NCBI GenBank assembly: GCA_017516465.1 | Contig: JAFXCR010000022.1 | Span: 1 to 36,605 of the forward strand | Direction: 5' to 3' | DNA length: 36,605 bases | Source: Ruminococcus sp. | GTDB lineage: Bacteria > Bacillota > Clostridia > Oscillospirales > Ruminococcaceae | Part shown: piece after piece, positions 1 to 36,605 of the stretch | How the letters are laid out: every line of letters starts with the position of its first letter | How positions within the stretch are numbered: the stretch's first letter is position 1 | Position numbers and translations under genes: made by a program | The notes under the pieces: model-generated | Database searches by the model: none | Seen by the model: the letters and a program-made list of their open reading frames with translations, nothing else | What the model was told of the DNA's origin: nothing

Positions 1-806
1 CGCTGATTTGCCACCTTATCAGGAATATTTTCTTCCGGATTAAAACGTATAATTTCTATATTTCTGTCTGCCATAATAGAATCAACACCGTAGTGAAAAT
101 CCTCTGGAAGGAAAATAGTTTTACCAGAATTTTTGGGGAGGTGTGTAAAAGCAAGTACAAGCTTATCGTATGAAATAAATCCATGCTCCGAAGAATAGGC
201 GTTTACCTTTCTGCCGTCGTCAGAAATCTGAAAAACAAGATTATCATCGCTTCCGGTAAAAAATTCAAGCCATAATGAACGGGTAGAATAGTTTCCACAA
301 CTGACTCCGGCTGATATCGCAGAAAGCGTATTATCAAGTGAATCAGCAATATTGTTGATATATATATCACGAAATGATCCTGATGAGATAAGCTTTCCAG
401 ACTTCTTTGCAGGTTCCGGCGGTTCAGAATTCAATATCTGCGTCAGTAATTTATCACTGACCGGAAAACGTTTTCCGTTAAACACCGAAATCTTCACAGA
501 GCCTCCTGTATTGCTTACGTATATGCCGCAGTCTGATGAAATCAGAGGATATCCGAACAAAAAAGATGACAGATCTGTATTTTCACAGACATACGCATCC
601 TTTCCTCCCTCAGATATCCCGCAGCATAGAGCGTAAAGAATGTGATTATAGCCGAAACCATCACATCCAACGCTGAAACGTAGAAAAAATCGGGATATAA
701 TACGTCCGAATTGCGAAGCAGCTGCCGATGTAAGTGTTGTTCCCGGCAATGTTTCACAATAACCGTCACGAAAACTGAAAAAATTGTTTTCTCCGCAATA
801 ACTCAT
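1..806 (-). CDS. Phosphohexomutase-like protein, degenerate active site, 3' end beyond window
   Basis: The reading frame is open from an ATG at 806 to the left edge (268 codons visible) and is preceded by GAGGTGA. The fold looks like the alpha-D-phosphohexomutase family (phosphoglucomutase/phosphomannomutase): an N-terminal half with the FGYN-helix pattern, then a segment reading YVSNTGGSVKISVFNGKRFP at about residues 96-115. Active enzymes have TASHNP followed by NGxK there. The catalytic Ser is therefore not in its usual context. The metal loop DGDxD of active enzymes appears to correspond to a DDGRKVNAY stretch further on, without the three aspartates. I infer a non-catalytic or divergent homologue. 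It starts 51 bp after the AGCS gene on the same strand and may be co-transcribed with it. The family call rests on pattern similarity only. Confidence 0.55.
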   Translation of the reverse strand, partial: MSYCGENNFFSFRDGYCETLPGTTLTSAAASQFGRIISRFFLRFSVGCDGFGYNHILYALCCGISEGGKDAYVCENTDLSSFLFGYPLISSDCGIYVSNTGGSVKISVFNGKRFPVSDKLLTQILNSEPPEPAKKSGKLISSGSFRDIYINNIADSLDNTLSAISAGVSCGNYSTRSLWLEFFTGSDDNLVFQISDDGRKVNAYSSEHGFISYDKLVLAFTHLPKNSGKTIFLPEDFHYGVDSIMADRNIEIIRFNPEENIPDKVANQ

Positions 807-857
807 ATTTTCACCTCAACAAAAAGTATATCTTAGTTATTGACTGAGAACTGATAT

Positions 858-2102
858 TTATTCTTTTTTCACTTTTTTTATAAGCAGAATAAGTCCTAAA
901 AGATTAGGAAAAGCCATAAGTCCATTGAAAATATCTGAAATAATCCAGATAGTATTCAGGGAAATAACAGCTCCGAGAGAAGCAAAAGCTGAAAAAAAAG
1001 CAGAAAATCCTTTTCCGGCACTTCTTCCGGAAAGAAAGCTCCATGCAGTCTCACCGCAGTAGTACCATCCGATTATGGTACAAAATGCAAAAACAGCCAT
1101 AACCGCAGAGAGAAGAATTTCGGAAAAATCTCCTATAACTGCGGAAAATGCTCCTGATGCAGAACCATCTCCGAAAGAACATATTACAACAAGTGCAGTG
1201 AGGGTACAACAGATAATTGTATCAAAAAAGACTTCAAACATACTCCACATTCCCTGTAAATACGGTGAATCGCTCTCAGCAGCACTATGCAGAACAGGTG
1301 AGCTTCCGAGTCCAGCTTCGTTTGAGAATATACCACGTCTTATTCCGATTGAAATCGCATAGCCGATACCACCTGAAGCGGCCTGTTCGTAACCCAAAGC
1401 CTGAGCAAAGATCATACGGAAGGCTTCCGGAATCCGGCTGCGGCAGCATATAAGAACCCAGACACACATTACGGCATAGATTATCGATGCTGCCGGAAGA
1501 AGAGCCTGTGCTGCCGAACCTATTCTTTTTGCTCCGCCGCTTGTAACAATAAATATCATAAGAAAGATTATAACAGCCGCCGGTATGCTGCTTACGTCTG
1601 ATGTACTTTTTACGCTGTCCATAAGAGAGCTTACCTGAATCATTCCGCCCATACCAACAGATGCAGCAAGACACATGACAGCAAAGACACCTGCAAGAAT
1701 CGGAGAACCGAGTCCGTTTTTAAGATAGCCCATAGGTCCGCGACATTCTTTAGTACTATATGTTACTGATAAACTGTTTTCTGCATATACAAGAGCCATT
1801 CCAAGCAGAGCAGAAATCCACATCCAGAAAATTGCACCTGCTCCTCCCAATGTAACAGCTGCGGCAACACCGGTAATATTACCTGTACCCATAGCAGTTC
1901 CCAGTGACATACATACTGTTTTCCATTGAGACATTCCTTTATTGCTTTCCAGATTTTTTTTTGCATTTTTCATCAGAAAGGGGATAATTCTGAATTGTAT
2001 GAATCTGAGTTTTACCGTATAAATCGTACCGGTAAAAAGTAAAATAAATATTAGTCCACTGCCCCAAACAAAGGAGTTCATTTTTTCAAGAAAATTTTCC
2101 AT
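858..2102 (-). CDS. AGCS-family Na+/amino acid (alanine/glycine) symporter
   Basis: A 414-residue integral membrane protein. The AGCS hallmark is clear: GTAMGTGNITGVAAAVTLGG at about residues 68-87, followed by a WMWISALLG membrane segment and an AENSL motif. Near residues 261-268 it has FSNEAGLGS, another AGCS signature. The family imports alanine or glycine coupled to Na+ across the cytoplasmic membrane. At 414 residues it is slightly shorter than typical 450-490-residue members, mostly at the C-terminus. The start ATG at 2102 follows GGAGG with normal spacing. It lies upstream of the phosphohexomutase-like gene and is divergent from the PH-domain gene pair. The exact substrate cannot be read from sequence. 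Confidence 0.9.
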   Translation of the reverse strand: MENFLEKMNSFVWGSGLIFILLFTGTIYTVKLRFIQFRIIPFLMKNAKKNLESNKGMSQWKTVCMSLGTAMGTGNITGVAAAVTLGGAGAIFWMWISALLGMALVYAENSLSVTYSTKECRGPMGYLKNGLGSPILAGVFAVMCLAASVGMGGMIQVSSLMDSVKSTSDVSSIPAAVIIFLMIFIVTSGGAKRIGSAAQALLPAASIIYAVMCVWVLICCRSRIPEAFRMIFAQALGYEQAASGGIGYAISIGIRRGIFSNEAGLGSSPVLHSAAESDSPYLQGMWSMFEVFFDTIICCTLTALVVICSFGDGSASGAFSAVIGDFSEILLSAVMAVFAFCTIIGWYYCGETAWSFLSGRSAGKGFSAFFSAFASLGAVISLNTIWIISDIFNGLMAFPNLLGLILLIKKVKKE

Positions 2103-2141
2103 TACGTTCCTCCACTATTCTGTATTACCTTAAAAATGTGG

Positions 2142-2170
2142 TATACAATACAGGATATTGGCGGTATAAT
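2142..2170 (+). promoter_or_regulatory. Sigma-A-type promoter of the PH-domain gene pair
   Basis: TATACA at 2142-2147 and TATAAT at 2165-2170 are separated by 17 bp and lie about 30 bp upstream of the ATG at 2200. The -10 is consensus; the -35 matches 4 of 6. Confidence 0.6.
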
Positions 2171-2199
2171 AGGATTAGAACACGGAATTGGAGGAAAAC

Positions 2200-2640
2200 A
2201 TGAGACATTTTTATCCTGATAAAAAAAGTATGGATATATTGCAAATAATAACAGCAATTGTCGGATTCGTGATTTATATGGTAACAAATTACTTTGTTCA
2301 AAAAGAAAAAATTATATTGATTTGTGGATTTTTCATTCTATCAATCTGTGCAGTTATCATATTTATACATCTGCCGATGTATTTCGCTAATCTGGAATAT
2401 ACAGCGACCGATAAGGAAATAATAAGAAAATCCGGTGCTATCTTTAAAAAGCATCAATCCATACGATATTCGTCAATACAATATACTTTGGTTATAAGAA
2501 CATTTCTTTCAGGATATACTGGTTTTAACTTCATAATTTTCTTTGTTTTCGGCGGAAGATGCAGTCTTATGTTTCTCAGTCAGAAAGATACTGATGAAAT
2601 TCTGAAATTATCCGGAAGCATATACGGAGGCGAAAAATAA
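2200..2640 (+). CDS. Membrane protein with one bacterial PH (DUF304-like) domain, YdbS-type
   Basis: 146 residues. Two hydrophobic helices (about residues 15-30 and 38-57) are followed by a soluble part with the pattern 'YTATDKEIIRKSGAIFKK...IRYSSIQ', typical of bacterial PH (bPH2/DUF304) domains such as B. subtilis YdbS. I chose the ATG at 2200 because GGAGG (2190-2194) sits 5 bp before it; an in-frame TTG at 2188 would overlap that ribosome binding site. It is followed 2 bp later by a larger bPH2 protein, the usual YdbS-YdbT arrangement. In Bacillus this pair is linked to bacteriocin resistance; whether that holds here is not shown. Confidence 0.7.
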   Translation: MRHFYPDKKSMDILQIITAIVGFVIYMVTNYFVQKEKIILICGFFILSICAVIIFIHLPMYFANLEYTATDKEIIRKSGAIFKKHQSIRYSSIQYTLVIRTFLSGYTGFNFIIFFVFGGRCSLMFLSQKDTDEILKLSGSIYGGEK

Positions 2641-2642
2641 CC

Positions 2643-4091
2643 TTGTATCACGAACATCCACTGCGTATTCTGAGATATTCAGTAAAGAATATATGGCTTC
2701 TGATTTTTCCGCTTATCAGGAATTTCAATATATACACTCATAATAAAGAGTGGTTCTACAACTGGTTAAGTGGAGCATGGTTTGACATACTTATCATTGG
2801 ACTTATTCTCCTTATCGGATATATCAGATGGTACTTTGCAGGAATAGAGATTACTGAATCCTCTGTAATTTATAAAAAGGGGATTATCTTCCGTATACAG
2901 AAAGCCATTCCTTTTGTAAATATAAGCTCTGTTACAGCAATCCGCAAGCTTCATCTGCGACCATTCAGGGCAGTAAACGTCCGCTGTGATACGAGAGCTG
3001 GATTTTTTGATACAGCCGATATGAAATTCATGGTATCAGAAGATGTGTATCTGAGAATAACTGAAAAAATTCCTGTCGTAAGTAATAGGGAAGGTATGGA
3101 TTCTGTTCCGAGACCTACTATTCTTTCAGTAATTTTATTCTCATTCTTTTTTTCAAGCGGGCTTTCAGGAGTAATCTACATTGCCGCTTTTTTCTTTCAG
3201 GGTGGAAATATCGCAAGGGAAATCATTACAGCTTCTTTGTCAAAAATATCTGAGGAATCTGAAAAAATCAGTCGGAGTCCACTTCTTAAGATTCCCGATA
3301 CAGCTGTTCTTATCGGAATAATCTTTATTGCCGCATGGTTTCTGTCGTTTATTATAAATATTTTCACATATTCGGGATTCAGGATCGAGTGTGATCATAG
3401 ATGTTATTACACATCATACGGAACAATAAACAGGAAAGAACACCGAATTAATGCCGGACACATTAATTATGTTAATCTTCGTCAGAATCTCATAATGAAA
3501 TTTTCAGAAGCTGTTGCTGTTCACATAAGCTGTGCAGGATATGGTACAGGAAAAAGAAGTATTCCTGTTCTGCTTCCTGTCAGAAAAGAAAAAAACATAA
3601 GAAAGGATCTCGAAGCAATAGGAGTACTTGGTAGCTTACGAACAGAATTCCGGCCCAAGAAAACAGGTTTGTGGAATTATGTATGGATTCCGGTTATACT
3701 TTCTGTGTCAGTATTTCCAGTACATTTGATAATTTCTCATTATTTTCCATTGTTTTATTCGCTTACTTTCTTTGTAGCGATTATGATTGAAATTCCATCC
3801 GCATGGTTTATAATTGTGAAATCAGTCGCTTTTATCACAAGCGGAATATCGGTATATGATGATAAAATAATGGTGAAATGCTGTAAATGGTCTGGATTTC
3901 ATACTGTTATTTCAGATCGTAAGAAGATTGTGAAATTTGGAACTGAACAGACAATATTCCAGAAAATCGGCGGACGTTGTAATATTATATTGTGGTTGGA
4001 AGGGGAGGAAGCATCAAAATTCAGAGTTAAATCCATTGGATATAATGATGCTGACAGTATTTTACAGCTGCTTGACTGCAAATTAATTTGA
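2643..4091 (+). CDS. Membrane protein with three bPH2 domains, YdbT-type
   Basis: 482 residues starting at TTG (2643). GGAGG at 2626-2630 is rather far (12 bp), but the N-terminal HPLRILRYSVKN motif is where YdbT proteins begin, which supports this start. There are three membrane regions (residues about 12-60, 165-245, 340-400), each followed by a bPH2-like beta domain: AGIEITESSVIYKKGIIF, SGFRIECDHRCYYTSYGTIN and SGISVYDDKIMVKCC. Translation is probably coupled to the preceding YdbS-like gene, whose stop is 2 bp upstream. The function is unknown beyond a membrane stress or bacteriocin tolerance role suggested for relatives. Confidence 0.7.
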   Translation: MYHEHPLRILRYSVKNIWLLIFPLIRNFNIYTHNKEWFYNWLSGAWFDILIIGLILLIGYIRWYFAGIEITESSVIYKKGIIFRIQKAIPFVNISSVTAIRKLHLRPFRAVNVRCDTRAGFFDTADMKFMVSEDVYLRITEKIPVVSNREGMDSVPRPTILSVILFSFFFSSGLSGVIYIAAFFFQGGNIAREIITASLSKISEESEKISRSPLLKIPDTAVLIGIIFIAAWFLSFIINIFTYSGFRIECDHRCYYTSYGTINRKEHRINAGHINYVNLRQNLIMKFSEAVAVHISCAGYGTGKRSIPVLLPVRKEKNIRKDLEAIGVLGSLRTEFRPKKTGLWNYVWIPVILSVSVFPVHLIISHYFPLFYSLTFFVAIMIEIPSAWFIIVKSVAFITSGISVYDDKIMVKCCKWSGFHTVISDRKKIVKFGTEQTIFQKIGGRCNIILWLEGEEASKFRVKSIGYNDADSILQLLDCKLI

Positions 4092-4118
4092 AATTCGATT
4101 CCGGAGGAATGATTTATT

Positions 4119-4181
4119 ATGAACTTTTTATCTATTAACAGCAGAAGGGTGGGTGTAAAAAAATCTTTTTTTTATTGCTAA
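4119..4181 (+). CDS. Possible 20-codon ORF between ydbT-like and oad genes
   Basis: An ATG at 4119 follows CCGGAGGAATGATTTATT, a good ribosome binding site that is otherwise unexplained. The frame ends at TAA 4179-4181 after 20 residues, starting MNFLSINSRR and ending FFYC. No homologue is recognised. It could be a remnant of a longer gene or a short untranslated stretch; the ribosome binding site is the only support. The rest of 4092-4343 holds only the promoter below. Confidence 0.2.
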   Translation: MNFLSINSRRVGVKKSFFYC

Positions 4182-4210
4182 AAATCTTCTGAAAAAAAAT
4201 GAAAAAACAG

Positions 4211-4239
4211 TGGAAATTTTTATTATAATGTGATATAAT
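4211..4239 (+). promoter_or_regulatory. Probable promoter of the oxaloacetate decarboxylase operon
   Basis: TGGAAA (4211-4216), 17 bp, TATAAT (4234-4239). Another TATAAT overlaps upstream at 4224-4229. The untranslated leader to the ATG at 4344 would be about 95 nt and contains CTGTC...GACAG arms that may fold. Confidence 0.5.
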
Positions 4240-4343
4240 TATTTAGAATGGTGTAATTTGCGAAAAATTACATATTCACTTATAGTAAAGTACTGTCTGA
4301 TTATAAAAATGCGGACAGATATATAATTTGAGGAGGCCTGTAC

Positions 4344-5741
4344 ATGAAAAAAGTACAACTTACAGAAACCGTACTGCGTGACGCAAATCAGTCACTGATG
4401 GCAACACGACTTCCATATTCGGATTATGAGGATATCCTCGCCGATATGGATAAAGCGGGGTATTATTCAATCGAATGCTGGGGAGGAGCTACATTTGATT
4501 CCTGTCTCCGCTATCTCAACGAAGACCCATGGGAGAGACTTCGTAATCTGAGAAAACTTCTTCCCAACACAAGACTTCAGATGCTTCTCAGAGGTCAAAA
4601 TCTTCTTGGCTACAAGCACTATCATGATGATGTTGTAGAGAAGTTCATCGAGCTTTCTATCAAGAACGGTATTGACGTTATCCGTATCTTTGACGCTCTT
4701 AACGATTTCAGAAACATCGAGACAGCTCTTAACGCTACAAAGAAATATGCAACAAAGAGAACTGTTGCTTCTGGCTGTATCTCCTATACACAGAGCCCTG
4801 TACATACTGTGGACAAGTATATCGAAATGTGTAAGGATCTCAAAAAAATGGGATTTGATACAATCTGTCTTAAGGATATGGCGGGAACTATGTCACCTTA
4901 TGAAGCAGAGCACCTTATCAAGGGAATCAAGGACGCTATCGGTGATATGACTCTCGTTCTCCATACTCACTGTACAACAGGTATGGCTTATATGACAATC
5001 ATGAAGGCTATCGAGTCCGGAATTGATGTTATCGACACTGCTTGTTCTTCATTCTCAGGCGGTACATCACAGCCTTCAACCGAGACAATGTTCTATGCTC
5101 TCCAGCAGTACGGAATTGATACAGGACTCAACGAAGATATCATTAATAAGGTAAACGACTACTTCAAGCCTGTAAAGCAGAAGTATGTTGACAACGGTCA
5201 GCTTAACCCCAAAAGCCTTAATACAGATGCTCAGGCACTTGTTTATAAGGTTCCCGGCGGTATGCTTTCAAATATGATCGCTAACCTTACTGATATGCAC
5301 GCAATGGACAAGTTCGATGAAGCTCTTGCTGAAATCCCGAAGGTTCGTGCTGATCTCGGATATCCTCCGCTTGTAACTCCTCTTTCACAGATGGTTGGAA
5401 ATCAGGCTGTAACAAACGTACTTATCGGCGAGCGTTACAAGAATATTTCCAAGGAAGTTAAGAACTACATCAAGGGTGAGTACGGTATTGCTCCTGCTCC
5501 TATTGATGCAGAGCTTTCCAAGAAGGTTCTCGGCGATGCAAAGCCTGTTGACTGCCGTGACGAGGACAAGAAGCGCACAGGCGAGGACTTCAAGGCAGCG
5601 AAGGAAGCACTTGGCGATCTCTGCCGCTGTGAGGAAGATGTAATGAGCTACATCTGCTATCCTGATCAGACAATAAACTTCCTTAAAAACCGCAAGGCTC
5701 AGGAGGAAAATGAAGCAGTTTATACCATCGAGGAAATGTAA
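4344..5741 (+). CDS. oadA: Oxaloacetate decarboxylase alpha chain (carboxyltransferase)
   Basis: 465 residues, HMGL-like TIM-barrel carboxyltransferase. The N-terminus has TETVLRDANQSLMATRL, where the metal-binding Asp of the RDxxQS motif is present. ECWGGATFD and LLRGQNLLGYKHY follow, both diagnostic of OadA and the pyruvate carboxylase B domain, and LHTHCTTG carries the metal-binding histidines. It transfers CO2 from oxaloacetate to biotin. The biotinyl domain of longer OadA proteins is missing and is supplied by a separate gene downstream. First gene of a tight operon (12 bp to the next); AGGAGG lies upstream of the ATG. A role as pyruvate carboxylase subunit B is less likely given the membrane subunits downstream. 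Confidence 0.9.
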   Translation: MKKVQLTETVLRDANQSLMATRLPYSDYEDILADMDKAGYYSIECWGGATFDSCLRYLNEDPWERLRNLRKLLPNTRLQMLLRGQNLLGYKHYHDDVVEKFIELSIKNGIDVIRIFDALNDFRNIETALNATKKYATKRTVASGCISYTQSPVHTVDKYIEMCKDLKKMGFDTICLKDMAGTMSPYEAEHLIKGIKDAIGDMTLVLHTHCTTGMAYMTIMKAIESGIDVIDTACSSFSGGTSQPSTETMFYALQQYGIDTGLNEDIINKVNDYFKPVKQKYVDNGQLNPKSLNTDAQALVYKVPGGMLSNMIANLTDMHAMDKFDEALAEIPKVRADLGYPPLVTPLSQMVGNQAVTNVLIGERYKNISKEVKNYIKGEYGIAPAPIDAELSKKVLGDAKPVDCRDEDKKRTGEDFKAAKEALGDLCRCEEDVMSYICYPDQTINFLKNRKAQEENEAVYTIEEM

Positions 5742-5753
5742 GGAGGCTGCTTT

Positions 5754-6221
5754 ATGGAATTAGAAAACACCACGCTTGATGTTGCAATTATCGGCGGTGC
5801 TGACGAACCGACAGCAATTTTCCTCAATGAAGCAATACAGGAAACAACTGAAATGACTACAAAAGAGTCAGAAAATGAAGCTAAGGATATCAGCATTGCT
5901 GATGCCGGAATTACAGCCGTTTTCGGTTATTCTGTCGTATTTTTCGGTATCCTCATTCTCATGATTGTGCTCTACTGTACCGGAGCTATCTTCAAAGCAA
6001 AAGACGCAAAAGAAAAGGCTGCAAAGGAAGCTGAGAACAAATCAACAAAGAATACTCCTGCTCCTGTCGCAGAAAAGCCGCTTGCACCCGGTTCAGCCGG
6101 TCATGTGAAGCTTTTTGACGTTCCCGATAAGGAAGCTGCAATGATTATGGCTATCGTTGCTGACAAAATGCAGAAGCCACTTAATGAGCTTCACTTTATT
6201 TCAATTAAGGAGGTTAAATAA
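5754..6221 (+). CDS. Oxaloacetate decarboxylase gamma-like membrane subunit with N-terminal GGADxPT motif
   Basis: 155 residues. A single transmembrane helix lies at about residues 55-80, followed by a Lys/Ala/Glu-rich charged linker and a C-terminal segment (KEAAMIMAIVADKMQKPLNELHFISIKEVK region, residues 126-155) seen in OadG-like subunits. OadG assembles the complex and helps tether alpha. Unusual: residues 10-21 read IIGGADEPTAIF, nearly identical to the Na+-path motif of the beta subunit encoded two genes downstream. RBS AAGGAGG precedes the ATG. It sits between alpha and the biotin carrier and is spaced 12 and 2 bp from them. Confidence 0.75.
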   Translation: MELENTTLDVAIIGGADEPTAIFLNEAIQETTEMTTKESENEAKDISIADAGITAVFGYSVVFFGILILMIVLYCTGAIFKAKDAKEKAAKEAENKSTKNTPAPVAEKPLAPGSAGHVKLFDVPDKEAAMIMAIVADKMQKPLNELHFISIKEVK

Positions 6222-6223
6222 CC

Positions 6224-6622
6224 ATGAAGTATAAAGTAACACTTAACGGTAAAACATACGAAGTTGAGGTTGAGCACGGTAAGGCAGTCCTCCTTGACGA
6301 ATACGAGGCACTTGCTCCTGCACCGGCTGCTGCCGCTCCCGCAGCTGCTCCTGTTGCTGCTGCACCAACTGCTGCTCCCGCACCGGCTGCTCCTGTAAAT
6401 CTTGCAGCTGGCGAAACAGTTGCTGCTCCAATGCCTGGAAACATCCTCAGAGTTGAGGTTAATCAGGGTGATACAGTCAAGGCTGGTCAGCTCCTCGTTG
6501 TTCTTGAAGCTATGAAAATGGAAAACGAAATCGTTGCTCCCAAGGACGGTACAATTGCACAGGTTGTAACAAGCAAGGGTGCCGTTGTTGATACAGGCTC
6601 TCCGCTTATCATAATCGCATAA
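6224..6622 (+). CDS. Biotin carboxyl carrier protein of the Na+ decarboxylase
   Basis: 132 residues. An N-terminal strand-rich part is followed by an Ala/Pro linker (residues about 30-58) and a biotinyl/lipoyl domain with the EAMKMEN motif; the biotin-accepting lysine is Lys98. It shuttles CO2 from the carboxyltransferase to the membrane decarboxylase. The start ATG at 6224 follows AAGGAGGTTAAATAACC, which overlaps the end of the gamma gene, so translation is probably coupled. The Ala/Pro linker is coded by a G+C-rich low-complexity stretch (about 6310-6400). Confidence 0.92.
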   Translation: MKYKVTLNGKTYEVEVEHGKAVLLDEYEALAPAPAAAAPAAAPVAAAPTAAPAPAAPVNLAAGETVAAPMPGNILRVEVNQGDTVKAGQLLVVLEAMKMENEIVAPKDGTIAQVVTSKGAVVDTGSPLIIIA

Positions 6623-6634
6623 GGAGGGCAATTT

Positions 6635-7852
6635 ATGGATATTCTTGAAACCCTCAAAACCTTGTGGAACGATTCCGGTTTCCACAGCTTTCTTGTTGAC
6701 GGGGGATGGAAGAATCTTATCATGATTGCAGTTTCATGTGTTCTTCTCTATCTCGGTATCAAGAAACAGTTCGAACCGCTTCTTCTCGTAGGAATTGCGT
6801 TCGGATGTCTCCTTGTAAACCTTTCATATTTCAGTCCTGCATCAGCTGATGCTCTCTATCATCTTGATCTCTGGGATAACTTCCTTGACTCTGAGCATCC
6901 TGATTACCACAGCTATGGAGCTATTCTCCGTAATGGCGGACTTCTTGACATTCTTTACATAGGCGTCAAGGCTGGTGTATATCCTTCACTTATCTTTATG
7001 GGTATCGGTGCTATGACAGACTTCGGTCCACTTATCTCAAATCCAAAGAGCCTGCTTCTCGGAGCCGCTGCACAGATGGGTGTATTCCTTGCATTCTTCG
7101 GTGCTGTATGTCTTGGATTTGACGGAAACGCTGCTGCTTCTATCGGTATCATCGGTGGTGCTGACGGTCCTACTGCTATCTTCCTTACATCAAAGCTGAA
7201 GCCTGAGCTTCTCGGACCTATTGCAATTGCCGCATATTCATACATGGCTCTTATTCCTATGATTCAGCCGCCTATTATGAGACTTCTCACAACAGAGAAG
7301 GAGCGTAAGGTTAAGATGGAACAGTCCCGTATGGTATCAAAGACAGAGAAGATTCTCTTCCCTATCATTGTTGCTTTGTTTGTAATTCTTCTTCTGCCTT
7401 CAACAGCTCCTCTCGTAGGCTGTCTTATGCTCGGAAATCTCTGGAGAGAATGCGGAGTTACTGAAAGACTTTCAGATACAGTACAGAATGGTCTTATGAA
7501 TATTGTTACTGTATTCCTCGGAATTTCAGTTGGTGCAACAACAGTTGCTTCACGTTTCCTTTCACTGGAAACAATCAAGATTGTTGGTCTCGGACTTACA
7601 GCATTCTGTTTCTCAACTATCGGCGGACTTCTTGTCGGTAAGCTTATGTACAAGCTTACAGGCGGAAAGGTAAATCCTCTTATCGGTTCTGCCGGAGTTT
7701 CAGCCGTTCCTATGGCTGCCCGTGTAGCACAATCAGAAGGACAGAAGGCTAATCCTTCAAACTTCCTTCTCATGCACGCAATGGGACCAAACGTTGCCGG
7801 AGTTATCGGTTCAGCAATTGCTGCCGGATTCCTTCTCGCAGTATTCAAGTAA
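6635..7852 (+). CDS. oadB: Na+-translocating oxaloacetate decarboxylase beta subunit (sodium pump)
   Basis: 405 residues, polytopic. It contains SIGIIGGADGPTAIFLTSKL at about residues 168-187, the conserved region that carries the essential Na+-binding/proton-transfer aspartate of OadB/GcdB/MmdB, and a C-terminal GSAGVSAVPMAARVAQ segment with the second conserved region. It decarboxylates carboxybiotin and exports Na+, conserving energy from decarboxylation. Last gene of the operon; AAGGAGG precedes the ATG and a hairpin terminator follows directly. With a pyruvate-type alpha subunit, oxaloacetate is the most likely substrate rather than methylmalonyl-CoA or glutaconyl-CoA. Confidence 0.93.
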   Translation: MDILETLKTLWNDSGFHSFLVDGGWKNLIMIAVSCVLLYLGIKKQFEPLLLVGIAFGCLLVNLSYFSPASADALYHLDLWDNFLDSEHPDYHSYGAILRNGGLLDILYIGVKAGVYPSLIFMGIGAMTDFGPLISNPKSLLLGAAAQMGVFLAFFGAVCLGFDGNAAASIGIIGGADGPTAIFLTSKLKPELLGPIAIAAYSYMALIPMIQPPIMRLLTTEKERKVKMEQSRMVSKTEKILFPIIVALFVILLLPSTAPLVGCLMLGNLWRECGVTERLSDTVQNGLMNIVTVFLGISVGATTVASRFLSLETIKIVGLGLTAFCFSTIGGLLVGKLMYKLTGGKVNPLIGSAGVSAVPMAARVAQSEGQKANPSNFLLMHAMGPNVAGVIGSAIAAGFLLAVFK

Positions 7853-7861
7853 TAACAATAA

Positions 7862-7892
7862 AACGGATTCCGTACTGGAATCCGTTTTTTTA
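7862..7892. terminator. Bidirectional terminator between oadB and pyrE
   Basis: Stem ACGGATTCC / GGAATCCGT with loop GTACT (7863-7885), flanked by an A run on the left and a T run on the right. It can serve both converging genes. Confidence 0.85.
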
Positions 7893-7903
7893 TTAAATAA
7901 AAG

Positions 7904-8560
7904 TTACTTGCTGATACCATATGTATTGCGGTATTCAATCATTTTGTCAAGGTATTCCTTACCGGGAACGATCTCATTTCTGATAGCGTCGATGATATCC
8001 TCCATAGTAACAATAGGATAAACAGTCACGCCAAAATCACGTTTTACTTCCTGAACAGCAGAAAGTTCGCCTGTACCTTTTTCCATACGGTCAACAGTGA
8101 TTACCATTCCGGTAACATTAACCTTAGCAGCAGATTCAAGCTTAGGCATGGATTCACGGAGTGCCTTTCCGGAAGTCATAACATCATCAATGATAACAAC
8201 CTTTTCGCCATCAGTGAGAGTCTTACCGACGAACATACCGCCTTCGCCGTGATCCTTAGCTTCCTTGCGGTCAAAGCAATATGAAACGTCAATACCAAAC
8301 TTGTTGCTGAGAGCTACAACAGCTGATACTGCAAGTGGAATTCCCTTGTAAGCAGGTCCGAAAAGAGTTTCAACAGGGATATTATTCTCATGGATACATT
8401 CTGCATAGTATTCACCGAGCTTGGCAAGCTGGGCACCTGTCTTGTAGTTTCCGCAATTTATAAAGTAAGGAGCCTTTCTGCCGCTTTTAAGTGTAAATTC
8501 TCCGAATGTAAGAACACCGCAGTCCACCATGAATTTAATAAAGCTTTCTTTGTAAGTCAT
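7904..8560 (-). CDS. pyrE: Orotate phosphoribosyltransferase
   Basis: 218 residues. The PRPP-binding motif VVIIDDVMTSGKAL is at residues 121-134, the FTLKSGRKAPYF substrate segment at 22-33 and the flexible-loop DHGEGG at about 103-108. It makes OMP from orotate and PRPP in pyrimidine synthesis. The ATG at 8560 follows TGGAGGT. It stands alone rather than in a pyr operon, divergent from the SGNH-like gene and with its own promoter. Confidence 0.95.
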   Translation of the reverse strand: MTYKESFIKFMVDCGVLTFGEFTLKSGRKAPYFINCGNYKTGAQLAKLGEYYAECIHENNIPVETLFGPAYKGIPLAVSAVVALSNKFGIDVSYCFDRKEAKDHGEGGMFVGKTLTDGEKVVIIDDVMTSGKALRESMPKLESAAKVNVTGMVITVDRMEKGTGELSAVQEVKRDFGVTVYPIVTMEDIIDAIRNEIVPGKEYLDKMIEYRNTYGISK

Positions 8561-8592
8561 ATTTATACCTCCATGAATTTCATATTAATTAT

Positions 8593-8621
8593 ATTATACT
8601 CCATTTTATATGATTTTGCAA
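8593..8621 (-). promoter_or_regulatory. pyrE promoter
   Basis: Reading the minus strand: TTGCAA (8621-8616), 17 bp, TATAAT (8598-8593), about 33 bp before the pyrE ATG. Confidence 0.75.
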
Positions 8622-8657
8622 GTGAAAAATAAAATTATACAAAAAAAGAAAAAAGCC

Positions 8658-8686
8658 TTGCAAAATCCGTAGAAAAGAGGTATAAT
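8658..8686 (+). promoter_or_regulatory. Promoter of the SGNH-like gene
   Basis: TTGCAA (8658-8663), 17 bp, TATAAT (8681-8686): the same hexamers and spacing as the divergent pyrE promoter 36 bp away. Confidence 0.75.
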
Positions 8687-8735
8687 AAATATATACGAAA
8701 ATTACGATATTTTTGGATAAGGATGAGGAGAAAAT

Positions 8736-9593
8736 ATGGCGAAAAAAAGAACTGTAAGACATATTTCAAGTAAAAAACGAAGCCGCCCGAAAGTAAAGTT
8801 CAACTTCGGAATGCTTATTGTAATATTTATACTTTCATTTGCATTGTGCTTTGGATTATATATGATCGCCGCTAATACACAGGATGATTTTCTCAAAGAT
8901 GAAAAAACTAAGAAATCAGTTGTTCAGGAGCAGCCTGATGGTAATACGGAAAATAATCCTGAAACTGAAATTCCCGAAGTAGCAACTCAGTCTGCACCGG
9001 CTGCACAGGTAAATCCGATTCCTCAATCTGAAGCTGTTGACGCTACGTATTTTGACAGCTGCTGCCTTGTTACTGATTCAACTCTTCTTGCAATGGGTGA
9101 TTATACTTCGCTCAACGATATTATCGGCAGTACTGAGCTTAACGCAGCAGGATGTCTTAATACTCAGGTTGTTTCGGACTATGGCACAATCAAGGTTTAC
9201 GAAATAATCCAGTTCAAGAAACCGCATATTCTTTATCTGATGCTTGGCAGTGATATCGGTACTTCTTCAGTTGACGACATGATCAGCAGCTACTCTGCTC
9301 TTGTTGATGATCTTCATGATTATCTGCCGGATATGAGAATATATATCATGCAGCTGCCACCGGTTATTTACGATACTGAAACTGTAACAAATGATCTTAT
9401 TAATCAGTATAACAGCAAGCTTCTTGATATCGCAAAGAAAACGGGAGTTTACTGTATTGATACTAATACTGCTCTCAAGGCAACAGCAGAAGGCAGACTT
9501 GCCGATGAATACTGGAATTCTGAAACGGGCACTCTTTCAGAAGCAGCATACAAAAAAATCAGTGATTATATCAGAACTCATACAGTTCCATAA
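8736..9593 (+). CDS. Membrane-anchored SGNH/GDSL-like extracytoplasmic protein, degenerate catalytic set
   Basis: 285 residues. A very basic N-terminus (residues 1-23), one transmembrane helix (about 26-46) and an acidic/Pro-rich linker precede a C-terminal SGNH-like fold. Block I is SCCLVTDSTLLAMG: a TDS replaces GDS, so the Ser may be kept. Block III is LYLMLGSDIGTS where GxND is expected, and the segment PDMRIYIMQLPPV is typical. In the last block the usual DxxH is replaced by NSETGTLSEAAY, so the catalytic His is not evident. It is probably exported and anchored with the domain outside. It may bind rather than hydrolyse cell-surface acyl groups. RBS GAGGAG precedes the ATG. Confidence 0.6.
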   Translation: MAKKRTVRHISSKKRSRPKVKFNFGMLIVIFILSFALCFGLYMIAANTQDDFLKDEKTKKSVVQEQPDGNTENNPETEIPEVATQSAPAAQVNPIPQSEAVDATYFDSCCLVTDSTLLAMGDYTSLNDIIGSTELNAAGCLNTQVVSDYGTIKVYEIIQFKKPHILYLMLGSDIGTSSVDDMISSYSALVDDLHDYLPDMRIYIMQLPPVIYDTETVTNDLINQYNSKLLDIAKKTGVYCIDTNTALKATAEGRLADEYWNSETGTLSEAAYKKISDYIRTHTVP

Positions 9594-9594
9594 A

Positions 9595-9632
9595 AACAAC
9601 TGCCCTACTATATATAGTAGGGCAGTTGTTTA
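9595..9632. terminator. Terminator, perfect 18-bp palindrome containing a NrdR-box-like core
   Basis: 9595-9630 is a perfect 36-nt palindrome with arm AACAACTGCCCTACTATA, starting 2 bp after the stop codon and followed by T/A-rich sequence. Its centre (9605-9620, CTACTATATATAGTAG) matches the nrdD operator core. Confidence 0.8.
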
Positions 9633-9750
9633 TAAAATCAGAAATAAAAATTAACGTAATATAGCTAAAATCGTTTTAATTAAAAGATATTTAATGCAAA
9701 ATACAAGAAATATTAGTTAATTACAGTTAGTTTATCGTTATAATATACAA

Positions 9751-9779
9751 TTGACATATCTATTTTTATGGGTTATACT
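9751..9779 (+). promoter_or_regulatory. nrdDG promoter
   Basis: TTGACA (9751-9756), 17 bp, TATACT (9774-9779). The -35 is perfect. The remaining sequence of the intergenic 9631-9834 is A/T-rich with no gene seen. Confidence 0.8.
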
Positions 9780-9802
9780 TATATAGAAACAAAGAAAGCG
9801 AG

Positions 9803-9818
9803 ATACTATATATAGTAT
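9803..9818. promoter_or_regulatory. NrdR-box-like operator upstream of nrdD
   Basis: ATACTATATATAGTAT, a perfect 16-bp palindrome fitting the NrdR box pattern (CwATATATwG core). It lies about 25 bp downstream of the -10 and touches the GGAGG of nrdD. NrdR represses ribonucleotide reductase genes when dATP is high. A weak second site (TTATATAG, 9779-9786) overlaps or abuts the -10, roughly three helical turns upstream. Confidence 0.75.
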
Positions 9819-9834
9819 AGGAGGTAAAAGTAAA

Positions 9835-12153
9835 ATGATAATTCATATTATAAAAAGAGACGGCAGAAAAGTCCCCTTCAATATAGAAAAAATCGCAAAT
9901 GCTATCTTTAAAGCTGCTCAGTCATGTGGCGGAACTGATCTTAACACCGCTATGGATGTAGCTGCTAAGGTGTGCAGGATTTTTGAAGAAGAAAATCCCG
10001 GATGTGTTCCTACGGTTGAGGAGATTCAGGATCTTGTAGAAAAAACTCTTATCGAAAATGGTCATGCAAAGACAGCTAAGGCTTATATCCTTTATCGTTA
10101 CGAGCGCACACGCTCACGAGAAATGAAAACAAATCTTATGTCTGTCCTCAATGAACTTACATTCAGTTCCGCTAAAGACAGTGATATAAAGCGTGAGAAT
10201 GCAAATATCGATGGCGATACCGCTATGGGTACTATGCTCAAATATGGTTCTGTTTCTGCTAAGGAATATTATGAAATGTATGTACTTAATCCCAAACACG
10301 CTAAGGCTCACCGTGAGGGTGATATACATATTCACGATCTTGATTTCTACACACTTACAACTACCTGTGCTCAGATTGATCTCAAAAAGCTCTTTACAAA
10401 CGGTTTCTCAACAGGTCATGGCTACCTCAGAGAACCCAACGATATTTCAAGCTACTCCGCACTTGCCTGCATAGCTATCCAGTCAAACCAGAATGATCAG
10501 CATGGTGGTCAGAGTATCCCTACCTTTGATTACGCTATGGCTGACGGAATCAAGAAAACCTATAAGGCACGTTATTCTCAGAATATCGCAAGAGCACTTT
10601 CACTTATATGTGGTCTGGAAAATGAACAGGAGATCGCAAAAAATATCCTCAATGAGATAAGTGAAAAGTACGATCTTATCCCGATACTTGCCGGCGACAA
10701 CGGATATCAGGAAAAAGAAGCTGAACTTCTTTCACAGTACGCTGATGCAGAAACTATCGCGAAAATTCAGGCTTTCGCAATAAAAAATGCTGAAAAGGAA
10801 ACCGATCGTGCTGCATATCAGGCAATGGAAGCACTTATCCATAACCTTAACACAATGAACAGCCGTGCCGGTGCACAGACTCCGTTCAGCTCCATCAACT
10901 ATGGTACAGATACCTCACCTGAGGGCAGAATGATTATCAAGAATGTTCTTCTTGCTCAGGAAAAAGGTCTCGGAAACGGCGAAACACCTATATTCCCAAT
11001 CCATATCTTTAAGATCAAGGAAGGTATAAATTATAACCCTACTGATCCGAACTATGATCTCTTCAAGCTCGCCTGCCGAGTTTCTGCAAAGAGACTTTTC
11101 CCTAACTTCTCATTTATTGATGCACCTTACAATCTGAAATACTACAAGGACGGTAATCCTGATACAGAAATTGCTTACATGGGATGCCGTACAAGAGTTA
11201 TCGGCAACACATATGATCCGTCCAGAGAAATTGTTACTGGCAGAGGAAATCTCAGCTTTACATCTATTAATCTTCCTCGTCTTGCTATTAAGGCTGACCA
11301 TAATGTCGGACATTTCTTTGATATGCTTGAAAACATGATGGATCTCGCAATAGATCAGCTTAAGCATCGTTTCCAGATTCAGTGTCAGAAGCGTGTGAGA
11401 AACTTTCCGTTCCTTATGGGACAAGGTATCTGGATAGATTCCGATAAGCTTTCTCCCGATGATACAGTTGGTGAGATACTGAAGCACGGAACTCTTTCTG
11501 TCGGATTTATCGGTCTTGCAGAATGTCTTAAGGCTTTGATAGGATCGCATCACGGCGAGAACGATGACGCCCGTGAGCTTGGTATTGAAATTATCACTGC
11601 CATGAGAAACCGAATCGACGAAGAATCCAAGAGAACAGGTCTGAATTTCTCACTTCTTGCCACTCCTGCCGAAGGACTTTCCGGTCGTTTCATCCGCATG
11701 GATGCCAAGAAATATGGTGTTATCGAGGGTGTTACTGATCGTGATTACTATACAAATTCCTTCCATGTACCTGTTTACTATCCCATCAGTGCATATGACA
11801 AGATAAAGATTGAAGCCCCCTACCATGAGCTTACGAACGCCGGTCACATTAGTTACATTGAACTTGACGGTGATCCGCTTGAAAATCTCACAGCATTTGA
11901 AAAAATTGTTCGCTGTATGAAGGAATCTGGTATAGGATATGGTGCAATCAACCATCCTGTTGACCGAGATCCCTGCTGTGGATATACAGGTATAATTGGT
12001 GATACCTGTCCCTGCTGCGGCAGAAAAGAGCATACAGACACGGTTGCTTTTGATAGAATCAGACGTATTACAGGATATCTTGTAGGAACTCTCGATAGAT
12101 TCAACAATGCAAAAAGAACTGAAGAATCCGACAGGGTAAAGCACGATGTATAA
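9835..12153 (+). CDS. nrdD: Anaerobic ribonucleoside-triphosphate reductase, catalytic subunit
   Basis: 772 residues. The N-terminal ATP-cone (residues 1-95, starting IIKRDGRKVPF) is the allosteric dATP/ATP switch. The glycyl-radical barrel follows, with the HxGQSIPTFD region near residue 224 (QHGGQSIP). The C-terminal zinc site is CCGYTGIIGDTCPCCGR (about residues 711-727), and the glycyl-radical loop RRITGYLVGT is at about 743-752. It reduces NTPs to dNTPs under anoxia using formate and the radical installed by NrdG. The ATG at 9835 has TAGGAGGT upstream. Operon with nrdG (9 bp gap). Confidence 0.96.
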   Translation: MIIHIIKRDGRKVPFNIEKIANAIFKAAQSCGGTDLNTAMDVAAKVCRIFEEENPGCVPTVEEIQDLVEKTLIENGHAKTAKAYILYRYERTRSREMKTNLMSVLNELTFSSAKDSDIKRENANIDGDTAMGTMLKYGSVSAKEYYEMYVLNPKHAKAHREGDIHIHDLDFYTLTTTCAQIDLKKLFTNGFSTGHGYLREPNDISSYSALACIAIQSNQNDQHGGQSIPTFDYAMADGIKKTYKARYSQNIARALSLICGLENEQEIAKNILNEISEKYDLIPILAGDNGYQEKEAELLSQYADAETIAKIQAFAIKNAEKETDRAAYQAMEALIHNLNTMNSRAGAQTPFSSINYGTDTSPEGRMIIKNVLLAQEKGLGNGETPIFPIHIFKIKEGINYNPTDPNYDLFKLACRVSAKRLFPNFSFIDAPYNLKYYKDGNPDTEIAYMGCRTRVIGNTYDPSREIVTGRGNLSFTSINLPRLAIKADHNVGHFFDMLENMMDLAIDQLKHRFQIQCQKRVRNFPFLMGQGIWIDSDKLSPDDTVGEILKHGTLSVGFIGLAECLKALIGSHHGENDDARELGIEIITAMRNRIDEESKRTGLNFSLLATPAEGLSGRFIRMDAKKYGVIEGVTDRDYYTNSFHVPVYYPISAYDKIKIEAPYHELTNAGHISYIELDGDPLENLTAFEKIVRCMKESGIGYGAINHPVDRDPCCGYTGIIGDTCPCCGRKEHTDTVAFDRIRRITGYLVGTLDRFNNAKRTEESDRVKHDV

Positions 12154-12162
12154 GGTGATCAA

Positions 12163-12663
12163 ATGGAATTAAGAATTGCCGGAACCGTCAACGACTCAAT
12201 AGTTGATGGTCCCGGAATAAGGTTTACAATATTTACTCAGGGATGTCCTCATCACTGCGAGGGTTGTCACAATACCCACACTCATGATTTCAACGGAGGC
12301 ACAGTGATTAACACTGACGAACTGCTTGAAAAAATCAAAAAAAATCCGCTATTGGACGGAGTGACATTCAGTGGGGGAGAGCCTTTCTGTCAGGCAGAAG
12401 CACTGGCACATCTCGGAAAGAAAATCAGGTCAATGGGACTGAACATAATCACGTATACTGGATATACATTTGAAAAGCTTTGGTCTGAACGTAAAACAAA
12501 TCACTGGAAGGATCTGCTTGAAGTGACTGATTTTCTTATCGACGGTCCTTTTATCATTGAACAGAAGGACTGGAATATCCGTTTCAGAGGAAGCTCTAAT
12601 CAGCGATATCTTGATTGTCAGGAAAGTCTCCGAACAGGCACTGCAATCGATTGTGAACCATAA
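12163..12663 (+). CDS. nrdG: Anaerobic ribonucleotide reductase activating protein (radical SAM)
   Basis: 166 residues. The radical SAM motif CPHHCEGC (Cys28, Cys32, Cys35; CxxxCxxC) binds the 4Fe-4S cluster, and FSGGEPF contributes to SAM binding. The N-terminus NDSIVDGPGIRFTIFTQG is classic for activases of glycyl-radical enzymes. It generates the glycyl radical on NrdD. AAGGTGA lies before the ATG; co-transcribed with nrdD and followed by a strong hairpin. Confidence 0.96.
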   Translation: MELRIAGTVNDSIVDGPGIRFTIFTQGCPHHCEGCHNTHTHDFNGGTVINTDELLEKIKKNPLLDGVTFSGGEPFCQAEALAHLGKKIRSMGLNIITYTGYTFEKLWSERKTNHWKDLLEVTDFLIDGPFIIEQKDWNIRFRGSSNQRYLDCQESLRTGTAIDCEP

Positions 12664-12668
12664 AATAC

Positions 12669-12700
12669 AGGCTGACGTATTTGTTACGTCAGCCTATTTC
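12669..12700. terminator. Terminator between nrdG and sigE (convergent)
   Basis: AGGCTGACGTA (12669-12679), loop TTTGT, TACGTCAGCCT (12685-12695), an 11-bp perfect stem with T/A-rich flanks on both sides. Confidence 0.85.
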
Positions 12701-12701
12701 A

Positions 12702-13400
12702 TTATGTAATGCTTTCAAGCTTTACACGAAGCTTTTTAATTATCTTTTTTTCAAGCCGTGAAATATACGACTGTGAAATTCCTATCTGATCTGCTACTTC
12801 CTTCTGAGTAAGCTCTTTGCCGTTTATTAGTCCGAAACGCATTTCCATGATTTCACGTTCACGATCACAAAGACCTGCTACTGCCTCACGTAGAATTTCA
12901 CGTTCCGCTTCTGTTTCTATTCCTTTGTTGACGATATCCTCCTCAGTTCCGAGGACATCAGACAACAAGAGTTCATTTCCGTCGTAATCTATATTAAGTG
13001 GCTCGTCAATGGAAAGATCATTGCGGTATTGTGAGGATTTACGCAGAAACATTAGAATTTCATTTTCTATACAGCGTGAAGCGTATGTTGCAAGCTTGAT
13101 ATTTTTAGTTGTACAGAATGTGTTTACCGCCTTGATAAGACCTATTGTTCCAATAGATACAAGATCCTCCAGACCAACTCCGGTTGATTCAAACTTTTTT
13201 GCTATATATACGACAAGACGTAAGTTATGAACAATAAGTGTATCACGAGCAGACTGATCGTTTTCTGTTAGTCGAATAAAAATCTTTTCTTCTTCCTGCT
13301 TTGAAAGAGGAGGAGGAAGAGTATCCGGTCCGTTTATATAAAAAACACTTCCGGTAAAAATACTGATAAGCTTTGATTTGATACTTTTGATGACTTTCAT
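12702..13400 (-). CDS. sigE: Sporulation sigma factor SigE (pro-sigma-E)
   Basis: 232 residues. The N-terminal pro-region (about residues 1-27) is followed by [15 protein letters not shown], the sigma-E/K start of the mature protein. Region 2 has [11 protein letters not shown] and a [17 protein letters not shown] core; region 4.2 ends in the helix-turn-helix [20 protein letters not shown]. It directs mother-cell transcription after asymmetric division and is activated by cleavage of the pro-region. RBS AAGGAGAAC precedes the ATG. The gene follows spoIIGA by 10 bp, the conserved spoIIG operon order. Confidence 0.93.
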
Positions 13401-13410
13401 AATGTTCTCC

Positions 13411-14223
13411 TTACTTTTTTAAAATATCCGGATTAAATATTGCTTTACCACTGCTTTTTCCCAGACCTATCATAACATTTACCAATTTTTTCTCACCGCT
13501 GATGCTGTCTGAAATGATAACTTCATCCGGACGAAATACCGGCAGCATTCCATTACCGCTGACGGTACCGCATGGAAGAAGCCTGAATCCTTTGGGAATC
13601 TTATCAGGCATAACAGATATGTCCGGAAAACTGTCAGAATCACATACAACAACGGGAACTCCTGTAAACAGATCAGTCAGAACATTTCCTGTATCGGCAA
13701 GTCCGGAAAGCTGTATAAACTTGTCTCTGTAACGTATAGATACCCGATATTCTCCGGATTCAGAATTAATCCTGAAAGAAAACCGTCTTATAAGTAAAAT
13801 TGCCAGATACATTATGGCAGTAGTAACAAGAAGTATGGTTATCGAAAAATCAATATAAAAATAGGAATTTTCCATGTGTATAAACTCAGGAGAAAACCAT
13901 GAATATACAGCATATACTGTTCCGGCAAGAATAAAATTTGCAGAAAAGAAAGCTGCTGTATTGAGCAAAAGACGTTTTTTTCCATGTATGCCAAAAGCGA
14001 TCATAATAATAGTCACAGCAGCTGCAAGCTTTATAATAGTCACAATTGTTTCGCTTATGTCCGGAATAAGAATCAAAAGCGAATATATACTTCCATAGAA
14101 GGATGAAGTAATACATCTCCATGTTTTAAGTGGGAAATGAGTAAAAGAAGAAGTAATTTTCAGCAGAAAAAAGTTGACATATACATTCAGGATTATCAGT
14201 ACGTCTATGTATATTGTCTGCAT
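13411..14223 (-). CDS. spoIIGA: Sigma-E processing peptidase SpoIIGA
   Basis: 270 residues from the ATG at 14223 ([13 protein letters not shown], the typical family start, with GAAGGTG 5 bp upstream; an ATG 21 bp earlier precedes that RBS and is less likely). Five hydrophobic segments lie in the first 150 residues. A cytoplasmic aspartic-protease-like domain follows, with the catalytic DTG at residues 177-179 in [10 protein letters not shown]. It cleaves pro-sigma-E once signalled by SpoIIR from the forespore. Transcribed together with sigE. Confidence 0.9.
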
Positions 14224-14267
14224 GATTACACCTTCTTCATTCATTAAATAAGTATTGCCTTAATACT

Positions 14268-14300
14268 ATTATAATGCGGACATCCTGAAAAATATGTCAG
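14268..14300 (-). promoter_or_regulatory. Candidate spoIIG promoter with extended spacing
   Basis: On the minus strand CTGACA (14300-14295) and TATAAT (14273-14268) are separated by 21 bp. The B. subtilis spoIIG promoter likewise has an over-long 22-bp spacer and depends on phosphorylated Spo0A. No hexamer resembling TTGACA lies at the normal 17 bp. Confidence 0.5.
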
Positions 14301-14317
14301 AAAGAGTCGGGCATAAA

Positions 14318-14341
14318 AAAACAGGGCATAAGCCCTGTTTT
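14318..14341 (-). terminator. Terminator after the 41-residue membrane protein gene
   Basis: AAAACAGGGC / GCCCTGTTTT with a 4-nt loop (14328-14331); on the minus strand the stem is followed by a T run. It ends the helicase/small-protein transcript just upstream of the spoIIG promoter. Confidence 0.8.
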
Positions 14342-14344
14342 GAA

Positions 14345-14470
14345 TTATGAAATAAACGGAAGTATCAATACGCTCAGCAGCATAAGGAAAGCAATAAACA
14401 GCATAACTATTCTGAGCCATAATTTGTTTCCATTTTCTGAATTTTTACCGGATTTTTTATCCTTAGCCAT
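14345..14470 (-). CDS. Small single-pass membrane protein (41 residues)
   Basis: An ATG at 14470 preceded by AAGGAGATGTAAAT; stop TAA at 14347-14345. The N-terminal 17 residues are charged (MAKDKKSGKNSENGNK) and are followed by one hydrophobic helix (LWLRIVMLFIAFLMLLSVLI) up to the C-terminus, so it is predicted N-in with almost no outside part. Size and plan resemble the tiny Prli42-type membrane proteins of Firmicutes, but I do not claim identity. It lies 12 bp after the helicase gene and before a terminator, so it is very probably co-transcribed. Confidence 0.75.
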   Translation of the reverse strand: MAKDKKSGKNSENGNKLWLRIVMLFIAFLMLLSVLILPFIS

Positions 14471-14482
14471 ATTTACATCTCC

Positions 14483-16192
14483 TTAATGTCTTTTTTTGGT
14501 TCTTTTTTTTCGGTTTGGTATGTAATCAGAAAATACATCTTGTTTTTTTCTGTTTCCATAAGCAGATTTCCGACGGTCAAAAGCAGGCTTCTGAGCCTTT
14601 ATCTCTCTGATATTATCTTCTTTCAGAAGCTTTACTTCTACCTTATGACCATTTATCCTCATGGGATTTGTACTGTCGATAATATATTCAGATTCAGCTT
14701 CCGGAACTTCAACTGTTGTGTGAGTATCGTAGATATCAATTTTACCAAAATCACGTCCGGACATACCAGTTGCATCTGTAAGAGCACCTATGATAAAATT
14801 AGGAGCAATTCGTTTGTTTCTTCCAATATTGATATCCACCCTGACTGTTTTGCAGTCCTTTCTTCTTCCACGCTTAAGAGGTACAGGTATCTTGAATTCC
14901 GGAAGATTTTCAGTAGCTTCCTTGATTTTGCAGCTTATAAGACGTGCTGATGCTTCTCTGCTGTCGATTCCAAGAGCTGCAAGTCTGTCAAGAATCATAT
15001 ATGCCTGATGTACTGACTCAGCTCCAGCGATTTCTTTGATGATGGATTCCATTTTCATCGCTGTAATTTCATCCTTGTCAGGTAATGGAAGCTGATTTAT
15101 CTCTGCACGGATGAATTTTTCAATAGTTCTTAGATCATAGAGCTGACGTCTTCCGCTTATAATCGTGTATGCTGCACCCTTTTTTCCTGCACGTCCTGTA
15201 CGTCCGATTCGGTGGATGTAATACTCATTATCCTGTGGAAGATCATAATTGAAAACAGCATCAATGTCATTGACATCAATTCCTCTTGCAGCGACATCAG
15301 TTGCAACAAGAATCTCTGTGGTTTTACTTTTAAAACCGTTCATAACTTGGGTACGCTGAACCTGCTTCATATCACCATGAATACCGGCTGCACGGAAGCC
15401 GCTTTTTATAAGTTCTTCAGTAAGCTGATCAACCATTGCCTTTGTATTGCAGAATATCATAGCCGAGGATGGAGAATATGCGGCAAGAAGAAGCTTCAGA
15501 GCGTCAGTTTTTCTGCCCATAGGAACTTCAAAATAGAACTGCTGGATTGATTCCACAGTTTTCTGAGCTGATTTTATTTTCACTTTAACAGGATTATTCT
15601 GGTATTTTTTTGTTATTGCCAGAATCTCAGGCGGCATGGTTGCTGAAAAAAGAACAGTCTGTCTTTCTTCAGGTGATTCAGCAAGTACAGATTCAATATC
15701 TTCACGGAATCCCATGTTCAGCATTTCATCAGCTTCATCAAGAATAAGACATCTGAGATTATCAAGTTTAAGGGTACGACGACGGATGTGATCAAGAACA
15801 CGTCCTGGAGTACCAATAACGATATTTGCACCTCTTTTAAGTTCATGTATCTGTTTTTCCATGCTTGCACCGCCAAAAACAGCACATATTCTTACACATT
15901 TTTTGAATTTAGCATATTTTCGCATTTCGTCTGCCGCCTGCATTGCAGGCTCGCGGGTAGGGCAGAGTATAAGAACCGCAACACGTTTTCTATCAGCTTC
16001 AGTTATGCTTTCCACAGCCGGGATACCAAAAGCAGCTGTTTTACCTGTTCCGGTATTTGAAAGACCTACAACATCTGAGCCTTCCAGCAGAAGTGGAATA
16101 CTCTGCTGCTGAATTTCTGTCATTTCCTGATAACCAAGTTCATCGACAGCGTCAAGAAGCTCCTGAGACAAATTAAGTTCATTAAACTGCAT
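14483..16192 (-). CDS. DEAD-box ATP-dependent RNA helicase with DbpA/CsdA-type RNA-binding domain
   Basis: 569 residues from the ATG at 16192 (MQFNELNLSQELL, with AAAGGAA upstream; the frame extends 21 codons further without a good RBS). Motifs: Q motif GYQEMTEIQQ, I SNTGTGKT, II DEAD, III SAT, V ARGID, VI HRIGRTGR. Motif Ia reads PTREPAMQ, where PTRELA is usual. The C-terminal region (about residues 450-530) is an RNA-recognition fold of the DbpA/CsdA type (VRVDINIGRNKRI...LLKED), followed by a basic tail ending KKRTKKRH. It unwinds RNA, probably in ribosome assembly or cold adaptation. Confidence 0.92.
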   Translation of the reverse strand: MQFNELNLSQELLDAVDELGYQEMTEIQQQSIPLLLEGSDVVGLSNTGTGKTAAFGIPAVESITEADRKRVAVLILCPTREPAMQAADEMRKYAKFKKCVRICAVFGGASMEKQIHELKRGANIVIGTPGRVLDHIRRRTLKLDNLRCLILDEADEMLNMGFREDIESVLAESPEERQTVLFSATMPPEILAITKKYQNNPVKVKIKSAQKTVESIQQFYFEVPMGRKTDALKLLLAAYSPSSAMIFCNTKAMVDQLTEELIKSGFRAAGIHGDMKQVQRTQVMNGFKSKTTEILVATDVAARGIDVNDIDAVFNYDLPQDNEYYIHRIGRTGRAGKKGAAYTIISGRRQLYDLRTIEKFIRAEINQLPLPDKDEITAMKMESIIKEIAGAESVHQAYMILDRLAALGIDSREASARLISCKIKEATENLPEFKIPVPLKRGRRKDCKTVRVDINIGRNKRIAPNFIIGALTDATGMSGRDFGKIDIYDTHTTVEVPEAESEYIIDSTNPMRINGHKVEVKLLKEDNIREIKAQKPAFDRRKSAYGNRKKQDVFSDYIPNRKKRTKKRH

Positions 16193-16275
16193 AATATTTC
16201 CTTTCATTTTAAATGTCAACACACCTATAATATCATAAAATAGAAAAAAGGTCAAGTATTTTCAAGATATAAAAA

Positions 16276-16301
16276 TCTCACACTGCATAAGCAGTGTGAG
16301 A
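16276..16301. terminator. Terminator of glnN
   Basis: TCTCACACTGC (16276-16286), loop ATAA, GCAGTGTGAGA (16291-16301), an 11-bp perfect stem. On the minus strand it is followed by TTTTTAT, as expected for the glnN transcript. Confidence 0.85.
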
Positions 16302-16313
16302 CTGGTGCAGATG

Positions 16314-18401
16314 TTATATATTGTAGATCATTGCGGTATATGTTGGAATTGGCCACTTATCGCATGGCATATTCATTTCAACTTCATCAGCAATGTTTCT
16401 CATAATAGTCATTTCTGCAAGAACATAATCATGGAAATACTCAGCTCTCTTTTGAATATTGCTAATCTTACAAGCTGATTCAAGCTGTGTTTCAAGTCTT
16501 TCAATCGAATCGTAGAAGCTGTCAGCAAGAATATTGAGCTTTGAAGCAATTTTTTCTTCTGAAATGCAGCTCATACCAATCTGTTTTTTCAGTGAGATCG
16601 AACTGCATACATGCTGAATATAATCAAATGTAGCTGGAAGAAGTTTCTTTCTTGCCATTTCAACCATAGTGCGTGCCTCAATATTTATTGTCTTGGAATA
16701 AGTTTCAAGAAGCACTTCCGTTCTTGCTTTAAGCTCATTCGGTGTATAGATGTTGAATTTACGGAATATCTTTATATTTTTCTCGTCTGTATAGTGAGGG
16801 AGACAGTCAACAGTAGATGTATAATTTGGAAGGCCTCGGCGTTCAGCTTCTTTTACCCATTCTGGAGAATATCCATCGCCGTTAAAGATTATACGTCTGT
16901 GTTTTTTAAGTACTTTTTTAAGAAGATTTTTGACTTCCGACTCAAAGTTATCACTGCCCATAAATGGTTCAAGAGCGTCTGCAAACCAGCTTAATTCCTC
17001 GGCCACGATTGTATTAAGGAGTGCATTGGGGCAGGCGATATTATCAGATGAACCAACCATACGGAATTCAAAACGATTTCCTGTAAATGCAAAAGGAGAG
17101 GTTCTGTTTCTGTCAGTTGAATCCTTAGGGAAGGAAGGCAGTGCATTTACACCGATTTCAAATGTACTTGTCTGTGTCTTGTATACTCCGTCTTCTTCGA
17201 TAGCCTGTAATACAGCATCGAGTTCTTCACCAAGAAACATTGAAACTATTGCAGGAGGTGCTTCATCTGCACCAAGACGATGATCATTTCCGGCAGATGC
17301 GGCAGAAATTCTCATAAGATCAGCATATTCATCAACACCCTTGATAAGAGCACAGAGAATTGTTAGGAACTGAAGATTCTCCATAGGTGTATCGCCGGGA
17401 TCAAGAAGATTCTGTCCGTCATCAGAAGACATAGACCAGTTGTTATGCTTACCTGAACCATTCACGCCCTCAAACGGCTTTTCATGAAGGAGGCATACAA
17501 GATTATGCCTCAGAGCAACCTTTTTCATAACCTCCATTGTAAGTTCATTCTGATCAGTTCCAAGATTTGATGTTGTGAATATCGGTGCCATTTCATGCTG
17601 TGCAGGAGCTACTTCATTGTGCTTTGTTTTTGAGTATATACCAAGCTTCCATAATTCCATATCAAGATCAGCCATATATGCCGCAACTCTCGGTTTGAGA
17701 TTTGCGAAATATTGGTCGTCAAGCTCCTGTCCTTTAGGAGGATTTGCACCAAAGAGAGTTCTGTCTGTAAGGATAAGATCCTCACGCTGATCGTACATAT
17801 TTTTATCAATAAGGAAATATTCCTGTTCAGCACCAACAGTGGATGTTACTCTTGTAACCCTGTCATTACCGAATATTTTCATGAATCGTACGGCTGATCT
17901 GCTGAGTGCGTCCATAGAACGCAGAAGGGGAGTTTTTTTATCAAGAATTTCTCCGGTATATGAAACAAAAACGGTAGGAATATAAAGGCTGCCTTCTTTT
18001 ACGAAGCAGTATGATGTAGGATCCCAAGCTGTATATCCTCTTGCGGTGCTTGTTTGTCTGAGTCCGCCAGAAGGAAACGAGGAAGCGTCAGGTTCACCTT
18101 TGACAAGCTCTTTTCCAGAAAACTCCATAATTGCGTTACCATACGGAGTTGTATTGATAAACGAATCATGCTTTTCGGCAGTAGATCCCGTCAGCGGCTG
18201 GAACCAGTGAGTATAATGTGTTGCCCCTTTTTCGATAGCCCAGTCTTTAATGGTATTTGCAACGATATCAGCGGTAGTCATATCCAGAGTGATACCGTTA
18301 TTTATGGTTTTTAAAAGAGCTTTATAAATATTTTTAGGAAGTCTTGTTTTCATAACCTCGTCATTAAAAACATTTTCCGCAAAAATTTCGGGTATATTCA
18401 T
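16314..18401 (-). CDS. glnN: Glutamine synthetase type III
   Basis: 695 residues, the length of GSIII enzymes and far longer than GSI. Diagnostic stretches include [21 protein letters not shown] near residue 61, [13 protein letters not shown] near 195 (catalytic-ligand Glu residues), [31 protein letters not shown] and [16 protein letters not shown]. It assimilates ammonium into glutamine with ATP. The ATG at 18401 follows AGGAGGAATTTAT. Single-gene unit with its own promoter and terminator. The inverted repeat beside the -35 is a plausible nitrogen-control site. Confidence 0.96.
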
Positions 18402-18438
18402 ATAAATTCCTCCTGCAAGCAGATTGCTGTATTTTTAT

Positions 18439-18467
18439 ATTTTACCACATCCCGACAGATATGTCAA
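18439..18467 (-). promoter_or_regulatory. glnN promoter
   Basis: On the minus strand TTGACA (18467-18462), 17 bp, TAAAAT (18444-18439). Confidence 0.8.
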
Positions 18468-18468
18468 T

Positions 18469-18492
18469 TGTGAAAACGTTAAACTTTTCACA
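18469..18492. promoter_or_regulatory. Inverted repeat immediately upstream of the glnN -35
   Basis: TGTGAAAA (18469-18476), 8 bp, TTTTCACA (18485-18492). The arms are perfect and the repeat sits one base from the -35 hexamer, where an activator or repressor would bind. The regulator is unknown. The rest of 18493-18610 is A/T-rich with nothing recognised. Confidence 0.5.
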
Positions 18493-18611
18493 CAACCGCA
18501 GAGATTATTGTATCTATATACTATAATATGAAAAATATATTATCCTGACAATATTGTTCCCCAAACTAAACCTTGCCATCAAATACTCGGCATGATTGGT
18601 AAAGCAATAAA

Positions 18612-18640
18612 AAAGTGAACCCTGAAACGGATTCACCTTA
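18612..18640 (-). terminator. Terminator after the oxidoreductase gene
   Basis: On the minus strand GGTGAATCC ... GGTTCAC followed by TTTTTTATT; the stem has one bulged base. Confidence 0.65.
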
Positions 18641-18649
18641 ATCATCAAT

Positions 18650-19615
18650 TCATTCAAAGGGATAAATGATACCCCATTTTTTTCGGAGACTATCCATCAG
18701 CTCAAGGATAAAAAGCGTCTCACTATGAGTCATTTCCGGACATTCTGTTTTTCCTTCAGCAACAGCACGGCAGGCAGCAGTTACTTCATATTCATATCCA
18801 GATATCTGCTGCGGAGTAATATATTCTTTCCTCTTTCCGTTATTATGTATAACTGTTATGCCTTCACAATTATTGATATTCCTGAATTCGATGCGACCTT
18901 TATCGCCATATATAATTCCCATAAGATCGGTATCTGCACATACTGTGCTATGAAGCAGAGCTGTTCTTGATTTATCAAATGTAAGAATTATACTGTTCTG
19001 TATATCCACACCGAATTCATTCTTTATACATGAAGACTGAATATCCGTTATATTATGTCCGAAAACCATAACTGCAAAATTAATAGGATAAATACCAATA
19101 TCAAGGAGTGCTCCGCCGGCAAGTTCAGGATTTTTTATGCGTTCTATTCCGGAGATTGAATATCCTGTATTCGCAGTAACAGAGATAATTTCGCCAATCG
19201 TTTTTTCAGACAGTATTTTATCAAGTATAAATTGCATAGGCATAAAACGTGTCCACATAGCTTCACCGGCGAAAAGACCTTTTTCTTCTGCAAGTAAGAA
19301 TACTTTTTCCGCCTGAGCTTTATTTATGGTGAAAGGCTTCTCGCAGAGTATGTTGCGTCCTTTTTCAAGGCACATAACTGCATCCTCATAGTGTCGTGAA
19401 TGCGGTGTTGCAATATACACAAGATCAACATTCTCATCTTCAGCAAGGGATTCATAGCTGCCATAATACATTGGAATACAATATTTATCTGCGAATTCAC
19501 CTGCTTTATTTACATTTCTTGAAGCAACCGCATAGAGCTGTACACCTTTCATCTGATTGATAGTTTCAGCCATTTTTCCAGCAATTATTCCGGTTCCTAA
19601 AATTCCAATTTTCAA
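18650..19615 (-). CDS. Gfo/Idh/MocA-family NAD(P)-dependent oxidoreductase
   Basis: 321 residues. The Rossmann motif GILGTGIIAGKMAE is at the N-terminus, followed by YIATPHSRHYEDA and the family signature LCEKPFTINKAQA (about residues 91-103, with the conserved EKP lysine). The C-terminal half has GGALLDIGIYPINFA, carrying the Asp typical of the catalytic region. It probably oxidises or reduces a sugar, inositol or dihydrodiol. The start is TTG at 19615, with GAGGGTGG 4 bp upstream. It begins 11 bp after the PBP/AraC regulator gene, so it is in that operon; its substrate may be related to what the regulator senses. Confidence 0.85.
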   Translation of the reverse strand: MKIGILGTGIIAGKMAETINQMKGVQLYAVASRNVNKAGEFADKYCIPMYYGSYESLAEDENVDLVYIATPHSRHYEDAVMCLEKGRNILCEKPFTINKAQAEKVFLLAEEKGLFAGEAMWTRFMPMQFILDKILSEKTIGEIISVTANTGYSISGIERIKNPELAGGALLDIGIYPINFAVMVFGHNITDIQSSCIKNEFGVDIQNSIILTFDKSRTALLHSTVCADTDLMGIIYGDKGRIEFRNINNCEGITVIHNNGKRKEYITPQQISGYEYEVTAACRAVAEGKTECPEMTHSETLFILELMDSLRKKWGIIYPFE

Positions 19616-19626
19616 TAAACCACCCT

Positions 19627-21849
19627 CTATGTGTAATTTTTTGCATCTCTGTAATTATTCGGAGTAAATCCGGTAATCTGGCGGAATTGTCTCATAAAGT
19701 ATTTTTCATCGTCATAACCACACTTATAGGCAATAGTTGAAAGGCTGACTGATGTTGTAATAAGAAGGTATTTAGCGTATGTGATTCTGCTTGCTATAAG
19801 ATCCTTGTGGAAGCTTGTTCCGAAAAAATCTTTATATGTGGCACGGAAATGCCCATAGCTGAGATGATAATCACGGCATAGTTTCTGAGCGTCCCAATCC
19901 TCATTTGGGTTAAGATACATCATACTTCGTGTGTTCAGGAAAGCACAGTACTGAGAGTTTTCACGCTTCACAGACAAGATTCTTATTTTTTCTGTAAGAT
20001 CATCACTGAGTTTCTTGATAAGCCTATCCACATCAACACCAACATATGGAACAACTGATGCAGCACATACATAAGAATCTATTCCGCATTTCTGGATATA
20101 TAAAGGGGAATGACAAATTACAGCATTAATTTTATCAATTATTAGTTCTGAAATATCGTCATTATAATTACCGATAGCAGCAAAAGCATAAAGCTTATCG
20201 GAAATTTTGGCAAGAAACTCTTTTGAATTATATGTAAGTCGCCTGAAATTATCCGAAAGTTCGGTATCAATTCTTACGGCAGAATGTTGTTCGTCTATTC
20301 TGATATCATTATTGAAAAGACTGGTACGGATAAGAATAATCAGCAGATTATCATTCTCAGAAGAATGTTTTGATACCATATCAAGCTCATGGATAAGACC
20401 AGCTTTATTGTACAGACCAGTTGCTGAATCATGAAATTCAGAAAGATTGCGGCATTCCAGAAGAAGATTGATATCATTTCTCATCTGTAAGCTACATAGA
20501 GCGTTTATAGCCGCCTGATGCCAGTCAATAAAAATAGGATCAAAAACGTCAGGATGGGTATACTGAAGAATAATATGACCAAGATCTGTTCCTGCTGAAA
20601 AAATAGAAACAAAATAATAAAACCCTTTTCCGCCGCTTCCGGGTAGCTCTGATGGACACAGTGAACCTCTTGTGAAAAATAAAGGCTTATCGTCGACTTT
20701 CTCCGGACTAATGATTCTGTAACACACCATTGTTTCAGAATTTGAGTTTTCCTCCAGCGAAGTAGTTCTTCCCTGTGAACACCAGTTTTCGTAGAGACAG
20801 AGGTATATTCCATCAACATCTCTTATAAGGAAAGAAAACTCTCTGAGGACATTTATATATTCATCAAGTGAACGGCATGATGAAGATCTCTGTTCAAAAT
20901 TTCCGCTGAAATTCATATTATAATAAAACTGTGTACGTCTTATTATATTAAGTTCATTTCCGAGGAAATTACGATTTACTCCGCAGGTGCAAGTATCACC
21001 ACATATCATACATCCGTTTACTGGAATATCTTCCATTGGTGTACCAGTTATTTCGCTGAAAACCATGTTGACTGCCTTTTGACCAAGTGCATATCGATTA
21101 CGACGGTAAGTAGTCAGAATAGGGGAGTGATATATTCTGTCACCGATATGCTCGTATCCGATAACAGCAATATCTTTCGGAGGATATATATTATGCTCAA
21201 AGAATGTGTCTATTATTCCGAAAGCCATATAATCATTTGCACATACAACAGCTTCCGGAATCGGACGGGTGCCATTAATATATTCCATAGCAAGCTTTTC
21301 TCCGGAATCCGTCCAGTAATTACCATATATTACGTTATTTTCATCGAATAAAACACCGTTTTCATTAAGAACACTGCACATTCCTTCTATTCTCAGCTTA
21401 TTTGAATCATGCCACTCGTAGCCGGCAAGCATATCAATTTTAGTAAAGCCATGAACATCGGTAAGATGATGAGCGATATCAATGAAATCTGATTTCACAT
21501 CGTTATCAATGCAGGTAAATCCCTCAATCTCAGCACCAGTTACAACAACAGGGATTTTTGTACGATTTTTTATATGTTTGAGTATTGTCTGTGTAAGAGC
21601 TTCATTGTTAATAGATTCAGCCGTAAAGATAAGACCGTCAAGTTTTTCAGAGGAGATAAGCTCATATATCTTGTTTTCAATCTCAATTTCAGTATAATAC
21701 TGATAATAATCATAAATATTAGTCAGAATAACAACATCAGCACCAATTTTTTCAGCCTGTGTCAGAATTCCGCTGAGTATTTGCTTTTGTTCTGAGTCTG
21801 TTGCTTTTGCAGTAATAACTCCAATAGTCGGTCTTTTTCCGTGTAACAA
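19627..21849 (-). CDS. Hybrid transcription regulator: LacI-type ligand-binding domain, degenerate GGDEF, AraC HTH
   Basis: 740 residues, start TTG at 21849 (GGGAGG 8 bp upstream). Residues about 8-280 are a periplasmic-binding-protein-like domain as in LacI/GalR regulators (RPTIGVITAK, EAVVCANDYMAFGI, DIAVIGYEHIGD), but no LacI DNA-binding headpiece precedes it. Residues about 285-465 are unassigned. Around residue 473, HDSATGLYNKAGLIHELD resembles the start of a GGDEF domain (D.LTGLYNR), but no GGDEF loop follows, so cyclase activity is unlikely. Residues about 650-737 are an AraC-type double helix-turn-helix ending in GYDDEKYFMRQFRQITGFTP. It presumably senses a sugar in the cytoplasm and controls its own operon with the downstream oxidoreductase. 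Confidence 0.85.
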   Translation of the reverse strand: MLHGKRPTIGVITAKATDSEQKQILSGILTQAEKIGADVVILTNIYDYYQYYTEIEIENKIYELISSEKLDGLIFTAESINNEALTQTILKHIKNRTKIPVVVTGAEIEGFTCIDNDVKSDFIDIAHHLTDVHGFTKIDMLAGYEWHDSNKLRIEGMCSVLNENGVLFDENNVIYGNYWTDSGEKLAMEYINGTRPIPEAVVCANDYMAFGIIDTFFEHNIYPPKDIAVIGYEHIGDRIYHSPILTTYRRNRYALGQKAVNMVFSEITGTPMEDIPVNGCMICGDTCTCGVNRNFLGNELNIIRRTQFYYNMNFSGNFEQRSSSCRSLDEYINVLREFSFLIRDVDGIYLCLYENWCSQGRTTSLEENSNSETMVCYRIISPEKVDDKPLFFTRGSLCPSELPGSGGKGFYYFVSIFSAGTDLGHIILQYTHPDVFDPIFIDWHQAAINALCSLQMRNDINLLLECRNLSEFHDSATGLYNKAGLIHELDMVSKHSSENDNLLIILIRTSLFNNDIRIDEQHSAVRIDTELSDNFRRLTYNSKEFLAKISDKLYAFAAIGNYNDDISELIIDKINAVICHSPLYIQKCGIDSYVCAASVVPYVGVDVDRLIKKLSDDLTEKIRILSVKRENSQYCAFLNTRSMMYLNPNEDWDAQKLCRDYHLSYGHFRATYKDFFGTSFHKDLIASRITYAKYLLITTSVSLSTIAYKCGYDDEKYFMRQFRQITGFTPNNYRDAKNYT

Positions 21850-21879
21850 ATCGCTTCCCTCCCAAACTTATTTTATAAT

Positions 21880-21908
21880 ATTATATCATAGTTAACAGAA
21901 ATTTTCAA
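21880..21908 (-). promoter_or_regulatory. Promoter of the regulator-oxidoreductase operon
   Basis: Minus strand: TTGAAA (21908-21903), 17 bp, TATAAT (21885-21880), about 30 bp before the TTG start. Confidence 0.75.
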
Positions 21909-21964
21909 TAGTTTCATATAATTTGTTATCAGACAGGCATTTTTTGTGATTTTTTGGATATCTG

Positions 21965-21993
21965 TTGCATTAATATTTTTGATATGTTATAAT
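21965..21993 (+). promoter_or_regulatory. comF promoter
   Basis: TTGCAT (21965-21970), 17 bp, TATAAT (21988-21993), about 34 bp before the ATG at 22028. Confidence 0.75.
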
Positions 21994-22027
21994 ATATACA
22001 TTCCCTAAATAAAAAGGAGAAAAAGCA

Positions 22028-22693
22028 ATGTCTGAAAGACTTAAAAGGAAGATACTTCATATTTTCTTCCCTGCAAGATGTCCTGTATGTGGTGAGGTTA
22101 TCGGATATATGGACAGATTCTGCAGCGAGTGTAGTGATAAGTTGGAAAATATTGTTGATTCCGAAGAAATCAAAGGTGCCAAAAGCTTTACAACGGCTTT
22201 TGCTTATGATGAGAACACCAGACCTGCCATAATGCTTCTTAAAGACGGTATATGCGGAAATGCGGATTATGCGATGGGAAACGAGCTTGCAGACTGTCTT
22301 GCTGATCGGGGAGTTCTGGAAAGAATTGATATGATAATTCCTGTGCCGATGTATAAAAGTGATCAATCATTAAGGGGATTCAATCAGGCAGAGCTGATTG
22401 CAAAAGTCATAGGCAGAAGGTTTCATATTCCCGTTTCTGTGGGAACTGTAATTAAAAATCGTAAAACAAAACAACAGAAATCTCTTGACCGTGAAATGCG
22501 TAAAAAGAATCTTGCCGGAGCGTACAGTATCCGTAAACCGCAAAATATTGCAGGAAAACGTGTTCTGCTTGTTGACGATGTATCAACTACCGGAAGTACG
22601 CTTACGGAACTGACATCGCTTCTTCTTTTAGCTGGAGCCTCTGAGGTAAGCTGTGCAGCCTGCTGTAAGACAGTGATGAATAATAATTTCTGA
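22028..22693 (+). CDS. ComF-family phosphoribosyltransferase-like protein
   Basis: 221 residues. The N-terminal zinc ribbon is CPVCGEVIGYMDRFCSECSD (four cysteines, about residues 19-37) and the C-terminal PRTase fold carries VLLVDDVSTTGSTL at about residues 179-192. The GFNQAELIAKVIG segment is typical of ComFC. The family acts in DNA uptake during competence in some bacteria; other competence genes are not in this window. AAAGGAG precedes the ATG. Single gene before the riboswitch unit. Confidence 0.9.
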   Translation: MSERLKRKILHIFFPARCPVCGEVIGYMDRFCSECSDKLENIVDSEEIKGAKSFTTAFAYDENTRPAIMLLKDGICGNADYAMGNELADCLADRGVLERIDMIIPVPMYKSDQSLRGFNQAELIAKVIGRRFHIPVSVGTVIKNRKTKQQKSLDREMRKKNLAGAYSIRKPQNIAGKRVLLVDDVSTTGSTLTELTSLLLLAGASEVSCAACCKTVMNNNF

Positions 22694-22701
22694 TATAGCT
22701 A

Positions 22702-22730
22702 TTGACAAATCGGGAAAAATATGTTAATAT
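22702..22730 (+). promoter_or_regulatory. Promoter of the riboswitch-ABC transporter unit
   Basis: TTGACA (22702-22707), 17 bp, TAATAT (22725-22730); the -35 is perfect. Transcription would begin about 22737, just before the aptamer. Confidence 0.8.
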
Positions 22731-22751
22731 GTATTCACCAACTTAATCACC

Positions 22752-22839
22752 TGTGAGGGAGTAGTGGCGCGTAAGCGTGACAAATCAACATACTGACAAG
22801 ATTTAATTGTCTGGTTTGTCTTAAATAACGAGACTCATG
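22752..22839 (+). ncRNA. yybP-ykoY-type manganese riboswitch aptamer
   Basis: P1 is TGTGAG (22752-22757) pairing with CTCATG (22834-22839). Directly inside it are GGAGTAG (22758-22764) and, on the other side, CGAGA (22829-22833), the two conserved strands of yybP-ykoY aptamers. A short hairpin follows (GGCGCGTAAGCGTG region), then a second arm closed by GACAAA / TTTGTC (22779-22784 / 22815-22820) with TCAACATAC in its internal loop and a TGACAA/TTGTC upper stem. This is the same order as in the structurally known L. lactis aptamer. The family binds Mn2+ and usually switches on Mn exporters. The call was made by hand folding. Confidence 0.8.
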
Positions 22840-22905
22840 TACTGCTTTTAGCTGTGCCTGCGTCTTTTTTATACCGTGTACAGCAAAGGCTGTATGCGGT
22901 TTTTT
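22839..22905 (+). terminator. Riboswitch expression platform: terminator with candidate antiterminator
   Basis: Terminator stem ACCGTGTACAGC (22873-22884) / GCTGTATGCGGT (22889-22900), loop AAAG, then a T run to 22905. GCTGTGC (22851-22857) can instead pair with GTACAGC (22878-22884) and break it (antiterminator), or with GTACTGC (22839-22845) and be withheld. This fits transcriptional control of the ABC genes; the direction of switching is inferred from other Mn riboswitches. Confidence 0.7.
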
Positions 22906-22950
22906 CGTTGATAGTACTCGTGGACTTCATTGTCCGGAAAGGTTGTTATT

Positions 22951-23664
22951 ATGTTTCTTGAAATCAACGGTATCAGAAAAAGCTTTGGCGAAGGAGAAAG
23001 CAGAACAGAAGTGCTGAAAGGTATTGATGTCACTATTGAAAAAGGGGAGATATGTGTTCTTCTGGGACCGTCAGGCTCTGGTAAATCGACACTTCTGAAT
23101 ATTATTGGTGGAATTGACAATGCCGATAGCGGATACATCTCAATAAATGGAGAAAAAACTGCTGATATGAATGAAAAGTCATTATCCATCTACCGCAGAA
23201 AGCACCTTGGATATATCTTCCAAATGTATAATCTTATTCCAAATCTTAATATTAAGGAGAACATTGAGGTTGGTGCATATCTGAGTGATAATCCACTTGA
23301 TGTTGACGATATTCTTCGTACACTCGGACTTTACGAACATCGTCACAAGCTTCCAAATCAGCTTTCAGGCGGTCAGCAGCAGCGTACCGCAATCGGACGA
23401 GCAATAGTGAAAAATCCGGATATTCTCCTTTGTGACGAGCCGACAGGAGCACTTGATTATAAGACCTCCAAAGAAATACTGAAGCTTATTGAGGATGTAA
23501 ACAAAAAATATGGCAATACAGTTGTTATGGTTACACATAACGATGCTATCAAAAATATGGCTGACAGAGTCATAACGCTCCATGACGGCATGATAAGGAA
23601 AAACTATGTAAATAAAGAAAAAATATCCGCACAGAGCTTGACTGGTAAGGGGGGAGAAATATGA
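22951..23664 (+). CDS. ABC transporter ATP-binding protein (MacB/LolD type)
   Basis: 237 residues from the ATG at 22951 (MFLEINGIRKSF; GGAAAGG upstream). Walker A is GPSGSGKST, the signature LSGGQQQRTAIGRA and Walker B ILLCDEPTGALD, with the H-loop in VMVTHND. The sequence IFQMYNLIPNLNIKENIEVG is characteristic of the MacB/LolD/FtsE-like subfamily that pairs with FtsX-type permeases. It overlaps the permease start by 4 bp. Its position behind a Mn-type riboswitch and terminator means expression probably responds to manganese. Confidence 0.92.
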   Translation: MFLEINGIRKSFGEGESRTEVLKGIDVTIEKGEICVLLGPSGSGKSTLLNIIGGIDNADSGYISINGEKTADMNEKSLSIYRRKHLGYIFQMYNLIPNLNIKENIEVGAYLSDNPLDVDDILRTLGLYEHRHKLPNQLSGGQQQRTAIGRAIVKNPDILLCDEPTGALDYKTSKEILKLIEDVNKKYGNTVVMVTHNDAIKNMADRVITLHDGMIRKNYVNKEKISAQSLTGKGGEI

Positions 23665-25913
23665 AGAATCCGCTTATCAGAAGGCTTCCCCGTGAGCTTA
23701 AAAGTGACGCAGGAAAATACCTGATAATTTTTACTTTTATGATTATTCTGATAGGATTTGTTTCTGGATTTCTTGTAGCTTCAGGAAGCCTTATGAAAAT
23801 TTATAATGAAAGCTTCGAAAAGTACAATATTGAGGACGGAAACTTTGAATTCTATTTTGAAGCTGATGAAACTACTCTTGAAAAAATTGAAACAGACGGT
23901 GATATCAGGATTTACGAGAATTTTTATATAGAGTGCGAAACCGGAGAGGTTGACAGCACGCTCCGTATATATAAAAAACGTGAGGAAATCAACAAAATCT
24001 GTATTCATGAAGGAAAGCTTCCTGCAAACATAAATGAAATTGCAATTGACAGAATGTATGCAGATAATAATTCTCTTGAAGTAGGGGATAGTTTAACCGT
24101 CGATGGTAAGAAACTGAAAATTACTGCACTTGTAGCACTTTCTGATTACAGTGCCCTATATGAAAATCCGTCAGACATGATGTTCGATGCAATAAAATTC
24201 GGTGTTGCCGTAATGAATGATAACGGTTTTAATGAAATGGACAAAACAGATTTCCATTATAACTATTCGTGGAAATACAATAATCCTCCTGCTGATGATG
24301 ACGAGGCAAAGAAAATGTCAGAGGAACTGCTTGAGATTATTTCTTCAAACGGAATTATAACAGAATATATTCCCATGTATATCAATCAGGCAATCCGGTT
24401 TGTGGGAGAAGATACCGGTAATGACAGAGTATCCATTACTGCATTTATGTATCTTGTAATAGCGATTCTTGCCTTTATAATGGCAATCACCACTAATAAC
24501 ACAATTGCAAAGGAATCTACTGTTATCGGAACGCTTCGTGCTTCCGGCTACACAAGAGGGGAGATTCTCCGTCATTATATTGCAATGCCGATGCTTGTTG
24601 TAATTGTATCAGCGATTATCGGAAATATTCTCGGATATACTGTTTTTGAAGATATTGCAAAAAATATTTATTATGCAAATTACAGTGTACCGGTTTATAA
24701 AACTGAGCCGAGTGCAGAAGCATTTATAAAAACAACGATTGTTCCCGCTGCAATTATGTTTGTCATCAATCTCGCGATTATTTCATACAAGCTGAGACTT
24801 TCTCCTTTGAAGTTCATCCGACGTGATCTTAAGACAAGACAGCGTAAAAAGGCATTGAAGCTTAGTTCACGAATCGGTATAATGCACCGTTTCAGAATAA
24901 GGATAATTCTCCAGAATATTCCGAATTATGTTACTATTGTTATAGGAATATTCCTTGCAAATGTGATTTTCCTCTTTGGTATGGGATTTCCGGAGTTGCT
25001 TGACACAAACAGCAGGCTTATTTCAGAGAATATCATCAGTAATTATCAGTATGTGCTTAAAGTACCGATTGAAACTGATAACACAGACGCAGAAAAATAT
25101 TGTGCCGGAACTCTGAGTACATTCGGTGGAAAGGTCAAAAGCGAAAGAGTGACTGTTTACGGTCTTATTCCGGATAGTAAATACATCGACATTGATACTG
25201 AAGAAGGCATTTATATTTCAGAGGGCTATTCACAGAAATTCAGAGTCAATAAAGGTGATAAAATTACCCTGAAGGAAGAATATGGTACAAAGAAATTCAG
25301 CTTTAAGGTTGCAGGTATTTACGATAACCCGACTACAATTGCTGTTTATATGGATAAGAGCTTCTTCAATGAAACTTTTGGCTACGAAGCGGATTATTTT
25401 AACGGCTATCTTTCCGATAAGAAGCTTGACGATATCAATAAATTATACGTTGCAACAATTGTTACAGAAGATGATATGGATAAGGTCGGACATCAGATCA
25501 ATCATTCTCTGGGTGGGATTTTTGATATGTTCTATGTATTCGGAATTGTAATGTTCATGCTGATAATTTACCTGCTTTCCAAAATTGTAATTGAAAAGAA
25601 CACACAGTCTATTTCCATGACTAAGATTTTAGGATACAGCAACAGAGAAATAGGTGGACTGTATGTTGTTTCTACAAGTATTGTTGTAATTATTTCGTTT
25701 ATTCTTACGATGCCACTTGCAAATATTATCATGAAATATATCTGCGTATTGGTTTTCTCTGAATTTTCTGGCTGGATTCCATATGAATTATCTTTCTCTG
25801 TATTTGTGAAAATCATTGTTTCCGGTATTATTGCTTATTCGGTAATTGCATTTGCACAGTTCAGACGTGTAAAGAAAATTCCAATGGATACAGCACTTAA
25901 GAATGTAGAATAA
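23661..25913 (+). CDS. FtsX/MacB-type ABC transporter permease
   Basis: 750 residues. A first transmembrane helix (about 20-43) is followed by a large extracytoplasmic domain (45-250), three helices (about 255-380, with TLRASGYTRGEILRHYIAMP, the FtsX coupling segment), another helix near 425, a second extracytoplasmic domain (455-600) and three final helices with TKILGYSNREIGGLYVVS as the second FtsX segment. Proteins of this type export lipids, peptides or antibiotics, or transmit force; they are not classical metal pumps. RBS GGGGGAG precedes the ATG; translation is coupled to the ATPase gene. Many Asp/Glu residues lie in the outer domains, but no clear metal site was seen. Confidence 0.88.
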   Translation: MKNPLIRRLPRELKSDAGKYLIIFTFMIILIGFVSGFLVASGSLMKIYNESFEKYNIEDGNFEFYFEADETTLEKIETDGDIRIYENFYIECETGEVDSTLRIYKKREEINKICIHEGKLPANINEIAIDRMYADNNSLEVGDSLTVDGKKLKITALVALSDYSALYENPSDMMFDAIKFGVAVMNDNGFNEMDKTDFHYNYSWKYNNPPADDDEAKKMSEELLEIISSNGIITEYIPMYINQAIRFVGEDTGNDRVSITAFMYLVIAILAFIMAITTNNTIAKESTVIGTLRASGYTRGEILRHYIAMPMLVVIVSAIIGNILGYTVFEDIAKNIYYANYSVPVYKTEPSAEAFIKTTIVPAAIMFVINLAIISYKLRLSPLKFIRRDLKTRQRKKALKLSSRIGIMHRFRIRIILQNIPNYVTIVIGIFLANVIFLFGMGFPELLDTNSRLISENIISNYQYVLKVPIETDNTDAEKYCAGTLSTFGGKVKSERVTVYGLIPDSKYIDIDTEEGIYISEGYSQKFRVNKGDKITLKEEYGTKKFSFKVAGIYDNPTTIAVYMDKSFFNETFGYEADYFNGYLSDKKLDDINKLYVATIVTEDDMDKVGHQINHSLGGIFDMFYVFGIVMFMLIIYLLSKIVIEKNTQSISMTKILGYSNREIGGLYVVSTSIVVIISFILTMPLANIIMKYICVLVFSEFSGWIPYELSFSVFVKIIVSGIIAYSVIAFAQFRRVKKIPMDTALKNVE

Positions 25914-25980
25914 GCTTTTAAGTCAATACCGCATTATGTACGCATTTAGGCTTTATGCAATGTTGTCTTAAATTTAAATG

Positions 25981-26015
25981 AAAAAGTCGTATGTATTTTC
26001 TGCATACGACTTTTT
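25981..26015. terminator. Terminator after the ABC permease gene
   Basis: AAAAAGTCGTATG (25981-25993) / CATACGACTTTTT (26003-26015), a 13-bp perfect stem with a 9-nt loop, A- and T-flanked. Confidence 0.85.
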
Positions 26016-26019
26016 GAAT

Positions 26020-27023
26020 ATTGGTTTTGTACTGATGCTGCTTACAGTTATAATAATATATTCTGATTGGCAGAAAGCATAAATATTAGGAATTATTTTC
26101 TTATTGATCATTGCTATCGTTGACAATGTATTTATCAATTTTATATCATATACATTAAAAATACCGTTAAATGAAATATATCAGGAATTTTCGCTGTGTC
26201 GTGTGTTGGCGATAATAAGCTCAAAGACGGTACTTATACTGATTGTAATTCTTATCAATAAATTACTTGCAAAGAAAAGAACGCTTCAGAGGAAATATCT
26301 TTTTATTCTGTTCGGAATTACATCTATAATGTTTTTTTGTCACTGTGTTGATAACCTTTAACGAAATTAAAGATAAAGCGACAAATTCGACTATTTCAAT
26401 TCTATTCTTCTCAGTTATGCTGATACTGCTTATGACCGTCTTTTTTCGGGACGTTCAAGCTTGCAGAATATTATGAAAATCAACAGGAACTAAAACTTAC
26501 AACGCTTAAAAATCAGATGCTGGAAAAGTCGATCAGTGAAACAGAACACACATTTATGCTCTGGAAGAAAAGTTTGCATGATTATAAACATAATATTGCG
26601 GATCTGATGACACTTGCGAATAATAATAATAACGTAGAGGGGATAAAAAACTTTCTTAAAAACGAAAATGAGCTGTTGAACAGAAAATTTTTTTATTACA
26701 AGACAGGAAATGATACAGTTGATACAATTCTAAATATCAAGCAGTATTCCTCCGAAGAAAAGGAGATTACTTTTATAATTAATGCCGAAATTCCCGAGGA
26801 ATGTCCCGTTGCTTCAGCACATTTTGCCTCTATTCTCGGAAACCTTCTGGATAATGTCATAGAAGCATCAGAAAAAGAGGATGCACCTTTTATAGAGGTT
26901 AAGATCAAGCCTGTAAAAAGTTACCTGATGAAAGTTATTTCAAATAAATGTACAAGGAAACATATTGATTTTGAAACGAGAAAATCAGAACGCTTTTTTT
27001 TAAAAATGACAATTCGCACATAA
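26020..27023 (+). pseudogene. AgrC-like (GHKL) sensor histidine kinase, broken
   Basis: Pieces of one kinase lie in changing frames. Hydrophobic fragments MLLTVIIIYSDW (about 26047), then ILGIIFLLIIAIVDNVF to FCHCVDNL (26083-26361), then TISILFFSVMLILLMTVFF (about 26390-26445) are membrane segments. After another shift, LAEYYENQQELKL joins the dimerisation/phosphoacceptor helix with KSLHDYKHNIADL (His box, about 26570) and the N box ILGNLLDNVIEAS (about 26840). The frame ends at 27023 just after SNKC...ETRKSERFF, where the G2 ATP-lid box (GxGL) should follow but is missing. At least three disruptions plus loss of the ATP-lid mean no functional kinase. In Agr systems AgrC senses the cyclic peptide. 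Confidence 0.8.
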
Positions 27024-27076
27024 AAAACGACAATTCAAGCAAGATTTAATACAAATTATAATTTATATGTTATACT
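27009..27076 (+). promoter_or_regulatory. Agr-type activator promoter A: direct repeat plus -10, before the Spo0A-like gene
   Basis: ACAATTC occurs at 27009-27015 and 27030-27036, exactly 21 bp apart, the spacing of LytTR (AgrA/VirR) half-sites. TATACT at 27071-27076 is the probable -10 and no good -35 lies before it, as in activator-dependent promoters. TATAAT at 27057-27062 is an alternative -10. Confidence 0.6.
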
Positions 27077-27204
27077 GAAGTTATAAGGAAAACCGACGAT
27101 TTTATTCAGAATAATCTTGTAAAAAACATTCTGTAAAAATTACGACTATATTACAGTAATAATTCCTGATTGCTGTAACAATAAATTAAAAAGGAAGGAC
27201 AAAA

Positions 27205-27591
27205 ATGAATAATCACCTTACAACTTCAAATGCAAATAACAAATATCTGATTGAGTATATCTCAGAATTTCTCATTGATCTGGGGATAGATCCTGAACTT
27301 AAAGGATTTAATTACATCGGAGAAGCCGCAGTCATGTTTCCAGATATAATTCGCTCCAATAAATCCGTCAAGGATTTATATCGCATTATTGGTGAAATTT
27401 ACGATACTTCGCCTAAAAGAGTTGAACGTTTGATAAGAATGTCACTTGAAGCTGCATGGTACAGTGATAAAATTAATTTATCGAACAAAATATTTGATTC
27501 TCAGTATTTCAATGAACAAAATATTCCCTCAAATGCCCGATTCATCGCTGCTGTATCTGAAATTATCAGAATGAAGTTTATATGTATTTAA
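27205..27591 (+). CDS. Stand-alone Spo0A C-terminal-type DNA-binding protein (no receiver domain)
   Basis: 128 residues, start ATG 27205 with AAGGAAGGAC upstream. Residues about 16-126 align along the whole Spo0A effector domain: ISEFLIDLGIDPELKGFNYI corresponds to the Spo0A helix ending IKGYQYL, and TSPKRVERLIRMSLEAAW to the recognition-helix region TPSRVERAIRHAIEVAW. SNARFIAAVSEIIRMKF matches the C-terminal helix. The N-terminal phosphoreceiver of Spo0A is absent, so phosphorylation cannot control it directly. It probably binds 0A-box-like sites (TGTCGAA). It lies between an AgrC relic and an AgrD-like gene and has an Agr-type promoter, suggesting control by peptide signalling. Confidence 0.8.
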   Translation: MNNHLTTSNANNKYLIEYISEFLIDLGIDPELKGFNYIGEAAVMFPDIIRSNKSVKDLYRIIGEIYDTSPKRVERLIRMSLEAAWYSDKINLSNKIFDSQYFNEQNIPSNARFIAAVSEIIRMKFICI

Positions 27592-27642
27592 GGAAAAAAT
27601 AGAGTGGATAATTCATAAAAAGTGCAGGATGATGTAAGATTA

Positions 27643-27649
27643 TTCGACA
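27643..27649 (-). promoter_or_regulatory. 0A-box core (TGTCGAA) upstream of the agrD-like promoter
   Basis: On the minus strand the 7-mer TGTCGAA, the Spo0A box core, lies 18 bp before the direct repeat of promoter B. A 7-mer can arise by chance; its position next to a gene for a Spo0A-like protein makes it notable. Confidence 0.35.
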
Positions 27650-27666
27650 TTTTTCGCACACAATAT

Positions 27667-27734
27667 ACAATTTACGCATAAAAAATGACAATTCGTGCAT
27701 GATCTGACACAAAGCAATTTATTTATGATATAAT
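27667..27734 (+). promoter_or_regulatory. Agr-type activator promoter B: direct repeat plus -10, before the AgrD-like gene
   Basis: ACAATTT (27667-27673) and ACAATTC (27688-27694) are 21 bp apart; TATAAT is at 27729-27734, with exactly the same distance from the second repeat as in promoter A. A gap-free alignment of 27009-27094 with 27667-27752 matches at about 63 of 86 positions by hand count. Confidence 0.6.
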
Positions 27735-27828
27735 AAAGTTGTAAGGTCAACCAATAGTATTTCCATAATGACAGGAAGTAAATTCGGAATAGAAATAATT
27801 TTGATGTTTCAGAAAAGAGAGGAAAGTT

Positions 27829-27963
27829 ATGAAAGCAAAATTATCTGATGTTATTAAAAAGACTTTCAAGAACCTTGCGGTTTCATCAAGCGAAACTACT
27901 TCTGTTTTTGCACTTTATCAGCCCATTACTTCTAAGACACTTGTTAAATCTGAAAAGAAGTGA
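27829..27963 (+). CDS. AgrD-like cyclic lactone autoinducer pre-peptide
   Basis: 44 residues, start ATG 27829 with GAGAGGAAAGTT upstream. The layout is that of AgrD: an amphipathic basic N-terminal helix (MKAKLSDVIKKTFKNLAV), a core SETTSVFALYQPITSK and a charged Lys-rich tail. The core has the aromatic-x-P step (YQP) where AgrB cleaves, but Ser replaces the usual Cys, so a lactone rather than a thiolactone ring would form. It is followed 10 bp later by an AgrB gene, which is broken. Too short for standard gene callers. Confidence 0.75.
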   Translation: MKAKLSDVIKKTFKNLAVSSSETTSVFALYQPITSKTLVKSEKK

Positions 27964-27973
27964 GGTATGGTAA

Positions 27974-28563
27974 ATGTTTCATAATTTTGCGATGGATATT
28001 ATATTTTGGTTAATCAGAAACAAAATAGTAGATGTCGAAAACAGAAACATTTATATATATGCTCCTGAAATCATTCTGCTGAACGGAGGACTTCTGATCA
28101 CTTTTCTGATAATCAGTCTGCTGTGCGGAGAAATTAAAAATTTCTTTGCATACTTGATGTTTTTCTACCGTTGAGATCGTTTTCAGGAGGATACCACGCT
28201 GAAACAAGTGAAAGCTGTTTCATTTTGTCAACAATTATGTTCGGAGCATCAATTGCAGCTTCAAAGCTTATTCCGCGTTGTTTGTTTCAAATGCTGGAAT
28301 AATAAACGGTACTTATAATATTAACCTTTGCACCGCTTATAAATGAGAATAATCACTTGAACAGATCTCAGCGGAACCGCAACAGAATTATTGTTTGCAC
28401 ACTGATATTCCTTGACCTTGTGTTTTTCATCATATTGCTATAATTATGCTTGGACAATAGCGACGAATGAGTTGATTTTCATTGCTATGAATGCTTTGCT
28501 TCTTCTGGTCGGATAGCTGAAGAGCATAATTCGTGGCTCGTATCATAGATCTGAATTAATTTA
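27974..28563 (+). pseudogene. AgrB-like peptide protease, frameshifted
   Basis: The ATG at 27974 begins FAMDIIFWLIRNKIVDVENR, and the frame stops at 28172-28174. The protein continues in another frame from 28168 with PLRSFSGGYHAETSESCFIL, which has the AgrB catalytic His (GGYHAE) and Cys. It then meets two tandem TAA codons (28300-28305). The same frame goes on with VLIILTFAPLINENNHLN and RIIVCTLIFLDLVFF to a stop near 28440, after which ATNELIFIAMNALLLLVG follows with a further shift. AgrB cleaves and cyclises AgrD in the membrane. With one frameshift between the first membrane helix and the catalytic residues and several stops, it cannot make a full enzyme. Confidence 0.85.
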
Positions 28564-28600
28564 AATATTGATGTAATCAATAATTACATCTCCTTTAAAT

Positions 28601-28642
28601 AAAAAACGCACATAACCGATCGACGGATTATGTGCGTTTTTT
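28601..28642. terminator. Bidirectional terminator between the agr-like locus and the response regulator
   Basis: AAAAAACGCACATAA (28601-28615) pairs with TTATGTGCGTTTTTT (28628-28642), with an extra CCG/CGG pairing in the loop. The A run and T run serve both converging transcripts. Confidence 0.85.
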
Positions 28643-28695
28643 ATTAGCATAAGTAATAGGCAGAGCAATTGTAAGGATTATTTTGATAAATTTTT

Positions 28696-29334
28696 TCAAA
28701 AAAAATCAGGGGCAAGATTCTTATAGTAAAATACAGCAAGCTGTGTGCGATCACGAAGCTTAAGTTTTTCAAGGATTGTACTGAGGTAATTGCGGACAGT
28801 ACCTTCGCTAAGATAAAGGTTTGAAGCAATTTCCTTATTGTTGAGACCTTCTGCTACAAGACCTATAAGCTGCATTTCCTTTTCATTCAGATCATACATT
28901 GAGCCATCGGGAATTATCTGTTCTCGTTTCATCTGTTGCTGCATATGACTGACAACGGTTTCTCCCAAAACAGTCTGACCTCCCATAACAGTTTCAAGAG
29001 CAGGAGCGATTCCTTCAAAATCCTGTTTGAGTATGTAGCCTTTTGCACCGATTTCAAGCGCGTTCTTTATATATTCGTCATCTGTGAAGGTGGTAAGAAA
29101 CAAGATTTTTGCCGACTTATCCTCAGAAAGAATAATTCTGCCTGCATCAATACCTGTCATGCCATCCATTCTTATATCCATAAGAACGACATCAGGATTG
29201 TGAAGACGATACAGGTCAATAGCTTCTTCTCCGCTGTGTCCGAGTGCGGCAACAGTGATTTTGCCTGTTGCTTCAAGGATTGTTTTAAGTGATACAGTAA
29301 CTATGTTATCATCATCTATAATTATTATTTTCAT
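28696..29334 (-). CDS. NarL/LuxR-family response regulator
   Basis: 212 residues. The receiver domain has the acidic pocket IDDD (residues 6-9), the phosphoacceptor Asp53 in VVLMDIRMDG, Thr in FLTTFTD and Lys in GYILKQ. The C-terminal LuxR helix-turn-helix is EGLNNKEIASNLYLSEGTVRNYLSTILEKL. It is phosphorylated by the kinase encoded 2 bp upstream and probably acts on the intergenic inverted repeat at 30462-30503. The ATG at 29334 has AAGGAAAG upstream. Confidence 0.95.
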   Translation of the reverse strand: MKIIIIDDDNIVTVSLKTILEATGKITVAALGHSGEEAIDLYRLHNPDVVLMDIRMDGMTGIDAGRIILSEDKSAKILFLTTFTDDEYIKNALEIGAKGYILKQDFEGIAPALETVMGGQTVLGETVVSHMQQQMKREQIIPDGSMYDLNEKEMQLIGLVAEGLNNKEIASNLYLSEGTVRNYLSTILEKLKLRDRTQLAVFYYKNLAPDFF

Positions 29335-29336
29335 GA

Positions 29337-30398
29337 TTAATCTTTCCTTATCGAAATAAATATTCTGAATCCATTTTTATCGGAATTGATGTTGAAAATA
29401 CCGCCGAGTTCCTCGATGCGGGTACGCATATTGAAAATACCTATGCCATTTTCATGTATGTCTTTGGAACAGCTTCCGTTATCTTCGATTTTAAGCTGCC
29501 AGAAGGCGGGATGTTCCGTAAAGATTATTGATGCACGATTTCCGCTGCTGTGCTTGATTATATTTGAAACAGATTCTTTTACAATAGAAATCAGCGAAAG
29601 CCTGACTCTTACCGGAACATTTTCAGAGCAGCAGCATTGATATTCGACGTCAAATCCTTTTTCGTACAGGGGCTCGACAGCTTCTCTTATTGCATAATCA
29701 AGTTCAAGTGAATTATCATGCAGATTATGTACGCTTTGTCTGATGGAATCCATAGCACTTCCGAGCGTTCCTGCGAGATCATTCAGACCATCCTTCCTGA
29801 CATTTTCATCGTTAATAAGCTTGAGTGCCTGAACATGAAGAATTGAACGTGAAAGCAGGTGACCTACATTGTCATGGATTTCACGGGCAATTCGGTTTCT
29901 TTCGTTGAGCGTTGCAAGGTGTACTTCATAGTTTTTGCTTTCAGTAAGTCTGAGATTATTTTCCTTGAGATGACGTGTAACTTCAGTAGAATGATCGACA
30001 GTGCTTATATAGCTTTTAAACAGATTTTCAAATGTAGAGGTTCTGTGAGCCAGATAAACAGCAATAGTATAAATCATCAGAATAGGAATGGGGATAAGTG
30101 AAGGATCTGATGCCAGAATGAATACAGTAATTCCACCTGCTATGGCAATATGTGGAAAAAGTTTATAGTTGTAAAGATCATATATTATAGGCGGAAGTGC
30201 CAAAGCAAAAGACGGAAAGACTGTACACATAATAATATACAATAATCCTGCGGCAAATGTAAATTTTTTGCTATCAGTATATTGAAACAGCGCCGAAAGT
30301 GCAGTAGCAACAAGAATAGCGATAATTTCCGGAGTTGTTCTTCCGCAGAATATACAACAGAATATAATGAGAATAAGCTTATCCGTAATTTTTTTCAA
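29337..30398 (-). CDS. Sensor histidine kinase, NarL-partner (HisKA_3) type
   Basis: 353 residues from TTG 30398 (AAGGAGGCGGAGC upstream). The N-terminal third is made of about five hydrophobic helices with almost no external loops, as in intramembrane-sensing kinases responding to cell-envelope or peptide stress. The phosphoacceptor motif ERNRIAREIHDNVGHLLSRS lies at about residues 162-181, followed by the HATPase N box KESVSNIIKHS and the G box ENGIGIFNMRTRIEELGG. It pairs with the NarL-type regulator; the operon faces away from an ABC-2 exporter operon that it most likely controls. Confidence 0.93.
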   Translation of the reverse strand: MKKITDKLILIIFCCIFCGRTTPEIIAILVATALSALFQYTDSKKFTFAAGLLYIIMCTVFPSFALALPPIIYDLYNYKLFPHIAIAGGITVFILASDPSLIPIPILMIYTIAVYLAHRTSTFENLFKSYISTVDHSTEVTRHLKENNLRLTESKNYEVHLATLNERNRIAREIHDNVGHLLSRSILHVQALKLINDENVRKDGLNDLAGTLGSAMDSIRQSVHNLHDNSLELDYAIREAVEPLYEKGFDVEYQCCCSENVPVRVRLSLISIVKESVSNIIKHSSGNRASIIFTEHPAFWQLKIEDNGSCSKDIHENGIGIFNMRTRIEELGGIFNINSDKNGFRIFISIRKD

Positions 30399-30432
30399 AA
30401 AAAGCTCCGCCTCCTTATTAGTCGTTAATCAT

Positions 30433-30461
30433 ATTATATCATAAGCTAAAATGATTGTCCA
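30433..30461 (-). promoter_or_regulatory. Promoter of the two-component operon
   Basis: Minus strand: TGGACA (30461-30456), 17 bp, TATAAT (30438-30433). Confidence 0.7.
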
Positions 30462-30503
30462 GTATAATGTGACATTTGTCATTTTAAAACTGTGACATTA
30501 TAC
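30462..30503. promoter_or_regulatory. Large inverted repeat between the divergent promoters, probable response-regulator operator
   Basis: GTATAATGTGACA (30462-30474) and TGTGACATTATAC (30491-30503) form 13-bp arms with one mismatch around 16 bp. Inside, TGACATTTGTCA (30470-30481) is itself nearly palindromic. It fills the space between the two -35 elements, an ideal position for the NarL-type regulator to control both operons. Confidence 0.65.
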
Positions 30504-30505
30504 AC

Positions 30506-30534
30506 TTACAAATGCTTATGAAATATGTTAGAAT
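30506..30534 (+). promoter_or_regulatory. Promoter of the ABC-2 exporter operon
   Basis: TTACAA (30506-30511), 17 bp, TAGAAT (30529-30534), downstream of the inverted repeat. Confidence 0.65.
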
Positions 30535-30563
30535 ATATTCAGAAACGTAGGGAGGTATCTGAA

Positions 30564-31517
30564 ATGTCAGAAACAGTTGTTAAAATTGAAAATCTTGTCA
30601 AGCGTTACAAGGAGCTTGTTGCACTTGACCACCTTAATCTTGAAATAAAAAAAGGCGAAATCTTCGGTCTTCTCGGACCAAACGGAAGCGGAAAGACAAC
30701 GGCAATAAACTGTCTTTTGTCACTTCTTTCTTATGATAAGGGAGATATTGAAATTTTTGGTGAAAAAATGACGCCTACATCATACGTTCTTAAGAAACGT
30801 ATCGGTGTAATTATGCAGAATGTTGCTGTTCTTGAGGAGCTTACCGTATACGAGAACATAGATTTTTTTTGCGGACTTTATGTTAATGACAAGGTGGCAA
30901 GAAAGAAATATGTTCAGGAAGCGATTGAGTTCACGGGACTTGAGGAGTTCGTAAAATTCTATCCTAAAAAACTTTCGGGCGGACTTCTCAGGCGTCTTAA
31001 TATAGCTTGCGGAATAGCACATAAGCCTGATCTTATTATTCTTGATGAGCCCACTGTTGCCGTAGATCCCCAGAGCAGAAACAAGATTCTTGAAGGTATA
31101 CAGAAGCTCAACAGCGAAGGTGCTACAGTTATCTACACATCGCATTACATGGAAGAAGTAGAGCAGATATGTACACGCATTGCTATTATTGATAAAGGAC
31201 ACAGTATTGCTGTCGGAACAAAGGATGAACTTAAAAATATGATACACAATACTGAAACCATAAAAATTGAGGTAATGGAGCTTTCCGACGAAGCACTGAA
31301 ACGTATAAGAGAGCTTGAATATGTCTATAAGACAACTATTGAGAATAACCTGCTTGAAGTTTACTGCAGCGGAGGAACTCATAATCTAATGGATATTCTC
31401 AATATACTTAACGATTACGGAACGCTTCTCGGCAGAATTTATTCAGAGCAGCCTACGCTTAATGATGTGTTCCTTGAAATCACCGGTAAAGAGCTGAGAG
31501 ATACGGAGGGACAATAA
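30564..31517 (+). CDS. ABC-2 exporter ATP-binding protein
   Basis: 317 residues from the ATG at 30564 (MSETVVKIENLVKRY; GGGAGG 8 bp upstream; an earlier in-frame ATG overlaps the promoter and is unlikely). Walker A GPNGSGKTT, signature LSGGLLRRLNIACG, Walker B LIILDEPTVAVD, H-loop YTSHYMEEV. The C-terminal about 85 residues form the extra domain of the DrrA/BcrA/NatA type. It powers export with the two permeases that follow. Its stop overlaps the next start by one base. Confidence 0.93.
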   Translation: MSETVVKIENLVKRYKELVALDHLNLEIKKGEIFGLLGPNGSGKTTAINCLLSLLSYDKGDIEIFGEKMTPTSYVLKKRIGVIMQNVAVLEELTVYENIDFFCGLYVNDKVARKKYVQEAIEFTGLEEFVKFYPKKLSGGLLRRLNIACGIAHKPDLIILDEPTVAVDPQSRNKILEGIQKLNSEGATVIYTSHYMEEVEQICTRIAIIDKGHSIAVGTKDELKNMIHNTETIKIEVMELSDEALKRIRELEYVYKTTIENNLLEVYCSGGTHNLMDILNILNDYGTLLGRIYSEQPTLNDVFLEITGKELRDTEGQ

Positions 31518-32647
31518 TGTTTCTGCATAATCTTAAATATGAATTGCTGAGTAACATCCGCATGAAGGATTTTATCTTCTGGATGATGTGCTTTCCGATA
31601 GCTTTGGGTACATTTTTCTATCTTGGTTTCGGAAAGGTTTATAATAACGAAATTGTTTTTTCAAAGATTCCCGTTGCCGTAGTTGAAGTAAATGAAGATG
31701 AAGTGTTCAATACGACTGTAAAAAGTATCGAAGCCGAGAAAGATCCCCTTTTCAGTTTCACCTATACCGACAAAGCAGAAGCGGAAAAGCTTCTCAAAGA
31801 GGGAGACGTCGAAGGAATCATTACCGTTGACGATGATTTATCACTTACATTCTTCAAGAGTGAAATCGACCAGACAATTATCAAATCGTTTGTTGAACAG
31901 TTCGTTTCACAGAAAGCCGTTATAACTGATATAGCTATGAACGCTCCAGAAAAGCTTCCGGAGGTTACGGAGAAGCTTAATGCTGTTCCGGACGCAATAG
32001 AAAATAAATCGCCTTCCGGTGGAAACATGAATCCGTACGATTCATATTTCCAGAATCTCTTGACAATGACAGCTTTGTTCGGGATGATAACAGGAGTGCT
32101 TTGTGCAACAAGAAATCAGGGAAATCTTTCAGCTATCGGTGCAAGAAAGTCTATATCTCCGAATTATGGCTTAGTCAGACTGATATCGTCTCTGACAGCG
32201 GCATTTATTACTCAGATTATATCTGTAATTGCTGCAACAACCTTTGTGCTTTTCATTCTGAAAATAAATTTAGGTGACAATATTGCTATGGTTTATTTAT
32301 CAGGAGCTATCGGAGCATTAGTGGGAATATCAATAGGATTTTTTATCGGAGCCATCGGAAGAAGTTCGGAAAGAACAAAAGGAGCTGTGTCTACTACTGT
32401 TATGATGTTCCTTTGTTTCCTCAGCGGACTCATGGTGGGCGATATGAAAAACACCGTAGAGGAGCATTTCCCTATTATCAACAGAATCAATCCTGCGGCA
32501 CTTACAAGCAATCTTTTCTATTGTCTGTCATTATATGACGATTATAACAGATACATGGAAAATTTATTATCGCTCATGATAATTTCGATACTGTTTATTA
32601 CAGGAGGATTTCTGCTCACAAGGAGAAAAATATATGAAAATCTTTGA
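31517..32647 (+). CDS. ABC-2 type permease, first subunit
   Basis: 376 residues with the ABC-2 plan: one N-terminal helix (about residues 20-38), a large extracytoplasmic domain (40-180) and five C-terminal helices. The GKVYNNEIVFSKIPVAVVEVNED stretch at the first loop is typical of YhgE/Pip- or LinJ-like ABC-2 exporters. GSS/GAIGRSSERTKGA precedes the fourth helix. It pairs with the second permease to form the membrane channel. ATG overlaps the ATPase stop (TAATG). Confidence 0.88.
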   Translation: MFLHNLKYELLSNIRMKDFIFWMMCFPIALGTFFYLGFGKVYNNEIVFSKIPVAVVEVNEDEVFNTTVKSIEAEKDPLFSFTYTDKAEAEKLLKEGDVEGIITVDDDLSLTFFKSEIDQTIIKSFVEQFVSQKAVITDIAMNAPEKLPEVTEKLNAVPDAIENKSPSGGNMNPYDSYFQNLLTMTALFGMITGVLCATRNQGNLSAIGARKSISPNYGLVRLISSLTAAFITQIISVIAATTFVLFILKINLGDNIAMVYLSGAIGALVGISIGFFIGAIGRSSERTKGAVSTTVMMFLCFLSGLMVGDMKNTVEEHFPIINRINPAALTSNLFYCLSLYDDYNRYMENLLSLMIISILFITGGFLLTRRKIYENL

Positions 32648-33794
32648 GACATTCATGAAAATAATGCGTAAGCATCTTAAATTGTCGCTTATATATATAT
32701 CAGTATTTATGGTTGTTGGAATTATGATGACAAAGTCAAGCTCTGATAGTGAAGACGGCTACAAAGCCCGTCGTCTGAGAGTCAGCGTCACCGACCTTGA
32801 CGATACTGAGGCGAGCCGTGCCGTTGTTGATTTTATTGCAAAGAATCATGATATAGTTAAGGTCAGTGATGACATGAACAAACAGCTTGATTCGCTGTAC
32901 TATTCAAAAACGCACATTATACTTACAATTGAGAACGGATATTCCGAAAAGCTTGAACACGGCGAAACAACCGGACTTTTCAATGAACTCAGTGTTCCCG
33001 GCACGAATATGACTCAGCTTTTTGATTCACAGCTCAATCGTTATATCGGTCTTGTCAGTGCTACAATCGCAGGAGGCAATACGCCTGCTGAAGCTTCTGC
33101 AAAAGCGTCTGAAGTACTTTCTCAGGAAATAGAAACAGTAATGTTAAATGATTCTGGAAAGGGCTCCGAAAAGGAAGATGTTCAGAATCACTACTTCCTG
33201 TATCTGGCTTATATTTTCATATCTGTTCTGATAAATACACTCTGTCAGATACATCTTTCATTAAAGAATAAAGACATAAATAACAGAATCAACTGTTCAG
33301 GAGTATCTTCGTATTCACAGCTCCTGCAGGTAATGCTCGGAACATTCGTGTTTGTCATCGGGGTATATGTATTACTTATCGGAGCAGGTGTAGTACTCTT
33401 TGGCGGAAGTATGTTTACAGAAAAAGGTATGCTTTCAATGTTGAATGCGTTTGTGTTCATAATAGTTGTTATGATGATATGTCTCTTTATATCGTCGTTT
33501 TCACCGTCAATGGATGTTATAAGCTTAATTGCAAATGTTATCGGTCTTGGAATGAGCTTTCTTTGCGGAGTTTTCGTTCCGCAGCAATATCTCGGAGATG
33601 TAGCATTAAGTATCGGAAAGTTTCTTCCGGTTTACTGGTATGTAAAAGGATGTAACACTGTAATGGAAAAGGAAGGGGAGATATTCTCTGTAAGCGGATT
33701 TTTAATCTGTATCGGAGTACAGATTGCATTTGCAGCAGCATTCTTCTGCCTGACGATGCTGATTTCCAAAAATAGAAGACAAACAGAATCATAA
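32634..33794 (+). CDS. ABC-2 type permease, second subunit
   Basis: 386 residues, the same plan as its partner: helix at about 17-33, outer domain 38-175 (RRLRVSVTDLDDTEASRAVV at its start) and six C-terminal helices including GMSFLCGVFVPQQYLG. It overlaps the previous gene by 14 bp, with AAGGAGAAAAATAT as RBS. The operon resembles drug or antimicrobial-peptide export systems controlled by NarL-type two-component systems; the actual substrate is unknown. Confidence 0.88.
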   Translation: MKIFETFMKIMRKHLKLSLIYISVFMVVGIMMTKSSSDSEDGYKARRLRVSVTDLDDTEASRAVVDFIAKNHDIVKVSDDMNKQLDSLYYSKTHIILTIENGYSEKLEHGETTGLFNELSVPGTNMTQLFDSQLNRYIGLVSATIAGGNTPAEASAKASEVLSQEIETVMLNDSGKGSEKEDVQNHYFLYLAYIFISVLINTLCQIHLSLKNKDINNRINCSGVSSYSQLLQVMLGTFVFVIGVYVLLIGAGVVLFGGSMFTEKGMLSMLNAFVFIIVVMMICLFISSFSPSMDVISLIANVIGLGMSFLCGVFVPQQYLGDVALSIGKFLPVYWYVKGCNTVMEKEGEIFSVSGFLICIGVQIAFAAAFFCLTMLISKNRRQTES

Positions 33795-33797
33795 CCT

Positions 33798-33848
33798 TAA
33801 GACATCCCTGTACAAAGTCGTCAGTCGTGCTTTGTACGGGGATGTCTT
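33798..33848. terminator. Terminator-like hairpin after the ABC-2 operon
   Basis: TTAAGACATCCCTGTACAAAG and CTTTGTACGGGGATGTCTTAA are inverted arms (about 18 paired bases) around a 12-nt loop. No long T run follows, so it may work bidirectionally or as an RNA 3' end stabiliser. The rest of 33849-33922 shows no gene. Confidence 0.6.
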
Positions 33849-33922
33849 AATGATATGTCCGGATGTATCTATAATGTATTATTTACTTCACTTTACACAG
33901 AATATAGTAATATTGTTTGTTT

Positions 33923-34345
33923 TTATGTATGTGCATCATCTGCTGCCATATCTTCGTTAAGATCGGTGATTACATCACCCTTACTCTGGAAGTATGTTGC
34001 AGTAAATGGTGCACCAGATGCAGCTATCGGATATAATCCGGTAGTGTGATCAACAAAATAAGTGTCAAAGCCCTGTGCCTTTATTTCGTCAATTGTAAGA
34101 TCCTTGGTCAGTTGATAAAGGATCGCTGAGATCATCTCAACGTGCGCGAGTTCTTCGGTGCCGATATCCGTCAGAATACCTTTGACCTCACCGTAGGGCA
34201 TAACATAACGCTGATTAAGATATCTGAGAGAAGCAGCGAGTTCGCCATCTGGACCTCCAAGCTGTGAAATTATTGCCTTAGCCAGTTTAGCATTGGGATT
34301 TTTTATATTTACGGGATACTGTAATTTTTTTTCATACTGCCACAT
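33923..34345 (-). CDS. cotJC: CotJC spore-coat protein / manganese-catalase-like, C-terminally truncated
   Basis: 140 residues, while CotJC proteins have about 190. MWQYEKKLQYPVNIKNP, GGPDGELAASLRYLNQRY and GILTDIGTEELAHVEMISAI (with Glu and His ligands of the dimanganese site) are all standard. The frame follows the family to NEDMAADDA and then ends with a stop, where relatives have EEKARATYE and a last helix carrying the remaining metal ligands. I find no continuation in other frames downstream. The product is therefore probably catalytically inactive, or a structural coat component. RBS AAAGGAG precedes the ATG. Third gene of the cotJ operon (3 bp after cotJB). Confidence 0.85.
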   Translation of the reverse strand: MWQYEKKLQYPVNIKNPNAKLAKAIISQLGGPDGELAASLRYLNQRYVMPYGEVKGILTDIGTEELAHVEMISAILYQLTKDLTIDEIKAQGFDTYFVDHTTGLYPIAASGAPFTATYFQSKGDVITDLNEDMAADDAHT

Positions 34346-34348
34346 AAG

Positions 34349-34597
34349 TTATCTCCTTTCCCACGGCCACGGATCTCCGATCCATGACCAATACTGATCG
34401 TCATTGCTTTGTTCGGGAGAAATTGGACCGAACTGCGAGATATATTCATCGACAGCTTTTTTTCTCAGATCCTTGTATTTTTTGAACAGAGCAAGTGCTC
34501 TGCGGCAGTTTGGATGAGTGTCAAGGTAAAGATTAAGTTCTTTGAGAGCGAAATCATATTCCTTGATTTTTCTCATAAGACGTACTTTTTCATTCAT
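34349..34597 (-). CDS. cotJB: CotJB spore coat protein
   Basis: 82 residues. The start MNEKVRLMRKIKEYDFALKE, the central YLDTHPNCRRALALFKKY and the aromatic C-terminus WSWIGDPWPWERR are the CotJB pattern. AGGAGGTGCTTCAAA precedes the ATG, which overlaps the cotJA stop by 4 bp. Produced in the mother cell, probably under sigma-E, and assembled in the inner coat with CotJC. Confidence 0.88.
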   Translation of the reverse strand: MNEKVRLMRKIKEYDFALKELNLYLDTHPNCRRALALFKKYKDLRKKAVDEYISQFGPISPEQSNDDQYWSWIGDPWPWERR

Positions 34598-34830
34598 TTT
34601 GAAGCACCTCCTGAAAACGGAAAATCGAGTTCCGGAAAGAGCGTTCCCTTACTGAGAGCTTCTGATTCATCATTAACCTGTCCCCACTGCTGGTAGGGAA
34701 CATACGCCATTGCAAGTGGAGTATTAGCCGGAAAGCGTGTTGTCAGTTCAGGTGATGGATTATTTTTAGAATAAGAATCCGGACGGCTGATCAACAGACC
34801 GTCAAATTCATCGAATACATTAAGATTCAT
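34594..34830 (-). CDS. cotJA: CotJA spore coat protein
   Basis: 78 residues from the ATG at 34830 (MNLNVFDEFDGLLISRP), chosen because AAAGGAGGAATTTC lies directly upstream; a longer frame would start inside the palindrome. The core PANTPLAMAYVPYQQWGQV is the CotJA signature. It is encoded first in the operon, as in Bacillus. Confidence 0.85.
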   Translation of the reverse strand: MNLNVFDEFDGLLISRPDSYSKNNPSPELTTRFPANTPLAMAYVPYQQWGQVNDESEALSKGTLFPELDFPFSGGASK

Positions 34831-34869
34831 GAAATTCCTCCTTTCGTTGGAAACTGCGTTTGCAGTGCA

Positions 34870-34889
34870 GTGTGAAGAATTCTTCACAC
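34870..34889. repeat. Perfect 20-bp palindrome upstream of cotJA
   Basis: GTGTGAAGAATTCTTCACAC, 40 bp before the cotJA ATG. It could be a repressor or activator operator or an RNA hairpin in the leader. On the minus strand upstream of it, ATAATATAAAAT could hold a -10, but no convincing sigma-E promoter was found. Confidence 0.6.
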
Positions 34890-34940
34890 ATTTTATATTA
34901 TTCTCCAGAGGAGGAAAGTGTTACTTCCGGCAAAAAGGAA

Positions 34941-34962
34941 AGGCTCCCGTAAAAGGGAGCCT
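34941..34962 (-). terminator. Terminator of the dockerin-protein gene
   Basis: AGGCTCCC / GGGAGCCT with a 6-nt loop, 15 bp after the stop codon on the minus strand and followed there by TTCCTTTTT. Confidence 0.7.
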
Positions 34963-34976
34963 GCTGATATTTGAGA

Positions 34977-36605
34977 TTATTCAAGTCCGTCAAATCCGAG
35001 GAGGAACTGCTGAATTTTGAGAGCGTCCTTATTAGTAAGACCGCTGCCGGGATTATCAACATCTCCGTTTATCTTTGCCTGTTCTGTAAGCGGATAATCA
35101 TCGGGATTTCCGAGGTGCTGGAGGATAAGAACAGCATCATTCAGAAGCACATCACCTTCACCGGTTACATCACCTAAAACAGTTTCTTCTGGATTAGTGG
35201 AAGGTGTAGTTGGTACTGTATTCGGTTTCCAATCAATGGGTTCTTCATTCTCATCAGCTATACGAACTAAATAAAGGTCGTCTAACCAGATTTCATCGCC
35301 GGCAACAGCATTGCCTCCGAAACCATTTGTATCGTTAGCATAATGGAAGCTCCAGTCAAGATTTTCTGCGCTGTCAGTCATAGTGAAAGTACATTCGAAA
35401 TACTTGTATTCTGTATCAAGAGCAGCGCCTTTGCCAAATTCACCGCCGAGTATAGGACCTATGGCCATTTTATCTTCAAGGAGATTAACGTATACTTTAT
35501 CACCCTTGCGTGAGCTGATTTGACTGCAAAGTTCTAAGCCTTTTCTGTTTGCTTTAGCTTTGAAGCCAATCTTGTATGTCTCACCAGCCTTGAGATAAAT
35601 CTTTCTTGTTAATGTCTGGAGATCCCACTTTGATGTGTCTGCACCTGTACCTTCAAGAATATTAATGTGGAGAGCACCATCTTCAACAGCTGCTTTCTGA
35701 TCAGCAGGAGAAGCTGTTATCTGTTCCCAGAGAGAATCTTCCTTATCAAATCTGGAATCGACGAGTATCTCTGCATAAGCTTCTTCTTTTTCCTCAACGT
35801 CGTCATCATCGTAGTCAACGCTTGGAGGCGGAAGCGGATCGCTGTCATCGTCGTCATCAACAGGAGGTGTGCTGGGTGGTCTGTTGTCATCATCGCTTGG
35901 GATGTCAGGCTCAATGTCGAGACAATCTGTGCAAAGGATGGACATATCATCAAACCAGATTTCGTCACCATCCACAGCATTTCCGCCGTAGCCATTGTTA
36001 TCATTTGCATAATAGAATGACCAAACAGCATTCTCTATATCTTCTGTAGGAGTGAAGATTCCCTGATATGTAATGTATTTGTCAGATAATTCAGCCCATT
36101 TGCCAAACTGACCGCCCATAGCAGGTCCAATAATCCATTCTGTATCATTAAGAACAAAATACTGTTTATCGCCGGAAGCGTCAGTAATCTGGCTGCAAAG
36201 CTCTAAGCCCTTTCTGCTAGCTTTAGCCCTGAAGCTTACCCAATAGCTGTGACCTTTTTTGAAGCTGAGATCTTTATTTACGATCTGAAGGTCAGTGTTT
36301 GAATTGCCTTTTTCGCCACGGATTATAGTGTGAAGAGCGCCGGCTTCAATGTCAAGATTCTGAATTTCAAGATTCTGATATGCGGGTTTTACCTCAATTC
36401 CTTCCCATGGAAGAATAACATTATTATCAAAGTTGGAGTCGACAATTGTTGAAGCGCAGTCATTCGTTTCCGGTACTTCAGTGTTGGGTTTCCAATCAAT
36501 GGGTTCTTCATTCTCATCAGCTATACGAACTAAATAAAGGTCGTCTAACCAGATTTCATCGCCGGCAACAGCATTGCCTCCGAAACCATTTGTATCGTTA
36601 GCATA
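34977..36605 (-). CDS. Secreted multi-modular protein: repeated carbohydrate-binding-like modules plus C-terminal dockerin, 5' end beyond window
   Basis: The frame is open from the right edge to the stop at 34977; the ATG near 36119 is internal. From the edge inward: the end of one module (YANDTNGFGGNAVAGDEIWL), a full module (about 36430-35930; IVDSNFDNN to DDMSILCTD), an Asp/Pro-rich linker (SDDDNRPPS...DDDDDSD), a second full module (ILVDSRFDKED to LYLVRIADENEEP), a Thr/Pro linker, and a type I dockerin. The dockerin's first calcium loop is DVTGEGDVLLND and its second part is GDVDNPGSGLTNKDALKIQQF. The modules resemble family 4/9/22 CBM-like beta-sandwiches. The dockerin would anchor it to a cohesin of a cellulosome-like complex. 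No catalytic domain is visible. Confidence 0.85.
   Translation of the reverse strand, partial: YANDTNGFGGNAVAGDEIWLDDLYLVRIADENEEPIDWKPNTEVPETNDCASTIVDSNFDNNVILPWEGIEVKPAYQNLEIQNLDIEAGALHTIIRGEKGNSNTDLQIVNKDLSFKKGHSYWVSFRAKASRKGLELCSQITDASGDKQYFVLNDTEWIIGPAMGGQFGKWAELSDKYITYQGIFTPTEDIENAVWSFYYANDNNGYGGNAVDGDEIWFDDMSILCTDCLDIEPDIPSDDDNRPPSTPPVDDDDDSDPLPPPSVDYDDDDVEEKEEAYAEILVDSRFDKEDSLWEQITASPADQKAAVEDGALHINILEGTGADTSKWDLQTLTRKIYLKAGETYKIGFKAKANRKGLELCSQISSRKGDKVYVNLLEDKMAIGPILGGEFGKGAALDTEYKYFECTFTMTDSAENLDWSFHYANDTNGFGGNAVAGDEIWLDDLYLVRIADENEEPIDWKPNTVPTTPSTNPEETVLGDVTGEGDVLLNDAVLILQHLGNPDDYPLTEQAKINGDVDNPGSGLTNKDALKIQQFLLGFDGLE
35224..35342 (-). repeat. 119-bp direct repeat, copy 1
   Basis: Identical to 36487-36605 by eye, 1263 bp (421 codons) away and in the same frame. 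It encodes the module end GFGGNAVAGDEIWLDDLYLV plus the start of the following linker. Confidence 0.85.
36487..36605 (-). repeat. 119-bp direct repeat, copy 2 (runs off the window)
   Basis: The same sequence as copy 1; identity continues to the window edge, so the true repeat may be longer. Confidence 0.85.

Follow-up and report, generated by a model that had tools for sequence, protein, structure and literature searches.

Agr loci of the S. aureus type combine AgrB, AgrD, AgrC and a LytTR regulator, with direct repeats before agrD. RgaR of C. difficile is also a LytTR protein. RgaS-RgaR is reported to act on agrB1D1 through 21-bp repeats with no cognate agrC or agrA alongside, and RgaR sites require G at -51 and -72 (PMC10602386). 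Published LytTR sites consist mostly of two 9-bp repeats, 12 bp apart, and the HdrRM and BrsRM systems are reported to carry repeats of this kind at the promoters of bacteriocins and operons (PMC6193735). One survey takes Spo0A_C as a unique mark of Spo0A among response regulators (PMC6136694).

The window is a 36,605-nt stretch of Ruminococcus sp. DNA, and the locus studied occupies 26.0-28.55 kb on its plus strand. An agrC relic, an intact 128-codon spo0A_C gene, an agrD-like gene and an agrB relic follow one another in this order. Relatives are labeled G for genome and L for locus; L163 belongs to G029, L081 to G052, L195 to G041 and L180 to G004.

Decayed agr genes around an intact Spo0A_C gene

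The features of the locus are as follows.

26023..27023, plus strand: agrC relic (tblastn with L163 AgrC, residues 68-406, E = 1.8e-118)
26517-27023, plus strand: GHKL domain PF14501 in the agrC relic (E = 2.2e-7)
27009..27110, plus strand: spo0A_C promoter, a LytTR-type direct repeat of 21-bp period with a -10-like TATACT (0 mismatches in the pattern search)
27205..27591, plus strand: receiver-less Spo0A_C protein, 128 aa, intact (PF08769, E = 8.7e-20, 71.1 bits, cut-off 25)
27643..27649, minus strand: 0A-box-like heptamer TGTCGAA between spo0A_C and agrD
27667..27768, plus strand: agrD promoter, a LytTR-type direct repeat with a -10-like TATAAT (1 mismatch)
27829..27963, plus strand: agrD, 44 codons, open (TIGR04223, 19.2 bits, cut-off 19)
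27974..28531 (end approximate), plus strand: agrB relic (tblastn with L164 AgrB, E = 2.5e-61)

The intact 428-aa AgrC of L163 was used as the AgrC reference. The agrC relic lacks the first ~67 residues and the C-terminal end, and it is spread over three reading frames with one in-frame stop. No intact AgrC-type kinase is encoded in the window; full-length AgrC is present in relatives. The AgrB N-terminus (27974-28174) matches PF04647 with 27.3 bits, and the remainder lies in other frames, giving three frame segments in total with at least two stops. The AgrB protease/transporter is recognizable in the window, yet broken, and it is intact in G052 and others. The main AgrC piece is 72% and the AgrB N-terminus 73% identical to intact agr loci from this genus, values that exclude chance resemblance. 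AgrD is 65% identical to L163 AgrD and passes the TIGR04223 signature marginally. The initial annotation had placed an AgrC-type kinase relic, an AgrD-like gene, an AgrB relic and a Spo0A_C-only protein on this strand within 2.6 kb, and the domain matches and agr identities bear this out.

Comparison with intact loci of the genus gave no real match to an agr response regulator at the locus (E = 0.11). A LytTR response regulator is missing there and is carried by intact relatives. The sole LytTR protein of the window's genome (1.99 Mb, 95% complete) lies elsewhere in a 187-aa frame, which by its length is too short for a receiver plus LytTR. Two GHKL matches occur elsewhere in this genome, one of them under the cut-off. 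With agrC and agrB broken and the regulator missing, the sensing arm is dead here; the spo0A_C gene is still intact. No RNA families were found at the locus.

The Spo0A_C gene has its own start and a ribosome-site-like sequence. The PF08769 match spans positions 1-102 of the 104-position profile and thus the whole domain, in line with the initial placement of the 128-residue protein in the Spo0A_C family. The full-length Spo0A model TIGR02875 gave 69.6 bits, where >200 are needed, and aligned only over profile positions 141-258 of 262. Sequence comparison also matched the protein to solved Spo0A effector domains (1FC3, E 9.8e-12; 1LQ1, E 2.3e-11). The window's genome also encodes full-length Spo0A and SpoIVA, and the window protein is 28-29% identical to the domain of that genome's own Spo0A. 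The recognition helix, which we take to contact DNA via the VER-motif residues, keeps RVERxIR in the window protein. VER is kept in six of the ten proteins of alignment A1 (window, G050, G029, G039, G052 and G090), and VN or LN replaces VE in the remaining four.

Promoter repeats before agrD and spo0A_C

The spo0A_C promoter (from 27009) and the agrD promoter (from 27667) are copies of each other, with 66/88 bases identical (E = 9e-13). The initial annotation, made from the sequence only, did not contain this duplication. The layout of a LytTR target promoter, two ~9-bp direct repeats with a ~12-bp spacer upstream of a promoter, was found with a period of 21 bp. This equals the published LytTR repeat period, and the repeats are therefore read as the predicted site of the lost LytTR regulator. 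They would be bound by an AgrA-type regulator, and the window spo0A_C gene looks like a target of such a LytTR protein.

A strict pattern (≤3 mismatches) gave two matches in the 1.99-Mb genome, both at this locus, and none in a reversed control; the pattern was drawn up after the window had been inspected, and the window matches are therefore not independent. The same promoter layout precedes agrDB in L163, L166, L190, L164, L156 and L185, and in more divergent form in L081. A looser scan, with a motif built from the window, L081 and L169, returned 20 matches in 1.37 Mb versus a shuffle mean of 1.5, with three loci counted twice through overlapping matches. Two of the matches, in L073 and L087, were outside agr loci.

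The strict pattern was also run on 10 genomes and gave 7 matches in 5 of them: two in the window, three before agr genes (G029, G094 and G122), one before a lipoprotein-ABC operon of G122 and one in G045. The G045 match has 3 mismatches and is chance-like. The pattern did not occur before the Spo0A_C-linked operons of G050, G029 and G041. No repeat before the Spo0A_C gene of G052 passed the scan, and the agrD site of this genome was also below the cut. The G122 operon has a perfect repeat and no Spo0A_C gene. The G050 operon resembles it (ATPase 68% and permease 32% identical), has no repeat, and its last gene is the Spo0A_C gene with the highest score against that of the window among the matches listed. 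This tie between G122 and G050 would be no more than an indirect link between the Spo0A_C group and Agr-type control.

The suggestion that Spo0A replaces the LytTR output of Agr was rejected as a general reading because intact relatives keep a LytTR regulator (L163, PF04397, E = 4.7e-17; also G052 and G041). The resemblance of the window spo0A_C gene to a LytTR target likewise speaks against it.

Spo0A_C genes and agr loci across Ruminococcus

The genus set comprised 125 genomes, 65 of which have an AgrB match. AgrB loci (107) were taken with ≤5.5 kb per side, often shortened by contig ends, and matches below 23 bits were left out; with L081 and the window, 109 loci were examined. They were searched with a Spo0A_C profile built from the short proteins together with four Spo0A domains. 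A Spo0A_C frame lies within 5.5 kb in 7/109 loci, the window included. The six loci outside the window compare with 0.95 expected (Poisson P = 4.5e-4), an expectation derived from 299 extra Spo0A_C copies per 324 Mb, applied to the 1.03 Mb in AgrB stretches with copies treated as independent. Four loci are left without G004 and G119, for which P is about 0.02 (same mean, by hand). Spo0A_C is on the agrB strand in five of the six.

G052 (L081): LytTR response regulator, AgrC, AgrD, AgrB, Spo0A_C (138 aa); intact agr genes with Spo0A_C adjacent
G090: AgrB, AgrD, Spo0A_C (141 aa), then a 262-aa degenerate Spo0A paralogue; Spo0A_C adjacent to agr
G002: response regulator, AgrC, AgrB, AgrD, two exported proteins, Spo0A_C (125 aa)
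G041 (L195): agr, exported protein, lipoprotein, ABC genes, Spo0A_C (122 aa), nearly 5 kb from agrB
G004 (L180): order as in G041, AgrD not found, Spo0A_C in a 223-aa protein
G119: 73-aa frame on the strand opposite agrB; weak evidence

The G090 paralogue has a poor receiver match (18.7 bits, cut-off 30.2), and inspection by eye showed no aspartate where phosphorylation would be expected. G090 is the one locus that has intact agrB and agrD but no AgrC or LytTR gene seen within about 5.5 kb; two LytTR proteins are encoded elsewhere in its genome. Spo0A_C lies at the distal end of agr/export clusters with all genes in one direction in G041, G002 and G004. Among ten mapped loci of the window's own agr type, only G052 has a Spo0A_C gene, and several of the ten lie on short contigs, the shortest 3.1 kb. 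The expectation that Spo0A_C-only genes co-occur with intact agr genes in relatives therefore holds in part: the arrangement recurs, adjacent in G052 and G090 and within clusters in G041, G002 and G004, but it is rare.

A Spo0A_C search gave 423 matches in 124/125 genomes; allowing each genome one Spo0A leaves about 299 additional copies. Searching with the window protein gave at least 30 short frames (≤188 aa, window included) in 26/124 genomes; one of them (G011) has internal stops. The surroundings of 29 other short Spo0A_C genes were read in 28 stretches, and neighboring products were judged mostly by eye, with profile checks only in the G041 cluster. Ten genes occupy one conserved position after the same genes. 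Upstream of the others are exported-looking products (7), ABC-transporter genes (6), agrB (1, G052) and other or unseen neighbors (5). Thus 28/29 are not directly at agr; one of these, the G041 gene, ends an agr cluster. The ABC ATPase of G041 is nearest to lantibiotic-protection ATPases, under the cut-off of that model.

In a tree of 35 Spo0A_C domains, a branch with support 100/98 has 15 rows on one side, with both Spo0A itself and the conserved-position group lying apart from them. These rows include those of the window, G052, G041 and the ABC cases, and the group is linked to ABC-transporter, exported-protein and agr genes. The window row sits on a long branch (0.76), and where exactly it belongs within the group is unsure. 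The Spo0A_C domains of G090, G002 and G004 fall outside this group, closer to Spo0A and with long branches, so the linkage was not inherited as a single arrangement. Agr linkage required 5 changes on the tree versus a shuffled mean of 6.1 and was as low in 108/500 shuffles. Judged from these sequences, the linkage is apparently one that was gained in more than one lineage or often lost.

The group alignment matched 9 loci in named genomes, 7 of them Ruminococcus and five of those from ruminant guts; an earlier named-genome scan gave no match. In 396 family genomes at E ≤ 1e-24, a limit at which more distant ones are missed, the only frames outside the genus were in G481 (129 aa) and G352 (183 aa), and no agr genes were near either in a locus of 2-3 kb each. 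Phage records gave 12 matches, and the four inspected hold Spo0A-length proteins in bacterial-looking surroundings.

0A-box-like heptamers number 3 in 25900-28600 and 21 in the whole window, with no clear excess over chance. A 0A box as the operator of the window spo0A_C gene was rejected, with none within 250 bp upstream. Only 1/14 examined members of the window protein's group has an upstream box. The 28 upstream stretches together contain 16 boxes versus 3.3 in shuffles (L090, with internal stops, was left out). These are mainly in the conserved-position group, where 8/9 examined members have one at about -99; the loci are orthologous, and their boxes are therefore not independent.

A model for the locus and its relation to known systems

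The reading we prefer, at a probability of roughly 0.5, is that these genes are what is left of an Agr quorum-sensing locus that had received a receiver-less Spo0A_C gene and held it under Agr control. The window protein is most likely a second-tier regulator whose amount was set by Agr. In the proposed mechanism, the AgrB/AgrD peptide would activate AgrC, and AgrC would phosphorylate the LytTR regulator. The LytTR regulator would bind the 21-bp direct repeats and drive both agrDB and spo0A_C, the latter from the duplicated promoter in the window or by its position behind agrB in G052. The steps up to the promoter are predicted from sequence. The Spo0A_C protein would then bind DNA without phosphorylation, as the RVERxIR kept in the recognition helix suggests, and its effect would be set by the quantity made because it has no receiver to phosphorylate. 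The proposed regulation by amount fits the promoter evidence. The protein may act on 0A-type boxes or on neighboring exported-protein/ABC operons. The intact G052 locus, the six AgrB loci above expectation, the duplicated promoter and the confinement of the repeat to this locus speak for the reading. The nine mapped relatives' loci without Spo0A_C, some of them on short contigs, the scatter of agr-linked proteins over the tree, the 28/29 short genes not directly at agr and the lack of a 0A box upstream of the window gene speak against it.

Other explanations account for parts of the data. The Spo0A_C-only protein may be a dedicated regulator of exported-protein/ABC-transporter operons that comes near agr because such operons are sometimes Agr-controlled, without carrying the Agr signal itself. 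This is a possible reading that we hold less probable than the preferred one. It accounts for the same-strand short genes behind exported-looking products (7/29) and ABC-transporter genes (6/29) versus 1/29 directly at agr, for the order agr, exported protein, ABC genes and Spo0A_C common to G041 and G004, and for the lantibiotic-protection likeness of the G041 ATPase, itself below the cut-off. It leaves unaccounted for that Spo0A_C adjoins agrD or agrB, no ABC gene intervening, in the window, G052 and G090, and that a separate copy of the agrD promoter precedes the window spo0A_C gene. The promoter duplication, which sets spo0A_C under an agr promoter, also argues against chance neighbors, the reading that a regulator, mobile or duplicated, came to lie between the agrC and agrD genes of a decaying locus with no signaling meaning. 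The broken agrC and agrB genes, the missing LytTR regulator and the rarity and scatter of the linkage over the tree are as expected from such an event, but six loci outside the window exceed the expectation and five have Spo0A_C on the agrB strand; we regard chance as improbable.

Agr-controlled Spo0A_C could also compete with Spo0A for its boxes and so delay sporulation at high density. The RVERxIR of the window protein and the full-length Spo0A and SpoIVA of its genome are compatible with such a dampener, but VE is replaced by VN or LN in 4/10 proteins of alignment A1, which points to altered DNA targets rather than competition in those four. This role is unlikely, if somewhat less so than chance placement. 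That spo0A_C is a fragment of a degrading spo0A paralogue is very improbable. The many Spo0A_C copies of the genus speak for it, but this gene has its own start, ribosome-site-like sequence and promoter, encodes the full domain and belongs to a supported group of equally short proteins. No close relative with a receiver in frame upstream was seen.

The preferred reading of an Agr-controlled Spo0A_C gene has a more tentative extension to the genus. Receiver-less Spo0A proteins of Ruminococcus might more than once have become a second tier of Agr, with the peptide setting their amount rather than their phosphorylation and density thereby reaching a Spo0A-like regulon; we consider this doubtful. 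In G090, with its agrB-agrD-Spo0A_C-degenerate Spo0A order, the Spo0A_C route may even be the main Agr output. Spo0A_C has been copied many times without its receiver in this genus, often beside export genes and sometimes beside genes of quorum sensing. Should Agr control these proteins, density signaling would reach Spo0A-type promoters without phosphorylation. The hosts are gut bacteria, nearly all with the spore gene spoIVA (SpoIVA in 122/125 genomes, the window's included), so a link from the Agr locus to sporulation is possible. The window copy is a relic; the similar intact loci in relatives suggest that cell-to-cell signaling could determine how much of a Spo0A-like regulator is made, and the two intact-looking loci of G052 and G090 make the idea testable.

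All component families are known. The combination of a receiver-less Spo0A_C with a predicted Agr/LytTR-type promoter, and an agr locus with a Spo0A_C-only protein, were not found described in the open-access literature searched. The intact relatives share with S. aureus-type Agr the four components and the direct repeats before agrD; the locus here differs in its extra receiver-less Spo0A_C gene, its broken agrC and agrB and its missing regulator. The agrBD arrangement of C. difficile RgaS-RgaR can be compared with G090. That system reaches sporulation through SpoZ and an unknown factor, and no Spo0A_C-only gene is mentioned in the accessible part of that paper (PMC10602386). HdrRM and BrsRM resemble the window in their promoters but use membrane inhibitor proteins, not a peptide-sensing kinase, and a Spo0A_C protein is not mentioned in the accessible part of the source (PMC6193735). 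Full-length Spo0A has the Spo0A_C DNA-binding domain and RVERxIR in common with the window protein; it also has a receiver, whereas the window protein has none and hence no phosphorylation switch.

0A box at the conserved-position genes

The heptamer TTCGACA, an 0A box, lies ~99 bp 5' of the start of the Spo0A_C-only gene in 8 of the 9 loci examined from the second group of receiver-less Spo0A_C genes, which occupy one conserved position (L075, L077, L078, L080, L082, L085, L088 and L089). Its presence there suggests that these genes are controlled by Spo0A or by their own product.

Neighbors of agr genes

Two sets of genes lie downstream of the agr relic in the window:

28696-30398, minus strand: NarL-type response regulator and HisKA_3 kinase
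30525-33794: adjoining genes that resemble an ABC transporter operon by eye

Both are unconnected with the relic. Five AgrB loci of related genomes (L156, L161, L162, L164 and L166) encode small exported-looking proteins of 132-154 residues 3' of agrB, and in several of the loci lipoprotein and ABC genes come next. Of the small proteins, those of L162 and L164 were scanned and had no Pfam or NCBIfam match. The small proteins are candidate Agr-controlled secreted proteins or bacteriocins. In genome G090, a Spo0A paralogue whose receiver is degraded (L169:3785-4570) adjoins agrBD and a receiver-less Spo0A_C gene.

Spo0A_C proteins on plasmid, viral and phage-filed records

Matches to the window protein are present on four plasmid records (H13-H16), three annotated as spo0A (Sedimentibacter, Paenibacillus bovis and Monoglobus) and the fourth from Subdoligranulum. 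The viral contig IMGVR_UViG_3300024303_000330 encodes a 117-residue Spo0A_C-only protein (L289:5980-6333), and the same stretch holds a terminase-like gene, judged by eye. This protein is possibly a phage-borne receiver-less Spo0A. Two further viral loci, L290 and L291, gave weaker matches. Four phage-filed records (H1-H4: MT835718, MT836727, MT835715 and MT835504; loci L292-L295) encode Spo0A-length proteins that sit amid bacterial-looking genes. These records are probably bacterial contigs.
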